64,000 bases of DNA from Amycolatopsis sp. NBC_01480 (lineage in GTDB: Bacteria; Actinomycetota; Actinomycetes; Mycobacteriales; Pseudonocardiaceae): positions 2,480,001 through 2,544,000 of the forward strand of contig NZ_CP109442.1 of the NCBI RefSeq assembly GCF_036227205.1. Direction: 5' to 3'. The position numbers were made by a program, and so were the translations under genes. Positions within the stretch are counted from its first letter, which is position 1. Each line of letters opens with the position of its first letter. The notes beneath the pieces were generated by a model. That model saw nothing but the letters and a program-made list of their open reading frames with translations. It ran no database searches and had not been told where the DNA came from. This document shows positions 1 to 64,000 of this stretch, one piece after another.

Positions 1-1
1 C

Positions 2-541
2 TGGGTGACGATCGACCGCGCGGTGAAGCTCGGCAACGAGTACGGCCGCGACGTGCCGGGGGCCTGGCCCGAGCTGCGCGACCGGATCAAGGCCGACGTG
101 CTGGAGCACGGCTGGAACGACGAGGTCCAGGCGTTCACCACCGCCTACGACGGCACGGACCTCGACGCGGCGTCGCTGTTCGTCGGACTCACCGGCCTGA
201 TCGACCCGGCCGACGAGCGCTTCCAGTCCACGGTGACGGCGATCGAGGCCGAGCTGCGCAGCGGCTCGACCGTGTACCGCTACCGCCGCGACGACGGCCT
301 GCCCGGCGGCGAGGGCGGCTTCCACATCTGCGCGGCCTGGCTGATCGAGGCGTACCTGCACACCGGCCGCCGCAACGAGGCCGAGGAGCTGTTCAGCCAG
401 ATCGTCAGCTCGGCCGGCCCCACCGGCCTGCTGCCGGAGCAGTTCGACCCGATCGCGGAGCGCTCGCTGGGCAACCACCCGCAGGCGTACTCGCACCTCG
501 GGTTGATCCGCTGCGCGAACCTGCTGGCGGAGAAGGGCTGA
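2..541 (+). CDS. Glycoside hydrolase family 15 protein, C-terminal part (5' end outside window)
   Basis: The reading frame is open from the first base, so only the last 179 or so residues of a protein that usually has 600-670 are present. The segment has the final helices of the (alpha/alpha)6 barrel of bacterial GH15 glucoamylases and trehalases. A GEGGFHICAAWL stretch precedes GLLPEQFDP, whose Glu lies where the family's catalytic base is found, and LGNHPQAYSHLGL closes the domain. The family hydrolyses alpha-glucosidic bonds in the cytoplasm; in actinobacteria many members act on trehalose. Substrate cannot be decided from this fragment. A GC-rich hairpin follows the stop. Confidence 0.85.
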   Translation, partial: WVTIDRAVKLGNEYGRDVPGAWPELRDRIKADVLEHGWNDEVQAFTTAYDGTDLDAASLFVGLTGLIDPADERFQSTVTAIEAELRSGSTVYRYRRDDGLPGGEGGFHICAAWLIEAYLHTGRRNEAEELFSQIVSSAGPTGLLPEQFDPIAERSLGNHPQAYSHLGLIRCANLLAEKG

Positions 542-558
542 CGCCGTTTTCCACTTCG

Positions 559-594
559 AGGGGCCCGTTCCGCCGGTTGGCGGTACGGGCCCTT
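559..594 (+). terminator. Hairpin after the GH15 gene
   Basis: The arms gggcccgt (561-568) and acgggccc (585-592) pair, and an inner ccgcc/ggcgg stem extends the hairpin. It begins about 20 bases after the GH15 stop. There is no clear T tract, as is common in high-GC genomes, so termination is inferred from position and structure. Confidence 0.55.
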
Positions 595-713
595 CGCCGT
601 TAGCACAGCCCGGTGACATGGCCGACGAGCGGTGAGCCGCTCACGTCATGGTCGCTTAAGCTGGGATTCACGGGCATCTGCACGTTCGTTTCGTCTCGGT
701 TCGGAGGTGGGCG

Positions 714-1247
714 GTGAAGCAGTACTACGGCCAGCAGGCCGAGGGGTACGCGCCGCTGCCGCCGCTGTTCGCCGCCCGGGTCCGCGGAGGATCGCTGGTC
801 ACGGGGGTCGCGCTGGCCGTCGGCACGATTCTCGTGCTGGCGCTGACGGTGTTCGTGAACGGTCCTTTGCACGGGCACGCGCTGCCGGACGCCTTCGTCG
901 GACGGGTCGCCCTGCTGCTGCCGGCGCTGTCCGTGCTGGCCACTGCCGCGGTGGTGCTGAGTGCCCGCCGCTGCCTGCTGGGCGACTACCTCGTCGTCCC
1001 CCGCGCCCGGTTCACCCGCACCCTGCTGCGCGCCTGTTTCACGGCGCTGGTCGTGACCTGCCTGCTGGCCCTCACCGCGTCGGCGCTGGTGGACCTCTGG
1101 CACGACCACAACCGCCTCGGCGCCAGCGACCTGCTGGCCACCTGCGCGAACTTCGCGCTGGGCGTGCTCGGTTACGGTGCGGGCCTGTTCTACGTCCGCC
1201 CCTCGGTCGCGACGCTGCAACGCTTCAGCGATCACCCGATCTGGTAA
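714..1247 (+). CDS. Small four-TM membrane protein of unknown function
   Basis: This encodes 177 residues with a GTG start placed by the ggaggtggg ribosome site just upstream. About 27 polar N-terminal residues are followed by four hydrophobic segments at roughly residues 30-50, 63-83, 105-127 and 140-160. No catalytic motif is visible and I do not recognise the family. It stands alone between the GH15 hairpin and the sigma factor gene and could be a companion of either neighbour, but nothing in the sequence shows that. Confidence 0.75.
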   Translation: MKQYYGQQAEGYAPLPPLFAARVRGGSLVTGVALAVGTILVLALTVFVNGPLHGHALPDAFVGRVALLLPALSVLATAAVVLSARRCLLGDYLVVPRARFTRTLLRACFTALVVTCLLALTASALVDLWHDHNRLGASDLLATCANFALGVLGYGAGLFYVRPSVATLQRFSDHPIW

Positions 1248-1334
1248 TCCTGGGCGAAACATCCCCGGTGTCGCGATTCCGACGAAAGCAGGAACGCCCG
1301 TGAACGCTCCGGGCCGCTGCGGGCGATACGGGGT

Positions 1335-1943
1335 ATGCAGGTGATCCACGAGGGTCGAGAGCCGGCCGGGCCGGACTCGTCCGACCGGCCCGACCTGGGC
1401 GTTCCCGATCCGGGGCCGGTGTTCGGGCAGCTCTTCGACGCGCACGCGCGGTCGATGCACCGTTATCTCGCACGGCGGATCGGCGACGAGTCGGCCCACG
1501 ACCTCGTCGGGGAGACGTTCCTGGTCGCGTTGCGGCGGCGCGACTCGTACCGGCCCGAGCTGGGCACGGCCCGGTCGTGGCTGTACGGCATCGCGACGAA
1601 CCTGCTGCGCCACCACGTCCGGAGCGAGACCCGGGCACTGCGGGCGACCGCGCGGCTCGCGCGGGTCGGCGATCGCACCACCGCCGGGCACGACGGCCGC
1701 GTCGCGGAGCAGGTCGACGCCCAGACGCGCGCCGCGCAACTGGCGGGGGCGCTGGCCAAGCTCAGCGTGGCCGACCGCGACACGCTGCTGCTCGTCGCGT
1801 GGGCCGGGCTCGAACCGTCGGAGGTCGCCGAAGCGCTCGGCGTGCCACCCGGCACGATCCGCTCCCAGCTGCACCGGCTGAGGCGGTGGCTGCGCGCGAA
1901 CGCGGCCGAAACGACGAAAAACGAGGAGGCGATCGACCTGTGA
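1335..1943 (+). CDS. ECF-type sigma-70 family RNA polymerase sigma factor
   Basis: The 202-residue protein has the two ECF domains. Sigma region 2 lies at about residues 30-95 (LFDAHARSMHRYLARRIGD, then GETFLVALRR and GTARSWLYGIATNLLRHH). Region 4 lies at about 135-190, with a helix-turn-helix in LEPSEVAEALGVPPGTIRSQLHRLRRWL. It should direct RNA polymerase to a small set of stress or envelope promoters. The stop overlaps the start of the next gene (GTGA), so the pair is translated together. The next gene encodes a membrane protein with an N-terminal cytosolic segment, the usual arrangement for a sigma/anti-sigma pair. The inducing signal is unknown. Confidence 0.88.
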   Translation: MQVIHEGREPAGPDSSDRPDLGVPDPGPVFGQLFDAHARSMHRYLARRIGDESAHDLVGETFLVALRRRDSYRPELGTARSWLYGIATNLLRHHVRSETRALRATARLARVGDRTTAGHDGRVAEQVDAQTRAAQLAGALAKLSVADRDTLLLVAWAGLEPSEVAEALGVPPGTIRSQLHRLRRWLRANAAETTKNEEAIDL

Positions 1944-3148
1944 GCGACGACGAAAACATCCGGCACCTGTGGTCCGAAGCCGAACTCGACGACGCGTTCG
2001 CCGCGCTGCACCCCCACGTCCGGACCGACGACAGCGAACTCGACCGTGCCCGTGCGACCCTGCTGCGCGCCGCGGCCGACGCGAGCACCGATAGCGGCGA
2101 ACCGGCTTCCCGGCCGTCGAAGAAGCGCGCGGGCTCCTGGCGCTGGATCGCCGTGGCCGCCGCGGTCGCCGTGCTGACCGGCGGAGTGGTCGTGGTGAGC
2201 AACCTGCCCGGCAAATCAGCGGAGGTCCGGCCCGCGAGCACCCCGACGTCGGACAACCGGCCCGTCGGGGGCCAGTACACCCGCGTCACCAACGACTACA
2301 CGGTGCTCGAATGGGTCAATCACCGCAGCGTGTTCGCCGTGCGGGAGCGCCTCGAGGTGTGGATCCCGCCCGACCCGGGTCAGGTCTGGAAACGCCGGTG
2401 GACGCGGACCGATCAGGTGACGATCCTCAGCGGGATGCCGGCCGACCAGGCGGCGCTGCCCAGCCCCGCGTCGGAGGTCCAGACCGCGGTGGGCGGCGAG
2501 TTCACCGAGGCGGTTCCCGGTTCCGTCGGCTGGACCGCCGCCCCCCAGGGCTGGCATCAGCCGAGCGCGGGGTTCGTCGCCGGGCTGCCCGCGAATCCGG
2601 GGCCGCTGCTGGCGCAGATCAACCAGGACGCCAAGGACCACCCGTTCCCCGGCTGCCCGGTCCCCTTGTTCCAGCCGATCACCATCGATGCGCCGGCCTC
2701 CATCTCGTCCATGTCGAACAGCGCCTCCCCACCGAACACGTCGGACACGTCGAACCAGCCCATCCCGCCGGCCGGCGAGTTCCCGATCGAGGCGCCGACC
2801 GGCGCCACGACCACGCTCAATCCGCCCCCGGCGGGGTCCAGCTCCGAGAGATCGGCCGGGCTTGCCCTGTCGGTGCTCACCAGCGGCCTGGCCTCACGGC
2901 CGCTGCGCATGGCGCTGGTCGCGACCCTGACGCAGCTGCCCGGGGTGAAGACCTCCCGCACGGGCGGGAACCTGAACCTCGCCCTTTCCGCCGGCGACCA
3001 CGAGCTGATCATCAACATCGACGTGGAGACGTCCACGGTGCTGCGCGCTTCGACCGTCGCGACGAAGAACGTCAGCGGCCTCTCCGCCGGGCGGGCCATC
3101 AGCACTTCGGCCTACCGCTACGACATCACCGACGACGCCGGGAACTGA
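1940..3148 (+). CDS. Membrane protein, probable partner (anti-sigma) of the ECF sigma factor
   Basis: This encodes 402 residues starting at the GTG that overlaps the sigma factor stop. About 70 acidic cytosolic residues come first, then a single TM helix at about 72-92 (WIAVAAAVAVLTGGVVVVSNL), then a large outer domain. The outer part contains a Ser/Pro/Thr-rich stretch around residues 255-300, which looks like a flexible linker. The layout matches the CU044_5270 family of proteins often encoded after actinobacterial ECF sigma factors. I see no zinc-binding HxxxCxxC anti-sigma motif, so the anti-sigma role rests on operon position and topology. Confidence 0.72.
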   Translation: MSDDENIRHLWSEAELDDAFAALHPHVRTDDSELDRARATLLRAAADASTDSGEPASRPSKKRAGSWRWIAVAAAVAVLTGGVVVVSNLPGKSAEVRPASTPTSDNRPVGGQYTRVTNDYTVLEWVNHRSVFAVRERLEVWIPPDPGQVWKRRWTRTDQVTILSGMPADQAALPSPASEVQTAVGGEFTEAVPGSVGWTAAPQGWHQPSAGFVAGLPANPGPLLAQINQDAKDHPFPGCPVPLFQPITIDAPASISSMSNSASPPNTSDTSNQPIPPAGEFPIEAPTGATTTLNPPPAGSSSERSAGLALSVLTSGLASRPLRMALVATLTQLPGVKTSRTGGNLNLALSAGDHELIINIDVETSTVLRASTVATKNVSGLSAGRAISTSAYRYDITDDAGN

Positions 3149-3177
3149 GCCGCCGGGATCCGGCAATCGGACCCGGG

Positions 3178-4539
3178 CTACTGGGCGTGGTTGGCGGCGT
3201 TCAGCGCACTCGCGACGTCGCCGACCTCCAGCACCCGGATGCCGTCCGGGAGCTTGCCCGAGTCGGGCGGCACCAGCGCGTGGGTGAAGCCCAGCCGGGA
3301 CGCCTCGGCGAGGCGGCGGGCGACGTTCGGCACCCTCCGGACCTCGCCGGCCAGCCCGACCTCGCCCAGCGAAACCAGCCGCGGCGACAGCGCGACCTCG
3401 TGCAGCGAAGAAGTCAGTGCGAGCACCAGCGCGAGGTCGATGGCCGGCTCGGTGATCTTCATGCCGCCGACCGTGGCGACGTACACGTCCTTGTCGCCGA
3501 GCTTGAGTTTTCCGCGTTTTTCCAGCACGGCCAGCACCATCGCGACCCGCGCCGAGTCCAGCCCGCTCACCGCGCGCCGGGGCTGCGGCATGCTCGTGCT
3601 CGAAACCAGCGCCTGCACCTCGCCCAGCAGCGGCCGCTTCCCCTCGACCGCCACGGTGATCGCCGTGCCCGGCACCGGCTCGGCGGTGCGGCTCATGAAC
3701 AGCCCGGACGGATCCGGCACGCCGACGATGCCGCCCTCGGTCAGCTCGAAGCAACCGACCTCGTCCGCCGCGCCGAAGCGGTTTTTCACCCCGCGCACCA
3801 TCCGCAGCGTCGAGTGCTTGTCGCCCTCGAACTGCAGGACGACGTCGACCAGGTGCTCCAGCACCCGCGGCCCGGCCACCGAGCCGTCCTTCGTGACATG
3901 TCCCACGAGCACCACCGGCAGCCCGCGCTCCTTGGCCAGCGCGACCAGCCCCGCGGTGACCGCGCGGACCTGCGTGACCCCGCCCGGCGAGCCCTCCACC
4001 TGCGGTGACGCCATGGTCTGGACCGAGTCGACGATCAGCACCCCGGGCTTCACGGCGTCGACGTGCCCGAGGATCGCGGCCAGGTCGCTCTCGGCGGCGA
4101 GGAACATCTCGCCGTGCACATTGCCCGTGCGCTCGGCGCGCAGCCGGACCTGCCCGGCCGACTCCTCACCGGTGACATACAGGGACCGCCCGGCCGTGGC
4201 CGCCCATTGATAGGCCATCTCGAGCAGCAGGGTCGACTTGCCGACGCCCGGCTCACCGGCCAGCAGGACCACCGCGCCCGGCACCAGCCCGCCGCCGAGC
4301 ACCCGGTCGAACTCGGGCACCCCGGTGGACTTGGCGCGCGCCGATTCGACGTCGACCTCGGCGATCGGCCGCGCGGGCGCGCTCGGCGCCCCGGCCGCGA
4401 CCCGCGCGATCGCCGGATTGGCCCCGCCACGCTCCTCGAGCGTGCCCCAGGCCTGGCATTCGGGACAGCGCCCGACCCACTTGGCGGCCTCGTGCCCGCA
4501 CTCGGCGCACCGGTAGACAGTGCTGCTCTTCTTCACCAC
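3178..4539 (-). CDS. radA: DNA repair protein RadA
   Basis: The 453 residues match RadA in length and domain order. A C4 zinc finger comes first (CAEC at about 15, CPEC at about 28). The RecA-like ATPase follows, with Walker A GEPGVGKST near residue 98 and the RadA-specific KNRFG motif near 250. A Lon-protease-like C-terminal domain completes it. RadA is a DnaB-like branch-migration helicase that helps process recombination intermediates. It is transcribed towards the LpqE-like gene's downstream side, convergent with the anti-sigma gene. In many actinobacteria disA lies directly beside radA; here it does not. Confidence 0.97.
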   Translation of the reverse strand: MVKKSSTVYRCAECGHEAAKWVGRCPECQAWGTLEERGGANPAIARVAAGAPSAPARPIAEVDVESARAKSTGVPEFDRVLGGGLVPGAVVLLAGEPGVGKSTLLLEMAYQWAATAGRSLYVTGEESAGQVRLRAERTGNVHGEMFLAAESDLAAILGHVDAVKPGVLIVDSVQTMASPQVEGSPGGVTQVRAVTAGLVALAKERGLPVVLVGHVTKDGSVAGPRVLEHLVDVVLQFEGDKHSTLRMVRGVKNRFGAADEVGCFELTEGGIVGVPDPSGLFMSRTAEPVPGTAITVAVEGKRPLLGEVQALVSSTSMPQPRRAVSGLDSARVAMVLAVLEKRGKLKLGDKDVYVATVGGMKITEPAIDLALVLALTSSLHEVALSPRLVSLGEVGLAGEVRRVPNVARRLAEASRLGFTHALVPPDSGKLPDGIRVLEVGDVASALNAANHAQ

Positions 4540-4571
4540 GCGCCGAGGCTAGCGGTGGGCACCGACAGAAA

Positions 4572-5255
4572 TCAGTGACCCGCCGCGGCGTTGCCCTGGG
4601 CCTGGTCGTGGGCCGGTGCGGCGACCGGCAGCGCGACGACCACCGGGCCGGCGTTCTGGAAGGTGAAGGTGACCTTGATCGTCTGGCCCGGCCACAGCGG
4701 CTGCTTGAGGTTCTGCAGCACCACCGAGCCGACGCCCAGCTGGGTCGGCGCGGAGGACGTGGGCGCCGCGGCGTCACTGCTCGAGGACGGCGGCGCGGTG
4801 TCGGACGGCGGGGCGGTGTCGGACGAGGAGCTGGAACCGCTCGTCGGCACCGAGGAAGAGGACGGCGCGTCCTGCTGGTTGGTGGCCTCGACGGGGTCCG
4901 AGGGGCCGATCACCAGCGAGTGGCCGGCGACGATGGCCGTCGAGCCGCTGATCGTGGCCGGGCCGTCGGTCGCGTCGGAGGTGACCGAAACGAGCTTGTC
5001 GTCCTGCGCGCCCTGGTTGACCAGCGTCAGCGTGAGCGGCGCGGACTGGCCGGCCGAGTAGGCGGCGCCCTGCACCGGGTACTGCACCGCGGCGTCGCGC
5101 AGGACCAGCGTCTTCACTTGCGCGTAGGTGCCGTTGACCGCGGGCTGCTGAGTGTCGGTCTGGGTGATCTGACCGGCTCCGCAGCCGGCGAGCACGAGCG
5201 CGGCGCCGAGCGCCGACACACCTGCGCCGAACACGCGGCGATTCTGCAGCCTCAC
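4572..5255 (-). CDS. LpqE-like lipoprotein
   Basis: I chose the GTG at 5255, preceded by ggaagga, giving 227 residues. This start puts a signal peptide ending in the lipobox LAGC at about residue 24. The mature part resembles the copper-chaperone-like (PCu(A)C-type) fold of actinobacterial LpqE: a beta-sandwich with VNGTYAQVKTLVLRDAAV early and LTLVNQG in the middle. A Ser/Thr/Pro-rich insertion of about 55 residues lies near residues 120-175, and the strand IKVTFTFQNAGPVVVALPV is near the end. The gene lies between radA and carD, exactly where M. tuberculosis has lpqE (Rv3584). The metal-binding Met/His pattern of true PCu(A)C proteins is not evident, so the function stays open. Confidence 0.72.
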   Translation of the reverse strand: MRLQNRRVFGAGVSALGAALVLAGCGAGQITQTDTQQPAVNGTYAQVKTLVLRDAAVQYPVQGAAYSAGQSAPLTLTLVNQGAQDDKLVSVTSDATDGPATISGSTAIVAGHSLVIGPSDPVEATNQQDAPSSSSVPTSGSSSSSDTAPPSDTAPPSSSSDAAAPTSSAPTQLGVGSVVLQNLKQPLWPGQTIKVTFTFQNAGPVVVALPVAAPAHDQAQGNAAAGH

Positions 5256-5507
5256 GTCGGAGTCCTTCCATCTCACGGCCTCGTCACGACGAAGACTAGC
5301 CGGGGACCCTCGCGTGCGCGGAACCGGTCCGCCTTGCGGGCGCGCCGCCATCGAAGATCAACCGTCCAATTAGGAATTCGCTGGTGTCGATCAGCGCATT
5401 CCCGTCACCTGCATGAGCACGGGGCCGGAAGATTTGTCAACCCCCGCCCAGGCCGCTGACCTGCGACGACGATCCCGGGGCACTAGGTGGGCTTCGGAGG
5501 ACCGTGC

Positions 5508-5513
5508 TAAGAT
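5508..5513 (+). promoter_or_regulatory. Possible -10 element for carD
   Basis: TAAGAT lies 28 bases before the carD ATG and fits the TAnnnT form of actinobacterial -10 elements. No good -35 hexamer stands 16-19 bases upstream. This is a candidate only. Confidence 0.3.
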
Positions 5514-5540
5514 GGCATTAGCGAAAGGGGCAGAGGACAC

Positions 5541-6032
5541 ATGGTTTTCAAGGTCGGAGAGACCGTCGTCTACCCGCACCACGGTGCCGCACTCATCGAA
5601 GCCATCGAAACCCGCGTGATCAAGGGCGAGGAGAAGAAGTACCTCGTCCTCAAAGTCGCGCAAGGGGATCTTACGGTTCGCGTGCCTGCTGACAACGCCG
5701 AGATCGTCGGTGTGCGTGACGTCGTCGGGCAAGAAGGACTGGACAAGGTTTTCGACGTACTGCGTGCTCCGCACACCGAAGAGCCCACGAACTGGTCTCG
5801 TCGGTACAAGGCCAACCTCGAGAAGCTCGCCTCCGGCGATGTGAACAAGGTGGCCGAAGTGGTGCGCGACCTCTGGCGGCGAGAGAAGGACCGCGGACTT
5901 TCAGCCGGTGAAAAGCGGATGCTGGCGAAGGCGCGGCAAATTCTGGTCAGCGAGCTCGCGCTCGCGGAGGGCACCGACGAGGACAAAGCGGAAGTCCTCC
6001 TCGACGAGGTTCTGGAAACCGCGACGGTCTGA
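5541..6032 (+). CDS. carD: CarD family transcription factor
   Basis: The 163-residue protein nearly equals M. tuberculosis CarD (162). Its N-terminal RNA polymerase interaction domain begins [20 protein letters not shown]. The C-terminal helical DNA-binding domain carries [17 protein letters not shown] and the conserved [22 protein letters not shown]. CarD binds the polymerase beta subunit and stabilises open complexes at many promoters, including rRNA promoters. The start is fixed by an upstream gaggacac ribosome site. It precedes ispD and ispF in the same direction, the standard actinobacterial order. Confidence 0.97.
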
Positions 6033-6098
6033 CCCCCTGGGTCATCCGGCTCGCCCGGCGGAGGCTCCGGGCAGTCGCCTCTCTACGATCACGACCTG

Positions 6099-6761
6099 AT
6101 GAGCCAGCTGGTGCAGAGCGTCGTGTTCGTGACTGTCGCACACCGGACCGCGGATCCAGAGGCAGCTCTGGCCGTGGTGAACGGTGAAGTTCTCCTCGCG
6201 CACACCGTGCGGGGGCTGCTCGGCACACCGGAGATCGATCTGGTGGCCGTGGTGGCCCCCGAGCGGTGTGCCGCTGCGTTTTCGGGGGCTCTCGGGGATC
6301 TGCCGGCCCGCTGCCGGATCGTCCCCGGCCCCTCGCTCCGGCCGGCTTTCGCCGCCGTTGAGCCAGAACTTTCCCCGGACGCGGTTGTGCTGGTGCACGA
6401 CGCGCTCCGGTCGTTCACTCCGCAAGGGACGATCCGTGACGTACTGGGCGCGGCCCGGGCCGGCCGCGTCGTCGTCGTCCCCGTTCTGCCCATGGCGGAC
6501 ACCGTGAAGTCCACCGATGAGGCGCGGCTGATCACCGGCACCGTCGACCGCGACGGGCTCCGCACCGCGCAGACCCCGGTCGGCTTCCCGCTGCCGGAGT
6601 TCCGGGCCGCGCTCGGGACGGACGACATCTTCGACGCCGCCGTCCTGGCCGGCGCCGCCACCGTCCCCGGCCATCCCGACGCGATGCGCGTCGCGAGTGC
6701 TTTCGAACTCACCCTCGCCGAGGCCCTGGTGGCCCTGCACGGTCACGAGGAGCCCCTGTGA
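6099..6761 (+). CDS. ispD: IspD-like 4-diphosphocytidyl-2-C-methyl-D-erythritol synthase homologue, active-site motifs missing
   Basis: The 220 residues occupy the conserved carD-ispD-ispF position and keep parts of the IspD fold: [26 protein letters not shown], and [13 protein letters not shown]. The N-terminal CTP-binding loop, in the family PAAGSGxR...PKxF with essential Arg and Lys, is replaced by [20 protein letters not shown] and is about five residues shorter. The GGxxRxxSV motif is reduced to [11 protein letters not shown]. The C-terminal KITxPxDL motif reads MRVASAFEL, losing the substrate Lys. The frame is intact, with no stop or frameshift, and its stop overlaps the ispF GTG. It may be inactive, regulatory or changed in function. 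A second IspD would then be expected elsewhere in the genome. Confidence 0.75.
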
Positions 6762-7231
6762 ACGACCTGCGCGTCGGCAACGGCGTCGACGTCCACCCGA
6801 TCGAACCCGGCCGCGAGTGCTGGATGGCCGGGCTGTTGTGGCCGGGCGTCGACGGCTGCGCGGGCCACTCCGACGGCGACGTCGCGGCCCACGCGCTGTG
6901 CGACGCGCTGCTGTCCGCCGCCGGGCTCGGCGACCTCGGCGCGGTCTTCGGCACCGGCGACCCGCGGATGGACGGCGCGCACGGCGCCGACATGCTCGCG
7001 GAGGTCCGCGCGCTCGTCGAAGCGGACGGGTGGCGCGTGGCGAACGCGACGGTGCAGATCATCGGCAACCGCCCGCGCGTCGGGAAACGGCGTGACGAGG
7101 CGCAGAAGGTGCTCGGCGAGGCCGTCGGCGGTCCGGTGAGCGTCGCCGGCACGACGTCCGACGGGCTGGGCCTCACCGGCCGCGGCGAGGGCGTCGCGGC
7201 GGTGGCGACGGCACTCCTGGTCCGGCCTTGA
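6758..7231 (+). CDS. ispF: 2-C-methyl-D-erythritol 2,4-cyclodiphosphate synthase
   Basis: The 157 residues are typical for IspF, which forms the cyclic diphosphate in the MEP isoprenoid pathway. Metal ligands are in GVDVHP (Asp and His near residues 9 and 11) and GHSDGDV (His near 40). The C-terminal signature [17 protein letters not shown] is complete. The GTG start overlaps the ispD stop by four bases, so translation is coupled. Unlike its IspD neighbour, all key residues of this protein appear intact. Confidence 0.96.
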
Positions 7232-7249
7232 TCGCTTAGGCTGCGAGCC

Positions 7250-7645
7250 ATGGCACTGACTTTCAACGACGCCACGAAGGCGTTGCTCGACGGGAACAAC
7301 TTCCCCGTGGTCGCGACCATCAACAAGGACGGCTCCGCGCAGACGTCCGTGCTGTGGGCCAAGCGCGAAGGCGACACCCTGGTCTTCGCGACCGTCCGCG
7401 GGCGCCTCAAGGAACGCAACATGGTGCGTGACCCGCGGGTGTCCGTCTCGGTCTTCGACACCGGGAACCCGTACAACTACGTCGAAATCCGCGGCCGCGT
7501 CGAGATGACCGACGAGGGCGGGCGCGAGCTGATCAACGAGCTGGCGCACAAGTACACCGGCAAGGACTACCCGGCCGAGCCGCCGGAGAACATCCGCGTG
7601 CTGGTGCGCGTGATCCCGGAGAAGATCACCGGCAACGCCGCCTGA
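7250..7645 (+). CDS. PPOX-class F420/FMN-dependent split-barrel protein
   Basis: The 131 residues form a single split beta-barrel of the pyridoxamine 5'-phosphate oxidase-like superfamily. The start LLDGNNFPVVATINKDGSAQTSVLWAKR and the later VFATVRGRLKERNMVRDPRVSVSV match the actinobacterial F420-dependent reductase group. Such proteins reduce small molecules with F420H2 or bind flavin or heme. The substrate cannot be read from sequence. The gene follows ispF with an 18-base gap and ends before a strong hairpin, so it may belong to the ispDF transcript. Confidence 0.85.
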   Translation: MALTFNDATKALLDGNNFPVVATINKDGSAQTSVLWAKREGDTLVFATVRGRLKERNMVRDPRVSVSVFDTGNPYNYVEIRGRVEMTDEGGRELINELAHKYTGKDYPAEPPENIRVLVRVIPEKITGNAA

Positions 7646-7651
7646 AGCGAG

Positions 7652-7694
7652 TTCGCCGCCGGGGGTGAGCCGGACGCCACATCCCGGCGGCGAA
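7652..7694 (+). terminator. Hairpin between the split-barrel and HAD genes
   Basis: Perfect 12-base arms ttcgccgccggg (7652-7663) and cccggcggcgaa (7683-7694) flank a 19-base loop. It starts seven bases after the upstream stop, so it probably ends the carD-ispDF-oxidoreductase transcript. Confidence 0.6.
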
Positions 7695-7723
7695 ACGCCC
7701 GGTTTTCTGGCTAGGCTTGGCGC

Positions 7724-8410
7724 GTGGCCATCAACGCGGTGTTGTTCGACTTCTCAGGCACGCTCTTCCGGCTCGAGCAGAACGCCTTCTGGCTCGACGG
7801 GCTCGCCGACGCCGACGGCACGGCGCTCGACGTCGAGGCGCAGACCGAGCTGATGCGGCGGATGACCGCGCCGGTCGGGCAGGTCGTGGAGCTCGACGAG
7901 GAGCACCAGCACGCGTGGCACCAGCGCGACCGCGACCCGGAGCTGCACCGGAAGGTGTACCTCGAGGTGCTGCGCCGCTCCGGCGTCCCCCGCCCCGAGC
8001 AGGCCGAGGCGCTGTACCAGCGGCTGATCACGCCGGGCGAATGGACGCCGTACCCGGACACCGAGGCGGCGCTGAAGGCCGTCTCGGGCCAGGGCCGCAA
8101 GGTCGGGGTGCTGAGCAACATCGCGTTCGACATCCGGCCGGCGTTCTCGCAGCGCGGCTGGGACGCGTACGTGGACGAGTTCATCCTGTCGTTCGAGGTC
8201 GGGGCCATCAAGCCGGAGCTGGAGATCTTCCGGACCGCGCTGGACCGGCTCGGCGTGCGCGCCGAGGAGACCCTGATGGTCGGCGACAGCGAGGAGGCCG
8301 ACGGCGGCGCCCGCGCGCTGGGCTGCGAGTTCGCCCTGGTCGACCCGCTGCCCACGACCGAGCGGCCGGACGCGCTGCTCGGCGCGCTGCGGGCGCACGG
8401 CCTGCTCTGA
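7724..8410 (+). CDS. HAD family hydrolase
   Basis: The 228 residues follow the HAD plan. Motif I is FDFSGTL near residue 8, with the nucleophile Asp and an unusual Ser in place of the common Asp-Gly. Motif II is the Ser in VLSNIAF. The motif III Lys is in GAIKPELEIF, and motif IV is MVGDSEEAD. The cap segment lies at about residues 20-100. It is probably a cytosolic phosphatase or dehalogenase-like enzyme of unknown substrate. It stands between two hairpins and is likely transcribed on its own. Confidence 0.88.
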   Translation: MAINAVLFDFSGTLFRLEQNAFWLDGLADADGTALDVEAQTELMRRMTAPVGQVVELDEEHQHAWHQRDRDPELHRKVYLEVLRRSGVPRPEQAEALYQRLITPGEWTPYPDTEAALKAVSGQGRKVGVLSNIAFDIRPAFSQRGWDAYVDEFILSFEVGAIKPELEIFRTALDRLGVRAEETLMVGDSEEADGGARALGCEFALVDPLPTTERPDALLGALRAHGLL

Positions 8411-8412
8411 CC

Positions 8413-8462
8413 GGCTCGTGAGTGGCTATGACGGTTCTAACCGTCATGAACACTCACGAGCC
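8413..8462. repeat. Long perfect-arm hairpin between the HAD gene and cysS
   Basis: The outer arms ggctcgtgagtg (8413-8424) and cactcacgagcc (8451-8462) pair over 12 bases. A 3x3 internal loop follows, then inner arms atgacggtt and aaccgtcat (8428-8436, 8439-8447) with a two-base loop. The palindromic element begins three bases after the HAD stop. It may end transcription there and belong to the group of intergenic palindromes seen elsewhere in this window. Confidence 0.65.
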
Positions 8463-8500
8463 CTGCGACCTCGCCCACACCCACCCCGTACCCTCTGGGG

Positions 8501-9886
<1,386 letters not shown>

Positions 9887-9917
9887 TCGCCGCTGCGGCG
9901 GATTAAGGACTCGTTAC

Positions 9918-10874
9918 ATGGCAGGCAACTCACGGCGTCAGGGCGCCATCCGCAAGACCGGCACCAAGAAGGGCCAGGTCGTCGGCTCCGGCGGGCAGCG
10001 GCGCAAGGCGCTGGAGGGCAAGGGCCCCACGCCCAAGGCCGAGGACCGGCCCGGGCACAAGGCGTACCGCGCCGCGAACGCCGCGAAGACGCGTGAGCAG
10101 TCGCGGCAGAAGAAGGCCGACAAGCCGGAGCTGATCGCGGGCCGCAACCCGGTCGTCGAGGCGCTGCGGGCGGACGTCCCGGGTGTCGCGCTGTACGTCG
10201 CGCTGAACATCGAGATCGACGACCGCGTCAACGAGGCCGTCCGGCTGGCCGGCGACAAGGGCATCTCGATCCTGGAGATCCCGCGCGAGGAGCTCGACCG
10301 CAAGACGAACCGCGCGATGCACCAGGGCCTGGGCTTGCAGGTGCCGCCGTTCGAGTACGCGCACCCGGACGACCTGATGACCGCCGCGCGCGATTCGGGC
10401 AACACCCCGCTGTTCGTCGCGCTCGACGGCGTGACGGACCCGCGCAACCTCGGCGCCGTCATCCGCTCGGCCGCCGCGTTCGGCGCGCATGGCGTGCTGC
10501 TGCCGGAGCGCCGCAGCGCCGGCATGACGGCCGTGGCGTGGCGCACAAGCGCGGGCACGGCGGCGAAGCTGCCCATCGCGGTCGCCACGAACCTGACGCG
10601 CCAACTGAAGTCGTGGGCGTCGAGCGGCCTGATGATCGTCGGCCTCGACGCGGACGGCACCGTGGACATCGACGCGCTGGACCTGGCGTCGGAACCGCTG
10701 GTCGTCGTGCTGGGCTCGGAGGGCCGCGGCCTCTCCCGCCTGGTCCGCGAAACCTGCGACGCCACCGTCTCGATCCCGATGGCGGCCGGCGTGGAATCCC
10801 TGAACGCCTCGGTCGCTGCCGGTGTGCTGCTCGCGGAGGTCGCCCGTCGGCGCCGTTTGGCCGGGCGCATCTGA
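9918..10874 (+). CDS. rlmB: 23S rRNA (guanosine-2'-O-)-methyltransferase RlmB (SpoU/TrmH family)
   Basis: I chose the ATG at 9918, giving 318 residues and a basic actinobacterial N-terminal tail (about 75 residues, rich in Lys/Arg/Gly). A SpoU substrate-binding domain starts at [16 protein letters not shown]. The SPOUT catalytic domain carries the knot motifs [32 protein letters not shown] and [20 protein letters not shown]. It methylates G2251-equivalent of 23S rRNA at the ribosomal P loop. The upstream cysS ends 31 bases before it, so the two probably share a transcript. Confidence 0.95.
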
Positions 10875-11268
10875 CCCCTGTTCCACCTTCTGGCCTGTCC
10901 CCCTGATCCAGGGCGACGGGCCAGATCTCTCTCCGCTCCCCACCGCCCCATCCACAGCCCGCTCCGATTGTGGACAACTCCGCCCTCCATCCCGCTCTCG
11001 GCAGTTCCCGTCGGCCCCCGCCGATAAACTGGACTGGGGACGCCCCCCGGAGAGGGTGGGGGCTGCGTTCCAGGCCGGGGCAGGCGCAGGGGCAAGGACT
11101 GCGGTCCACGGCCGAAGCCGGGACAGCGTTCGCGACGGGGTGGCGTTCGGGAGTCGACCGACGCTGGTGGACACGCTCCGTGATTCGCGCGTGATACTCC
11201 GGGCTTCGCTCCACCGCGACACCCACTCGGGCTAAGGTCAGCTCCGGAACCGAGGGGGTCCGCTACCG
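10875..11268. other. 394-base intergenic region between rlmB and the MBOAT gene
   Basis: I see no supported gene here. It contains tgtggacaa at 10969-10977, the exact reverse complement of the actinobacterial DnaA box TTGTCCACA. A weaker ccatccaca lies at 10948-10956, and a gccccc/gggggc stem at 11043-11063. A promoter for the MBOAT gene must lie in this stretch, but no convincing -35/-10 pair stands out. Confidence 0.5.
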
Positions 11269-12702
11269 ATGTCGTTCGTTTCGCCGCTGTTCTTGTGGTA
11301 CTTCATGCCCACGGTGCTGGTCGCCGTGCTGGTGTGCCCGCGGAGCTGGCGCAACGGCATCGTCGCGGTGGCGAGCCTGCTGTTCTACGTGATCGGCGCC
11401 GGACCGTACATTTTCCTGCTGCTGCTGTGCATGGCGGTCAACTTCTTCGCCGGGCCCGCGCTCGAGCCGAGCCCGTGGGACCTGCGGGGGACGCGGCGCC
11501 GGCGGATCCTGATCGGCGTCGTCACGCTCGACGTGCTGGTGCTGGTGATCTGGAAGTACGCGGGGTTCGCGACGCAGCAGATCGCGGCCGTCTCGCACTG
11601 GTTCGGCGGGGACCTCGGCGTCGCCAACATCGTGGTGCCGATCGGGATCTCCTTCTACACCTTCCACCACATCTCGTACGTCGTGGACATTTACCGCGGC
11701 GAGCGGCGCGCGCTGCGCAACCCGGTGGCGTTCGCGGCGTACATCGCGATGTTCCCGCAGTTGGTGGCCGGGCCGATCGTGCGGTACCGCGAGATCGCGG
11801 ACCAGCTGCCGCAGCAGCGTTCGCACCGGCTCGACGACATCGCGGCCGGCTTCCCGCGGTTCGCGCTGGGGCTGTGCAAGAAGTCCATCGTCGCCGACTC
11901 GCTCAGCCCGATGGTCGAAGCGTGCTTCGCGACGCCGCCGGACCAGATGACGTTCGCGACGGCCTGGCTCGGCGCCATCGGCTACACCCTCCAGCTGTTC
12001 TTCGACTTCTCCGGCTACTCCGACATGGCCATCGGCCTCGGCCGGATGCTGGGCTTCCGGCTGCCGGAAAACTTCGCCCGCCCGTACTCGTCGGTGACGA
12101 TCACGGAGTTCTGGCGCCGCTGGCACATGTCGCTGTCCCGCTGGTTCCGCGACTACGTCTACATCCCGCTGGGCGGCAACCGCGCCGGCGCCGGGCGCAC
12201 GTACCGCAACCTGTGCATCGTGTTCGTGCTGACGGGTTTCTGGCACGGCGCGCAGTGGACGTTCCTGATCTGGGGCTGTTACCACGGCGCGCTGCTGGTG
12301 ATCGAACGCCGCTTCAACCTCGCCGAGACGCCGGCGGGCCCGGTCGCCCGGATCGCGCGCCGCGCGCTGACCCTGCTGCTCGTGGTGTTCGGCTGGGTAT
12401 TCTTCCGCTCGGCCGACCTCGGCCATGCGCTCGCCATGATCGGCCACATGCTGCTGCCGGACTTCGGCGGCCTCGGCGACGTCGTCGAAAGCGCGCTGAC
12501 CAACCAGCGGCTGGTCATCCTCCTCGCCGCGCTCGCCGTTTTCTTCCTCCCGGCGCACCCGGTCACCGGCCCACTGCTGGAATCCTCGCGCAGCCGCGGC
12601 GCGACGGCCCTGCGCGTCGGCGTGATGACCGTCGGCCTCGTCTACGCCGCCATCCTGGTCGCGACGGGGACGTTCAGCCCATTCCTCTACTACCAATTCT
12701 GA
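11269..12702 (+). CDS. MBOAT family O-acyltransferase (AlgI-like)
   Basis: The 477-residue polytopic membrane protein has about ten hydrophobic segments. It carries the MBOAT signature: FYTFHHISYVVDIYRGE early, WRRWHMSLSRWFRDYVYIPLGG in the centre, and the catalytic-His region TGFWHGAQWTFLIWGCYHG near residue 325. The family moves acyl groups, usually acetyl, across the membrane to extracytoplasmic polysaccharide partners. AlgI works with SGNH proteins of the AlgJ/AlgX type, and a protein of that kind is encoded 17 kb downstream at 30075-31397. An in-operon partner is absent here. The start is supported by gaggggg upstream. Confidence 0.92.
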   Translation: MSFVSPLFLWYFMPTVLVAVLVCPRSWRNGIVAVASLLFYVIGAGPYIFLLLLCMAVNFFAGPALEPSPWDLRGTRRRRILIGVVTLDVLVLVIWKYAGFATQQIAAVSHWFGGDLGVANIVVPIGISFYTFHHISYVVDIYRGERRALRNPVAFAAYIAMFPQLVAGPIVRYREIADQLPQQRSHRLDDIAAGFPRFALGLCKKSIVADSLSPMVEACFATPPDQMTFATAWLGAIGYTLQLFFDFSGYSDMAIGLGRMLGFRLPENFARPYSSVTITEFWRRWHMSLSRWFRDYVYIPLGGNRAGAGRTYRNLCIVFVLTGFWHGAQWTFLIWGCYHGALLVIERRFNLAETPAGPVARIARRALTLLLVVFGWVFFRSADLGHALAMIGHMLLPDFGGLGDVVESALTNQRLVILLAALAVFFLPAHPVTGPLLESSRSRGATALRVGVMTVGLVYAAILVATGTFSPFLYYQF

Positions 12703-12969
12703 CCGCAAAGCCGCGGTGACTGTCTGCATTCGGTGACACGGGGGCACCGGCTGCGCGGGGAGGTCCGCCCGCGTCCCTCCGACGGGGTTTTCGGCGTTTC
12801 GGAGAAAACCGCAAAACGTGAAAATCCTTGCCCAGAGTCACCTCGAACCTGGAATATTGTCCCCCGAATTTCTTATTTCGCCGGTCACCCCAAGCGCGTA
12901 AAGTAACTCCCCGCGCTCGAACCGATACGCAACGCACTCGTCCGTTCGAGTGGTTCAAGGAGGTGAACC

Positions 12970-13974
12970 GTGGTCGCGGAAGCCGGCCGTCCTCACCGAA
13001 GCTCACTACAGGAGATCTTCTGGACCCGCACCACGTTGTTACTGACCGTGCTCGTCGTGATCGCGGTATTGAGCCTGTGGATCTCCAGCATGATGGACGC
13101 CGGCACGGGTAAAACGCTCGTCACCTCCCTGGGCACCGGCACGCTGATCTCCGCGCTGGTCGGCTTTGGACAGACCTTGATCACCGCCAGCGCGTCGCAG
13201 CGCGCGATGGTGACTCCGCTGATCGAGGAGAGCCGGCGCGCGCTCGAAGACCTCAGCGCCGAATACCGGTCGCTCAACAAGGAGTTCTTCCCCACGCACG
13301 TGTTCGACGCGACGACGGACCCCGACCCCGCGTTCAACCGGATGCTGATGTCGGACCTGGACAACACGCGCCAGTACTTCTTCCGCGGCTTCTCCGGACG
13401 GCACGCGGCCGCCCGGCTTCTGTTGACCCGCACCGATCGTGAGCTGCACGCCGTGATCGCCGACCCGCGCGACGCCGGTTCCATCAGCGGCCGCGCGCGT
13501 TACCTGCTGCGGCGCGAGGCGGCGGAAGTCGACTACGAGGCGATCCAGAGCGGCCTGCACGAGGAGATCCACATTGGACTCGTCGGGCTGTTCCTGGCCC
13601 GCAGCCGGTGCGCGCAGGTCGACATCACCGTGGTCGCCGACCCGCCGCTGGACCGGCTGGAGATGTTCGACGCCAGCGTGTGGGTCACGCTGTACAGCGA
13701 CGTGCGCGGCGCGACCAAGCTGTACCCGCGGTCGCTGCGGTTCACCGAGGGCTCCTTCATCTACAACATGGAACGCGCCGAGTTCCTGCGCCTCTCCCAA
13801 TCGCGGACCGGCCGCCACTTCCGCATCACCTCCGCGACGACGCGGGCCGATTTCCTTGTCCTGTTCGAAAAGATCACCGGATCCGACTTGTCCGAGGAGA
13901 ACTTCCGTGACTTGGAGGGAAGGTTCCACGCCTTCCGCGCGGAGTTCTCCGCACGAGCCGAGCTAGGGAGCTGA
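12970..13974 (+). CDS. Two-TM membrane protein with large cytosolic domain, unknown family
   Basis: This encodes 334 residues. The GTG start is fixed by a very strong aaggaggtgaacc ribosome site. Two TM helices lie at about 20-42 and 48-70 (LLTVLVVIAVLSLWISS; LGTGTLISALVGFGQTLI). A cytosolic domain of about 250 residues follows, rich in Arg and Asp. The stretch FFRGFSGRHAAARLLL...HAVIADPRDAGSISGRARYLLRREAAE faintly recalls PLD-like sensor domains (an Rx-rich helix followed by a DPxxxxxxxRA segment). There is no HxK catalytic pair, so I do not assign a function. It is the first gene of a tight three-gene group with a cupin-like and an HD protein. Confidence 0.7.
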   Translation: MVAEAGRPHRSSLQEIFWTRTTLLLTVLVVIAVLSLWISSMMDAGTGKTLVTSLGTGTLISALVGFGQTLITASASQRAMVTPLIEESRRALEDLSAEYRSLNKEFFPTHVFDATTDPDPAFNRMLMSDLDNTRQYFFRGFSGRHAAARLLLTRTDRELHAVIADPRDAGSISGRARYLLRREAAEVDYEAIQSGLHEEIHIGLVGLFLARSRCAQVDITVVADPPLDRLEMFDASVWVTLYSDVRGATKLYPRSLRFTEGSFIYNMERAEFLRLSQSRTGRHFRITSATTRADFLVLFEKITGSDLSEENFRDLEGRFHAFRAEFSARAELGS

Positions 13975-13980
13975 GCCGTC

Positions 13981-14619
13981 TTGCTCACTCGCTTGTCCCC
14001 ACTGAACCACCTGGCCACACGGCTGCGCTCGGCGGGTTTCCCGCTGTCCCAGGACTGGCGCACCGTGGACGTCTGGTTCCGAAAATGGGCTTCGCAAACG
14101 GCGTTGCGCGATGAGCTGCGCGCGCTGCTACGCGCACCGACCCCGGAGAACGCCGCGGCCATCGCCGCCGGCTCGCGCGAGACGACAACCCATTTCGCTT
14201 GGTGCCTAAGGGATAATCCGGACGATCCGTTCTCCTTCTGGCTGCACGAATACAAACCGCAGGAAGACTGGCGCGAGGGCTACGCCGATTCCGTGCACAA
14301 CCACAGGTATCACTTCTGCACCACCATTCTCCGCGGCAACTACCTGCACGAGCGATACTCCACGACCTGCGACGGGGAAAGCGGCCTGATCACGTCCGCG
14401 CAACTCCGGCGCCGGACGCTGTGCCAGGCGGGCGCTTGCTCGATCATGCTCGCCGACGAGTTCCACCGGATTCCCGAAGCGGCCGAAGGAACCATGACTT
14501 TCCTCGTGAAATCACGCCCCGTGAGCATTTCCAGTCTCTCGTACGACCCGGCCACAGGAATCGGGCATCGTCACGTTCCGGTGGAGGTCCGATTGGGGGA
14601 CCTGGCCGACCGACTCTAG
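13981..14619 (+). CDS. Cupin-like (cysteine-dioxygenase-fold) protein of unknown function
   Basis: The 212 residues start at TTG six bases after the previous stop; the reading frame offers no better start. The central HNHRYHFCTTILRGNYLHERY has the spaced His pattern and beta strands of a metal-binding cupin. A second half-motif with GHRHVPVEVRLGDL near the end supplies further His. Metal binding is inferred from these residues only. It is translated directly after the two-TM gene and ahead of the HD hydrolase. Base composition is slightly less GC-rich than in the core genes. Confidence 0.6.
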   Translation: MLTRLSPLNHLATRLRSAGFPLSQDWRTVDVWFRKWASQTALRDELRALLRAPTPENAAAIAAGSRETTTHFAWCLRDNPDDPFSFWLHEYKPQEDWREGYADSVHNHRYHFCTTILRGNYLHERYSTTCDGESGLITSAQLRRRTLCQAGACSIMLADEFHRIPEAAEGTMTFLVKSRPVSISSLSYDPATGIGHRHVPVEVRLGDLADRL

Positions 14620-14692
14620 CTACACCCCGCCGTCACGGGCGCATACCATTGCTCCACCCGCTTGAATGCCGAAGCCGGGATCGGAGAGATGT

Positions 14693-15412
14693 ATGCGCGC
14701 GCAAAAGAACACCGTTCAGCCGACCGTCGCCGCAACGGCCATCGCCGCGGCCACGATCGCCCCCGCGACCGTCAGCGCGGTGGAGCACCGGGTCCAGCAG
14801 CTGTGCTGGCGGTACGCCGAACGGCTGCCGTTCCACGGCTGGCACCACGTCAGCTTCGTCCGCGCCAAGGCGGTCAGCTTCGCCACGGCCAACGGCGCCG
14901 ACGCGGCCGTGGTCGAGGTGGCCGCCCTGGTACACGACGTGAACTACCTCGTCCTGCGCAACTCGCCCGCCGCCGCCGGCAGCGACCTGCGGCTCGGCCT
15001 GCTGGCCGACTGCGGCGTGCCCGACGACGTCGCCGGCTGGATCGACGACCTGATCGACGAGGCCGAGATGGCCAACCGCGGCCGGGACATCTCGCTGGAA
15101 GCGCAGGCATTGAGCGACGCCGACACGCTGTTCAAGGCGCTGCCCGTGACTCCCGTGGTGCTCGCGCACCGCTACCTCGAAGAGAACGACATCAGCCTGC
15201 GGGACCTGGCCCACAAGATCGTCGGCGAGCAGTGCGACGTCCACGACAGCGGCTACTACTTCTACAACCCGGAGGCCAGCGCCACGTACTCCCGCTGGGC
15301 CACCGCGAACCTCCAGTTGTGGCGCTGCATCAAGGAAGCCGTGGACGACCCGACGGTGGTCGAGCTGCTCGACGCCGTGCACGCCGTGGACAGCACCCTC
15401 GCGGCGTCCTGA
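14693..15412 (+). CDS. HD-domain phosphohydrolase-like protein
   Basis: I chose the ATG at 14693 because ggagag stands five bases upstream; this gives 239 residues. After a low-complexity Ala/Thr-rich lead, the metal ligands of an HD domain appear in order: His in FHGWHHVSFV, the His-Asp pair in VAALVHDVNY, and a later Asp in ALSDADTLFKAL. HD proteins hydrolyse phosphate esters, often of nucleotides. The C-terminal half (HDSGYYFYNPEASATYSRWATANLQLWRC) matches no family I know. The position after the two-TM and cupin-like genes suggests a shared role. Confidence 0.78.
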   Translation: MRAQKNTVQPTVAATAIAAATIAPATVSAVEHRVQQLCWRYAERLPFHGWHHVSFVRAKAVSFATANGADAAVVEVAALVHDVNYLVLRNSPAAAGSDLRLGLLADCGVPDDVAGWIDDLIDEAEMANRGRDISLEAQALSDADTLFKALPVTPVVLAHRYLEENDISLRDLAHKIVGEQCDVHDSGYYFYNPEASATYSRWATANLQLWRCIKEAVDDPTVVELLDAVHAVDSTLAAS

Positions 15413-15422
15413 CCCGGTTCGT

Positions 15423-16073
15423 TCAGCCCTGGCCGTATCCCCTCAGCTTCTCGACGACGTGCTCGACCTCCGCGGGCGGCAGCAGCGTCGGGCTGCCCGC
15501 GGACCGGGCCAGCAGCCACAGCCGGCAGACCCACTCGAGCTGCTGCACCCGGTGGTACGCCGCGCCGAGGCTGTCGCCGTACGCCACGGTGCCGTGGTTC
15601 GCGAGCAGGCAGCCGCGGCGGCCGTCGAGGGCCTTGAGCATCGACGACGCCAGCTCCTCCGTGCCGTACGTCGCGTACTCGGCGACCCGCGCGGTCGGCC
15701 CGATCGTCGCCAGGATGTAGTGGATCGGCGGCACCTCGTCGAGCAGCGTCGAGACCGCGGTGGCGTGCACCGAGTGCGTGTGCACCACGGCCGTCACCGA
15801 AGCGCCGTCCGGGTCCACTGCGCGGTTGTAGACGGCCAGGTGCATCGGCAGCTCGCTGGTCGGCTTCAGCTCCCCCTCGACGATCTCGCCGTCCAGCCCG
15901 ACCACGGGGATGTCGGCCGGCTCGAGCCCGGCGTAGTCGACCCCCGTGGGCGTGACGGCGACCAAAGCCCCGTCTCGCGCCGACACATTGCCGGACGTCC
16001 CGACCACCAGCCCGTCGGCCGTCATCCGGCGGGCATACTCACAGACCGCCGCCCGTTCCTCCGCCAGGATCAT
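15423..16073 (-). CDS. Class II aldolase/adducin family protein (fuculose-phosphate aldolase-like)
   Basis: The 216 residues match class II sugar-phosphate aldolases. LVVGTSGNVSARDG binds phosphate, ELPMHLAVYNR carries the catalytic acid region, and the zinc ligands are HTHSVHATA and the later His in ANHGTVAYGDSLGAAYHR. Such enzymes split ketose 1-phosphates to DHAP plus an aldehyde. It is the last gene of the minus-strand arm and begins one base after the FGGY kinase stop. Kinase followed by aldolase implies that a phosphorylated ketose is cleaved. The exact sugar is not decided by sequence. Confidence 0.88.
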   Translation of the reverse strand: MILAEERAAVCEYARRMTADGLVVGTSGNVSARDGALVAVTPTGVDYAGLEPADIPVVGLDGEIVEGELKPTSELPMHLAVYNRAVDPDGASVTAVVHTHSVHATAVSTLLDEVPPIHYILATIGPTARVAEYATYGTEELASSMLKALDGRRGCLLANHGTVAYGDSLGAAYHRVQQLEWVCRLWLLARSAGSPTLLPPAEVEHVVEKLRGYGQG

Positions 16074-17522
16074 TCACAGCCTCCAGAGACCACGCGCGGC
16101 GGACAGGGACGCTTGGTAGTCGGCGTAACCGCGCTCGTACGCAGCCACATTCTCGGGCCGGAACTCGACCACGCGCGAGTTCGCCGCCCACCGCTCGCGG
16201 TCGAACGGCGTGCCGAGCGCCGCCGCGGCGGTGAGCACGGCGCCGCGCGCCCCCACCCCGGGATCGCTCGGGATGACGATCGGCCGGCCGAGCACGTCCG
16301 CGAAGATGCGGATCCACTCCGGTGACCGCACTCCGCCACCACAGGCGTACAACCGCCCCGACAGCCCAGCCGCCTCGAAACAATGCCGCGCCGCATAAGC
16401 GATCGACTCGCACAGCGACCGCACCAGGTCCGCCCGCCCGGTCTCGAGGCTGATCCCGGCGAACTGCGCCCGCGCGCCGGCGTCGACAAACGGCGCGCGT
16501 TCCCCGGACACCGAAAGGAATGGCAACGCCCGGGCCCCGCGCGCACCCGGCTCACTGCTCGCCAGCAGCGGGTCGATCTCGGCGACATCGATGCCCAGCA
16601 GCGCGCACACCCAGTCGATGCCCGCGGTGCCGACCATCGCCGGCATCGCGCGCAGGTACTCGGCCTCGTCCGGGGTGCACAGGAACATCCCGGCCGGCTC
16701 GCCCTCGGCGTCGAACGTGGTGTCGGCGGTGAGCACCTGGCACGCCAGCGTGGTGCCCGCGGTGAGGATGCCGTCGCCGGGTTCCCGCACGCCGGCCCCG
16801 ATCGCGCTGGCCGGCAGGTCGAACGGCCCGGCGGTGACCGGCAGCCCTGCGGGCAGGCCGAGCAGGGCCGCGCCGCGCGCGTCGAGCCGGAACACCGATT
16901 TGGCCGGCGCCGGCTCGGCGAACAGGGCCCGCCGGTGGCCGAGCCCGCAGGCCTCGATGGCCGCCTCGTCGTACCGCCGGGTGACCGGGTCGAGGAACGG
17001 CAGCGACGCGTCGGACACGTCGACGGTGATCTCGCCGGTGAGCCGCTGCAGCACCGCGTCCACGCAGTAGCCGGCCACGACGGCCCGGTCGAGCGCCTCG
17101 GGCTCGTGGGTGTCCAAATAGGACATGATCGCGGCGGCGCAGCCCGGGAACATGCCGGATCCGGTGCGGCGGAAGACTTCCCGGGTCACTCCCTCGGCCT
17201 GCCACCGCGCCAGCAGGCTGTTCGCCCGGCCGTCGAGCCAGGAGATCGCGGGCCGCACCGCGGCTCCGGACTCGTCGCGCAGCCACATGCCGTCGCCCTG
17301 CCCGGTGAGCGCCAGCGCGGTGACCGGGCCCGGCAGCCCGGCGGCGACCTCCCGCACCACTGTGACGACCGTGGCCACCACCTGGTCGAGGTCCTGCTCG
17401 ACCAGGCCGCCGGCGAGGTGGTGCACCTCGGACGGCGTGCACGCGCTCGCGACGGACGTCCCGTCCTCGTCGAACACCACGGCCTTGGTGAGCGACGTGC
17501 CGATGTCGACCCCGACGATCAC
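16074..17522 (-). CDS. FGGY-family carbohydrate kinase (EryA/LyxK-like)
   Basis: The 482 residues have both FGGY domains. The phosphate-1 loop is GVDIGTSLTKAVVFDEDG at the N-terminus, with substrate-side ALTGQGDGMWLRD and ISWLDGRAN. The hinge YACGGGVRSPEWIRIFADVLGRPI lies in the second domain. The GQGDGxWL motif is characteristic of erythritol kinase EryA and L-xylulose or keto-gulonate kinases, more than of xylulokinase or glycerol kinase. It phosphorylates a polyol or ketose with ATP in the cytoplasm. Its start overlaps the dehydrogenase stop (ATGA), confirming a single operon. Confidence 0.88.
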   Translation of the reverse strand: MIVGVDIGTSLTKAVVFDEDGTSVASACTPSEVHHLAGGLVEQDLDQVVATVVTVVREVAAGLPGPVTALALTGQGDGMWLRDESGAAVRPAISWLDGRANSLLARWQAEGVTREVFRRTGSGMFPGCAAAIMSYLDTHEPEALDRAVVAGYCVDAVLQRLTGEITVDVSDASLPFLDPVTRRYDEAAIEACGLGHRRALFAEPAPAKSVFRLDARGAALLGLPAGLPVTAGPFDLPASAIGAGVREPGDGILTAGTTLACQVLTADTTFDAEGEPAGMFLCTPDEAEYLRAMPAMVGTAGIDWVCALLGIDVAEIDPLLASSEPGARGARALPFLSVSGERAPFVDAGARAQFAGISLETGRADLVRSLCESIAYAARHCFEAAGLSGRLYACGGGVRSPEWIRIFADVLGRPIVIPSDPGVGARGAVLTAAAALGTPFDRERWAANSRVVEFRPENVAAYERGYADYQASLSAARGLWRL

Positions 17523-18559
17523 GGCTGCCGCCCGAGCACCTCGGGGTTGGCGAGGTTCGCCAGTCGCTCGCCGCGGGCGTACCGGCCGACCTCGGCCGCC
17601 ACGATCGCGGCCGCCCGCTCCGCCGTCTGCCGGCTCGCCCCGGCCAGGTGCGGGGTGGCGATCACGTTCGGCGCCTCGCGCAGCGCCCAGTCGGCGGGCG
17701 GCGGCTCGACGTCGTACACGTCCAGCGCCAGCGCGCCGAGCTTGCCCGAGCGCAGGGCTTCCGGCAGCGGCGCGTAGTCCAGCAGGCCGCCGCGGGCGGT
17801 GTTGACCAGCACGGCGCCGTCGGGCAGCAGGGCCAGCTTGCTCGCGTCGATGAGGTGCCGCGTCTGCTCGGTGAGCCGCGCATGCAGGCTGACGACGAAG
17901 CTGCGGCGCAACAGCTCGTCCAGCTCCACGACTTGAGCGCCGTCGGCCGCGATCGCCGCCGGGTCCGCGAACGGGTCGGCGACCAGTACCTCGGCGCCGA
18001 ACGCGAGCAGCACCTTGGCGACGCGGGAGCCGATGGCCCCGTAGCCGACGAGCCCGACCGTCGTGCCGCCCAGTTCGAGCCCGGCCTGGTCGTACGCGTA
18101 GTAGTCGCCGCGCCAGGCCCCGCGCAGCAGCTCGGCCGACGAGGTCGCGATCCGCCGCATCGCGGCGAGGATCATGCCGACCGCGAACTCGGCCGCCGCA
18201 CCGGCATTACGACCCGGCGCGTACGTCACCGCGACACCGGCCTCCGTCGCCGCGGCGAGGTCGACGTTCACCGGCCCGCCCCGGCACACCGAAACCAGTT
18301 TGAGCCCCGGCGCGGCCGTGAAAACCTGCTTGGTGAACGGCGCCATCTGCGTCACCGCGACCTCGGCGCCCGCGAGCGCCTCGATCACCTGCTCCTCGGT
18401 GCCACTGGCTTCGAGCACCGTGCCGACCGGGCCGAACGGCTCCACCGGCCACGGCAGGGCCAGCTCGGTGATCTCATGCCCGTCGCCGAGCTCGGCGCGG
18501 ACGGCGCCGGCCAGCAGGCCGGGGCCGACGAAATGGTCTCCCGCAGCGAGAATGTGCAA
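17519..18559 (-). CDS. D-isomer-specific 2-hydroxyacid dehydrogenase
   Basis: I place the start at TTG 18559, which follows gagggagc and begins the natural N-terminus (HILAAGDHFVGP); this gives 346 residues. The Rossmann domain carries TVGLVGYGAIGSRVAKVLLAFG. The catalytic Arg is in VNTARGGLLDY, the Glu region is DVYDVEPPPADW, and the catalytic His is in IATPHLAGASR. It uses NAD(H) to interconvert a 2-hydroxy and 2-keto acid. In the cluster it sits between RpiB and the FGGY kinase, which suggests that an acid sugar or a C2/C3 hydroxyacid is an intermediate. Most extended starts upstream would overlap rpiB and are unlikely. Confidence 0.86.
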   Translation of the reverse strand: MHILAAGDHFVGPGLLAGAVRAELGDGHEITELALPWPVEPFGPVGTVLEASGTEEQVIEALAGAEVAVTQMAPFTKQVFTAAPGLKLVSVCRGGPVNVDLAAATEAGVAVTYAPGRNAGAAAEFAVGMILAAMRRIATSSAELLRGAWRGDYYAYDQAGLELGGTTVGLVGYGAIGSRVAKVLLAFGAEVLVADPFADPAAIAADGAQVVELDELLRRSFVVSLHARLTEQTRHLIDASKLALLPDGAVLVNTARGGLLDYAPLPEALRSGKLGALALDVYDVEPPPADWALREAPNVIATPHLAGASRQTAERAAAIVAAEVGRYARGERLANLANPEVLGRQP

Positions 18560-18606
18560 CTCTGCTCCCTCACTCGCTCTGCAATGATTATGCGGCGTGG
18601 CCCCGG

Positions 18607-19062
18607 TCAGCGGGCGTTCTCGTAGTTGGTGATCTGCTCGACCTTGCTCGCGCTGGCCGAGGCGGGGTCGAAGCGGTAGCCGACCCACTCGGCGACGATC
18701 TTCTTCGCCACCTCGGGCCCGATCGCCCGGGCGCCGAAGGTGATCACCTGGCAGTTGTTGGACTTGATCGAGCGCTCGGCGGAATAGGAGTCGTGCGCGA
18801 CGGTCGCCCGCACCCCCGGCACCTTGTTCGCCGAGATGGCCATGCCGATCCCGGTGCCGCACACCAGCACCCCGCGGTCGGCCTCGCCGCCGGCGATCGC
18901 CTCGGCCGCGGCGAGCCCCAGCAGCGGATAGGCCCGGTCGTCGCCGGCGTCCGCGACGCCGAGGTCGGTCACCGACTCGACCCGGTCGTCGGCCAGCAGC
19001 AGGTCGCGCAGCTGGTTCTTGAGGTCCACCCCGGCGTTGTCCGCCGCCACCACGATCCGCAT
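18607..19062 (-). CDS. RpiB/LacAB-family sugar-phosphate isomerase (possible tetrose-phosphate isomerase)
   Basis: The 151 residues are the usual RpiB size. VVAADNAGVDLKNQL begins the phosphate-binding end, with VLVCGTGIGMAISANKVPGVRA (active-site Cys and anion hole) and SNNCQVITFGARAIG following. Members isomerise ribose 5-phosphate, galactose 6-phosphate or, in mycobacterial threitol and erythritol pathways (EryI), tetrulose phosphates. The start codon overlaps the stop of the DAK kinase gene by one base (TGATG). A DAK-type kinase directly followed by RpiB is the arrangement known for erythrulose phosphate breakdown, so I favour a tetrose substrate. Confidence 0.88.
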   Translation of the reverse strand: MRIVVAADNAGVDLKNQLRDLLLADDRVESVTDLGVADAGDDRAYPLLGLAAAEAIAGGEADRGVLVCGTGIGMAISANKVPGVRATVAHDSYSAERSIKSNNCQVITFGARAIGPEVAKKIVAEWVGYRFDPASASASKVEQITNYENAR

Positions 19063-20747
19063 CAGCCCTCGTTCCTTCCCAGCTCTTCGCCGACGGCCGT
19101 GACCAGCAGGGAGAACGAGACCGCGCCGGGATCCGGGTGGCCCTTGCTCCGCTGCGCCAGCCGGGCAGCGCGTCCCTTGGCCGGCAACAGGTGCGCGGTC
19201 TCCCCGGCCGCGGTCACCGCCGCCCGCGCCGCCTTCCGCCACGCCTCGACGACGTCTGCCCCGGCCTGCTCGCGCAGCTCGGCGCGGAACGGCTCGATGG
19301 CGTCGAGCATCGTCTTGTCCCCCGGCTCGGCTTTGCCCAGCTCGGTGAATGCCCGGACGGCACCGTCGACGGCGTCGGCGAGCACGACGGTGGTGATCTC
19401 GTCCGCGGCGAGCCCTTTCAGGCCCGCGCCCGTCTCGGCGAGCAGCACGCCATAAAGGGCGCCGGAGGCACCGCCCGCGGCGTCGGCAAAGGCGGTTCCC
19501 GCGGCGAGCAGCGCGCCGGACACCGTTTTTTCGTTACGCCGCGCGGCAACTACGGCCGCGCGCATCCCACGCGTCATCCCGAGCCCGTGGTCACCGTCCG
19601 CGGCCACCGCGTCGAGCCGTCCCAGCTCCGCTTCGTTTTCCTCGATGCTCCGCAGCGCGGCGGTGAGGATCCGGTCCACGAGCCCGGTGCCCGGCTGTGT
19701 CTCCGCAAGCAATTCGTCCACTGTGGACTCCAGTGGTACCTGCGCCAGCTCCGCGCCGGCGGTGCGGTAACCCGGGGTGTCGCACGGCGCCGCGTACAGC
19801 TCGGCCAGTTCGTCGTCGAGCACCAGGATCGACAACGAGACCCCGGCCATGTCGAGCGAGGTGACGAATTCGCCGACCTCGGTGTGCACGGGGCTGAGGC
19901 CCGCTTCGGCCAGCCGCTCGTGCACCCGGGTGTACGTGACGAACATTTCCTCGTACTTGGTGCGGCCCAGCCCGTTCAGCAACGCCACCACCCGGCCGCC
20001 TTCCGGCAGCTCCGGCAGCAGGCCGTCGACGAGTTCGTCGGCCAGCTCGGCCGCGGAGAGCCGGCCGACGGTGCGGACTCCGGGCTCGCCGTGGATGCCG
20101 AGCCCGACCTCCATCTCGCGGTCGGCGACCGTGAAGAGCGGCTCCGCGGCGCCGGGCAGCGTGCAGCCGCCGAACGCGACGCCGAACGTGCGAGTGCGCG
20201 CGTTCGCCTTCTCCGCGACCGCGTGCACCGCTTCGAGGTCGTAGCCGCGTTCCGCCGCCGCTCCGGCGATCTTGAAGACGAGGAAGTCGCCCGCCACCCC
20301 GCGACGACGTTCGGGCTCGGCCGCCGGGCCGCTCGCGATGTCGTCGGTGACCAGGATCGTGCGGCTGCTGATGCCTTCGGCGGCCAGCCTTCGCGCGGCG
20401 AGGCCGAAGTGCAGCACATCCCCTTGGTAGTTCCCGAAACCGAACAGCACACCCGCACCGGTGTCGGCGGCGCGCGCGGTGCGGTAGACCTGCTCGGCGC
20501 TGGGGCTGGTGAAGACGTCCCCCACCACCGCGCCGTCGGCGAGGCCCGGCCCGACCAGGCCGGCGAACGCGGGGTAATGCCCGCAGCCGCCGCCGATCAC
20601 GACCGCGACCTTGCCCGGCCGCGTGCCGCCCTCCCGCCGGATCACGCCGTACGCGTCCGGCACCTTGCGGACCGTGCGGCCGTACGCGGTGACGAACCCG
20701 TCCAGCCACTGCCGTTTGAACGTGTCCGCGGTGCCCAAGGTGGTCAT
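19062..20747 (-). CDS. Dihydroxyacetone kinase family protein (DhaK-DhaL fusion; possible erythrulose kinase)
   Basis: The 561-residue protein fuses a DAK1 (DhaK-like) domain, about residues 5-330, to a DAK2 (DhaL-like) ATP domain at about 355-555. DAK1 has VVIGGGCGHYPAFAGLVGPG and the covalent-substrate His in GLGIHGEPGV. DAK2 has the Asp cluster in VAADGDHGLGMTRGM. It phosphorylates dihydroxyacetone or, in the LerK/DerK relatives, L- or D-erythrulose with ATP. It lies two bases after the HAD phosphatase gene and overlaps rpiB, so it is part of the six-gene minus-strand operon. Confidence 0.93.
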   Translation of the reverse strand: MTTLGTADTFKRQWLDGFVTAYGRTVRKVPDAYGVIRREGGTRPGKVAVVIGGGCGHYPAFAGLVGPGLADGAVVGDVFTSPSAEQVYRTARAADTGAGVLFGFGNYQGDVLHFGLAARRLAAEGISSRTILVTDDIASGPAAEPERRRGVAGDFLVFKIAGAAAERGYDLEAVHAVAEKANARTRTFGVAFGGCTLPGAAEPLFTVADREMEVGLGIHGEPGVRTVGRLSAAELADELVDGLLPELPEGGRVVALLNGLGRTKYEEMFVTYTRVHERLAEAGLSPVHTEVGEFVTSLDMAGVSLSILVLDDELAELYAAPCDTPGYRTAGAELAQVPLESTVDELLAETQPGTGLVDRILTAALRSIEENEAELGRLDAVAADGDHGLGMTRGMRAAVVAARRNEKTVSGALLAAGTAFADAAGGASGALYGVLLAETGAGLKGLAADEITTVVLADAVDGAVRAFTELGKAEPGDKTMLDAIEPFRAELREQAGADVVEAWRKAARAAVTAAGETAHLLPAKGRAARLAQRSKGHPDPGAVSFSLLVTAVGEELGRNEG

Positions 20748-20749
20748 GG

Positions 20750-21433
20750 TCAGTTCCCCGCCGCCACCGGCTCGCCGGCCAGGTAGGCCAGCAGCTTCCG
20801 GCGAACGTCGTGGTTGTCCTCGGCCACCGCGCTGGCCAGCGCCAGCGCTTCCGGCTTCGGCGGGTAAGTGGGGTTCGGCAGCGCGACGACGGTGAGCCCG
20901 GCCGCGGCCGCCGCCCGGATGCCGTTGCCGGAGTCCTCCACCCCGAGGCAGTCCTCGCCGGAGCGGCCCAGCCGTGCGGCCGCTTCGAGGTAGACATCCG
21001 GGCTCGGCTTGCCGCGCGCGACCTCGGCGCTGGAGACGGTGGCGGTGAACTCGGCGGCGAGCTGGTGCTTGTCCAGCACGGCGTCGATCACCCGCCGCGC
21101 CGCCGAGGACGCGAGCGCCACCGGCACCCGCGCGCTGACCTCGCGCACCATCTCGCCGGCACCCGGCAGCAGCGGGGCCTCACCCGCCTCGATGGCGGCG
21201 ATCATGCCGTCGACCACCGCGCGCTCCACCTCTTCGGCCTGCTCCGGCACCCCGCAGCGGCGGGCGAGGTAGGCGGCCCACTCGGGCGCGCTCATGCCCT
21301 GCACCGAAGCGGTGTCCTCGGCCGTCCACTCGACCTGGTGGCGGGCGGCGTACGCGACCCAGTTCTCCTCCCAGAGGTGTTCACTGTCGACCAGCACACC
21401 GTCGAGGTCGAACACCACCGCTTCGAGCGTCAT
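20750..21433 (-). CDS. HAD-IA family phosphatase/mutase-like protein
   Basis: The 227 residues contain motif I VVFDLDGVLVDSE, a helical cap at about 15-85, motif II in VALASSAARRVIDAVL, the motif III Lys in GKPSPDVYLEAAARLG, and motif IV CLGVEDSGNGIRAAAAAG. The pattern matches the beta-phosphoglucomutase/sugar-phosphatase branch (CbbY/GPH-like). It is the first gene of the minus-strand catabolic operon, 33 bases downstream of the shared operator. It may remove phosphate from dead-end sugar phosphates or act on a pathway intermediate. Confidence 0.88.
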   Translation of the reverse strand: MTLEAVVFDLDGVLVDSEHLWEENWVAYAARHQVEWTAEDTASVQGMSAPEWAAYLARRCGVPEQAEEVERAVVDGMIAAIEAGEAPLLPGAGEMVREVSARVPVALASSAARRVIDAVLDKHQLAAEFTATVSSAEVARGKPSPDVYLEAAARLGRSGEDCLGVEDSGNGIRAAAAAGLTVVALPNPTYPPKPEALALASAVAEDNHDVRRKLLAYLAGEPVAAGN

Positions 21434-21466
21434 CCAGCAGATCCCTTCGCAAGAGCCGACCGTTTC

Positions 21467-21490
21467 ACACGGACCATGTTAAATTAACAT
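21467..21490 (-). promoter_or_regulatory. DeoR-type operator, copy 1 (between the two arms of the sugar cluster)
   Basis: A 15-base palindrome atgttaaattaacat lies at 21476-21490. On the minus strand, 21482-21467 reads ttaacatggtccgtgt. The same 16-base sequence with three differences stands before the permease gene at 22985-23000. AT-rich TTAAC cores are common in DeoR/GlpR operators, and the cluster encodes such a regulator. Confidence 0.6.
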
Positions 21491-21539
21491 CACCGATGAG
21501 AAGTTCGCAAGGGCGGTTCACACGAAAAGGAGCAACCCC

Positions 21540-22151
21540 GTGAGCGCACGAGTGCTGCTGGCCAGGCACGGACAGACTGAATGGCACGCCGAGAACCGGT
21601 ACGCCGGCAGCAGCGAGGTGGAGTTGACGGCGGAAGGGCTTCGCCAGGCCGAAGCGCTCGGGCGATACGCCGCCGAGGTGAAGCCGGCCGCGCTGTTCTG
21701 CTCGCCGCAAGACCGGGCGCGCCGCACGATCGCGCCCGCCGCGGAAGCACTCGGGCTGGCCCCGGAAATCGTCGGCGACCTGCGGGAAACCCATTTCGGC
21801 ATCGCCGAAGGACGCACCCGGGACGAGGTGCGGGCCAGCGACCCCGGCGTGGTCGAGCGGTTCCTGGCCGATCCCGTCGCGGGCTCGTTCCCCGGCGCCG
21901 AGAACCCGCTCGCGGCCGCGGAGCGCGGGGCGCGCGCGGTCCGCGAGATCGCGCGGCGCGGCCACGGGCTCGCGCTGGTGGTCGCGCACAACACGCTGCT
22001 GCGCCTAACTTTCTGCCACCTGCTCGGCATTCCGCTCGCCACTTACCGCACCGTGTTCCCCCAGCTGGGCAATGCCGCGGTGACCGAACTGGAGATCACC
22101 GGCGACCGCACGGCCCTGCTGCGCTTCAACCTGCCACTCGGCACGCGATAA
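21540..22151 (+). CDS. Histidine phosphatase family protein (phosphoglycerate mutase-like)
   Basis: The 203 residues begin at a GTG behind aaaaggag. The phosphohistidine motif is LLARHGQTEWHAENRYAGSSEVELTAEGLRQA. ALFCSPQDRARRTI holds the second Arg, ETHFGIAEGRT carries the Glu, and the second catalytic His is in LALVVAHNTLLR. It transfers or removes phosphate from small sugar or acid phosphates. It opens the plus-strand arm, eight bases before the deoR gene. Together with the HAD gene it gives the cluster two phosphatases. Confidence 0.88.
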   Translation: MSARVLLARHGQTEWHAENRYAGSSEVELTAEGLRQAEALGRYAAEVKPAALFCSPQDRARRTIAPAAEALGLAPEIVGDLRETHFGIAEGRTRDEVRASDPGVVERFLADPVAGSFPGAENPLAAAERGARAVREIARRGHGLALVVAHNTLLRLTFCHLLGIPLATYRTVFPQLGNAAVTELEITGDRTALLRFNLPLGTR

Positions 22152-22158
22152 TCACGTC

Positions 22159-22950
22159 ATGTCGAGTGAGAAACCGGTCGCGCACACGCGCGAGACCCGT
22201 CAGCAAACGGTGGTCGACTACGTGTTCCGCCAGGGCTCGGCGTCGATCAACGCCCTGGTGGACCTCACCGGGGTCAGCAACATGACGGTGCACCGCGACG
22301 TCGACGAGCTCGCCCGCCGCGGCCTGCTGCGGAAGTACCGCGGCGGCGTTTCCGCCATGCCGTCGACAGTCTTCGAAAGCAACGCCGAGTACCGCATGAA
22401 CGCCAACGCCACCGCGAAGCGCCTGATCGCGCTCCAGGCGCTGGACCACGTCGAGCCCGGCATGTCCGTGCTGCTCGACGATTCGACGAGCGCGCTCGCG
22501 CTGGCCCGGCTGCTGCACAACGTCACGCCGCTGACCGTGGCCACCAACTACCTCGGCGCGATCGACGAGCTGAAAGAGGTCGACGAGCTGCGGCTGATCT
22601 GCATCGGCGGGGACTACTCGAGCACCCACGACTCGTTCCTCGGCATGCAGAGCCTGGAGGCGATCGAACGGCTCTCGGTGGACATCGCGTTCGTCTCCAC
22701 CTCGGCGATGACCGCGCAGATGACCTATCACCAAGAGCCCGAGATCGTGATGATCAAGCGCGCGATGCTGGCCAGCGCGCGCAAGAAGGTCCTGCTGATG
22801 GATGGCACCAAGCTGGAGCGCTCGGCCCTGCACCGGCTCGCGCCACTGGAGGATTTCGACCTGCTGATCATCGACTACGACATCCAGGCGCATCTGGTCG
22901 ATGAGCTGCGCAGCCGCGTCCGGGTGCAGGTCGCCTCCGAGCGCAAGTGA
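22159..22950 (+). CDS. DeoR/GlpR family transcriptional regulator
   Basis: The 263 residues start with a DeoR winged helix at about 15-70 (TRQQTVVDYVFRQGSASINALVDLTGVSNMTVHRDVDELARRGLLRKYRGG). A DeoR sensor domain of the sugar-phosphate-isomerase fold follows, with VLLDDSTSALALARLL, LICIGGDYSSTHDSFLG and KKVLLMDGTKLERSALHRLA. These repressors normally release DNA when a sugar phosphate binds. Its gene lies between two copies of the predicted operator and inside the catabolic cluster, so it very likely controls both arms. Confidence 0.92.
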   Translation: MSSEKPVAHTRETRQQTVVDYVFRQGSASINALVDLTGVSNMTVHRDVDELARRGLLRKYRGGVSAMPSTVFESNAEYRMNANATAKRLIALQALDHVEPGMSVLLDDSTSALALARLLHNVTPLTVATNYLGAIDELKEVDELRLICIGGDYSSTHDSFLGMQSLEAIERLSVDIAFVSTSAMTAQMTYHQEPEIVMIKRAMLASARKKVLLMDGTKLERSALHRLAPLEDFDLLIIDYDIQAHLVDELRSRVRVQVASERK

Positions 22951-22984
22951 AGAGCGGGTTTCGCTAACACTCTTGCGTGCGAAG

Positions 22985-23000
22985 TTAACACGGTCCATGA
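22985..23000 (+). promoter_or_regulatory. DeoR-type operator, copy 2 (before the permease gene)
   Basis: The site ttaacacggtccatga matches 13 of 16 bases of the inverted copy at 21467-21482. A further ctaacac at 22964-22970 gives a direct repeat about 21 bases away, two helical turns. It lies 30 bases before the permease start, where a repressor would block transcription. Confidence 0.58.
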
Positions 23001-23030
23001 TACGTTGGATTCGACGTCATGGAGGCGTGT

Positions 23031-24368
23031 ATGAACCAGTCGGCAACAGCGGGGTTGTCCCGGCCAGAGGGCGGCTTCACCCGCCTGCTCACGCGATGGG
23101 GGCTGCCCGCCCCCTTGTTCCTCGGCTACGTCGGCCTGTTGCTGTTCATGATCGGCGACGGGGTCGAGTCCGGCTTCATCGCGCCGTACATGACGGACAA
23201 CGGCGCGGGCACGGAGATCAAGGCCTCGTATGTGATCACGGTGTACGGCGTCGCGGTGATGCTGGCGTCGTGGCTGTCCGGCGCGCTGTCGGAGCTGTGG
23301 GGACCGCGCCGGGTGATGCTGATCGGGCTGGCCATCTGGCTGGTGTTCGACGTGCTGTTCCTGACCATCGGGCTCGGCGGCGAGAACTACACCCTGATGC
23401 TGATCTGCTACGGGATCAGGGGTTTCGGCTATCCGATGTTCGCGTTCGGCTTCCTGGTGTGGATCACGGCGGTGGCGCCCGTGGCGCGGCTGGGCGCGGC
23501 GGTGGGCTGGTTCTACTTCGCGTTCACCGGCGGCCTGCCGACGCTGGGCGCGCTGGTCGCGAGCTTCACCAATCCGCTGTTCGGACACTTCGGCACGTTG
23601 TGGGTGGCGGTCGGGCTGCTCACGGTGGGCGGGCTGATCGCGGTGCTCGGCGTGCGGCAGCGCACCGGCTTCCAGCGCCTCGCGCCGCCGGACGTGAAAC
23701 CCGTGCAGAGCCTCGTTTCCAGCGTCTCGATCGCCTGGAAGAACCCGCGGGTCGGCGTCGGCATGCTGGTGCGGGTGATCAACACCGCGCCCGAGTTCGG
23801 CATGCTGGTGTTCTTCCCGACGATCTTCATCAGCCAGATCGGGTTCGGCGAGAACCGCTGGCTGCTGCTGGTGTCGGTGATCTACGGGACGAACATCTTC
23901 TTCAACCTGATCTTCGGCGTGCTGAGCGACCGGATCGGCTGGCGCACCACGATTTTCTGGTTCGGCGCGATCGGCTGCGCGATCTCGATCCTGCTGCTGT
24001 ACTTCGTCCCGGTCGCGATGGGCGCGCAGTACTACTGGCTGGCGCTGCTCGTCGGCGCGCTCTACGGGGCGACGCTCGCCGGGTTCGTGCCGATCTCCGC
24101 GCTGCTTCCCTCGCTCGCGCCTGAGCACAAGGGCGGGGCGATGGCGTTGCTGAACCTGGGCGCGGGCGCGGCGGCGTTTGTCGGCCCGGCGATCGTGTCG
24201 CTGTTCCTCGGCCCGGCCGGGGCCGCCGGAGTGGTGATCATCTTCGCGGCGCTGTACCTCGTCGCCGCCGTGCTGGTGCGATTCCTCAAGCTGCCGAAGG
24301 AAACCGAGCAGGCGCTCACGCGTGACGTCAGCCTGCAGGAAGCCGGGGAGCAGGTCAGCACCGCGTGA
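23031..24368 (+). CDS. MFS transporter, polyol permease family
   Basis: I chose the second ATG (23031) because ggaggcgtgt stands just upstream; this gives 445 residues and 12 predicted TM helices. The first helix region LFLGYVGLLLFMIGDGVESGFIAPYM and then SGALSELWGPRRVMLIGLAIW, GIRGFGYPMFAFGFLVWI and GWFYFAFTGGLPTLGALVASF closely follow the ribitol/D-arabinitol permeases RbtT and DalT. It should import a sugar alcohol or related sugar by proton symport. It overlaps the downstream kinase gene by four bases. It is the best clue that the cluster feeds on a polyol. Confidence 0.9.
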   Translation: MNQSATAGLSRPEGGFTRLLTRWGLPAPLFLGYVGLLLFMIGDGVESGFIAPYMTDNGAGTEIKASYVITVYGVAVMLASWLSGALSELWGPRRVMLIGLAIWLVFDVLFLTIGLGGENYTLMLICYGIRGFGYPMFAFGFLVWITAVAPVARLGAAVGWFYFAFTGGLPTLGALVASFTNPLFGHFGTLWVAVGLLTVGGLIAVLGVRQRTGFQRLAPPDVKPVQSLVSSVSIAWKNPRVGVGMLVRVINTAPEFGMLVFFPTIFISQIGFGENRWLLLVSVIYGTNIFFNLIFGVLSDRIGWRTTIFWFGAIGCAISILLLYFVPVAMGAQYYWLALLVGALYGATLAGFVPISALLPSLAPEHKGGAMALLNLGAGAAAFVGPAIVSLFLGPAGAAGVVIIFAALYLVAAVLVRFLKLPKETEQALTRDVSLQEAGEQVSTA

Positions 24369-25804
24369 ACGAGCTGATCACCATCGGCATCGACGTCGCC
24401 ACCGCGGGGGTCCGGGCCTTCGCGGTGGGCGGCGGCGCGGTGCTGGCGACGGCCGCGGCCGAGCTGCCGGCACCGGTGCGTTCCGGGTCCGGCCACAGCG
24501 AGCAGGACGCGAGGGCCTGGTGGCCGGCCGTCGAATCGGCGCTGTCGCGGGTGACCGCGGCGTTGCCGGGCGGCGGTGCCGAAGTCGCGGCTGTCGCGGT
24601 GGCCGGCACCTCGGGCACGATCGTCGGGGTCGACGCCGAGGGTGAGCCGGTCACGCCGGCGCTGATGTACGACGACCGCCGCGGCGCGGACCACAACGCC
24701 AAAGCGGCCGAGCTGGGCGCCGAACGCTGGCGGGCACTGGGATCCGGCGTCGCGCCGACCGCCGCGCTCGGCCGGATCGCCTGGCTGGCCGAGCACACCG
24801 GCGCGGTCGCGGTCCGGCACACGGCGGACGTCATCGCGGCGAAGCTGGTCGGCGGCCCCGTCGCCGCGGACTGGTCCCACGCGCTCAAAAGCGGCTACGA
24901 CCCGCTGGCCCGCGAGTGGCCCGGCGAGGTGCTCGACGGCCTGGGGGTGCCGTCCGCGATGCTGCCGCCGGTGGTCGCGCCGACGACCGTGCTCGGCCTC
25001 GTGTCCCGGCCGGTCGGGGGCCTGCCCGTGGGATGCGCGGTGGTGGCCGGAATGACCGACGGGTGCGCGGGCCAGCTGGCGGCGGGCGCGGTGGCACCGG
25101 GCCGGTTCGTCGGGATTCTCGGGACCACGTACGTGCTGAAGGGGGTCACCGAGTCACTGGTTCCTGATCCCACCGGTGTCATGTACAGCCACCGGCATCC
25201 GGACGGCTGGTGGCTGCCGGGCGGGGCGTCCAACACGGGTGGCGAGGCGGTGTCCGGCAGCGCTGGATTAGCCGCGCTGGATGCGGCCGCGGAGGCGCGT
25301 GGACCGGCCGGGGTGGTCGCATTTCCGTTGCGGCGCAAGGGAGAGCGATTCCCTTTCGCCAGCGCGGACGCGACCGGCTTTGTGCTCGGCGACCCCGCCG
25401 ACGAAGTCGAGCTGCACCGCGCACGGCTGGAGGGCGTGGCCTTCGTCGAACGGCTGGCACTGGACCACCTGCGACGGCTCGGCATCTCCGTGGACGGCCC
25501 GCTGCTGGCCGCGGGCGGCGGCAGCCGGAGTCCACTGTGGACGCGGATTCGCGCGACCACGACCGGGCTCGGCATCAGCGTCGCACCCCACGCGGAAACC
25601 GGTTACGGCGCCGCATTGCTCGCCGCCGCGGGGATGCTGCCGGGCGGTCTCACCGAGGCCTCCGTGGCACCGTCGGAGGACACGCTGGTCGAACCGGTGG
25701 CGGCGGAGCGGGAGGCGCTTTCGGCGTCTTACCGCCGTTTCTGCACTGCCCTCCACCAAAGGGGGTGGATCGACGACGAACTGCACGCGACGGCCATGGG
25801 CTGA
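24365..25804 (+). CDS. FGGY-family carbohydrate kinase (ribulokinase-like)
   Basis: The 479 residues start at a GTG overlapping the permease stop (GTGA). The first loop is IGIDVATAGVRAFAVGGGAV. AVAGTSGTIVGVDAEGEPVTPALMYDDRRG resembles the D-ribulokinase branch, which has a Thr-Ser pair where xylulokinases have other residues. The hinge is LLAAGGGSRSPLWTRIRATTTGLGI. It probably phosphorylates a ketose formed from the imported polyol. The two FGGY kinases in this cluster differ clearly in their substrate motifs, so they are likely to act on different compounds. Confidence 0.88.
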   Translation: MNELITIGIDVATAGVRAFAVGGGAVLATAAAELPAPVRSGSGHSEQDARAWWPAVESALSRVTAALPGGGAEVAAVAVAGTSGTIVGVDAEGEPVTPALMYDDRRGADHNAKAAELGAERWRALGSGVAPTAALGRIAWLAEHTGAVAVRHTADVIAAKLVGGPVAADWSHALKSGYDPLAREWPGEVLDGLGVPSAMLPPVVAPTTVLGLVSRPVGGLPVGCAVVAGMTDGCAGQLAAGAVAPGRFVGILGTTYVLKGVTESLVPDPTGVMYSHRHPDGWWLPGGASNTGGEAVSGSAGLAALDAAAEARGPAGVVAFPLRRKGERFPFASADATGFVLGDPADEVELHRARLEGVAFVERLALDHLRRLGISVDGPLLAAGGGSRSPLWTRIRATTTGLGISVAPHAETGYGAALLAAAGMLPGGLTEASVAPSEDTLVEPVAAEREALSASYRRFCTALHQRGWIDDELHATAMG

Positions 25805-25834
25805 TTCCGCGGCTGGAGGACTGAGCGCAGAAAA

Positions 25835-25864
25835 GCGCGGGCCCCGGAAGAAGCGGGCCCGCGC
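25835..25864. terminator. Bidirectional hairpin between converging genes
   Basis: The ten-base arms gcgcgggccc (25835-25844) and gggcccgcgc (25855-25864) are perfect. Four A bases precede it on the plus strand, giving a short U run for minus-strand transcripts from the coiled-coil gene. The sugar cluster's last kinase ends 30 bases before it. Confidence 0.6.
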
Positions 25865-25887
25865 GAGGTGGTCAGAGAGGGTCGGAG

Positions 25888-26946
25888 TCAGTTGGCTGTA
25901 GCGGTCGGCTTGGCGGTCGGCCTCGACGACTTGGACTGCGGAGCGGACTGGGGCGGTGAGGCCGCGGAGTCCTTCGGGGAATCAGCGGAGTCAGCCGAGT
26001 CAGCAGTCGAGGCGGTGTCGGCGGCTGAGCTGTCCGTCGAGGAAGCGTCAGCCGCCGGGGAGTCGGCTGTGTCGTCGGCGGGGGTCAGGAGGCGGATGGC
26101 TTCCTGGACGGCCGCGTCGGTGGCAGCCAGGCGGTCGGCGACCTTCGTGCGGAGGGTCAGGACGAGCGTGCGCTGCTCGGTGGCCTCGGTCTGCTTCTGC
26201 AGGGCGTCGGCGAGAGCGGTGTCGGCCTGGGACTTCTTGGTCGTGATCTCCTCGGACGCCACGCGGTCGGCCTCGGCGCGCTGGGCGGCGGCTGCGGCTT
26301 CCGCGGCTTGGTCGGCCGAAGCGCGGGCTTCGGCGGCGGCCGCGTCGGCTTCGGCACGCGCGGTGGCCGCGGCTTCGTCGGCCTCGGTGCGGGCGCGGTC
26401 GGCAGCGGCGGTGCGCGACTCGATGTCGGCGTTCGCCGCAGCCGTCCGGGTCTCGATGTCCTCATCAGCAGCAGCCGTGCGCGACTCGATGTCCGCCTTG
26501 GCTTCGGCCAGCAGACGTTCGCGTTCGGCTTCGGCGTCTTTTGCCAGCTTCTCGGTTGTGCGCTGGGATTCGTGGGCGTACTTGTCGGCCTCGGCGCGGG
26601 TCGAGGCGGCGTCGGCTTCGGCGGCCTTGCGGAGGTCGTCGATCTCCTCCTCCGCGAGCTGCATCATCATCCGGACCCGCTCGGCCATCGCGCCGGCGCC
26701 GGACGGGCTCGAGCTCAGCCGCACGAGCGCGGCCTTCGTCTCGCCCAGCTCGTTCTGCGCGTAGCTGAGGGCCTTCGACAGCTCGCCGGACGTCGCGATC
26801 GCCTCGTCGCGACTGCGGGCAGCCTCCCTGAGCTCCTTGGTGATCTCGTTGAGCCGCTCATCCACCTGGCGCTTGTCGTAGCCCCTGACGGTGACGGCGA
26901 AGGGGGCGCTCTTCGGGGTGGGCTCGGACTTCTCGGGCGCGACCAT
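25888..26946 (-). CDS. DivIVA-like coiled-coil protein
   Basis: The 352 residues begin with a DivIVA-type N-terminal segment (FAVTVRGYDKRQVDERLNEI). A nearly uninterrupted coiled coil rich in Ala/Glu/Arg runs from about 30 to 285, and the tail of about 60 residues is Ser/Asp/Pro/Lys-rich and probably unstructured. Three 11-residue repeats (DIESRTAAADE, DIETRTAAANA, DIESRTAAADR) near residues 143-175 give a hendecad pattern. Such proteins build polar or cytoskeletal scaffolds in filamentous actinobacteria, like Scy or FilP. It is a single gene ending in a hairpin. Confidence 0.82.
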   Translation of the reverse strand: MVAPEKSEPTPKSAPFAVTVRGYDKRQVDERLNEITKELREAARSRDEAIATSGELSKALSYAQNELGETKAALVRLSSSPSGAGAMAERVRMMMQLAEEEIDDLRKAAEADAASTRAEADKYAHESQRTTEKLAKDAEAERERLLAEAKADIESRTAAADEDIETRTAAANADIESRTAAADRARTEADEAAATARAEADAAAAEARASADQAAEAAAAAQRAEADRVASEEITTKKSQADTALADALQKQTEATEQRTLVLTLRTKVADRLAATDAAVQEAIRLLTPADDTADSPAADASSTDSSAADTASTADSADSADSPKDSAASPPQSAPQSKSSRPTAKPTATAN

Positions 26947-27078
26947 CGGGCCACCTTAGTGAGCCGGGGTCCTTCAGCGCGTACCGCCAAACGGCTGCAT
27001 TACGAAACGCCTAACCCCTCGTCACGCATGGCATCCTTGGCCGAGGCGCAAGCGCGGGTGAACGGGCGGGAGACCTGA

Positions 27079-28308
27079 ATGGACGGTACGGGGATCCTCG
27101 CCGACATCGCGACGCACTGGCACGTGTACCTGACCATGCCGTTCATCGCGGCGCTGATCGGCTACCTGACCAAACGGGTCGCGATCGAGATGATGTTCCG
27201 GCCGCTGGAGTTCGTCGGGATCAAACCGGTCTTCGGCTGGCAGGGCGTGATCCCGGCGAACGCCCGGCGGATGGCGACCACGGCCGTCGACCTGCTGACC
27301 AAGAACCTGCTTGATCCCCGCGAGGTCTTCGCCCGGCTCGACCCGGAGGAAATGCTCAAGGAACTCGAAACGCCCTTGCTCAAGGCCGTCGACGACGTCA
27401 CCCGCGAAGTTATGGAGACCTACCAGCCACGGCTGTGGGAGCTGCTCCCGACGCGAGCCCAGCAACTGCTCGTCGACCAGGTCCGCGCGCAGGCGCCCGA
27501 GGTCGTGAAGCGGCTGCTGCGTGAGGTCTCGGCCAACATCGACGACGTGCTCGACGTCAACGAGATGCTGATCAACGCCATGGTCCGCGACAAAACGCTC
27601 ACCTGCCGGCTGATCCGCGACGTCGCCACACCCGAGTTCCGCTTCATCGCGCGGTCCGGGATCTGGTTCGGGTTCCTGATCGGGCTGGTCCAGTTCGTCG
27701 CGTGGGCGCTGACGAAGGAGCCGCTGATCATGCCGATCTTCGGTTTCGTCACCGGCTTCGTCACGGACTGGCTGGCGCTCAAGATGATCTTCTACCCGCG
27801 TGAGCCGCGCCGGTTCGGCTTCTTCACCTGGCAGGGCATGTTCCAGAAACGCCGGATGCAGGTGGCCGCCGACTACGGCGCCCTGATCGCCGACGAGGTC
27901 CTCACCGTGCGGAACGTGATGGAGGCCGTGCTCACCGGGTCGCGCGCCGACCGGCTGTTCGCGCTCATCACCCGCGAGGTGCAGCGGACCATCGACGCGC
28001 AGGCGAGCATCGCGAAACCGCTCGTGGCACTGACCGTCGGCGGGCGGCAGTACCAGGAGATGAAAAAGGCCGCCGCCGCGAAAGCCATCGAGTACTTGCC
28101 CGAAACGGTGAAATACGTCGAGGGTTACGCCACCGACGCGCTCGACATCCGCAACACCGTCGTCACGAAGATGCGGCAGCTGACGCCGATCGAGTTCGAA
28201 GGAATCCTGCGCCCGGCCTTCAAGCAGGACGAATGGAAGCTCATCGCGGTCGGCGCGATCATCGGCGGACTGGTCGGCGAACTGCAGGTCCTGCTCCTGC
28301 TGCACTGA
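27079..28308 (+). CDS. DUF445 family membrane protein, copy 1
   Basis: This encodes 409 residues. An N-terminal TM segment (VYLTMPFIAALIGYLTKRVAIEMMFRP) and a C-terminal one (LIAVGAIIGGLVGELQVLLLL) frame a helical body. Two further hydrophobic stretches near 195-240 read GIWFGFLIGLVQFVAWAL and PIFGFVTGFVTDWLALKMI. DUF445 (YheB-like) proteins have no established biochemical role. It is the first of three tandem copies, followed within four bases by a degraded one and then by a second intact one. Confidence 0.85.
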   Translation: MDGTGILADIATHWHVYLTMPFIAALIGYLTKRVAIEMMFRPLEFVGIKPVFGWQGVIPANARRMATTAVDLLTKNLLDPREVFARLDPEEMLKELETPLLKAVDDVTREVMETYQPRLWELLPTRAQQLLVDQVRAQAPEVVKRLLREVSANIDDVLDVNEMLINAMVRDKTLTCRLIRDVATPEFRFIARSGIWFGFLIGLVQFVAWALTKEPLIMPIFGFVTGFVTDWLALKMIFYPREPRRFGFFTWQGMFQKRRMQVAADYGALIADEVLTVRNVMEAVLTGSRADRLFALITREVQRTIDAQASIAKPLVALTVGGRQYQEMKKAAAAKAIEYLPETVKYVEGYATDALDIRNTVVTKMRQLTPIEFEGILRPAFKQDEWKLIAVGAIIGGLVGELQVLLLLH

Positions 28309-28311
28309 ACC

Positions 28312-28749
28312 GTGCCGGCTGCCGTGCCGGGCGTGCTGCCGGCGAACGCCGAGCGGATGGAGACCTATCAAGCACATGGTCGTGACGAACCTGGTGCGGG
28401 ACAGGGCATTGCTGAACCGGCTGATCACGAAATCGCCGATCGTGCTGCCGCTGTTCGGCCTCGTCACGATTGCCGTCGGCACGAAACGATTCCAGGAAAT
28501 GAAACAGGCCGCCGCCTGAAAAGCGGCCGAACGCGTTCGGTGAGACCATCCGGCACGCCGAGCACTACGCGGTCAACGCGTTCGGCGTGCGCAACACGAT
28601 CGTCGAGGCGGACGCGCCGGCTGAACGCGCTGGAATTCGACCAGCTGTTGCGGCCGGCGTTCCGGCAGGACGAGTGGAAGCTGATCGCCGTCGGCGCGGT
28701 GATCGGCGGCCTGGCCGGCGAGCTGCAGGCGTTGCTGCTGCTGCACTGA
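28312..28749 (+). pseudogene. Decayed, shortened DUF445 copy between two intact paralogues
   Basis: The stretch holds fragments of a DUF445 gene in the correct order but with large gaps. GVLPANAERM is joined directly to ETYQ, which are about 100 residues apart in copy 1. A VRDRALLNRLI fragment, a PIVLPLFGLVT fragment, RFQEMKQAAA followed by a stop, and finally a nearly intact end, LEFDQLLRPAFRQDEWKLIAVGA, come next. Reading requires at least one frame change and crosses stop codons near 28517 and 28540. It is a relic of a third tandem copy reduced by repeated internal deletion. Confidence 0.85.
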
Positions 28750-28800
28750 ACCCGCCTTCGTGCGATACGGTTCGTCCGGCGAATGCGGGGAGGAGGCCGG

Positions 28801-30024
28801 GTGGACGCGGTCCTGGACGACCTCGCGCGGCACTGGCCGGTGTACGCCACGATGCCGTTCATCGCCGCGCTGATCGGTTACGTCACCAAGCGCGTCGCGA
28901 TCGAGATGATGTTCCGCCCGCTGGAGTTCGTCGGCATCAAGCCGTTCCTGGGCTGGCAGGGCGTGGTCCCCAAGCACGGCGGGCGGATGGCGGCGGTCGC
29001 CACCGAGCTGCTCACCGCGAACCTGCTGGACATCAACGAGGTGTTCGGCAAGATCGACCCGGTCATCATCACCCGCGAGCTGGAACAGCCGTTGCTGCGC
29101 GCCGTCGACGGCATCGCGCGCGACGTACTCGAGGAGCACCACCCCCGGCTGTGGGAGGTGCTGCCGACGCTGGCGCAGGAGATGCTGATCAAGCAGGTGC
29201 AGGCGTCGGCGCCGCGGCTGGTGCAGGAGTTCCTGGACGAGGTGCGCGACAACCTGGACGAGGTGCTCGACGTCCGGCACATGACCGTCGAGCGGCTGAC
29301 GCGGGACAAAGCGCTGCTGGTCCGGCTGATCCGCGAGACCTCGCGGCCGGAGATGACGTTCATCGCGCGCGCCGGGATCTTCTTCGGCTTCGGGCTCGGA
29401 GTGGTCCAGGCCATGGTCTGGGCGCTCACCCGCCAGCCGCTCGTGCTGCCGGTCTTCGGCGGCTGCATCGGCCTGTTCACCGACTGGCTGGCGATCAAGC
29501 TGATCTTCGTGCCGCGGGAGCCGGTGCGCGTCGGCCGCGTGATCCTGCAGGGCAAGTTCCAGCGCCGGCGCGCCGAGGTCGCCCGGCAGTACGGCGAGCT
29601 GATCGCCAACGAGGTGCTCACCGTGCCGAACCTGCTCGACGCGCTGCTGCGCGGGCCGAAGTCCGACCGGCTGGTGGCGATGGTCGAGCGGACCGTCGGG
29701 CACGCCGTGGACGAGCAGGCCAGCGTCGCGAAGCCGATGCTCGCGCTGGCCGTCGGCGGGCGGCGGCTGCAGGAGATGAAACACGCGGCGGCGACGCGGG
29801 CGCTGACCGACCTGCCGCAGACCGCCCGGTACGCCGAGGGCTACCTGACCGAGGCGATGGACGTCGCGAAAATGGTGGAGCAGCGGATGCTCGCGCTGAC
29901 CCCGCTGGAGTTCGAAGGGCTGCTGCGCCCGGCGTTCCGGCAGGACGAGTGGAAGCTGATCGCGGTCGGCGGCGTGATCGGCTTCCTGGTCGGCGAACTG
30001 CAGGTCCTGCTGATGCTCGGCTGA
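28801..30024 (+). CDS. DUF445 family membrane protein, copy 2
   Basis: I chose GTG 28801 over an in-frame ATG 18 bases earlier because ggggaggagg lies directly before it and the N-terminus then aligns with copy 1; this gives 407 residues. It has the same elements as copy 1: VYATMPFIAALIGYVTKRVAIEMMFRP, GIFFGFGLGVVQAMVWAL, FGGCIGLFTDWLAIKLIF and the closing DEWKLIAVGGVIGFLVGELQVLL. The two intact copies share long identical runs at both ends, so they arose by tandem duplication. Function is unknown. Confidence 0.85.
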   Translation: MDAVLDDLARHWPVYATMPFIAALIGYVTKRVAIEMMFRPLEFVGIKPFLGWQGVVPKHGGRMAAVATELLTANLLDINEVFGKIDPVIITRELEQPLLRAVDGIARDVLEEHHPRLWEVLPTLAQEMLIKQVQASAPRLVQEFLDEVRDNLDEVLDVRHMTVERLTRDKALLVRLIRETSRPEMTFIARAGIFFGFGLGVVQAMVWALTRQPLVLPVFGGCIGLFTDWLAIKLIFVPREPVRVGRVILQGKFQRRRAEVARQYGELIANEVLTVPNLLDALLRGPKSDRLVAMVERTVGHAVDEQASVAKPMLALAVGGRRLQEMKHAAATRALTDLPQTARYAEGYLTEAMDVAKMVEQRMLALTPLEFEGLLRPAFRQDEWKLIAVGGVIGFLVGELQVLLMLG

Positions 30025-30074
30025 GTTCGGCGGTTGCCCACACCCGGCTCACCCCGAGTGGCTACCGTGAACGC

Positions 30075-31397
30075 GTGCCGCCCGAACCCCAGCAGCAGCT
30101 GCCCGCCGTCCACGAGGCCTACCTGCCTCGCGAGCACGCGCTCCACCGGCCGCGGCACGGCAAGCGGCAGATGACGGCGCTGGTCGCCGCGCTGCTGTTC
30201 TTCACCACGCCGACGCTGCTGTGGGTGTTCGGGGTCCGGCCCGGCGAGATCGAGAACCACAAGCTCGCTAGCTTCCCGAGCCTGGCCGGCGGGTTCAACT
30301 TCTTCACCGACCTGCCGACCTGGGCCACCGACCAGCTTTCGTTCCGGGCCGGCGCGATCGCGGCCGCCGACGGCATCAGCCGCAGCCTCTTCGGCGAGGA
30401 CGCGCCGCTCGACCAGGGCCCGGCCGCCAACGCGGGCCCGATCCCCGCGCCGCCGCTGCAGCAGCCGAGCGCGCCGAACACCGGCCCGACGGCGCCGAGC
30501 CTGCCCGGCAGCAGCCAGGCCGGCTACCGCAAAGTGGTGCAGGGCCTGGACGGCTGGCTGTACTACGGCTACGACGCCGAGGCCAAGTGCACGCCGACGC
30601 AGGACATCGACACCACGCTGAAGAAGGTCAACGAGCTGCGGGCCGCAGTGGAGGCGTCGGGGCGGAAGTTCGAATTCGTGGTGACGCCGGACAAGTCGAC
30701 GATGGTGCCGCAGTTCCTGCCCGGCAGCTACCCGGGCAAGGAGTGCTCGCAGGCCGCGGCGCCGAACGACTGGTACAAGATGACCACCGTCGGCCGCTCG
30801 CTGGACCTGCGCCCGGCGCTGGCGGCGTCCGCGGCGCGCGTCGGCCGCCCGATCTACGCGCCGAACGACACGCACTGGCGGGACGAGGGCGGGCTGGTCC
30901 TCACCCGCGCGCTGGCGGAGGCGATCCAGCCCGGCAGCACCAGTTCGTGGATGTCCACCCCGGACGGCCAGTACGACGCCATCGCCGATCTGCCGCTGCT
31001 GCTCGGTAAGTCGGGCGTGAAGACGAACACGCAGTACAGCCTGCTCCCGGACGGCGTCACCGATCGCGCCACGGGCTTCATCGGCAGCATCGACCAGCCG
31101 GTGCAGCGCAAGTCCGGCCCCCTCGACGGCACCGTGAACAAACCGACCCTGATCTACGGCGACTCGTTCAGCCTGGCGTCTTCGCGGTACCTGGACGCGG
31201 CGTTCACGAACCTGACCTACCTCGCCTACTCCACCGACAAGACCACGCAGGCCGGCGCGGTGGACCAGTTCGTGAACTCGCAGGTGGTCGTGCTGGAAGC
31301 GGTGGAGCGCAACGTCGCCGGCGGGCTGGTGCCATTCACCGACGACGGGTTCATTTCGGCGGTCAAGACGGCGCTGGCCGCACACCCGGTGCGGTGA
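30075..31397 (+). CDS. AlgX/AlgJ-like SGNH-hydrolase (polysaccharide O-acetylation protein)
   Basis: The 440 residues start at a GTG. A single TM helix lies at about 34-54 (MTALVAALLFFTTPTLLWVFGV), with the rest outside the cell. The catalytic motifs of the AlgX/AlgJ clan are present: NDTHWRDEGG (Asp-x-His-Trp) near residue 265 and YGDSFSLASSRYL (nucleophile Ser) near 360. RKVVQGLDGWLYYGYDAEAKC begins the domain. Such proteins place acetyl groups from an MBOAT partner on extracellular polysaccharides; an MBOAT gene lies 17 kb upstream. It follows a DUF445 gene by 50 bases and may share its transcript. Confidence 0.85.
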   Translation: MPPEPQQQLPAVHEAYLPREHALHRPRHGKRQMTALVAALLFFTTPTLLWVFGVRPGEIENHKLASFPSLAGGFNFFTDLPTWATDQLSFRAGAIAAADGISRSLFGEDAPLDQGPAANAGPIPAPPLQQPSAPNTGPTAPSLPGSSQAGYRKVVQGLDGWLYYGYDAEAKCTPTQDIDTTLKKVNELRAAVEASGRKFEFVVTPDKSTMVPQFLPGSYPGKECSQAAAPNDWYKMTTVGRSLDLRPALAASAARVGRPIYAPNDTHWRDEGGLVLTRALAEAIQPGSTSSWMSTPDGQYDAIADLPLLLGKSGVKTNTQYSLLPDGVTDRATGFIGSIDQPVQRKSGPLDGTVNKPTLIYGDSFSLASSRYLDAAFTNLTYLAYSTDKTTQAGAVDQFVNSQVVVLEAVERNVAGGLVPFTDDGFISAVKTALAAHPVR

Positions 31398-31450
31398 GTA
31401 GTGCTACTCAATCCGGGCTAAAACGCCCACCCGAAGATCATCAGGATGTG

Positions 31451-31840
31451 ATGATCGATTTCATGAAAAAGCCGAACATTCTCGCATCCACGCTGGTCAT
31501 CGCCGCTGCCTTCCTCGGCGGAGCCGCCCTTACCGCGCCCGCAGCCTCGGCCGTCCAGGGCTGCACCGACCACGGCGACTACCGCAACTGCCGCACCGAC
31601 GCCAACGGCGGATTCGTCAGCGTCACCGCCTACCCGGCCGGCATCGTCAAGGCGGCCAAGAGCTCCCCGCAGGACGTCTGGATCGACAGCAACCAGGCCA
31701 ACCACCTCGCCGTCGGCCAGGGCTACACCCAGTTCACGCCGCGTCAGGGCGGGCTGCGCTACCGCGCCTGCGCGTGGTTCCAGAACCCGATCACGTACAA
31801 CCAGGAAGTCGTCTGCACGGCTTGGGTGCAGGGGTACTGA
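31451..31840 (+). CDS. Small secreted protein with four cysteines, unknown function
   Basis: The 129 residues start at ATG 31451, five bases after an aggat ribosome site. The signal peptide KKPNILASTLVIAAAFLGG is followed by an AxA site (AASA-VQG) near residue 34. The mature 95 residues contain four Cys (QGCTDHGDYRNCRT early, RACAWF and VVCTAW late), which could form two disulfides. I know no matching family. It ends 11 bases before the converging zinc-transport operon. Confidence 0.65.
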   Translation: MIDFMKKPNILASTLVIAAAFLGGAALTAPAASAVQGCTDHGDYRNCRTDANGGFVSVTAYPAGIVKAAKSSPQDVWIDSNQANHLAVGQGYTQFTPRQGGLRYRACAWFQNPITYNQEVVCTAWVQGY

Positions 31841-31851
31841 CCCGGCTCCGC

Positions 31852-32745
31852 TCAGCCGACCGGGACCGGTGCCGTTTCAACGGCATCGGCCGGTCGGGAG
31901 CGGACGCCGGTGCGGCGGTCGCGGGCCCAGGCGATCAAGCGGCAGACCAGATAGATCAGGAACGAGATCGCCGTGACGAAGGCGCTCACCGGTTTCCCCG
32001 GAGCCAGCGACAGCACGATCCCTCCCAGCGCAGCGACCTCCGCGAAGACCACCGAAAGCACCGTGGCACGCAGGGGGCTCGCCGTCACGCGGGCGGCGGC
32101 CGCGGCTGGGGTCACCATCAGGGCGACCACCAGCAGGGAGCCGACGATCTGCACGCTCAGCGCCGTCGAAACGCCCACCAGCAGGGCGAAAACCACGGTC
32201 AACGTCTTCACCGGCACGCCGCGCGCGACGGCGACGTTGCGGTCCACGCTGGCGAACAGCAGCGGCCGGTACACGCACGCGAGCACCAGCAGCACGGCCG
32301 CCGCCGAGATGACCAGCGCCGTCAGATTGGTGCTGTCCACGGTGATGATCTGGCCGGTCAGGATGCCGAACTTGTTCGCCGACCGTCCTTTGTAGAACGA
32401 CAGCAGCAGCACACCCATGCCGAGGCCGAAGGACAGGATCACGCCGATCACGGAGTCGCGGTCGGCGTCGCGGGTGCCGAGGATGCCGAGCAGCAGGGCG
32501 GCGGCCACGGCGCCGGCCAGTGCGCCGTACTCCACGCCGACGCCGATCAGCAGGGCGCCGGCCGCGCCGGTGAACGCCAGCTCCGACGTGCCGTGCACGG
32601 CGAACGACATCCGGCGCATCACGATCAGCGGGCCGAGGATCCCGGCGACCAGGCCGAGCACAGCGGCCGCGATCAGCGCCGTCTGCACGCTCGGCAGTGC
32701 GGTGATCAGCTGCCAGGTCTTGGCGAAGTCGAACATGCCGTCCAC
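31852..32745 (-). CDS. znuB: Zinc-type ABC transporter permease
   Basis: The 297-residue ABC-3 family permease has about eight TM helices. LGLVAGILGPLIVMRRMSFAVHGTSELAFTGAAGAL near the start and GRSANKFGILTGQII in the middle are typical of ZnuB/MntB proteins. It forms the membrane channel of the importer with the ATPase and binding protein encoded just upstream. It is the last gene of the operon, three bases after znuC. The C-terminal 25 residues are charged and cytosolic. Confidence 0.92.
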   Translation of the reverse strand: MDGMFDFAKTWQLITALPSVQTALIAAAVLGLVAGILGPLIVMRRMSFAVHGTSELAFTGAAGALLIGVGVEYGALAGAVAAALLLGILGTRDADRDSVIGVILSFGLGMGVLLLSFYKGRSANKFGILTGQIITVDSTNLTALVISAAAVLLVLACVYRPLLFASVDRNVAVARGVPVKTLTVVFALLVGVSTALSVQIVGSLLVVALMVTPAAAAARVTASPLRATVLSVVFAEVAALGGIVLSLAPGKPVSAFVTAISFLIYLVCRLIAWARDRRTGVRSRPADAVETAPVPVG

Positions 32746-32748
32746 AAC

Positions 32749-33585
32749 TCAGCCTGCAACTTCCTGTTCGTGGTGGTGCGGTTCGTCCTCGCACAACGCG
32801 CTCTGCGCGCCGGCGATGTGGATCTGCCCGCCGACGCGCAGCACCTCGATCCGCGTCCCGTACAGCTCGGACAGCGCCTCGGTGTTCATCACCTCGTCGG
32901 GCTTGCCGATGCGGAACTGCCCGTTCACCAGGTAGAGCACGCGGTCGACGAACGACAGCACCGGGTTGATCTCGTGCGTCACGAACAACACGGCGGTGTC
33001 CGCTTCCCGGCGGCGGCGGTCGATCAATTCGCTCACCGCGCGCTGGTGCGCCAGGTCGAGCGAGAGCAACGGCTCGTCGCACAGCAGCACGGACGGGTCG
33101 CCGACCAGTGCTTGCGCCACCCGCAGCCGCTGCTGCTCGCCGCCGGAAAGCCGGCCGACGGGCTGCCTCGCGTACGCCGTGGCGCCGACGGCCTCGATCG
33201 CTTCGGCGACCCGGCGCCGCCGGGCCCCGTGACCGAACAGGCCCGGTCCCCAGCGGTGCCCGTCGAGGCCGAGGCCGACGAGGTCGACGCCGCGCAGCGT
33301 CAGCGCGTCGTCGATCGCGCGCTGCTGCGGGATGTAGCCGACCTTGCGGTTGGCGCCGCCCGGGCGGCCGCCCGCGATCTCGACGCTGCCCGACGACAAG
33401 CTCTGCATGCCCAGCAACGCCTTCAGCAGGCTGCTCTTGCCGGAGCCGTTGGGGCCCAGGACCGCCAGGAACTCGCCCGGCTCGACGTCGAGGTCCAGGC
33501 CGGACCAGAGGGTGCGGCGGCCGAACGCCAGTCCCGCCCCGCGGACGCGGACCGCGGGGCGGACCGGCGAAAGCGCGGCGGACAT
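32749..33585 (-). CDS. znuC: Zinc-type ABC transporter ATP-binding protein
   Basis: The 278 residues carry Walker A GPNGSGKSS near residue 44, the ABC signature RLSGGEQQRLRVAQAL and Walker B VLLCDEPLLSLD, followed by the switch His in VLFVTHEINPV. The C-terminal tail is His/Glu-rich (EDEPHHHEQE), consistent with a metal-handling transporter. Its ATG overlaps the end of the znuA gene (TGATG), so the three subunits are translated together. Confidence 0.92.
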   Translation of the reverse strand: MSAALSPVRPAVRVRGAGLAFGRRTLWSGLDLDVEPGEFLAVLGPNGSGKSSLLKALLGMQSLSSGSVEIAGGRPGGANRKVGYIPQQRAIDDALTLRGVDLVGLGLDGHRWGPGLFGHGARRRRVAEAIEAVGATAYARQPVGRLSGGEQQRLRVAQALVGDPSVLLCDEPLLSLDLAHQRAVSELIDRRRREADTAVLFVTHEINPVLSFVDRVLYLVNGQFRIGKPDEVMNTEALSELYGTRIEVLRVGGQIHIAGAQSALCEDEPHHHEQEVAG

Positions 33586-34505
33586 CAGCTGTTCAGCGCC
33601 CCGGACAGCGAGTCCACTTCCTTGGTCATCCAGTCAATGTAGCCCGTGACATTCGCCGGCAGCGTCTCGGCCACATCGACCACGGCGACCCCGGACGACT
33701 TCGCCTCGGCGACGACCTGCTGGGTCAGCGGGGTGACCGTCTGGACGTTGTTGACCAGCGCCTTCACCTGCTTGCCCTTGATCAGCTGGGTGAACTGGCT
33801 GACCGCGGCGGCGGGCACGTCGGTCTCGTTCTCCACCGCGTCGGAGAACGCCTTCGGCGTCGCGTCGGTGATCTTGGCGCTCTCCAGCAGGTAGTGCGCC
33901 ACCGGCTCGGTGACCACGACCTTGGTGCCCGGGTGCGCGGCGCCGACGTCGACGGCCTTCTTCAACAGCCCCGCGACCTGGCCGTTGAACGCCTTCGCGT
34001 TGTCCAGGAACAGCTGCTTGGACGCGGGCTGGATCTCGCCGAGCGCGTTCGCGACCTGGTCGGCGACCTTCTCGACGCCGGGCAGGTCGTACCAGATGTG
34101 CTCGTTCTCGTCGCCGGTCGCGGCGATGTCGTAGGCGACGAGCTTCTTGGCACCACTGGCCTGCGCGGTCAGCTTGCCGAAGAAGTCGTCGTAACCGCCG
34201 CCGTTGGCGAGCGTGAGCTGGGCGGTCTGCGCGGCGAGCGCGTCGTCCGCCGTCGACTCGTACGAGTGCGGGTCGGCCGAAGGGTCGTGGATGATCGACT
34301 TGACCTGGACCTTGTCGCCCCCGACGGCCGACACGACGCTGCCCCACACGTCGGTGGCGGCGACGGCCTTGATCTGGCCGCCCGAGCCCGAGCCGGGGCC
34401 GGAGCCCGAGCCGCCCGAGGAGCCGGTGCTGGAGCAGGCGCCGAGCGCGAACAAGGTCAGAGCCGAAGCGGCGGCGAGCACGCTCCTGGTGCGGCGGGAA
34501 CTCAT
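33585..34505 (-). CDS. znuA: Zinc-binding lipoprotein of the ABC importer
   Basis: This encodes 306 residues. The signal peptide ends in a lipobox (LFALGAC-S) near residue 24, followed by a Gly/Ser linker of about 20 residues. The cluster A-I fold shows AVAATDVWGSVVSAVGGD, the metal His in SADPHSYESTADD, a second in ENEHIWYDLPGVEKVADQVA and a third in VAHYLLESA. It lacks the long His-rich loop of some ZnuA proteins. The start is supported by aggagag. A Zur-like palindrome lies 35 bases upstream, so zinc is the likely substrate, with manganese the alternative. Confidence 0.9.
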   Translation of the reverse strand: MSSRRTRSVLAAASALTLFALGACSSTGSSGGSGSGPGSGSGGQIKAVAATDVWGSVVSAVGGDKVQVKSIIHDPSADPHSYESTADDALAAQTAQLTLANGGGYDDFFGKLTAQASGAKKLVAYDIAATGDENEHIWYDLPGVEKVADQVANALGEIQPASKQLFLDNAKAFNGQVAGLLKKAVDVGAAHPGTKVVVTEPVAHYLLESAKITDATPKAFSDAVENETDVPAAAVSQFTQLIKGKQVKALVNNVQTVTPLTQQVVAEAKSSGVAVVDVAETLPANVTGYIDWMTKEVDSLSGALNS

Positions 34506-34539
34506 CGAGCACTCTCCTGGTTCGGGACTGAACAGCTAA

Positions 34540-34554
34540 TGGAAACCGTTGTCA
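34540..34554 (-). promoter_or_regulatory. Zur-like box upstream of the zinc importer operon
   Basis: TGGAAACCGTTGTCA has the symmetric form TGnnAACnGTTnnCA, 10 of 14 non-central bases pairing. It resembles actinobacterial Zur operators (an AT-rich TGAAAATGATTTTCA type). It lies 35 bases before znuA and in the promoter zone shared with the divergent LacI gene. No zur gene is in the window. Confidence 0.42.
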
Positions 34555-34671
34555 GATTCACTTTACCCCATCCGGATGACAACGCCGCTCGACCGGGTGC
34601 GGGATCCCCGTCTCGTCACTGTGCGGATCGAGACCCTCACCACAGGGGTGTCGCTTCTGGAAAACGATCTG

Positions 34672-34684
34672 AACCGTTACGGTT
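34672..34684 (+). promoter_or_regulatory. Palindrome just before the LacI gene start
   Basis: aaccgt-t-acggtt has perfect six-base arms about one central base and ends five bases before the chosen ATG at 34690. LacI family operators are often palindromes of this length, so it may serve autoregulation. It would then overlap the translation start region, which is unusual for a ribosome site. Confidence 0.4.
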
Positions 34685-34689
34685 TGCTG

Positions 34690-35790
34690 ATGGGACGTCC
34701 TATTCGCACCCGGAGGCAGGCGACACTGGCGTCGCTCGCGGCGGAACTCGGGGTGTCCAGGACCACCGTTTCCAATGCTTACAACCGGCCGGACCAGCTT
34801 TCCCCGGAACTACGCCGGCGCGTCCTCGAGACCGCGCGGCGGCTCGGTTATCCCGGTCCCGACCCGGTGGCCCGTTCGCTGCGCACGCGCAAAGCGGGCG
34901 CCGTCGGGCTGCTGCTGACCGAGAACCTCTCCTACGCGTTCCGCGACCCGGCCGCCGTCGGCGTGCTGGAAGGGCTCGCCCTCGCCTGCGAGGACGCCGG
35001 GGTCGGCCTGCACCTGGTGCCCGCGAGCCCGGGGCGCGAGGACGTCGCGGCCGTGCACCGCGCCGGGGTCGACGGTTTTGTCGTCTACTCCGTGCCGGAC
35101 GACGACCCGCACCTGGCCGCGGTGCTGGAACGCCCGGTGCCGACGGTGATCATCGACCAGCCCCGCGTCGAGGGTGTGGACCGCGTCGGCCCGGACGACG
35201 CCGCCGCCGTCACCAAGCTCGCCGGGCACCTCGTGTCACTGGGCCACCGCCAGGTCGGGGTGCTCTGCATGCGCCTCGGCCGCGAGCGCAACGACGACTT
35301 CGTCGACCCGCAGCGCCAGAGCAGCGCCCACTTCCACGTGCAGCGCACCCGGCTGGAGGCGCTGGCCGCGGCCTTCTCCGAGGCCGGGGTCGATTGGGCG
35401 AGCGTGCCAGTGGTCGAGCGCTTCGACCACACGGTGGACGACGGCGCGTCCGGCGCCCGCCAGCTGCTCGACGCGTACCCGCAGGTCACGGCCCTGATCT
35501 GCACCTCCGACATCCTCGCGCTCGGCGCGCTGGCCGAGGCCGAGCGACGCGGCCTGCGCGTGCCGCTGGACCTGACCGTCACCGGCTTCGACGGCATCTC
35601 CGAGGCCGAGCGCTCCGGCCTCACCACCGTCCACCAGCCGGTGCTGGAGAAGGGCAAGGTGGCCGGGCGGCTGCTGCTCGGCTCGGCCGAGCGGGTCGGC
35701 CCGAAGGTGATCACCCTGCCCACCGAGCTGCGGATCGGCCGCACCTCGGCGCCGCCGCGCACAGTCGAGGAGCCCTGGTTCGGCGGCTGA
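34690..35790 (+). CDS. LacI family transcriptional regulator
   Basis: The 366 residues from ATG 34690 begin with the LacI HTH (TRRQATLASLAAELGVSRTTVSNAYNRPDQLSPELRRRVLETARRLGY). Earlier in-frame starts at 34549 and 34576 would add up to 47 residues before the HTH, which is not usual. The sensor domain shows GLLLTENLSYAFRDPAAVGVLEGLA and ends TVTGFDGISEAERSGLTTVHQP, typical of the periplasmic-binding-like fold. It is divergent from the zinc operon. Its target is unknown; no sugar operon adjoins it. Confidence 0.87.
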   Translation: MGRPIRTRRQATLASLAAELGVSRTTVSNAYNRPDQLSPELRRRVLETARRLGYPGPDPVARSLRTRKAGAVGLLLTENLSYAFRDPAAVGVLEGLALACEDAGVGLHLVPASPGREDVAAVHRAGVDGFVVYSVPDDDPHLAAVLERPVPTVIIDQPRVEGVDRVGPDDAAAVTKLAGHLVSLGHRQVGVLCMRLGRERNDDFVDPQRQSSAHFHVQRTRLEALAAAFSEAGVDWASVPVVERFDHTVDDGASGARQLLDAYPQVTALICTSDILALGALAEAERRGLRVPLDLTVTGFDGISEAERSGLTTVHQPVLEKGKVAGRLLLGSAERVGPKVITLPTELRIGRTSAPPRTVEEPWFGG

Positions 35791-35914
35791 GACCGCGCGC
35801 CAGGCCCCCTGATTCACCGTGACTTCGCACCTATCGCATTGTGTCCGGGGCCTCGGCCGGGTTCCATGAGAGGGACCGCCCGCGTAGTCGGGGAAGTGTG
35901 GCCGGAAGGTGACC

Positions 35915-36406
35915 ATGACCTCCATCGACGTCCTGCTCAAGCGCAACCAGGAACTCGGCAACGTCGTGCCCGGCGACCGTTCCTCGCCGAAGCCCTCGTT
36001 GCAGGTAGCCATCCTGACCTGCATGGACGCCCGGGTTCGGGTGTTCGAGATCTTCGGCCTGATCCAGGGTGAGTCCCACGTGCTGCGCAACGCCGGCGGC
36101 GTGGTGACCGACGACATGATCCGCTCGCTCGCGCTGTCCCAGCGCAAGCTCGGCACCCGCGAGGTGCTGATCGTGCAGCACACCGACTGCGGCCTCTCGA
36201 TGGTGACCGAGGACGACTTCAAGGACGAGCTGGAGCAGGCCACCGGACTGCGCCCGACCTGGTCGGTCGAGGCGTTCCGCAAGGTCGAGGACAGCGTGCG
36301 GGTGTCGATCGAACGGGTGCGGCGCAGCGACTTCCTGGCCCACACCGACAACGTGCGCGGCTTCGTCTACGACGTGAAGACCGGGAGCCTGACCGAGGTG
36401 GAGTGA
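35915..36406 (+). CDS. Beta-carbonic anhydrase
   Basis: I chose ATG 35915, six bases after ggaagg, giving 163 residues. Zinc ligands are Cys in ILTCMDARV (with Asp-Arg dyad), His and Cys in VQHTDCGLSMVT. LRNAGGVVTDDMIRSLALSQRKLGTREVLIV is the conserved core of the small beta-class enzyme (M. tuberculosis CanB, Rv3588c). It interconverts CO2 and bicarbonate in the cytosol. Its stop overlaps the mutY start, the order also found in M. tuberculosis. Confidence 0.95.
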   Translation: MTSIDVLLKRNQELGNVVPGDRSSPKPSLQVAILTCMDARVRVFEIFGLIQGESHVLRNAGGVVTDDMIRSLALSQRKLGTREVLIVQHTDCGLSMVTEDDFKDELEQATGLRPTWSVEAFRKVEDSVRVSIERVRRSDFLAHTDNVRGFVYDVKTGSLTEVE

Positions 36407-37305
36407 ACCGCATCGGCTTCAATGTCCGGGTGGCTGTGGACGCGGATGTGCTGCTCGACTGGTTCGCCGAACACGGGCGGGACCTGCCTTGGCGGGACCC
36501 GGACTGCACGGCGTGGGGTGTGCTGGTCAGCGAAATCATGCTTCAGCAGACGCCGGTCGCGCGCGTGCAGCCGATCTGGCTGGAGTGGATGGCGCGCTGG
36601 CCGGTGCCCTCGGCGCTGGCCGCGGAGACCACCGGCGAGGTGGTGCGCGCGTGGGGCAAGCTCGGCTACCCGCGCCGCGCGCTGCGGCTGCACGCGGCGG
36701 CCACCGTGGTCGCGGCCGAGCACGGCGACGTCGTACCGTCCGATGTGGACACTCTGCTCGCGTTGCCGGGCATCGGCGCTTACACCGCACGCGCCGTCGC
36801 GGCCTTCGCGTACGGCAAGCGCGCGCCAGTGGTGGACACCAACGTGCGACGCGTGGTCGCGCGGGCCGTGCACGGCGCCGGTGACGCCGGGCCGGCGTCC
36901 AACACCCGCGACATGGCCGACGTCGAGGTGCTGCTGCCGGCCGAGGACGCGCCCGCGGCGAAGATGTCGGCCGCGCTGATGGAGCTCGGCGCGCTGATCT
37001 GCACCGCGCGTTCGCCGCGCTGCGCCGACTGCCCGATTTACGAAGACTGCGCGTGGCAGCGCGCCGGCAAGCCCGCATACGCCGGGCCGGCCAAGCCCGT
37101 GCAGAAGTTCGCGGGCACCGACCGGCAGGTGCGCGGGCTGCTGCTCGACGTGCTGCGCGGCAGCGAGGGCCCGGTGGACAAGGGGCGCCTCGACCTGGTC
37201 TGGCACGAGGCCGGGCAACGCGACCGGTGCCTCGACTCGTTGCTGGTCGACGGCCTGCTGGAGCAGACGGCCGGCGGCCTGTTCGCCCTGCCTGGCGAAC
37301 ACTAA
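36403..37305 (+). CDS. mutY: A/G-specific adenine DNA glycosylase
   Basis: The 300 residues have WRDPDCTAWGVLVSEIMLQQTPV, the helix-hairpin-helix LLALPGIGAYTARAVAAFAYGK and the catalytic Asp in APVVDTNVRRVVAR. The 4Fe-4S cluster ligands are the four Cys in CTARSPRCADCPIYEDC. MutY removes adenine mispaired with 8-oxoguanine. The length is short of the 350 residues typical of E. coli, because the C-terminal NUDIX-like domain is reduced, as in other actinobacterial MutY proteins. Confidence 0.95.
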   Translation: MNRIGFNVRVAVDADVLLDWFAEHGRDLPWRDPDCTAWGVLVSEIMLQQTPVARVQPIWLEWMARWPVPSALAAETTGEVVRAWGKLGYPRRALRLHAAATVVAAEHGDVVPSDVDTLLALPGIGAYTARAVAAFAYGKRAPVVDTNVRRVVARAVHGAGDAGPASNTRDMADVEVLLPAEDAPAAKMSAALMELGALICTARSPRCADCPIYEDCAWQRAGKPAYAGPAKPVQKFAGTDRQVRGLLLDVLRGSEGPVDKGRLDLVWHEAGQRDRCLDSLLVDGLLEQTAGGLFALPGEH

Positions 37306-37395
37306 CGCGGTACGACGAAAGTCGGTAAGAAGTTGTCATGATCTTGCCCCCGGGTTAGTTTCCCCCCGACGCAGTTCCGGCGAAGGGAATTCGCA

Positions 37396-38361
37396 ATGGG
37401 GGAACCGACTCGCCGTGCCGTGCTCCGGGGCGGGCTCACGATCACCGCGGCCGGCGCGCTGGGGCTGGCCGCCGCGCGCGCCGCGAGCGCCAGCGAGCAG
37501 GCCGTGCCGGACATCCACCCGACGTCGGAGTGGAACGCCCGGCCCGCGTCCGGCGCGATCGTGGTGGAGAACCACAAGCCGACCTACATCGTCGTGCACC
37601 ACACCGTCGACCCCGGCAACAACACCGACTACTCGCTGGCGCACGCGCTCCAGATCTCCCGCGACATCCAGAACTTCCACATGGACACCCGCGGCTGGAT
37701 CGACACCGGCCAGCAGTTCACGAACAGCCGCGGCGGCTACGTCACCGAGGGCCGGCACCGCAGCCTGGAGATCCTGCGCGGCGGCACGCAGCACGTGCAG
37801 GGCGCGAACGTCGCCGACCACAACAGCGAGTGCCTCGGCATCGAGAACGAGGGCCTGTACACCAGCGTCGACGTGCCGGGGGCGCTGTGGAACTCGCTGG
37901 TCAGGCTGATCGCCTACATCGCCGACCAGTACGGCATCACCCCCGACTTCATCAAGGGCCACCGCGACTTCAACTCCACCGAATGCTGCGGCCAGGTGCT
38001 CTACAACCGGCTCCCGGAGCTGCGCACGGCGGTCGGCGGCGTGCTGGGCGTGGCCGTCACGCGGGCGGACGCCCCGGAGTGGCCGCTGCTCAAACCCGGC
38101 GATACCGGACCGAACGTGCGTACCGCGCAGACGTTCCTGCGCGCCGCCGGGTTCGGCGTGCCGGCCGACGGGGTGTTCGGCCAGTCCACAAAGGACGCCG
38201 TGGCCGCGCTGGCCGCCGCGCACGGGCTCTCCCGGGACAGCTGCACGGCGGCGATCGCGGCCGACGAATCGGGTTTCCTCGGCTCGGACGTCTGGCCGCT
38301 CATCGTGCCGTCCGGCCGCTCGACAGCGGCGTGGCGGGCCGAGCTGGCCTCGTCACGCTGA
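37396..38361 (+). CDS. Secreted N-acetylmuramoyl-L-alanine amidase with peptidoglycan-binding domain
   Basis: This encodes 321 residues. The twin-Arg signal (TRRAVLRGGLTITAAGALGLAAARAASA) has its cleavage near residue 33. The type 2 amidase domain follows at about 40-215: zinc ligands in YIVVHHTVDPGNN and later GHRDFNSTECCG, with YAIGIENEG replaced here by CLGIENEGLYT. A peptidoglycan-binding domain (LKPGDTGPNVRTAQTFLRAAGFGVPADGVFGQSTKDAV) ends at about 275. It cleaves the lactyl-amide bond of peptidoglycan outside the cell. A strong bidirectional hairpin follows. Confidence 0.9.
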   Translation: MGEPTRRAVLRGGLTITAAGALGLAAARAASASEQAVPDIHPTSEWNARPASGAIVVENHKPTYIVVHHTVDPGNNTDYSLAHALQISRDIQNFHMDTRGWIDTGQQFTNSRGGYVTEGRHRSLEILRGGTQHVQGANVADHNSECLGIENEGLYTSVDVPGALWNSLVRLIAYIADQYGITPDFIKGHRDFNSTECCGQVLYNRLPELRTAVGGVLGVAVTRADAPEWPLLKPGDTGPNVRTAQTFLRAAGFGVPADGVFGQSTKDAVAALAAAHGLSRDSCTAAIAADESGFLGSDVWPLIVPSGRSTAAWRAELASSR

Positions 38362-38423
38362 TCCGGCGGTCACGTGTGCCAGCGAGGGCGGCACACGTGG
38401 CCGACCGGACCCCCAGCTGAAGT

Positions 38424-38474
38424 CCGTCAAGGCCTCCTTACCCGCGTGGCACGCAGGTAAGGAGGCCTTGACGG
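38424..38474. repeat. Bidirectional hairpin element, family member 1
   Basis: Perfect 19-base arms lie at 38424-38442 and 38456-38474 (core caaggcctccttacc with its complement). The 13-base loop between them holds an inner gcgt/acgc stem. It stands between two converging genes and ends five bases before the hydrolase stop codon. The same plan with different base pairs recurs at 51952-52004 and 52672-52720. Confidence 0.75.
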
Positions 38475-38479
38475 CGGTT

Positions 38480-39232
38480 CTAGAGCCCGGCCAGGAACGC
38501 CTCCACCGCCCCGCGGTAGGTCTCCGGCGCCTCGTCGTGCGGCAGGTGCGCCGAACCGGGCACGACGAAGTGCTGTGCGCCGGGCACCCGCTCGGCGACC
38601 GCGGCCTGCTGACCGGCCGGCATGGCCGTGTCCTCGCCCTCCACGACCAGCAGCGGGCACCGGATTCCGTCCACAATGGACCAGTAGCTGCGGCGGCCCC
38701 ACTCGGCGGCGATCTCGTAGAGGTCCGGCAGGTCGGCGATCAGGTGGTACCCGTCGTCCCGCTCCTCGACGCACTCGGCGAAGTAGTCGCCGGCCGAGCC
38801 GAAGAACTCGCGGACGTGCGCGAGGGATTCGAACGCCTTCGGCCAGCTTTCGAAGTAGCCCCGCCAAGTCTCCACAGTGCGGCCGCGCTGGTCCGGCGCG
38901 AAGTCCTCGCTGACCACGGCGCGCACCAGCTCCGGGTGCGCCGCCGCCGTCGCCCACGCGTGCAGCCCGCCCATCGAGTGCCCGATCAGCACGCTCGGGC
39001 CGATCTCGCGCAGCACTTCGGCGACGTCGGCGGTGAACTGCTCGGTGGTCCACGGCCCGGTGTGCGGCGCGCGGCCGTGGCCCCGCGCGTCGAGGCCGTA
39101 CACCTCGCCGTACGGCTTGAGCCATTGCGCGACCCGCCACCACGTCCGGGCCCGGCCCATCAGCCCGTGCAGCAACAACACCGACACGCCCGTGCCGGAG
39201 TCGCCGCCGAACCGGATCAGCCCTGGTCGCAT
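38480..39232 (-). CDS. Alpha/beta hydrolase
   Basis: The ATG at 39232 follows ggggag and gives 250 residues. The fold elements are LLLHGLMGRARTWW (oxyanion region), the nucleophile elbow LIGHSMGGLHAWA (Ser near 92), the acid in LLVVEGEDTAMP and the catalytic His in VPGSAHLPHDEAPE. It resembles the soluble esterase/epoxide hydrolase-like group. The substrate is unknown. It converges on the amidase gene across a hairpin. Confidence 0.88.
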   Translation of the reverse strand: MRPGLIRFGGDSGTGVSVLLLHGLMGRARTWWRVAQWLKPYGEVYGLDARGHGRAPHTGPWTTEQFTADVAEVLREIGPSVLIGHSMGGLHAWATAAAHPELVRAVVSEDFAPDQRGRTVETWRGYFESWPKAFESLAHVREFFGSAGDYFAECVEERDDGYHLIADLPDLYEIAAEWGRRSYWSIVDGIRCPLLVVEGEDTAMPAGQQAAVAERVPGAQHFVVPGSAHLPHDEAPETYRGAVEAFLAGL

Positions 39233-39289
39233 CGCATCTCCCCGCTGTTGCCGGCCAGCCAATCACATCGCACCACTTAGGGTGGAACG

Positions 39290-40702
39290 ATGCGCAGCCG
39301 CCGCCTCGTCGCCATCGCCCTCGCCGGCGTGCTCGCGCTTTCCGCGTGCAGTACGGACGAACCGCCACCGATGCACCCCTCGGCGGGCGCCGCCAGCGCA
39401 GGCGATCCGTATTACCCGGGCGACGGCAACGGCGGTTACGACGCACTCGATTACCACGTCGGCGTCGGCTACGACCCGGCGAGCGGGCACCTCGACGGCG
39501 ACACCACAGTGACCGCGAAAGCCACCCAAGACCTCAGCCGCTTCGACTTCGACCTGCGCGGCCTCGACGTGCAATCGGTCGAGATCGACGGCCAGCCCGC
39601 GAAATTCAGCCGGGACAAGGCGCTCAAGCTGGTGGTCACGCCGCCTTCGCCGCTGCGCGCGGGAACGACGTTCCACACCCGCCTCCGCTACGGCGGCGAC
39701 CCGTCGAAGACCGCTCGCGAAGGCGGCAGCGAAAACGGCTGGAGCCACTCGGCGGACGGCGGCGCGTACATGGTGGGCGAGCCCCATTCGGCGGCGTTCT
39801 GGTTCCCGGTCAACGAAACCCCGCGTGACAAGGCGACCTTCAGCCTCACCGCGCACGTGCCGGCCGGCTGGACGGTGATCTCCAACGGCCGTGAACAGGG
39901 CAGCTCGACCGCGGCCGGGCAGACCACCAGCACCTGGACCGAGCCGAACCCGATCGCCAGCTACCTCACCACGATCGCGATCGACAAGTTCACCGTGGAG
40001 CGTTCGAAGCTGCCGGACGGGACGCCCGTGGTGTCCGCGTACGCGCCGGGCGCCGAGGCCCTCGAAGGCACCGGGAGCCAACTGCCCGACGTGCTCGCCT
40101 TCCTGGCCGGCAAGTTCGGCCCGTACCCGCAGAGCGCGGCCGGCGGGATCTACCTCGACGAGGACATCCACTTCTCGCTGGAGACGCAGACCCGCCCGAC
40201 GTACGCGAAGTGGGCCGAGCTGCTCACCTTGGTGCACGAGAACGCGCACCAGTGGTTCGGCGATTCGGTTTCGCTGGATTCCTGGTCGGACATCTGCCTG
40301 AACGAATGCTTCGCGTCGTACGCGCAGTGGCTCTGGTCCGAGCGCGAGGGCGAGAACCTGGACGACCGGTACCGCGCGGCCGTCGAGATCACCCATGACA
40401 GCACGGACTTCTGGGGCCAGAAGCTCACCGGGATGGGTGCCGGCCACGAGTTCGAAGGCGTGTACGACAAGGGAATCCTCGCCATGCACGCGCTGCGGCG
40501 GCGGATGGGCGAGACGGCGTTCGACCGGCTGCTGCACGAGTGGCCCGCCGAGCACCGCCACGGCAACGCGACCTGGGACCAGTTCGAGCAGCTGGTGTCG
40601 AAGATCAGCGGGCAGAACCTGACCGCGTTCGTCGACGACTGGTTCCGCGGCGCGAAACGGCCGGACGACGCCGACCTCTACCCCGGCTCCCTGCGTTCCT
40701 GA
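39290..40702 (+). CDS. Short M1 family metallopeptidase, lipoprotein
   Basis: The 470 residues begin with a lipoprotein signal (LVAIALAGVLALSAC). The M1 beta-saddle follows, then the zinc motif HENAHQWFG near residue 318 (His-Glu-x-x-His) and the third ligand Glu in CLNECFASYAQWLW. In place of the GAMEN loop it has HFSLETQTRP, as in related short actinobacterial members. It lacks the large C-terminal helical domain of full aminopeptidase N. It probably trims peptides outside the membrane. A paralogue is encoded at 50490-51935. The 3' end overlaps the converging AAA gene by 25 bases. Confidence 0.88.
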   Translation: MRSRRLVAIALAGVLALSACSTDEPPPMHPSAGAASAGDPYYPGDGNGGYDALDYHVGVGYDPASGHLDGDTTVTAKATQDLSRFDFDLRGLDVQSVEIDGQPAKFSRDKALKLVVTPPSPLRAGTTFHTRLRYGGDPSKTAREGGSENGWSHSADGGAYMVGEPHSAAFWFPVNETPRDKATFSLTAHVPAGWTVISNGREQGSSTAAGQTTSTWTEPNPIASYLTTIAIDKFTVERSKLPDGTPVVSAYAPGAEALEGTGSQLPDVLAFLAGKFGPYPQSAAGGIYLDEDIHFSLETQTRPTYAKWAELLTLVHENAHQWFGDSVSLDSWSDICLNECFASYAQWLWSEREGENLDDRYRAAVEITHDSTDFWGQKLTGMGAGHEFEGVYDKGILAMHALRRRMGETAFDRLLHEWPAEHRHGNATWDQFEQLVSKISGQNLTAFVDDWFRGAKRPDDADLYPGSLRS

Positions 40703-41367
40703 TCGGAGCTGCCGAGCAGGGACCGCGTCAGTGCGCCGCGCGCGTCCTTCATCTCGGCCAGCGCCTCGGCCAGATCGGCGTCGACGATCGTGACCTGCGG
40801 GTCCTCCGGCCGGGCGGTGATGGCGCGGAGAGTGGCGCGGCGCAGCAATTCCTTCACGAACGACGCCGTGACGCCCTCGGTGGCCTCGACGACCGGCGCC
40901 AGGTCCGCGGTCACATTCAGGCCGCGGGAGTAGAGCTCCAGCAGCGCGGCGCGGCCGGCGGCGTCGGGCAGCGGGATCTCGACGGCCAGGTCCACCCGGC
41001 CGGGCCGGTCGGCCAGCGCCTTCTCCAGCTGGCTCGCGCGGTTGGTGGTGAGCAGGAACGTGACGTCGGCGTCGCCGCCCACGCCGTCCATCGCGTCGAG
41101 CAGGCTGAACAGCAGCGGCCCGCCGCCCATGTGGTGGCTGCGGTCCTCGGCGATGAGGTCGACGTCCTCGACCACGACCACACTCGGCTGAAGCCGGCGC
41201 GCGAGCGTGGCCGCCTTGGCGACGAAACGCATGGCCGAGCCGGTCAGGACCACCACCGTGCTGCCGGGCAGCCGCCCCATCAAATACCGGACGGTGTGAG
41301 TTTTTCCGGTGCCGGGCGGGCCGTGCAAGAGCAGGCCGCGCTTCCCCCATACCTCCCAGAGTGGCAC
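40678..41367 (-). CDS. AAA family ATPase, N-terminally truncated (probable remnant)
   Basis: From GTG 41367 the frame gives 229 residues that enter the AAA core almost at once: Walker A HGPPGTGKTHTVRYL near residue 15, Walker B SVVVVEDVDLIAED, sensor 1 FLLTTNRASQLEKALADRPGRVDLAVE and a helical lid. Full-length members of this family carry about 200 extra N-terminal residues ending in a helix before KRGLLLYGPPGTGKT. Here only WEVWGKRG precedes it. No ribosome site is seen, and an HxlR gene starts where the missing part should be. Deletion on insertion of the HxlR/glyoxalase pair is the likeliest cause. Confidence 0.72.
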   Translation of the reverse strand: MPLWEVWGKRGLLLHGPPGTGKTHTVRYLMGRLPGSTVVVLTGSAMRFVAKAATLARRLQPSVVVVEDVDLIAEDRSHHMGGGPLLFSLLDAMDGVGGDADVTFLLTTNRASQLEKALADRPGRVDLAVEIPLPDAAGRAALLELYSRGLNVTADLAPVVEATEGVTASFVKELLRRATLRAITARPEDPQVTIVDADLAEALAEMKDARGALTRSLLGSSDQERREPG

Positions 41368-41383
41368 GGTCAGGGCACGAGTG

Positions 41384-41785
41384 TCATTCGGCGTCGTAGT
41401 GGTGGCGCGCGCTTTCGACCTCGCCGTGGTGGTCGGTGACCCATTGGGCGAGCGCGTGGACGATGGTGCGCAGGCTCTCGCCCAGTGGCGTCAGCTGGTA
41501 CTCGACGCGCGGGGGCACCTCGGCGTACGCGGTGCGGGAGACGACCCCGTCGCGTTCCAGGTGGCGCAGGGTGCGGGTGAGCATCCGCTGGGAGACGCCG
41601 GGAACGTGGTGCTGGAGGGCGCTGAACCGCAACGGGCCGCGGCTGAGGATGCCGATGACCAGGACCGACCACTTGTCGCCGATCCGGTCGAGGGTCTCCC
41701 GGAACGCCCGGCCGTCGTCCGGCCAGCTCTCGCACGGGTGCGGGACCGCGGCGAGGTCAGGATCAGCAGTGTGCTTTACGGACAT
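41384..41785 (-). CDS. HxlR family transcriptional regulator
   Basis: The 133 residues form a winged helix: RETLDRIGDKWSVLVIGILSRGPLRFSALQHHVPGVSQRMLTRTLRHLERDGVVSRTAY, then the wing PPRVEYQLTPLGESL. Regulators of this family often answer to reactive electrophiles or redox stress. It is divergent from the glyoxalase gene, and a long palindrome lies between the two starts, so that gene is probably its target. Confidence 0.9.
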   Translation of the reverse strand: MSVKHTADPDLAAVPHPCESWPDDGRAFRETLDRIGDKWSVLVIGILSRGPLRFSALQHHVPGVSQRMLTRTLRHLERDGVVSRTAYAEVPPRVEYQLTPLGESLRTIVHALAQWVTDHHGEVESARHHYDAE

Positions 41786-41827
41786 CAAAGTGCCTTTTGT
41801 GAGGTCATCGCCACATCCCTATGGTGG

Positions 41828-41848
41828 GGTTACGTACTGATCGTAACC
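41828..41848. promoter_or_regulatory. Probable HxlR operator
   Basis: ggttacg (41828-41834) and cgtaacc (41842-41848) are perfect seven-base arms around a seven-base spacer. The site lies between the divergent HxlR and glyoxalase genes, 15 bases from the glyoxalase ATG. HxlR proteins bind as dimers to symmetric sites of this size. Confidence 0.6.
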
Positions 41849-41862
41849 AACCAAGGAGTGTC

Positions 41863-42381
41863 ATGCCGGTCCAGCGCCTCAACCACGCCGTGCTCTACGT
41901 CCGCGATGTCGAGCGCAGCGTCGCCTTCTACACCGACCTGCTGAACTTCCGCACCGTCTTCCGCGTCCACGCCGACGGCGGCAAGGTGCCCGAGGGCGCG
42001 TTCCTGCAGGCCGCGGAATCGACCAACGACCACGACCTGGCCTTCCTCCAGGTCGACGCCCCTTCCCCCGAGAGCTCAGGCCGGCGCCCCGGGCTCGCGC
42101 ACCTGGCGTGGGAAGTGGACACCCTCGCCGAACTCCGGCAGATCCGCGGCAAGCTGGTGGAAACCGGCGCACTGGCCGACGAAATCGACCACGGCACCAC
42201 CAAATCGCTGTACGTCAATGACCCGGACGGCCTGGAGTTCGAGGTGTGCTGGCTGGTGCCCGCCGACCGCAGCGACGGGGTGGAGCGCGAGGCCTTCGCA
42301 CCGCTCGACCTGGACGCGGTCATCGCCGAATACGGCGCCGACCTCCCCGGCGGGATCGGCGTCTCGGCTCCGGCTCACTGA
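41863..42381 (+). CDS. VOC family (glyoxalase/bleomycin-resistance fold) protein
   Basis: The ATG at 41863 follows aaggagtgtc, giving 172 residues. It contains two beta-alpha-beta-beta-beta units: LNHAVLYVRDVERSVAFYTDLLNFRTVF, and HLAWEVDTLAELRQIRGKLVETGAL ending YVNDPDGLEFEVCWLVP. The metal positions (His near 6, Glu near 130) suit a dioxygenase or glyoxalase-like enzyme. The divergent HxlR regulator suggests induction by a small reactive compound. Confidence 0.88.
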   Translation: MPVQRLNHAVLYVRDVERSVAFYTDLLNFRTVFRVHADGGKVPEGAFLQAAESTNDHDLAFLQVDAPSPESSGRRPGLAHLAWEVDTLAELRQIRGKLVETGALADEIDHGTTKSLYVNDPDGLEFEVCWLVPADRSDGVEREAFAPLDLDAVIAEYGADLPGGIGVSAPAH

Positions 42382-42499
42382 ACCGGCAACCGTCGTTTTC
42401 CCCGGCAGGCCGTCAGGCCCGGCCCGTCGGTCACCACGGACCGGGAAAGATCACTTTCCGTACCTCAACTACGCACGCCGGGATCAGTAGGCTGGGGGC

Positions 42500-42808
42500 A
42501 TGGCAGTGGTCAAGATCAACGCAATCGAGGTCCCCGAAGGCGCCGGCCCCGAGCTGGAGAAGCGCTTCGCCGCGCGGCTGCACGCCGTCGACAACCAGGA
42601 GGGCTTCCTCGGCTTCGAGCTGCTCCGCCCGATTTCCGGCGAGTCGCGCTACTTCGTCTACACGAAGTGGGAGTCGGAAGAGGCTTACCAGGCCTGGGCG
42701 GCCGGCCCGGCGCGCGAGGCCCACGCGGGCGAGCGGGCGAAGCCGGTTTCCTCCGGCGCGAGCCTGCTGGAGTTCGAGGTGGTCCAGGCGTCCAAGCCGG
42801 GTGAGTGA
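42500..42808 (+). CDS. Antibiotic biosynthesis monooxygenase (ABM) domain protein
   Basis: The 102 residues match the ABM/heme-degrading small dimeric ferredoxin-like fold: VVKINAIEVPEGAGPELEKRFAARL, FLGFELLRPI and RYFVYTKWESEEAYQAW. The Asn-x-x-x-Trp-x-x-x-His set of IsdG heme oxygenases is only partly present, so heme breakdown is possible but not shown. It overlaps the Sir2 gene by eight bases and probably shares its transcript. Confidence 0.82.
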   Translation: MAVVKINAIEVPEGAGPELEKRFAARLHAVDNQEGFLGFELLRPISGESRYFVYTKWESEEAYQAWAAGPAREAHAGERAKPVSSGASLLEFEVVQASKPGE

Positions 42809-43610
42809 CGAACTCATCCGCGCGGCCGAGCTGATCCACGGCGCCGGCGCGCTGCTGGTCTGCGCCGGCGCCGGCATGGGCGTGGACTCCGGGCTGCCCG
42901 ATTTCCGCGGCGGCGAGGGGTTCTGGCGGGCCTACCCGCCGTACGCCCAGCTCGGCCTGCGCTTCGAAGAGCTGGCCGACCCGCGGCACTTCGCCGACGA
43001 CCCCGAGCTGGCGTGGGGCTTCTACGGGCACCGGCTGGCCCTGTACCGCCGGACCGTGCCGCACCACGGGTTCGCGCTGCTGCGCGCGTGGGGCGAGGCG
43101 AAACCCGGTGGCGTTCGCGTGTTCACGTCCAATGTGGACGGCCAGTTCCAGGCCGCCGGCTTCGCGCACGTCGCCGAGGCGCACGGCTCGATCCACCACC
43201 TCCAGTGCGTGGACGGCTGCACGGACCAGATCTGGCCGGCGTCCGATGTGGACATCGACCTCGACGAGGCGACCATGCGCGCCCGCCCGCCGCTCCCGTC
43301 GTGCCCGCACTGCGGCGGCCTGGCCCGGCCCAACATCCTGATGTTCGGCGATTTCTCCTGGGTGCCCCACCGTACCGAGGCGCAGCTCGACGAGCTGACC
43401 ACGTGGCGGCGCGAGAACCGGGACCTGGTGGTGGTCGAGCTGGGCGCCGGGCAGGCCGTGCCCACCGTCCGCCGTTACGCCGAGCTGGCCAGCGCCGCGA
43501 ACGGCGCGCTGGTCCGGATCAACCCCCGCGAGCCCGAGGTCCGGCATGGCCGCGGCGTCTCGATTGCAGCCGGGGCGCTGGAGACGTTGCTCAGTCTTGG
43601 CCTCGGTTGA
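42801..43610 (+). CDS. Sir2-family NAD-dependent deacylase
   Basis: The 269 residues start at GTG 42801, eight bases inside the previous gene. The NAD loop is CAGAGMGVDSGLPDFRGGEGFW. TSNVDGQFQAAGF and EAHGSIHHLQC carry the catalytic Asn-Asp and His. A zinc site follows with Cys in LQCVDGC and LPSCPHCGG. It removes acyl groups from lysine with NAD. This is an atypical class of bacterial sirtuins, recognisable by Gly-Val-Asp-Ser in place of Gly-Ile-Ser-Ala-x-Ser. Confidence 0.9.
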   Translation: MSDELIRAAELIHGAGALLVCAGAGMGVDSGLPDFRGGEGFWRAYPPYAQLGLRFEELADPRHFADDPELAWGFYGHRLALYRRTVPHHGFALLRAWGEAKPGGVRVFTSNVDGQFQAAGFAHVAEAHGSIHHLQCVDGCTDQIWPASDVDIDLDEATMRARPPLPSCPHCGGLARPNILMFGDFSWVPHRTEAQLDELTTWRRENRDLVVVELGAGQAVPTVRRYAELASAANGALVRINPREPEVRHGRGVSIAAGALETLLSLGLG

Positions 43611-44034
43611 GGTGCAGGAGCGGGAACGGGCGGCCCTCGCCGTCCGTCTCGGACCGGCCCACGACCACAAACCCTTGCCGCGCATAAAAACCGGCCGCCT
43701 GCGGGTTCTGCTCGTTGACGTCCAGGGTCAACGCCGGATAGCGGCCCAAAGCCTCACGTAACAACGCCGTGCCGACCCCGCGGCCACGGAAGTCGTTGTG
43801 CACGAAGAGCATGTGCAACTCGCCACCCCCGGTCCCGGAGAAGCCGGCCACCCGCCCGTCCACCACGGCCACGGTCAGCTCCACTTCCGGCAGGTAACCC
43901 GGGACCAGCGCCGCGTAGTACTCGACATCCTCGGGTGTAAGGAAGTCGTGCGTGGCCTCGACGGCGCTGCGCCAGACCTCCAGCAGTCTCGGGAATTCCG
44001 GCGGTCCTCGAGCAGCCCGCAGCTCGACGGTCAC
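43591..44034 (-). CDS. GNAT family N-acetyltransferase
   Basis: I set the start at GTG 44034, which overlaps the endonuclease gene stop by four bases; this gives 147 residues. The acetyl-CoA loop is FVHNDFRGRGVGTALLREAL (RxxGxG/A type). TLDVNEQNPQAAGFYARQGFVVVGRSETDGEGRPFPLLHL closes the fold as in RimI-like and YjgM-like enzymes. It acetylates a small amine or protein N-terminus of unknown identity. The 3' end overlaps the Sir2 gene by 20 bases, converging. Confidence 0.86.
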   Translation of the reverse strand: MTVELRAARGPPEFPRLLEVWRSAVEATHDFLTPEDVEYYAALVPGYLPEVELTVAVVDGRVAGFSGTGGGELHMLFVHNDFRGRGVGTALLREALGRYPALTLDVNEQNPQAAGFYARQGFVVVGRSETDGEGRPFPLLHLNRGQD

Positions 44035-44996
44035 GGCAGCCGCACCTCCGCGTACACCGCGCGATGGTCGGTACCCGGCACGTCCAGCACGCGGTAGTCC
44101 TGCACCGCCGCCCGCTTGTCGACCAGCACGTGGTCCAAGGTGACCAGCGGGACCCGGTCGGCGGGCCAAGTCGGCTGTAAGCCGTCGCCACGCTGATCGG
44201 CCGCGTCCTGGTAGCCGCGGGTGAGGACGGTCTGCAGGGCGGCGTGGTCGAGGGTCGCGTTGAAGTCGCCGGCCAGGATTCGCAGGCCGTGTTCGCCGGC
44301 GGCGCGGGAGAGGTCCTTGATCTCGGCTTCCCATTGGTCCGCGCCGCTGTCCGGGGACAGCGGGTGCACCGCGACCAACTCCACCGTCGTGCCCCCGCCG
44401 AGGTCGGCCAGCGCGCCGGGCTGCTTCGCGGCGGAATCGCCCGTGTAATTCTCCTCGGTGAGCGGGAAACGCGAGACGATGCCGGAGCCGTTCGCGCCGG
44501 AAGCGGGGTGCAGCACGCGGTTCGGCAGCAACGTGAACAGGCCCGCCTGGGTCAGCCCGGCGACGGCGGCCGGCGTCATCTCGAGCAGGTTGAGCACGTC
44601 GACGTGGTTGTCCCGGACCAGGTTCACGATCGCCTGCGGATCGGCCCGGCCGAGGTAGAGGTTCGACGACATCACCCGCAGCGTCTGGCCGGCGACGGCG
44701 GTCTGCTCGTCGGCCAGCACCCGCGGGCTCACGAAAACCGCCAGCAGCACCGCCATCGCGAGCGCGATCCCACCCGTCCACCAGCGGCGCAAGACGAGCG
44801 CCAGCCCGCCGAGCACCACTCCGTACACCACCGCGTACGGCGTGAGGGACAGCAGCGCCAGCGTGTACCAGCCACCGTCGTAGCCGACCGTGCGCAGGGC
44901 CGTGAGCAGCGCAAACGGCACCCCGGCGAGCAGCAGCAGGCCCGTGACCAGCCGGTTTCGCGGCCGGCGCACCCGCACCTCGTCGTCGATCACCAT
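44031..44996 (-). CDS. Membrane endonuclease/exonuclease/phosphatase family protein
   Basis: The ATG at 44996 gives 321 residues. Three TM helices lie at about 12-32, 42-62 and 70-88, followed by an outer EEP domain: VMSSNLYLGRADPQAIVNLVRDN, LNLLEMTP (metal Glu), LVAVHPLSPDSG, LAGDFNATLDH, VTLDHVLVDKR and PGTDHRAVYAEV. The enzyme would hydrolyse phosphodiesters outside the membrane. It is cotranscribed with the GNAT gene downstream. Similar three-helix EEP proteins are common in actinobacteria with no proven substrate. Confidence 0.87.
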   Translation of the reverse strand: MVIDDEVRVRRPRNRLVTGLLLLAGVPFALLTALRTVGYDGGWYTLALLSLTPYAVVYGVVLGGLALVLRRWWTGGIALAMAVLLAVFVSPRVLADEQTAVAGQTLRVMSSNLYLGRADPQAIVNLVRDNHVDVLNLLEMTPAAVAGLTQAGLFTLLPNRVLHPASGANGSGIVSRFPLTEENYTGDSAAKQPGALADLGGGTTVELVAVHPLSPDSGADQWEAEIKDLSRAAGEHGLRILAGDFNATLDHAALQTVLTRGYQDAADQRGDGLQPTWPADRVPLVTLDHVLVDKRAAVQDYRVLDVPGTDHRAVYAEVRLP

Positions 44997-45209
44997 GGCC
45001 TTGAGTATGCCGACTCCCGCTCGCCACGAGCGGGACAGCACCGTTCCTCCACCAGACCTTCACAGCGGCTGACAGCGCGCTGTGCGCGTGCTGACAGCGC
45101 CCGCCTCCACAGTGATGCCAACGCGACAGCGCAGTCTGGGGCCGAGCCCCAGACCCCAGCCGGGGGAGCCCCCTGGACCCCCAAAAGATCGTGGAGGAGG
45201 AGGCACAAA

Positions 45210-46187
45210 ATGTCGCATGCGATCCGGGCGGAAGGCCTGGTCAAGCATTTCGGGGAGACGAAGGCGCTGGACGGGGTGGACCTGGAGGTCCCGTTCGGCA
45301 AGGTGGTGGGGGTGCTCGGGCCCAACGGCGCGGGCAAGACGACGGCGGTGCGCATCCTGGCCACGCTGCTCAAGCCGGATTCCGGGCACGCCACGGTCGG
45401 GGGCTACGACGTGGTGAAGGACCCCGTCCGGGTGCGCGGCCTGATCGGGCTCACCGGGCAGTACGCGTCGGTGGACGAGGACCTCAACGGCACCGAGAAC
45501 CTGATGCTGATCGGCCGGCTGCTGGACTATTCGAGGGCCGACGCGCGGGCGCGAGCCCGGGAGCTGCTGGAGCGGTTCGAGCTGACCGACGCGGCGAAGC
45601 GCCCGGTCCGCACCTACTCCGGCGGCATGCGGCGCCGGATCGACCTGGCGGCGAGTCTGGTCGGCCGGCCCGAGGTGCTCTACCTCGACGAGCCGACCAC
45701 GGGGCTCGACCCGCACGCCCGCAACGAGGTCTGGGCGGTGGTGCGCAACCTCGTCGCCGAGGGCGCGACGGTGCTGCTCACCACGCAGTACCTCGAAGAG
45801 GCCGATCAGCTGGCCGACAAGATCACCGTCATCGACCACGGGCGCGTGGTCGCCGACGGCCGCGCGGACGAGCTGAAGCGCCGCGTCGGCGGCCAGACGT
45901 TGCAGGTCCGGCCCACGTCCATGGCCGACCTGGACGCGGTGTTCCGCATCCTGGCCACCCTCACCGGCGTGCGCCCGACCCGCGACGACGACACCGGCCT
46001 GCTCACCGCCCCGGTGTCCGACCCGGTGCTGCTGTCCACCCTCGTCCGCAAGCTGGACGAGGCCGGCATCACCTCCGACGAGCTGGCCCTGCGCCTGCCG
46101 AGCCTCGACGAGGTGTTCCTGGCGCTGACCGGCCGTACCGCCGAAGAGTCCACTTCGGACCGTTCGCTGGAAAGGACCCTGTCGTGA
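45210..46187 (+). CDS. Daunorubicin-resistance-type ABC transporter ATP-binding protein (DrrA family)
   Basis: The ATG at 45210 follows ggaggaggagg and gives 325 residues. Walker A is GPNGAGKTT near 39, the signature is YSGGMRRRIDLAASL and Walker B is VLYLDEPTTGLDPHARNEVW. The DrrA-type C-terminal domain (about residues 225-320) reads LQVRPTSMADLDAVFRILATLTGVRP. It powers export with the DrrB-like permease, whose gene overlaps it. The substrate may be an antibiotic, a lipid or a drug. No biosynthetic genes are adjacent. Confidence 0.93.
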   Translation: MSHAIRAEGLVKHFGETKALDGVDLEVPFGKVVGVLGPNGAGKTTAVRILATLLKPDSGHATVGGYDVVKDPVRVRGLIGLTGQYASVDEDLNGTENLMLIGRLLDYSRADARARARELLERFELTDAAKRPVRTYSGGMRRRIDLAASLVGRPEVLYLDEPTTGLDPHARNEVWAVVRNLVAEGATVLLTTQYLEEADQLADKITVIDHGRVVADGRADELKRRVGGQTLQVRPTSMADLDAVFRILATLTGVRPTRDDDTGLLTAPVSDPVLLSTLVRKLDEAGITSDELALRLPSLDEVFLALTGRTAEESTSDRSLERTLS

Positions 46188-46981
46188 CGACGCTGGCACT
46201 GGAGCCGCCGCGGCACATCAGCCCGGCGAAGGGGGCGCAGCACGCGCTTTCCCTGGCGTGGCGCGGAATCCTGAAGATCCGCAAGAACCCGGAGCAGCTG
46301 GCCGACGTCACCCTGATGCCGATCATCTTCCTGCTCATCTTCACCTACCTGTTCGGCAACGCCCTCGGCGGCACGATCACGAACTACCTGCAGACGCTGG
46401 TGCCCGGCGTGATCGTGATGAACATCCTGCAGGCCAGCCTGAGCGTCGGCGTCCAGCTGAACACCGACGTGAACAAGGGGGTGTTCGACCGCTTCCGCAG
46501 CATGCCGATCGCGCGGTCGGCGCCGCTGATCGGGGCGGTGCTGGCGGACGTCGTGCGCTACCTGGTCTGCCTGGCCGTGCTGATGATCGTCGCGACGGCG
46601 ATGGGCTACCGCCTGGGCACCGACCCCGGCCAGTTCGTCGTGGCGATCCTGCTGGTGGTGGCCTTCGGCCTGTCGTTCTGCTGGGCCTCGGTGTTCGTCG
46701 GGATGCTGATGAAGACCCCGGGCGCCGCGCAGGGCCTGATGTTCGTGTTCGTCATGCCGCTGACCTTCGGCAGCAACGTGTTCGTGTCCACCGCCACGAT
46801 GCCCGGTTGGCTGGCGGCCTGGGCGGACATCAGCCCGGTCAGCCTGATGGCGAACGCCCTGCGCGGCCTGATGAACGGCGGCCCGGTCGCCGGCCCGCTG
46901 AGCGGCGCGCTGGCCTGGATGGTCGGCCTGATCCTGGTCTTCTTCCCGCTGGCCACCTGGGCCTACCGCCGGCGGGTGTGA
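46184..46981 (+). CDS. ABC-2 type permease (DrrB family)
   Basis: The 265 residues start at a GTG overlapping the ATPase gene. Six TM helices are visible, beginning LADVTLMPIIFLLIFTYLFGNALGG. The conserved GVIVMNILQASLSVGVQLNTDVNKGVFDRFRSMPIARSAPLIG and the later SVFVGMLMKTPGAAQGLMFVFVMPLTFGSNVFV are the DrrB signature region. It is the membrane half of the exporter. A strong terminator follows. Confidence 0.92.
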   Translation: MTTLALEPPRHISPAKGAQHALSLAWRGILKIRKNPEQLADVTLMPIIFLLIFTYLFGNALGGTITNYLQTLVPGVIVMNILQASLSVGVQLNTDVNKGVFDRFRSMPIARSAPLIGAVLADVVRYLVCLAVLMIVATAMGYRLGTDPGQFVVAILLVVAFGLSFCWASVFVGMLMKTPGAAQGLMFVFVMPLTFGSNVFVSTATMPGWLAAWADISPVSLMANALRGLMNGGPVAGPLSGALAWMVGLILVFFPLATWAYRRRV

Positions 46982-47002
46982 AGGGGGCGGCACGGGGGTG
47001 CC

Positions 47003-47053
47003 GAAACGGGCGGTCTTCCTGGCGCGGGGGTGTCGGGAAGACCGCCCGTTTTC
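47003..47053 (+). terminator. Terminator of the DrrAB operon
   Basis: The 17-base arms gaaacgggcggtcttcc (47003-47019) and ggaagaccgcccgtttt (47036-47052) are almost perfect. The downstream arm runs into four T. It begins 22 bases after the permease stop. Confidence 0.75.
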
Positions 47054-47064
47054 ACGTGCCAGCA

Positions 47065-47119
47065 TGCTCTGAAGGCCACCTTCAGGGCATGTACGACTCT
47101 CATGGTGGCCTTCAGAGCA
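47065..47119. repeat. Hairpin element between DrrB and SARP genes (related to the repeated hairpins)
   Basis: Perfect 16-base arms tgctctgaaggccacc (47065-47080) and ggtggccttcagagca (47104-47119) enclose 23 bases. It lies directly beside the DrrAB terminator and 26 bases from the converging SARP gene stop. The arms end in ccacc/ggtgg in the same place where three other elements of this window have ttacc/ggtaa. Confidence 0.6.
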
Positions 47120-47144
47120 CCAGCGCGCTGACCGGGGCCGCCAC

Positions 47145-50100
47145 TCAGATGGCAACGTCCACTTCGGACATCAGCCAAGCGATCCCGTCCACACGAGGCA
47201 ACGCCCGCACCTCCGCCACGATCTCGCCATACCGCGGCCCCAACGCCGCCTCCAACTCGCCGATCAGCATGACCACCTCGGGGTTGCCGAGATCGAACCG
47301 CCCGCGGGCCGAGGCCGACAAGCCGAGCAGGCGGGCGGCGGCCTCGGTCCGGCCCTGCTGGAAGCGGATCTGCGCGAACAGCTCGACCACCTGGGCCAGG
47401 TCCGGCATGTCCGAACGGCGGGCGATGGACCGGACGGCCGCCGCCGCGCCGATTTCCGCGAGGTCCGGATTACCCTCGGTCAGGTGGATCGCCGCGGTGT
47501 AGAGGCCCAGCCACTCCGTTTCGAAGTCGCTGGGGAACGGCCAGTTCCCGGCCATCGACTCGATCTCGCGCACCATGGCCCAGGCCTCGGGCACCCGCTT
47601 CTCGCGCAGCAGGATCTCGGCCCGGCCGAAGGACAGGATCATCAGCAGCTGACGATTCCCCGCCGCGTAACGCTCGGCGGCCTCCAGCTCCCGCCAGGCC
47701 CCGGCGTGGTCCCCGGCGCGGGACCGCTCGATGGCCAGCCGCCACCACTGCTGCACCGCGTCGTCGTCCGAGCGCAGTTCCAGGGCCAGCCGCAGACCCT
47801 CGGTGTAGGCCGCGATGGCGCCTTCACGATCGCCGCGCTGCGAAAGGCTGCTCGCGCGGAAGCTCAGCGTCATGGCCAGGCCCCACCGGTCCCCGACCGC
47901 CGCGAACCCCGCGTGCGCCTCCTCGCGTGAGCGTTCCGCCGCGTCCAGCTCGCCGAGGTCGCTGAGCAGGAAGCTCTCCGCCCAGCGGCCCGCCGCCTTG
48001 CCCCACTCGTCCGACGTGCCCAGCGCCCGCTCGATCTCCCGGCGGGCCAGGTCCCGATGTCCACTGAGGAACGCCACCATCGGCAGCGCGACGCACAGCC
48101 AGGGGTTCCGGTCCACCGCGCCGGCGCGGACGCACTCGTCGATCAGCTCCGCCGCGCCCTCCAGCTGCTGCGGCCCCATCACCGCCTGCATCATCATCCG
48201 GATCAGCCGCAGCCCGGCCGAGGTGTCCGCGGGCAGCCGGTCGCCGAAGGCCAGCACCTCCTCGGAGTAGGCCCGCGCCCGCTCGCTCTGGCCGAGAATC
48301 GTGAGGTACCAGACCAGACCGAAGAGCAGCCGGCCGGACGAATCGGCGTCGGAGGTCTCGATGGCCGCGCGCAGCGCACCGGTCAGGTTGTCGTTCTCCC
48401 GCTCGTAGATGTCGATCGCCTCGAGCTGGGCGGACGAGCGCAGCATCGGGTCGAGGCGCTCGGCCAGGTCGAGGTAGTAGCGCACCATCGAGGCCTGCAG
48501 CGCCGCCCGCTCGCCCGAGTCGACGAGCCGCTCGGTCGCGTAGACCCGCAGCGTTTCGAGCATCCGGTACCGCTGCTCGCCGCCGACGTCGATCGTGTCC
48601 ACAATGGACTTCTCCAGCAGTGAGCCCAGCACGTAGCCGATCTCCCCGGCGGGCAGCTGCTCGTCGGCGCAGACCTGCTCCACGGCGGTCTCGTCGAACG
48701 TCGCCGCGAACACCGCGAGCCGGCGGGCGAGCATCACCTCGGCGTCGGTGAGCAGGTCCCAGCTCCACTCGACGACGGCGCGCAGCGTCCGCTGGCGCGG
48801 CAAGGCGGTGCGGCTACCGGAGGTGAGCAGGCGGAACCGGTCGTCGAGGCGCTCGGCGATCCGGGCCACGGGCATGGACCGCAGCCGCGCCGCGGCCAGC
48901 TCCAGCGCGAGCGGCATCCCGTCGAGCCGGCGGCAGATCTGCGTCACGGCGTCCACTGTGGACTCGTTCAGGGTGAAATCCGGCCGGACGGCGACGGCGC
49001 GGTCCAGGAACAGCCGGGCCGAGTCCAGCACCCCCACCTCGCCCGGCGACGCCGATTCCGCCGGCACCGCCAGCGGGCCGAGCGGGCACAGCGCCTCCCC
49101 GGTGATCGCGAGCGGCTCCCGGCTGGTGGCGAGGATGCGCAGCCCAGGCACGCGGCGCAGCAGATCGTCGGCCAGCTGCGCGGCGACCTCCACCACGTGC
49201 TCGCAATTGTCCAGCACCAGCAACGAATCCCCGCCGGCGAGCGCCTCCACGGCATGGTCCATCAGGTCCACCGGCCGGCGCAGCACCTCGGACTCGCCGG
49301 CCCGGATGTCGCGGACCTCGAGCGCGGTGAGCAACGCGCCCAGCACGTCGTGCGAATCGCGGACGCCGGCCAGTGGCACGAACCAGACGCGGCCACGGCC
49401 GTGCGCGGGATGCCGCGAGGCCGCCTCGGTCGCCAGCCGGGTCTTGCCCGCGCCGCCGGGCCCGACCAGCGTCACCAGCCGCGATCCCGCCAGCAGCTCG
49501 GCCAGCAGCTTGAGCTCGTCGTCACGGCCGACGAAGCTGGTGAGCCGCATCGGCAGCCGGTCCGCGGCCGGGGCGGCGGGAGCGAACTCGCCGCGCAACG
49601 CCTGGAGGTGCACCTCCTGCAGCTCCGCCGACGGGTCGACGCCCAGCTCGTCGGCAAGCGTCGTCCGCAGCGCGGCGTAAACGGCGAGCGCGTCGGCCTG
49701 CCGCCCGGCCGCGCACAGCGCCCGGATCCGCAGGCCCGCCAAGCGCTCTCGCAACGGGTGCGCCTCGGCCGCCGTGGTGAGGTCGGCGAGCACCTCGGCG
49801 TGCCCACCCAGGCGCAGTTCGGCCTCGAACCGGTCTTCGGCGACCTCCGTGCGCAGCTCCTCCAGCCGCGTCGCGGGCGCGGCCGCGAAGGGCGCGTCGA
49901 GGACGTCGGCCAATGCGTCGCCGTGCCACAGGCCGAGGGCTTCACGCAGCAGCTCGGCCGCGCGGGTGTCGTGGCCCGCGGAAAGCTCGCGCCGTCCTTC
50001 GGCCGCCAGGCGTTCGAACCGGTGCACGTCCACGGCCCGCGCTTCGAGTGCCAGCCGGTAACCGCCGGAGCCGGACTCCAGCTCGGCGCCGGCCGGCCGC

Positions 50101-50321
50101 AGCGCCCGGCGCAGCCGCGAGACCAGCGATTGCAGCGCGTTCGCGGCGTCCGAGGGCGGCTCGTCACCCCAGAGGCCGTCGATCAGCGCCTCCGCGGAAA
50201 CGGCCCGGCCGACGTCCAGCGCGAGCCGGGCCAGGAGCATGCGAAGGCGGGCCCCGCCGATGTCGATCGGGGTGCCGTCTTCACCGACCGCGCGCAGCGG
50301 TCCCAGCAGCGCCAGGCGCAT
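47145..50321 (-). CDS. AfsR/SARP family transcriptional regulator with ATPase and TPR-like domains
   Basis: I chose ATG 50321, preceded by ggaaag, giving 1058 residues. The order is an OmpR-like DNA-binding domain at 1-85 (RLALLGPLRAVGEDG...LQSLVSRLRRALRP) and a BTAD at about 90-245 with the typical LYAALRTTLADELGVDPSAEL. An NB-ARC/STAND ATPase follows, with Walker A LVTLVGPGGAGKTRLATEAA near 285 and LLVLDNCEHV as Walker B, and then a long helical repeat region to the end. Such regulators activate secondary metabolism after ATP-dependent oligomerisation. It is divergent from an M1 peptidase gene and converges with the DrrAB exporter, whose expression it may affect. No biosynthetic cluster is adjacent. 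Confidence 0.92.
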   Translation of the reverse strand: MRLALLGPLRAVGEDGTPIDIGGARLRMLLARLALDVGRAVSAEALIDGLWGDEPPSDAANALQSLVSRLRRALRPAGAELESGSGGYRLALEARAVDVHRFERLAAEGRRELSAGHDTRAAELLREALGLWHGDALADVLDAPFAAAPATRLEELRTEVAEDRFEAELRLGGHAEVLADLTTAAEAHPLRERLAGLRIRALCAAGRQADALAVYAALRTTLADELGVDPSAELQEVHLQALRGEFAPAAPAADRLPMRLTSFVGRDDELKLLAELLAGSRLVTLVGPGGAGKTRLATEAASRHPAHGRGRVWFVPLAGVRDSHDVLGALLTALEVRDIRAGESEVLRRPVDLMDHAVEALAGGDSLLVLDNCEHVVEVAAQLADDLLRRVPGLRILATSREPLAITGEALCPLGPLAVPAESASPGEVGVLDSARLFLDRAVAVRPDFTLNESTVDAVTQICRRLDGMPLALELAAARLRSMPVARIAERLDDRFRLLTSGSRTALPRQRTLRAVVEWSWDLLTDAEVMLARRLAVFAATFDETAVEQVCADEQLPAGEIGYVLGSLLEKSIVDTIDVGGEQRYRMLETLRVYATERLVDSGERAALQASMVRYYLDLAERLDPMLRSSAQLEAIDIYERENDNLTGALRAAIETSDADSSGRLLFGLVWYLTILGQSERARAYSEEVLAFGDRLPADTSAGLRLIRMMMQAVMGPQQLEGAAELIDECVRAGAVDRNPWLCVALPMVAFLSGHRDLARREIERALGTSDEWGKAAGRWAESFLLSDLGELDAAERSREEAHAGFAAVGDRWGLAMTLSFRASSLSQRGDREGAIAAYTEGLRLALELRSDDDAVQQWWRLAIERSRAGDHAGAWRELEAAERYAAGNRQLLMILSFGRAEILLREKRVPEAWAMVREIESMAGNWPFPSDFETEWLGLYTAAIHLTEGNPDLAEIGAAAAVRSIARRSDMPDLAQVVELFAQIRFQQGRTEAAARLLGLSASARGRFDLGNPEVVMLIGELEAALGPRYGEIVAEVRALPRVDGIAWLMSEVDVAI

Positions 50322-50489
50322 GACACCAGCTTTCCAGACGCTCGCCCGGACGGAGCAGGAACGGCCGGGCGGGAACCGACGGAAGTGTGGACTTTTACGA
50401 CAAACCACCCTAACCAGCTCAGGAAGGCCCGGGCCGGGCGATAAGTTGCAGCCGGGTTCCACGCAGCAGATGTGCAGACAGGAGCGTCC

Positions 50490-51935
50490 ATGACTTTGCA
50501 GCACCGCTGGCGTCGTCCGGCCGTGATGGCGGCGGCCACGCTGGCCGCGCTCAGCCTGAGCAGCGGGGTCGCCTCGGCAGGCCAGGACGGCTGGGGCGCG
50601 CCGACGCCCGGGTCCGACGGCGCCGGCGACAGCTACTACCCGCAGGACGGCAACGGCGGCTACGACGTCGCCGACTACGACCTCAAGGTCGGTTACGCGC
50701 CGGACACCCACCAGCTGACCGGCCTGCAGACGATCTCCGCCCGCGCCACGCAGTCGCTCAGCTCGTTCGACCTCGACCTGAACGGCCTCACCGTCGACTC
50801 GGTGAAGGTCGACGGGCGCTCCGCGGAGTTCAGCCGCACCGGCGTCCACGAGCTGGTGATCAAGCCGTCCCGGCCGCTGTACCGCGGCCAGCAGTTCCGG
50901 ACCGTCATCGCCTACCACGGTGTGCCGGCGCCGATCCAGGACCCGTCGCTGGGCGCGAACGGCTGGCAGTTCGGCAAGTCCGGCGGCGCGTTCGTCGCGG
51001 GCGAGCCGAAGTCGGCCGCCACCTGGTACCCGGTCAACGACACCCCGCGCGACAAGGCGACGTTCCACCTCGCCATCACCGTCCCGGACGAGTGGGGCGT
51101 GATCGCGAACGGCCGTGAGCTCGGCTCGCACAAGACGGCGAACGGCACCACCCACACCTGGGCCGAGTCGACGCCCGTGGCGCCGTACATGACCACCGTC
51201 GCCATCGACAAGTGGACGTTCGACCGGCAGCAGCGCCAGGACGGCACCCCGATCGTCAGCGCGTTCGCGCCCGGCACGCCCGATGCCACCAAGCAGGCCG
51301 AGGCGAAGCTGCCGGAGATCCTCGACTTCCTGGAGTCGAAGTTCGGCAAGTACCCGGTGGACGCCGCGGGCGGCATCTTCCTGGCCGAGCCCATCGGATT
51401 CTCGCTGGAGACGCTGAGCCGGCCGATCTACTCGGGCCGCGCGGGCAACGTCGACACGATCGTCCACGAGAACGCGCACCAGTGGTACGGCGACACCGTG
51501 GCCGTGGACCACTGGAAGGACGTCTGCCTCAACGAGTGCTTCGCCTCGTACGCGGAGTGGCTGTGGTCGCAGGCCAAGGACGGGGTCGACCTCGACGCCC
51601 AGTACCTCAACCAGGTCAAGACCGCGAGCACCGCGTTCTGGAACGGCAAGCTGTACGACATGGGCCCGGGCAACGAGTTCACCTACGTGTACTCGAAGGG
51701 CCCGCTCGCGCTGCACGCGCTGTCCAAGTACATGGGCCAGGCCGCGTTCGACCGCGTGCTGAAGACCTGGAACAGCTTGCACCACAACGGAAACGCGAGC
51801 ATGCAGGAGTTCCAGCACTACGCGGAGTCGGTGTCGCACAAGAACCTGCAGGGGTTCTTCGACGCGTGGATCTACGGCAACGGCAAGCCGGCCGACCAGT
51901 ACCTCTACCCGGGCGACCTCAAGCCCACCGCCTGA
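50490..51935 (+). CDS. Short M1 family metallopeptidase, secreted
   Basis: The ATG at 50490 follows aggagcg; the 481 residues start with a signal peptide cleaved near AGVASA-GQD. The sequence parallels the lipoprotein paralogue at 39290, including DGNGGYDVADYDLKVGY, the zinc motif HENAHQWYGDTV and CLNECFASYAEWLW, and the FSLETLSRP loop in place of GAMEN. It is soluble rather than lipid-anchored, as it has no lipobox Cys. It probably acts as an exported aminopeptidase. It is divergent from the SARP gene. Confidence 0.88.
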   Translation: MTLQHRWRRPAVMAAATLAALSLSSGVASAGQDGWGAPTPGSDGAGDSYYPQDGNGGYDVADYDLKVGYAPDTHQLTGLQTISARATQSLSSFDLDLNGLTVDSVKVDGRSAEFSRTGVHELVIKPSRPLYRGQQFRTVIAYHGVPAPIQDPSLGANGWQFGKSGGAFVAGEPKSAATWYPVNDTPRDKATFHLAITVPDEWGVIANGRELGSHKTANGTTHTWAESTPVAPYMTTVAIDKWTFDRQQRQDGTPIVSAFAPGTPDATKQAEAKLPEILDFLESKFGKYPVDAAGGIFLAEPIGFSLETLSRPIYSGRAGNVDTIVHENAHQWYGDTVAVDHWKDVCLNECFASYAEWLWSQAKDGVDLDAQYLNQVKTASTAFWNGKLYDMGPGNEFTYVYSKGPLALHALSKYMGQAAFDRVLKTWNSLHHNGNASMQEFQHYAESVSHKNLQGFFDAWIYGNGKPADQYLYPGDLKPTA

Positions 51936-51951
51936 TCCCGCCCGAGGAGTT

Positions 51952-52004
51952 GCCGTCAAGGACTCCTTACCCGCGTCCTACGCTGGTAAGGAGTCCTTGA
52001 CGGC
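51952..52004. repeat. Hairpin element, family member 2
   Basis: Perfect 20-base arms lie at 51952-51971 and 51985-52004 with a 13-base loop carrying an inner gcgt/acgc stem. The layout is identical to the element at 38424-38474. The central arm differs by paired changes (gg-cc to ga-ct, with the complement on the other arm). It follows the M1 peptidase stop by 16 bases. Confidence 0.72.
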
Positions 52005-52023
52005 GTTCAGAGGGAGGGCACGG

Positions 52024-52653
52024 ATGACGGTGCTGCTGACGGGGTTCGAACCGTTCGGTGGTTCGGGGACCAACCCGTCCTGGGAGGCGGTCTCCCTGGT
52101 GGCCGCGCGGCGTGACGACGTGGTGGCCGTGGAGCTGCCCTGTGCCTTCGACGCGTCGCTGCCCGCGCTCCGGGCGGCGATCGAGCGGCACCGGCCGGAG
52201 GTCGTCGTCTGCGTCGGCCAGGCCGGCGGCCGCGCGGACGTGACGCCGGAGCGCGTCGCGATCAACCTCGTCGACGCCCGCATCCCGGACAACGCCGGCG
52301 CGCAGCCGGTGGACGTGCCCGTGGTCGAAGGCGGCCCGGCGGCGTACTTCACGTCGCTGCCGGTGAAGGCCGCGGTGGCGGCGATCCGCGCGGCGGACGT
52401 GCCCGGCTCGGTTTCGCACACCGCCGGGACGTACGTGTGCAACCAGGTCTTCTACGGCCTGATGCACCTGCTGGCCACGGACTTCCCCGGGCTGCGCGGC
52501 GGTTTTGTGCACGTGCCGTCCTCACCGGACCAGGTCGCCGACGGCGAGCCGAGCCTGCCGGTCGAGCAGTCGGCCACGGCGCTGAACGCGGTGGTCGACA
52601 CGGTCCTGTCCGTACGCGAAGACCTCACGGTGTCCGCCGGGACGCTGAACTAA
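52024..52653 (+). CDS. pcp: Pyroglutamyl-peptidase I
   Basis: The ATG at 52024 follows ggagggc; the 209 residues match C15 peptidases. The catalytic Glu is in VTPERVAINLVDARIPDN, Cys in AGTYVCNQVFYGLMH and His in GGFVHVPSSP. It removes N-terminal pyroglutamate from peptides. The N-terminus VLLTGFEPFGGSGTNPSW is the family signature. The hairpin element just upstream separates it from the M1 gene. Confidence 0.95.
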   Translation: MTVLLTGFEPFGGSGTNPSWEAVSLVAARRDDVVAVELPCAFDASLPALRAAIERHRPEVVVCVGQAGGRADVTPERVAINLVDARIPDNAGAQPVDVPVVEGGPAAYFTSLPVKAAVAAIRAADVPGSVSHTAGTYVCNQVFYGLMHLLATDFPGLRGGFVHVPSSPDQVADGEPSLPVEQSATALNAVVDTVLSVREDLTVSAGTLN

Positions 52654-52671
52654 GTCGTGCCGGCTCGGTGT

Positions 52672-52720
52672 AGCGGATGACGCTTTCACCGCGCTCAGCG
52701 CAGGTAAAGCGTCATCCGCT
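52672..52720. repeat. Hairpin element, family member 3
   Basis: The arms 52672-52690 (agcggatgacgctttcacc) and 52703-52720 (ggtaaagcgtcatccgct) pair with a single bulged C. The loop between them holds an inner gcgct/agcgc stem. It has the same plan and edges as the elements at 38424 and 51952. It lies between the pyroglutamyl peptidase gene and the converging Hsp70 gene. Confidence 0.7.
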
Positions 52721-52760
52721 GCCCGCGGCAGCTGTGAGACCAGCGTCCTGGAGACCCGCC

Positions 52761-54638
52761 CTAGACCCCCGGCTTGAGCTGTTCGGTGAAGAACCGGACC
52801 AGGTCTTCCGGCGTCTCCTTGGCCTTGGCGGCGTCGACGCTCACCAGCATCCCGCACACCGGACGGCCGTCGGCCTCGAAGATCAGCAGGCCGGCGAGCT
52901 GGCCGATGCCAGCGACGTACCGGCCCTGCATCCCGCCGCCCGACCAGGTGCCGCGGACGATCTTGCTGCCGCCGCCCATCTGCGTCTGCGCGCCGGCTTC
53001 GAGCACGTCGAGGGTGAGGCCCTGGTAGTACGTCACGGATTTGCCCGCCCCGGTCCCCGAGCCGAACTCGCAGGTCACGGCGCTCTGCGCGGAGACCGTC
53101 CGGGCGAGCACGTCCGCGGGCGCGCACGAGGACCGGCTGGCGACGGTGCCCGCGAGCGGGCGGACGCACGGCGTGAACCCCAGGCTGTCCGGCGAGCCGG
53201 GCTGATCGCAGCCACTCGCCACCGGCGGGGTGCCGGAGCCACCGTTCAGCGTCAACACCAGTACCACCGCCACGATCGCGACGAGCACCAGCGCACCGGC
53301 TCCGATCAGGATCGGCTTCTTCGCGCTCTTCTTCGGCGGCTGCCACAGCTTCACCGGCGGCCCTTGCTGCGTGAACTGGGGCTGCTGCGCCATCGGCTGG
53401 GACGGCGGAAACTGGTGCGGCGCAACAGGTTGACTCTGGTGCGCGGCCACCGGCTGACTCTGATGCGCAGGGACCGGCTGACTCTGATGCGGCGCCGCCC
53501 CCGCGCCGAAGCGCGAGTCCGGGGCCGCGGGCGGGTGGACCGGGGCGAAGGCGGGCACGGTGAGGCTCGGCCCGCCGTCGCCGAGCGGCACGTGGTGCAG
53601 CCCGAACGCGACCGCGGTCTCCGGCTGGTCCTGGGTGGTCGGGACGACGCCGAGGGTCGAGCCGAGCAGCCCGGCCAGCAGCGGCATCCGGCTCGGGCCG
53701 CCGACCAGGTACACGCCGCCGAGCTGCCCGGGGGCCAGGCCGGCGCGGCGGATCGTGGCGGCCAGCAGCTCCGCGCTGCGCAGCAGGCTCGGCCGCACCA
53801 GCGCTTCCAGCTCGGCGCGCGTGACGAGCACGTCGCCGAACGGGTCGGGCATCGGCACCTCGGTCTGCTGGTGGCGCGAAAGGCTTTCCTTGGCGTCGCG
53901 GACATCCTGCAGCAGGGCGCGGCGACGGCGCCGGTCGCCGGTGTTCTCCGGGCGCAGCAGCTGCTGCCACTGCGCGGGGTCGGCGTGCGACACCGACCGT
54001 CCGACGTGGACGAGCAGCGCCTGGTCGATCTCGAGGCTGCCGAGGTCGGGCAGGCCGTCCTCGGCGAGCACCGAGAAGCCCTGGGGGCCGATGCCGACCA
54101 CCGCGCAGTCGAACGTCCCGGCGCCGAGGTCGTACACCGCGAGCGGGCCGTGGTGCGGGGTCTGGGTGCGCAGCGTCGCGTAATGGGCGGCCGCGGCGAC
54201 CGGTTCCGGCACGAGGTGGACGTTCGTGAACCCGGCCCGCGTCGCAGCGTCACGCAGCGTCTGCTGGCGGCTGGCGCCCCAGCCCGCGGGATGGGAGATG
54301 CGAACCTGCCCCGGCCCGCGCGAGAGCTGACGCTCGGTCTCCTCGCCCATCCGCCGGAGCACGGCGGCGAACGCGTCGGCCACGTCGTAGGTGCGCTCGC
54401 CCAGCAGCAGCTTGCCGTCGTCGATGCGGCGCTTGGGGTTCGGCTCGAACCGGCTGGGGTCCAGGCGCGCGCGGCGCTCGGCGTCCTGGCCGACGACCAG
54501 CAGCCCGTCGTCCCCGGCGTACACCGCGGACGACATGGTGACGGAGCCGTCGACCTCGATCGCCCGCGGCCCGCGGCCGAACGCCGAAAGCACACCGACC
54601 GTGCTGGAAGTGCCGAAATCGATCGACAGGACGTCCAC
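52761..54638 (-). CDS. Membrane-anchored Hsp70-family protein with outer C-terminal domain
   Basis: GTG 54638, behind ggaggggag, gives 625 residues. The N-terminal 370 residues form an Hsp70-type actin-like ATPase (LSIDFGTSSTVGVLSAFG, AVYDLGAGTFDCAVVG, VYLVGGPSRMPLLAGLLG). A Gln/Pro/His-rich linker with tandem HQSQPV repeats follows at 390-450. A TM helix sits at about 455-475 (ILIGAGALVLVAIVAVVLVLTL), and an outer domain of about 150 residues with paired Cys ends the protein. The substrate-binding domain of true DnaK is absent. It probably links a cytosolic ATPase to an extracellular sensor. The function is not known. Confidence 0.85.
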   Translation of the reverse strand: MDVLSIDFGTSSTVGVLSAFGRGPRAIEVDGSVTMSSAVYAGDDGLLVVGQDAERRARLDPSRFEPNPKRRIDDGKLLLGERTYDVADAFAAVLRRMGEETERQLSRGPGQVRISHPAGWGASRQQTLRDAATRAGFTNVHLVPEPVAAAAHYATLRTQTPHHGPLAVYDLGAGTFDCAVVGIGPQGFSVLAEDGLPDLGSLEIDQALLVHVGRSVSHADPAQWQQLLRPENTGDRRRRRALLQDVRDAKESLSRHQQTEVPMPDPFGDVLVTRAELEALVRPSLLRSAELLAATIRRAGLAPGQLGGVYLVGGPSRMPLLAGLLGSTLGVVPTTQDQPETAVAFGLHHVPLGDGGPSLTVPAFAPVHPPAAPDSRFGAGAAPHQSQPVPAHQSQPVAAHQSQPVAPHQFPPSQPMAQQPQFTQQGPPVKLWQPPKKSAKKPILIGAGALVLVAIVAVVLVLTLNGGSGTPPVASGCDQPGSPDSLGFTPCVRPLAGTVASRSSCAPADVLARTVSAQSAVTCEFGSGTGAGKSVTYYQGLTLDVLEAGAQTQMGGGSKIVRGTWSGGGMQGRYVAGIGQLAGLLIFEADGRPVCGMLVSVDAAKAKETPEDLVRFFTEQLKPGV

Positions 54639-54670
54639 TCGCTCCCCTCCCGAAGGCCTCGGGCATCGTC

Positions 54671-55672
54671 TCACGAACGGGTGAGCGCCCCGTCCGGGAA
54701 GGGAGTTTCGCGGCTTTCGAAGAACAGCGAGCTGTAGAAGTCGTTCAGCACCACGGCGGCCGGCGCGTGCCGGGCGACCACCGAGGCGGCGGGTTCCGGC
54801 AGGTCAGCGTGGCCGGCGGCGGCCCGGCGGACGTACTCGACGCGGTCGGCCCGCTCCGTCGTGCCCGCGATCTCGGTGACCAGCCAGCTGACCAGCTGAG
54901 TGGTGATGTACGCGCGGTCGTGCCCGGCGTTGAGCTTCGCGAACGCGCGCTCTTCGTCGGTCAGGTCGAAGCGGTCGGACAGCGCGAGCCCGAAATCGGC
55001 GAGGTACACCTGCTCGCCGTCGGTGAGCACATTGCCGAAATGCGCGTCGAAGTGCAGCAGCCCCTGGGCGTTCATGAACTCGACGGCCTCGATCAGCTGC
55101 CGCTCGACGCGCTCGCTCTCCCCGATGTGGCCCGAAAGCCAGTGGTGCAGGTTGTCGGGGAAGTACTCGCAGAACAGCACGATGCTCGACGTCGCGCCGT
55201 CCAGCTCGGCCAGCCGCCGCCGTACTGCCGGGGAGCCGCCCCAGAACTCGACGGAACGCTCGCGCTCGGCCGCGTCGCCGGGCTCGGGCCGGGTCATCGG
55301 CAGCTCCCGCCAGTGGTGCAGCAGCGGGAAGCTCGCGCACTGTCCACTGAGGACCCACCCGGTCGCCATCATGTGCACCGCCAGCTCACGCCACACTCCG
55401 GCGCCGGCCGAACCCAGGCCGTAGTGGAAAAAGACGGGCAGCTCGAACACATTCGCGGTGGACCGCACGTTCCCGGGCGCCCGCTCGAGATCGGTCAGCG
55501 GCACCCGCTTGGCGAACACGGGCACCCCCTCGACGTCCAGCCGCACGGCCGTCCCGCCGATCCCGGTGCTGATCACCGGTGCCGCGTCCAGCAACGCGCC
55601 GAGCTGCCGGTCGCTCAGCAGCGAGAGGGCGGTGGAAACGGTGGTTTGCCGGGCCAGGCGCGGGTTCCCCAT
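54671..55672 (-). CDS. Kinase-like protein (protein-kinase/aminoglycoside-phosphotransferase fold)
   Basis: The 333 residues contain a weak N-lobe (TAVRLDVEGVPVFAKRVPL, with a possible ATP Lys) and a clear catalytic loop LLHFDAHFGNVLTDGEQVYLADFGLALS, where HFDAHFGN is the H-x-D-x4-N form used by kinase-like phosphotransferases and DFG is intact. Between them is SIVLFCEYFPDNLHHWLSG. It may phosphorylate a small molecule or a protein. The adjacent Hsp70-like gene lies 32 bases downstream on the same strand, so the two are probably cotranscribed. Confidence 0.78.
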   Translation of the reverse strand: MGNPRLARQTTVSTALSLLSDRQLGALLDAAPVISTGIGGTAVRLDVEGVPVFAKRVPLTDLERAPGNVRSTANVFELPVFFHYGLGSAGAGVWRELAVHMMATGWVLSGQCASFPLLHHWRELPMTRPEPGDAAERERSVEFWGGSPAVRRRLAELDGATSSIVLFCEYFPDNLHHWLSGHIGESERVERQLIEAVEFMNAQGLLHFDAHFGNVLTDGEQVYLADFGLALSDRFDLTDEERAFAKLNAGHDRAYITTQLVSWLVTEIAGTTERADRVEYVRRAAAGHADLPEPAASVVARHAPAAVVLNDFYSSLFFESRETPFPDGALTRS

Positions 55673-55695
55673 CGGCCCGACCCTACGCGGAAACG

Positions 55696-55734
55696 CCAGG
55701 AGGGCGGCTCCCCGATGGGGAACCGCCCTCCTGG
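55696..55734. terminator. clpC terminator hairpin
   Basis: The 18-base arms at 55696-55713 and 55717-55734 (core ccaggagggcgg with its complement) enclose only three bases. It lies 20 bases past the clpC stop on the minus strand, upstream of the kinase-like gene. Confidence 0.75.
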
Positions 55735-55754
55735 TGAACTACTCGGCCGAGACG

Positions 55755-58313
55755 TCAGTCCGTTTCGGACTCCCGGTTCTCCTCGTGGCCCGCGGCCCCG
55801 ATGGAAACCGGCGGCGCGTCCGGGACGGACGACGGGCGCTTCTCACCACGGAAGGTGAAGTGGGCTTCGTCGTCGCGGTCCTCGGGGTTGCCGCTCCAGC
55901 CTTCGACGTCGACCAGGATGATCTGGCCGGCCTCGATCTCGCCGAAGAGGATCTTCTCCGAGAGCTGGTCCTCGATCTCGCGCTGGATCGTGCGACGCAG
56001 CGGCCGCGCGCCCAGCACCGGGTCGAACCCGCGCTTGGCCAGCAGCGACTTCGCCTTCCCGGTCAGCTCGATCTCCATGTCCTTGGCCTTGAGCTGCTTC
56101 TCCACCCGCCCGATCATCAGGTCGACCATCTGGATGATCTGGTCCTGGGTCAGCTGGTGGAACACGATGATGTCATCGATCCGGTTCAGGAACTCCGGCC
56201 GGAAATGCTTCTTCATTTCCTCGTTGACCTTCTGCTTCATCTTCTCGTAGCGGTTCGAAACGTCCGCTCCGGAAGAGAAGCCGAGGCTGACGGACTTGGA
56301 GATGTCCGACGTGCCCAGGTTCGAGGTGAAGATCAGCACCGTGTTCTTGAAGTCGACGGTCCGGCCCTGGCCATCGGTCAGGCGGCCGTCTTCCAGCACC
56401 TGCAGGAGCGTGTTGTAGATCTCCTGGTGCGCCTTCTCGATCTCGTCGAACAGCACCACCGAGAACGGCTTGCGCCGCACCTTCTCGGTCAGCTGGCCGC
56501 CCTCTTCGTAGCCGACGTACCCGGGAGGGGCACCGAAGAGCCGCGAGGCGGTGTAGCGGTCGTGGAACTCGCCCATGTCGATCTGGATGAGCGCGTCGTC
56601 CTCGCCGAACAGGAACGCCGCGAGCGCCTTCGACAGCTCGGTCTTACCGACACCGGACGGGCCGGCGAAGATGAACGAGCCCGACGGCCGCTTCGGGTCC
56701 TTCAACCCGGCGCGGGTACGGCGGATCGCCTGGGACACGGCCTTGACCGCGTCCTCCTGCCCGATGATGCGCTTGTGGAGCTCTTCCTCCATGCGCAGCA
56801 GCCGGGTGGTCTCCTCCTCGGTCAGCTTGAACACCGGGATGCCGGTCCAGTTGGCCAGCACCTCCGCGATCTGCTCGTCGTCGACCTCGGCGACGACGTC
56901 GAGGTCGCCGTCCTTCCACTGCTTCTCCCGCTCGCCCTTCTGGCCGAGGAGCGTCTTCTCCTCGTCACGCAGGCGGGCGGCCCGCTCGAAGTCCTGCGCG
57001 TCTATCGCGGACTCCTTGTCCCGGCGGACGTCGGCGATCTTCTCGTCGAACTCGCGCAGGTCCGGCGGCGCGGTCATGCGGCGGATGCGCATCCGGGCGC
57101 CGGCCTCGTCGATCAGGTCGATCGCCTTGTCCGGCAGGAACCGGTCGTTGATGTACCGGTCGGCCAGCGTGGCGGCCGCGACCAGCGCCGAGTCGGTGAT
57201 CGAGACGCGGTGGTGCGCCTCGTACCGGTCCCGCAGTCCCTTGAGGATCTCGATCGTGTGCTCGAGCGACGGCTCGCCGACCTGGATCGGCTGGAAGCGG
57301 CGCTCCAGCGCGGCGTCCTTCTCGATGTACTTGCGGTACTCCTCGAGCGTGGTCGCGCCGATCGTCTGCAGCTCACCGCGGGCCAGCATCGGCTTCAGGA
57401 TCGAAGCCGCGTCGATGGCACCCTCGGCGGCACCCGCGCCGACGAGCGTGTGCAGCTCGTCGATGAACAGGATGATGTCGCCGCGGGTCTTGATCTCCTT
57501 GAGCACCTTCTTCAGGCGCTCTTCGAAGTCACCGCGGTACCGCGAGCCGGCGACCAGCGAGCCCAGGTCCAGCGTGTAGAGCTGCTTGTCCTTCAGCGTC
57601 TCGGGCACCTCGCCCTTGACGATGGACTGCGCCAGCCCCTCGACGACGGCGGTCTTGCCGACGCCGGGCTCGCCGATCAGGACCGGGTTGTTCTTGGTCC
57701 GGCGGGACAGCACCTGCATGACCCGCTCGATCTCCTTGCCGCGCCCGATGACCGGGTCGAGCTTGCCCTCGCGGGCGAGCACGGTCATGTTGCGGCCGAA
57801 CTGGTCGAGCACCAGCGACGACGACGGCGTGCCCTCGCCGCGGCCGGAGCCGGACTCGGTCGACTTCTCGCCGGTCTGGTAGCCCGACAGGAGCTGCAGC
57901 ACCTGCTGGCGCACCCGGTTCAGGTCCGCGCCGAGCTTGACGAGCACCTGTGCGGCGACGCCCTCGCCCTCGCGGATCAGCCCGAGCAGGATGTGCTCCG
58001 TGCCGATGTAGTTGTGGCCGAGCTGCAGCGCTTCGCGCAGCGACAGCTCCAGCACCTTCTTCGCCCGCGGCGTGAACGGGATGTGCCCGCTCGGCGCCTG
58101 CTGACCCTGGCCGATGATCTCTTCGACCTGCTGGCGCACTCCCTCGAGGGCAATGCCCAGCGACTCGAGCGCCTTGGCGGCGACACCCTCACCCTCGTGG
58201 ATCAGACCCAGGAGGATGTGCTCGGTGCCGATGTAGTTGTGGTTGAGCATCCGGGCCTCTTCTTGGGCCAGGACGACCACCCGCCTCGCGCGGTCGGTGA
58301 ACCTCTCAAACAT
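55755..58313 (-). CDS. clpC: ATP-dependent Clp protease ATP-binding subunit ClpC
   Basis: The ATG at 58313, behind gaggga, gives 852 residues (M. tuberculosis ClpC1 has 848). Two Clp N repeats lie at 1-140 ([37 protein letters not shown]). D1 carries Walker A GEPGVGKT near 215, a UVR-like middle domain lies near 420-460, and D2 has [17 protein letters not shown] near 555. The C-terminal tail [11 protein letters not shown] precedes the end. It unfolds substrates for ClpP. It lies between the kinase-like gene and the iron-controlled gene, with lsr2 and lysS following as in mycobacteria. Confidence 0.97.
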
Positions 58314-58680
58314 GCGCACTCCCTCGACTGCTGCGTCGGCGGCCCGTTTCCTTCGTGGAACGCACCCACGACGGACAGCACCGTGCAGACCACTGTAGTA
58401 GCCGCGCGGTCGCGCTGACGTACCACTACTGCCCTCGGTGGTCCTTTCGCACCCGGCCGGTGACCGTGCGGTCACCCCTCATCATCCGGTTGCCCTGCAC
58501 CTTTACGTCAAGCAGAACGTGCGAACCGCCACCCGGATTCCGCCAGGGGCCCCCTGTCCGCTCACCGCGAACACATCGCGTGTGCTGCGAGTTCCACCAA
58601 TTGGGCACCCGATTGGCGTAGCGGGCGATCGTCTGTAAGGTTAGGCAGGCCTAATGAGGTGGGCGGACAGGAGGGCCGCG
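58314..58680. other. Promoter region between clpC and the FhuF-like gene
   Basis: The 367 bases hold no supported gene. On the minus strand, TTGACG (58511-58506) is a reasonable -35 hexamer for clpC with a GATGAT-like -10 about 19 bases on. The iron box at 58636-58654 lies at the other end. A ClgR or HspR site was looked for; none is convincing. Confidence 0.4.
58636..58654 (+). promoter_or_regulatory. Iron box (IdeR/DmdR operator) before the FhuF-like gene
   Basis: TAAGGTTAGGCAGGCCTAA matches 15 of 19 positions of the IdeR/DmdR consensus TTAGGTTAGGCTAACCTAA. It ends 26 bases before the GTG start, over the expected promoter. The gene is therefore predicted to be repressed when iron is plentiful. 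Confidence 0.75.
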
Positions 58681-59505
58681 GTGAACCAGCAGCGGTCCTT
58701 CCGCGATGCCCGCGATGTCGGTGACGGCCTCGCCTCCTCGTTGCTGCGGGTCGGGGGGCTGCAGGAGCGCGGGGAGCTGCGACGCGACGTGCCGGCCGGC
58801 TGGTTCCGCTGCGCCGACCTGCTCGCGCGGCCGGTGCTGTTCGACGAATGGCGCGAGGTGCTGTCGACGTGGCTGACCGGCGAGCACGGGTCGGCGCCGT
58901 CGCAGACCACCGCCAGCTACGTCATGTCCTGGTACCTCCACGTGCCCGCGTACGTCGGCGCGCTGCTGCTGCACCACGAGCGCCGGGTTCCTTCCCTGAA
59001 ACCGGAACGCCTCGCGTTCGGCCTCGGCGAAGACCGCCCGCACCCGGAGGGGATGGCGGTGCTGGGCGACGACTTCTACTGCCTGCCCACCGATCCGGGT
59101 TCGGCGCGGCCGGAGGCCACGGTGGTGCGTGACGAGCGCGCGCTGGCCGGCGTGCTGCGGGCCCAGTACGTGGCCCACGCCGCCCAGTTCGTCCGCGCGT
59201 ACGCGCCGGGCACCCGGCTCGGCCGCCGCATGCTGTGGGCCGCCGCGACGGACGCGCTGGACAACTCGCTCTGGTGGGCCGGCCGCCAAGGCGGCACCCC
59301 GGACGCGGAAGGCGCGGGCGTCGCCGACGCGGCCCTGGTCCTCGACAAGCGTCACCGTCCGTTGACCTCGGCGTCGACCCTGCGGCTGACCGACGGCCCG
59401 GACGGGCACCGCGAGTGGGCTCGCCGTCGCGAGAGCTGCTGCTTCTCCTACCTGCTGCCCGGCGAGGCCGAGTGCGGAGAGTGCCCGCGGGTCTGCTCCC
59501 GCTGA
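58681..59505 (+). CDS. FhuF-like (2Fe-2S) ferric-siderophore reductase
   Basis: The GTG at 58681 follows aggaggg and gives 274 residues. The C-terminus carries the Cys pattern of FhuF-type proteins: RRESCCFSYLLPGEAECGECPR, with Cys-Cys-x10-Cys-x2-Cys binding a 2Fe-2S cluster. Earlier sequence includes ASYVMSWYLHVPAYVGALLLHHERRVPSL, as in actinobacterial (2Fe-2S)-binding proteins. It should reduce ferric siderophores in the cytosol. The iron box upstream fits that job. No siderophore biosynthesis or transport genes are beside it. Confidence 0.88.
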   Translation: MNQQRSFRDARDVGDGLASSLLRVGGLQERGELRRDVPAGWFRCADLLARPVLFDEWREVLSTWLTGEHGSAPSQTTASYVMSWYLHVPAYVGALLLHHERRVPSLKPERLAFGLGEDRPHPEGMAVLGDDFYCLPTDPGSARPEATVVRDERALAGVLRAQYVAHAAQFVRAYAPGTRLGRRMLWAAATDALDNSLWWAGRQGGTPDAEGAGVADAALVLDKRHRPLTSASTLRLTDGPDGHREWARRRESCCFSYLLPGEAECGECPRVCSR

Positions 59506-59982
59506 CGGATTAGCCCGGCCGGGTGGACTTTCCGCAGGTCCGGACTCGATCACCGGAGACGGGGCCCGGCACGGTCGGTGAATAAGCGGAATCCGTGCGG
59601 GAATGGGGGCACCGGCGCGGAAATGATCGCTGCAATCGACAAGTTGCCGATGGCAAAGTGGTGGGCACTCGCGTCCGCCGCGCAGCCGGTCGCCGACACG
59701 GTGTAAACAATGGCTGCTGATCCGGGAATCAGCGGACCGCTTGCCGGAGGCATGCACGTGCAACGCGAAGGCGGTTCACGGAACAGCTCGCGTGCACGCG
59801 CAGGCGATCCGGATATACCGGCCGAACGAGACGGCCCGAGTCATGGCCGGAGTGATGGCCGACACGTCGCCGTCGATAACGCCGCAGTCAGCGGTCCGCG
59901 CGCCGCTGAGCCGGACAGGAAACGGACAACAAAAACGGCCGCCGGAGATAACCCGGCGGCCGCCTCGAAGCGTCGGAGCCCC
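59506..59982. other. 477-base region between the FhuF-like gene and lsr2
   Basis: No ORF here has a ribosome site, family resemblance or a normal codon pattern. Apart from the lsr2 terminator at its right end, I see no repeat, RNA gene or promoter. Confidence 0.5.
59931..59962 (-). terminator. Intrinsic terminator of lsr2
   Basis: The ten-base arms cggccgccgg (59936-59945) and ccggcggccg (59953-59962) enclose seven bases. On the minus strand the hairpin is followed by five T. The hairpin begins 20 bases after the lsr2 stop. It is a textbook Rho-independent terminator, rather rare in this window. Confidence 0.85.
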
Positions 59983-60336
59983 TCAGTTCTTCTTGTGGTA
60001 AGCCTCCACGACCTCGGACGGGATGCGTCCGCGATCGGAAACCTGGTAGCCGTTCTTCCGCGCCCAGGAGCGAATCGCCTGGTTCTGCTCGCGGTCGACG
60101 GTGGCCGGCCGCGCCGCCGCCTTCCCGCCCGCGACCGGACGAAGGGCCGCGCGCTTACGGCCACCGGCGCGGCGCGCGTGCTCGACGTACTGGGCGAGCG
60201 CGTCGCGCAACTCCTCGGCGTTTTCCGAGGACAAGTCGATCTGGTAGCTCACGCCATCCAAACCGAACTCGAGAGTCTCTTCGGCCTCACTGCCGTCGAG
60301 GTCATCAACCAGCGAGACCAGCACCTTCTGTGCCAT
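59983..60336 (-). CDS. lsr2: Nucleoid-associated protein Lsr2
   Basis: The 117 residues match Lsr2 (112 in M. tuberculosis). The oligomerisation domain [34 protein letters not shown] lies at 2-60. A basic linker leads to the DNA-binding domain with [26 protein letters not shown], where the Arg-Gly-Arg inserts in AT-rich minor grooves. It silences AT-rich and foreign genes. The ribosome site gcaggaggaaac is strong. It stands between clpC and lysS as in mycobacteria. Confidence 0.97.
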
Positions 60337-60412
60337 CTGTTTCCTCCTGCGGGGGGCTTACGCGAATGATCTGGGTACGGGGCGAGCCCCGGGACAGAAG
60401 TCTTTGACTCCT

Positions 60413-60444
60413 GTATTAATACCCGCTCATCCCGGCCTGTGCAA
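60413..60444 (-). promoter_or_regulatory. Candidate lsr2 promoter
   Basis: On the minus strand TTGCAC (60444-60439) and TATTAA (60421-60416) are spaced by 17 bases. They lie about 80 bases before the lsr2 ATG. The gtattaatac palindrome at 60413-60422 may bind Lsr2 itself, which prefers AT-rich DNA. Confidence 0.4.
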
Positions 60445-60483
60445 ATCTCGATTGAGATAAACCTCGCCGGTTCTGCGCGACGG

Positions 60484-61992
60484 CTATTCGGGCCGGACGA
60501 GCGGGAAGAGGATCGTCTCCCGGATACCGAGCCCGGTCAGCGCCATCAGCAGCCGGTCGACACCCATTCCGACACCGCCGCTCGGGGGCATTCCGTACTC
60601 GAGCGCCCGGAGGAAATCTTCGTCGAGAGGCATGGCTTCGCTATCGCCCCCGGCGGCCAGCCGGGACTGTTCCGTGAGCCGCTGGCGTTCCACCACCGGG
60701 TCCACCAGTTCGGAGTAACCGGTCGCGAGTTCGAAACCGCGTATGTAGAGGTCCCACTTCTCCGCGACCCCCGCACGGGTGCGGTGCTGCCTGGTCAGCG
60801 GGGAGGTCTCCAGCGGAAAATCACGGACAAAAGTGGGAGCCTGAAGATCGTCGCCGACGAGGTGTTCCCACAGTTCTTCCACGAGTTTGCCGTGCGCGAG
60901 CTTCGGATCGACCTCGATAGCCCGCGCTTCGGCGAACTTGTGCAGTGCCTCGGCCGGCGTCTCCGGCGTCACTTCTTCACCAAGCGCGGCGGAGAGCGAC
61001 TCGTACATCCCGAGCGTCGTCCATTCGCCGGAAAGGTCGTACTCCGTACCATCCGCGAGCGTGACGATCTGGGTGCCGAGGACGTTCTCCGCGGCCTCCT
61101 GGATCAGCTCGCGCGTCATCACCGCATTGGTGTCGTACGTGGCGTAGGCCTCGTAGTACTCCAGCATCGCGAACTCGGGCGAGTGCGAGGAGTCGCTGCC
61201 CTCGTTGCGGAAGTTCCGGTTGATCTCGAAAACCTTCTCGATCCCGCCGACCACACAGCGCTTGAGGTACAGCTCGGGCGCGATCCGGAGGTACAGGTCG
61301 AGGTCGAACGCATTCGAATGCGTGACGAAAGGCCGGGCCGCGGCGCCGCCGTGCAAGGTCTGCAACATCGGCGTCTCGACCTCGGTGAATCCACGCCGGT
61401 GGAACGACTCGCGCAACGAGCGCACGACGCCGGCGCGGGTGCGCACCACATCACGGGCGCGGTCGCGCAGAATCAGGTCGACATAACGCTGCCGGATTCG
61501 CGTTTCCTCGGCCAGCTCCTTGTGCGCGACGGGCAGCGGGCGCAACGCCTTGGACGTGAGCTGCCACTTGTCCGCCATCACGGAAAGCTCACCGCGCTTG
61601 GAAGTGATCACCTCGCCCTCGACGAATACGTGGTCACCGAGATCGACATCGGACTTCCACGCCGCGAGCGCCTGCTCGCCGACCTTCGCGAGGCTGATCA
61701 TCGCCTGCAGTTCCGTGCCCCCGCCCTCACGAAGAGTGGCGAAACACAGTTTGCCCGTATTGCGGAGAAACATCACCCTGCCGGTGACGCCGACCGTCTG
61801 ACCAGTGCTGGTGTCGGCCGGGAGATCCGAATGCGCCGCCCGGATCTCGGCCAGCGAGTGGGTGCGGGGAACCTCGACGGGGTAAGGATCGGCACCCTCC
61901 GCGATTATCCGGTCGCGCTTGTCCCGGCGGACCCGCATCTGTTCGGGCAGGTCGTCATCGGGCAGCGCGTCGGACGCGGGGAATTCGGTCAT
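60484..61992 (-). CDS. lysS: Lysyl-tRNA synthetase
   Basis: The 502 residues are a full class II LysRS. The N-terminal OB-fold anticodon domain ([26 protein letters not shown]) lies at about 50-150. Motif 1 is near [23 protein letters not shown], motif 2 is [23 protein letters not shown] and motif 3 is [15 protein letters not shown] near the end. It charges tRNA-Lys. A second lysyl-tRNA synthetase (LysX type) fused to a membrane domain occurs in some actinobacteria, but this one has no TM region. Confidence 0.97.
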
Positions 61993-62087
61993 GGCGCATA
62001 GCGTACGAAGCCGATGACCGCCTACGCCAACCGGATTACCCTTGGCGTCGCGAGGCCCCGGCCTTTCGCGTATTAGGCTGAGATCTT

Positions 62088-62855
62088 GTGACCGAACCCA
62101 CGCATGACCCGGAACTGCACTCCCGGCGCGCCTCGTCGTTCGGCGAAGAGGCGGCCGCGTACGCCGAGCACCGGCCCGATTACCCGCGGGCGGCGCTGGC
62201 CTGGGCCCTGGAAGGCGTGGCCCATCCGGCGAAAGACGCGCTGGACCTGGCGGCGGGCACGGGAAAGCTCACCCAGGGGCTGGTGGAGCTGGGCGTTTCC
62301 GTGACGGCGGTGGAGCCGGACCCGGGCATGCTGGCCGAGCTGACCCGGCTGCTGCCGGACGTCACCGCGCTGCTCGGCAAGGCCGAGGAGATCCCGCTGC
62401 CCGACGCGTCGGTGGACGCGGTGTTCATCGGCCAGGCGCTGCACTGGTTCGACCTGGAGCCGGCGTTCGCCGAGATAGCGCGGGTGCTGCGGCCGGGCGG
62501 GATCGTGCTGCCGCTGTGGAACCACGACGACGTGAGCGTGTCGTGGGTCGCCGAGTTCTCCGCCATCGTGCGCAGTGGCGTCAGCCAGGCTTGGGCCAGC
62601 GGTGAGCGGACGCTGGACACGCCGCCGGGTTTCGCGCCGTTCGAGGAGAACCGGTTCAACCACGCGCAACGGCGGACCGTCGACTCGCTGCTGGCCACGG
62701 TTTCCACCCATTCGCACCTGCTGGTCGCCGAGCCGGCCGAGCGCGACCGCGTTCTCACCGCGGCACGCGAGTACCTGCTCTCCAACCCGGCCACCGGAAA
62801 CGGCGAGTTCGACCTGCCGCTGCTGACCACCGCGTTCCGCGCCCGGCGGCTCTGA
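62088..62855 (+). CDS. Class I SAM-dependent methyltransferase
   Basis: The 255 residues start at a [23 protein letters not shown] precedes motif I ([18 protein letters not shown]); [14 protein letters not shown] is motif Post-I and [39 protein letters not shown] the later motifs. It resembles the UbiE/Coq5 and trans-aconitate-type small-molecule methyltransferases. The substrate is unknown. It precedes the riboswitch-controlled exporter with a gap of about 70 bases and is probably separate. Confidence 0.88.
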
Positions 62856-62926
62856 CCCCCGGCGACGAAGGTCACCAGCCACGGCGGCGGGGCGGTGCTA
62901 ATTTCATAGGTGACGCCGCAAGCGTC

Positions 62927-62966
62927 CCGGACGAGAGCGTCGTACCCGGTCAGGACAAGACGACGC
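62927..62966 (+). promoter_or_regulatory. Guanidine-III riboswitch (ykkC-III class)
   Basis: The 40-base core begins CCGGACGAG, continues TACCCGG, then TCAGGACAAGACG and ends in cgacgc. These are the conserved blocks of the guanidine-III aptamer known from Thermobifida fusca, differing in the P2 stem by paired changes (gcgtcg with cgacgc). The conserved pseudoknot pairings CCGG/CCGG and the stem are kept. It lies 37 bases before the start of an SMR gene, the usual genetic partner. Just after it, gcagtg and cactgc (62965-62970, 62984-62989) can form a second hairpin next to the gaaagg ribosome site, giving a route for control of translation. Confidence 0.88.
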
Positions 62967-63003
62967 AGTGCCCCTGAAAAAGTCACTGCGAAAGGCTCCG
63001 CTC

Positions 63004-63318
63004 ATGTCCTGGCTCGTGCTCATCGTCTCCGGCGTACTCGAAACCGTCTGGGCCGCCGCACTCGGCGCCGCCAAGGGTTTCAGCCGCCCCATCCCGATCA
63101 TCACCTTCGCCGTCGCGCTGCTGCTCAGCATGAGCGGCCTGGCGTACGCACTGCGCACCATCCCGCTCGGCACCGGTTACGCGGTGTGGGTCGGGATCGG
63201 CGCGGTGGGGACCGCCGTCTACGGCATCGTGGCCCAGCACGACCCGGCGTCGTTCGGCCGGATCGCCTGCCTGGTGCTGATCGTCGCCGGCGTGGTCGGG
63301 CTGAAGGTGCTGCACTGA
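63004..63318 (+). CDS. sugE: Small multidrug resistance family guanidinium exporter (Gdx/SugE type)
   Basis: The ATG at 63004, behind gaaagg, gives 104 residues, the usual SMR size. Four TM helices are present, with the essential Glu in LIVSGVLETVWAAALG near residue 13 and the SugE/Gdx-type sequence KGFSRPIPIITFAVAL. It exports guanidinium ions against proton influx as an antiparallel dimer. The guanidine-III riboswitch upstream supports guanidine as substrate rather than quaternary ammonium drugs. Confidence 0.92.
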   Translation: MSWLVLIVSGVLETVWAAALGAAKGFSRPIPIITFAVALLLSMSGLAYALRTIPLGTGYAVWVGIGAVGTAVYGIVAQHDPASFGRIACLVLIVAGVVGLKVLH

Positions 63319-63347
63319 AAGCGCCCCAATGATGCTCCTATGGTTGG

Positions 63348-64000
63348 TCAAGGGGTGAGGTGTTGGAGGGCGGCGAGGTCTGCTGTGAGGTGTGGGTAGA
63401 TGTTGCGGGCGATGTAGCGTTTGAGTTTGCGGATGATGTGTTTTCCGTTGCTGCGGTTGGGTGTTCGGTGTGTGGTGACGTAGTCGCGGGTGGGTTGGTG
63501 GGTGGCCATGCGGGTGATGGTGATGCGGTAGAGGGCGGCGTTGGCGTGGCGGTCGCCGCCGCGGTTGAGTCGGTGCCGGTCGGTGAGGCCTGAGCTGGCT
63601 TGGTGGGGTGCGGTGCCGGTGAGCATGGCGAAGGCGGGTTCGCTGCGGAGGCGGTCGGGGTTGTTGCCGGCGGTGATGAGCAGTTGGCCGGTGGTGTCGG
63701 GGCCGAGGCCGTGCTGGGCGAGGGTGCGGGGCGCGATGAGGGTGATCAGGGCGGTGAGCTGGGTGTTGAGCCGGGTGACGGCCTGGTCGTAGTGGCTGAT
63801 CATGGTGGCGAGATCGTGCAGCGCGATGCGGGTGGCGGTGCCGGCGTCGAGCAGGGCGTGGGCGAGGCCGGTGCCGGTGTTGTCGGTGCCGGGCAGGGCC
63901 AGGCAGGCTGCCAGCAGCCGTGCCGGGGTGAGTCCGGTGAGCTGTTCGCGCAGATCGTCGGGTGCGGTGACGAGCAGGGCGCGCAGGGTGTTCCAGGCGG
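63348..64000 (-). mobile_element. IS110-family transposase, C-terminal part (5' end outside window)
   Basis: The minus-strand frame is open to the window edge, giving about 217 residues of the transposase C-terminal domain. LRSEPAFAMLTGTAPHQASSG and RLNRGGDRHANAALYRITITRMATHQPTRDYV are the Transposase_20 (IS116/IS110/IS902) motif with the catalytic Ser in the SSG segment. The DEDD RuvC-like N-terminal domain lies outside. IS110 elements usually lack terminal inverted repeats, and I see none. Its end is about 30 bases past the SMR gene. Confidence 0.9.

Follow-up and report, generated by a model that had tools for sequence, protein, structure and literature searches.

The IspD of this genome is, in our view, very probably an obligate heteromer, in which the gene studied here encodes a catalytically dead subunit that would donate the arm and a second protein, IspD2, would be the CTP-binding subunit. 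We infer the physical complex, its stoichiometry, its activity and the action of the arm in trans from sequence comparisons. The proposal is supported by the reciprocal loss of residues in the two proteins, their co-occurrence, their neighbourhood in distant genomes, the carD-ispF loci that are without ispD and the purifying selection on the eroded gene. The gene lies in a window (meaning here the whole stretch of 64,000 nucleotides analysed, C1:2480001-2544000) of a 10.1-Mb genome, G000, and the nearest named relatives of its protein are from Amycolatopsis.

Residues are numbered as in E. coli IspD, unless a number of the window protein is given. In the literature found, IspD is described as a homodimer. 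In the E. coli structure of Richard et al. (2001/2004), T140 and R157 reportedly reach the active site of the neighbouring subunit. Passages of PMC11796317 describe a beta-arm that hooks the subunits together and an active site placed at the interface, and a passage on the B. subtilis enzyme states that most of the interface is made by the arm (PMC5099578). According to parts of PMC11770629, the site for methylerythritol phosphate (MEP) is contained in the arm, R20 and K27 work on the triphosphate, and a role in MEP binding seems to fall to R157 and K213; the strictly conserved residues listed in those parts are R20, K27, D106, R109 and K213, a list without R157 and T140. The residue of Francisella IspD that corresponds to T140 touches the substrate, and an excerpt of PMC3111433 reports that T141D cuts the activity by 75% and T141E abolishes it fully.

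The features of the locus are collected in the table. The frame is open from ATG to TGA (220 aa) and its TGA at 6759-6761 overlaps the GTG start of ispF at 6758, so the sequence-only reading was right in describing an intact frame in the carD-ispD-ispF position with a stop overlapping ispF. This operon position is the same as that of the intact actinobacterial IspD gene, and the other eroded loci of the family also have carD and ispF as flanking genes. The protein matches the Pfam IspD family PF01128 with 98 bits (gathering score, 27); the match spans profile positions 22-219 and leaves the first 21 unmatched. It falls about 100 bits short of the cut-off of the NCBI equivalog TIGR00453 (80.4 vs 181.3 bits) and is also below that of the ribitol-5-phosphate (TarI) model NF001183 (31.1 vs 166). 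Judged by these scores and the residues below, the protein is a member of the IspD family by descent but fails its defining catalytic features, and it should not be named an IspD enzyme.

Table. Features of the carD-ispD-ispF locus, in positions of the window.
Feature	Position	Strand	Remark
carD	5541..6032	+	first gene of the carD-ispD-ispF neighbourhood; also adjoins eroded or intact IspD1 at other loci read
eroded IspD1	6099..6761	+	proposed as the catalytically dead arm donor in a two-subunit IspD
CTP-binding loop stretch (GxGxR...K27)	6120..6179	+	motif missing
HDALR (H105, D106, R109 of E. coli)	6396..6410	+	retained
beta-arm segment; T135, K137, D150 and R151 are the equivalents of T140, K142, D156 and R157	6474..6578	+	proposed functional core; invariant columns
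Arg197 replacing catalytic Lys213	6687..6689	+	
ispF	6758..7231	+	overlaps the stop of eroded IspD1

Aligned to E. coli IspD, the window protein is without the GxGxR loop, R20, K27, G82 and K213, which agrees with the earlier claim of an IspD homologue that has lost its CTP-binding and catalytic motifs. The comparison with M. tuberculosis IspD that went with this claim is covered here by alignments to PDB chains 2xwn, 3okr and 3q7u, which begin past the loop. The protein retains P166 and furthermore H105, D106, R109, D139, T140, K142, D156, R157 and T165, nine residues that the sequence-only reading had missed. The losses are shared by its relatives: they are common to all seven genomes of the genus examined and to the 120 homologues listed (out of 367), in which R20 and K27 are found in none and the K213 position is Arg in 119. 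Therefore, the window protein is neither a sequencing error nor a chance case. The same 120 homologues, whose database names include IspD and 'IspD/TarI family', have T140 and R157 in 120 and K142 in 119 cases.

The pattern recurs among the 47 eroded carD-linked IspD1 proteins of the family, where T140, K142, D156, R157 and R109 are each found in 47/47, while R20 is kept in three, K27 in one and K213 in two, with Arg at the K213 position in 38; in many lineages the N-terminal part is missing or shorter. The refuting case named earlier, in which a Lys and an Arg from another segment fill the CTP site, finds no support, because before R109 no Lys or Arg column is at least 98.5% identical across the 120 homologues listed, nor does the set of 47 eroded proteins have an invariant one there. 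The window protein would thus be unable to bind CTP in the known way.

A PF01128-family search of the whole genome gave six places. The best match is IspD2 (158 bits, C1:5934064-5934729, at 5.93 Mb), at a distance of 3.4 Mb from the window gene (97 bits) and adjoining a cobT-type gene (PF02277). The other four are weak, two of them above the family cut-off yet confined to positions 3-127 and 4-120, as would be expected of other nucleotidyltransferases. IspD2 has the loop GAGTR...NK, GGATRQ, HDAAR and KIT; nevertheless, where the intact IspDs of the family have DTVK it reads DDVV, and its R157 position is without an arginine. It stays below the cut-offs of TIGR00453 (169.9 vs 181.3 bits) and of the ribitol-5-phosphate model NF001183 (78.4 vs 166 bits). 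Among the 52 IspD2 proteins of the family, R20, K27, G82, R85, S88, D106, R109, T189 and K213 are all present in 52/52, whereas T140 and K142 are found in none, D156 in one and R157 in five. By these counts, IspD2 is a protein that keeps the catalytic features of IspD and fails its arm features. An AlphaFold2 model of IspD2 alone has a pLDDT of 92.2 and a pTM of 0.90, and short strands remain at the place of the arm.

Where the sequence-only reading had expected a functional IspD elsewhere in the genome, there is indeed a second IspD with CTP motifs, but it is not an ordinary complete one, being without T140, K142 and R157, and for the latter reason we rejected gene loss followed by replacement by a normal second ispD. 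A mevalonate bypass was also rejected, since the genome, which has DXR and IspG, gave no HMG-CoA reductase match.

Regarding the family, we surveyed 150 genomes, of which 98 had a best IspD match of at least 193 bits and one (G085), in which an intact IspD1 is split across contig ends, was omitted from the class counts; the remaining 51 had an eroded carD-linked IspD1. After seven double-fetched loci were discarded, we aligned 47 eroded and 4 part-eroded IspD1, 52 IspD2 and 31 intact IspD1, these last being the 30 best-scoring ones plus that of G050, from 99 genomes with an intact IspD1. Both residue sets, that of the CTP site and that of the arm, are present in 31/31 of the intact proteins. 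Out of 64 columns invariant in these, eight (113, 127, T140, K142, T154, D156, R157 and 161) are retained in at least 95% of the eroded IspD1 and in less than 20% of IspD2, and 17, including G16, G18, R20, K27, G82, R85, T189, K213 and T215, remain in 95% or more of IspD2 but in less than 50% of the eroded IspD1. Six of the eight columns kept by eroded IspD1 fall within positions 134-166, against one of the 17 kept by IspD2 (Fisher P = 0.001). The arm stretch has 33 residues in 31/31 intact and 32-33 in 47/47 eroded IspD1; in IspD2 its length is variable (26-35 residues).

The two proteins also occur together. IspD2 was found in 51/51 family genomes with an eroded or part-eroded IspD1, and in only one of the 80 genomes searched among the 99 with an intact IspD1, at most the best 35 first-look candidates per genome being scored. 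At the level of sequence, a dead paralogue and an impaired catalytic paralogue are thus conserved together. The one exception is G050 (L123, L124), where IspD2 stands beside an intact IspD1; this may be the state from which the erosion began, or else an IspD2 that uses the arm of the intact IspD1.

In order to read the arm residues we used as a control 48 ordinary IspDs from other phyla, which, together with 32 IspD2, made up the best 80 loci of a named-genome scan. R20, K27, R109 and R157 are each present in 48/48, T140 in 39 (8 Ala, 1 Ser) and K142 in 36. The eight with Ala at T140 (L268, L273, L274, L276, L277, L285, L286 and L288) are mostly of the Rhodobacteraceae type and have at the K142 position Trp in seven cases and Leu in one. 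T140 and K142 are dispensable in this ordinary group, so that their loss by itself does not necessarily disable an IspD. Judged by this control, R157 is the telling arm residue, as the only one that is universal there; it is found in 5/52, 1/31 and 1/32 of the three IspD2 sets and in 47/47, 30/30 and 22/22 of the eroded partners.

Beyond the family, a profile built from the 52 IspD2 was run against 296 genomes of the class and gave matches above 200 bits in 33 non-family genomes, belonging to five further family groups, and a partner was present in 33/33. In 30 of the 31 distant loci read, the partner lies beside IspD2, tail to tail with a gap of less than 0.4 kb; G215 and G228 were assessed separately, the partner in G215 being adjacent too, and the partners in G173 and G228 lie within 1.8 kb. 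The 32 IspD2 of the named-genome scan come from Amycolatopsis, Saccharomonospora, Pseudonocardia, Kocuria, Brachybacterium, Mycolicibacterium and other mycobacteria, Kineosporia, Nocardioides, Marmoricola, unclassified actinobacteria, and one Chloroflexi and one Ktedonobacterales metagenome genome. Six of them belong to the family of the window; among the other 26, which the partner counts cover, 22 have a partner within 5 kb, and in Kocuria rosea and Kineosporia sp. R_H_3 the partner is found at about 11 kb on the same contig. A partner was not found in the assemblies of the metagenome genomes L227 and L239 (Ktedonobacterales), which may be incomplete; their IspD2-like proteins are without T140 and R157. 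In L238, the Chloroflexi metagenome genome CF_12, an IspD2-like gene and an eroded partner stand in tandem on one strand, outside Actinomycetota.

The residues follow the same division in these genomes. Partners outside the family have T or S at T140 in 30/30, 22/22 and 5/5 cases, R157 in the same 30, 22 and 5/5, and K142 in 30, 22 and 4/5, the exception being the partner of G173. Elsewhere the partners have lost more: R109 is lost in 24 of 30 distant partners, the Kocuria partner is without D106, and in Kineosporia babensis barely more than the arm is recognisable. The non-family IspD2 have R20, K27 and K213 in 31/31 and 32/32 and T140 in none; these two sets share species (e.g. L216, G358), and 48 of 52 arm segments are distinct.

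Regarding the genomic place of the pair, the loci of Nocardioides, Brachybacterium and Kineosporia babensis have the eroded gene still beside carD, with IspD2 convergent to it. One genus (f2/g45) from the same order has carD directly followed by ispF, and the pair elsewhere, in 8/8 of its genomes that bear the pair, while G206, the one control read from this genus without an IspD2 match, has an intact ispD between the two; by resemblance to the named Mycolicibacterium loci, the genus is probably a mycobacterial one. Of four small genomes from group f23, three likewise have carD abutting ispF, and in the fourth there is no carD in the stretch read. Since carD and ispF are without an ispD between them where the pair is elsewhere, the pair appears to stand in for the canonical IspD. 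Quite probably, judging from the sequences compared, a hitherto unrecognised two-subunit MEP cytidylyltransferase is widespread in Actinomycetota and present in at least one Chloroflexota metagenome genome, made of a CTP-binding subunit that has no working arm and an arm subunit that has no nucleotide site; it would have arisen or spread repeatedly and would replace the canonical enzyme as a two-gene unit, with an arm subunit that may erode to little more than the arm, as in Kineosporia babensis.

Of 18 genomes tested for the isoprenoid routes, 15 had a match to DXR and one had a match to HMG-CoA reductase. G051 has an HMG-CoA reductase match (G051:C77:135981-137081, 331 bits) and also DXR, and perhaps has both routes. 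G214, G247 and G338 (f23, 1.4-2.2 Mb) gave no match to DXR PF02670 despite having IspF and the IspD pair; they may use another reductoisomerase. In L179 and L182 (group f24) the PF01128 domain that they share with IspD is fused to a short-chain dehydrogenase, probably as a ribitol-type cytidylyltransferase/reductase; these fusions muddle the IspD counts and stand outside the pair.

To account for the eroded state, a tree of carD, IspF and CysS requires seven changes or more, and its strongly supported branches force at least three for the fully eroded label; this tree has SH-aLRT support only, the branch of L077 is very long, and 27 rows are less than half filled. Genera g5 and g29 contain both intact and eroded states. 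The part-eroded IspD1 have lost different residues (R20 and K27 in G092, K27 and K213 in G016, K213 in G129, only the T189-D190 stretch in G145), and all four retain T140, K142 and R157 and come from genomes with IspD2. From the tree and these genes, we read that the erosion of IspD1 is an event that happened more than once.

The eroded gene is under purifying selection. Among seven genomes of the genus of the window, the median dN/dS was 0.32 for eroded IspD1, 0.18 for IspD2 and 0.11 for ispF, and within eroded IspD1 the pN/pS was 0.22 in the arm vs 0.52 elsewhere. A pseudogene or a frameshift was rejected because of this dN/dS and the residues retained in the 120 listed homologues. Furthermore, the protein distances of IspD1 and IspD2 correlate beyond those of ispF (partial r 0.65, 0/2000 permutations), a correlation that carries shared ancestry and is possibly inflated.

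According to the mechanism we propose, the window gene would encode one half of a two-subunit MEP cytidylyltransferase. IspD2 would supply the CTP loop, R20, K27, D106, T189 and K213, and bind and activate CTP, but alone it would be short of the arm contacts for MEP; the eroded IspD1 of the carD-ispF operon would donate the arm, with T140, K142, D156 and R157 holding methylerythritol phosphate. Each IspD1-IspD2 heteromer would have one complete active site per pair. The homodimeric IspDs (E. coli YgbP, M. smegmatis 2xwl/2xwm, B. subtilis 5ddt/5hs2) are of the same family, and IspD1 and IspD2 jointly hold all the active-site residues compared, as those do; the difference is that the homodimer is one self-pairing protein with both the CTP site and the arm, whereas here each of two paralogues is without one of them. 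Some observations go against the heteromer: an Arg is aligned at R157 in 5/52 IspD2, L227 and L239 have an IspD2 with no partner found, G050 has IspD2 together with an intact IspD1, and R109 is lost in the 24 distant partners mentioned.

The main alternative is an IspD2 that is self-sufficient, as a homodimer with a different MEP site, the eroded IspD1 being then a regulator (e.g. an MEP-sensing allosteric partner) or a scaffold of IspF. IspD2 does retain all the CTP-site residues compared and has a confidently predicted fold (pLDDT 92, pTM 0.90), some ordinary IspDs are without T140 and K142, and in two metagenome genomes no partner was found; a regulator that binds MEP would retain the arm residues too. 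However, R157, universal in the 48 ordinary IspDs, is lost in 47/52, 30/31 and 31/32 IspD2, a partner bearing R157 accompanies IspD2 in all 33 non-family genomes, and the residues best kept by the partner are those that contact the substrate in the shared active site. We therefore consider this alternative unlikely. The sequence-only reading had thought of a regulator, a scaffold or a changed substrate; the window protein keeps its arm residues while most of the rest erodes, and therefore a subunit that completes the active site fits better.

Another reading, in which the eroded IspD1 is a relic in decay whose frame stays open only for translational coupling to ispF after IspD2 took over, would agree with its overlap with ispF and with the N-terminal loss or shortening in many lineages. 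We give it very little credit, since the dN/dS of the eroded gene is 0.32 and lower in the arm, T140 and R157 are kept throughout the listed homologues, and elsewhere the partner is convergent with IspD2 and not upstream of ispF. It is just as improbable that the pair, or IspD2, has moved to another polyol phosphate in the manner of TarI, leaving MEP to an unrecognised enzyme. Some public records do call relatives of the window protein 'IspD/TarI family', but IspD2 reaches only 78 bits against the cut-off of 166 of the ribitol-5-phosphate model, ispD is missing from carD-ispF where the pair sits elsewhere, and the genome has no other full-length IspD match, but DXR and IspG are present in it and HMG-CoA reductase gave no match.

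The heteromer that we propose has parallels in other enzymes. The nearest precedent that we found for its way of working is the deoxyhypusine synthase of trypanosomatids, of which passages in PMC3663545 describe an impaired DHSc and a dead DHSp, both conserved, as here; the dead DHSp raises the activity 3000-fold. It is a different enzyme, a heterotetramer, whose complex and activation are demonstrated in that source, whereas here we infer them. The AdoMet decarboxylase of T. brucei with its prozyme is likewise an enzyme with a catalytically dead paralogous partner, but according to a part of PMC5201418 the prozyme relieves autoinhibition, whereas we propose here the donation of active-site residues. 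A two-subunit IspD was described in none of the literature matches listed; most subscription papers are outside that search, so this is not proof of novelty.

As an essential enzyme, IspD serves as a target of antibiotics, antimalarials and herbicides. If it is split as proposed, the pair would be a natural separation-of-function experiment, telling which residues come from which subunit, and would give mechanistic studies a heteromer that has just one active site, as well as being a clean case of the repeated evolution of an obligate complex out of a homodimer. The entries named IspD or 'IspD/TarI family' among the 120 listed homologues would then be non-catalytic subunits, and isoprenoid engineering in these antibiotic producers would require both genes.
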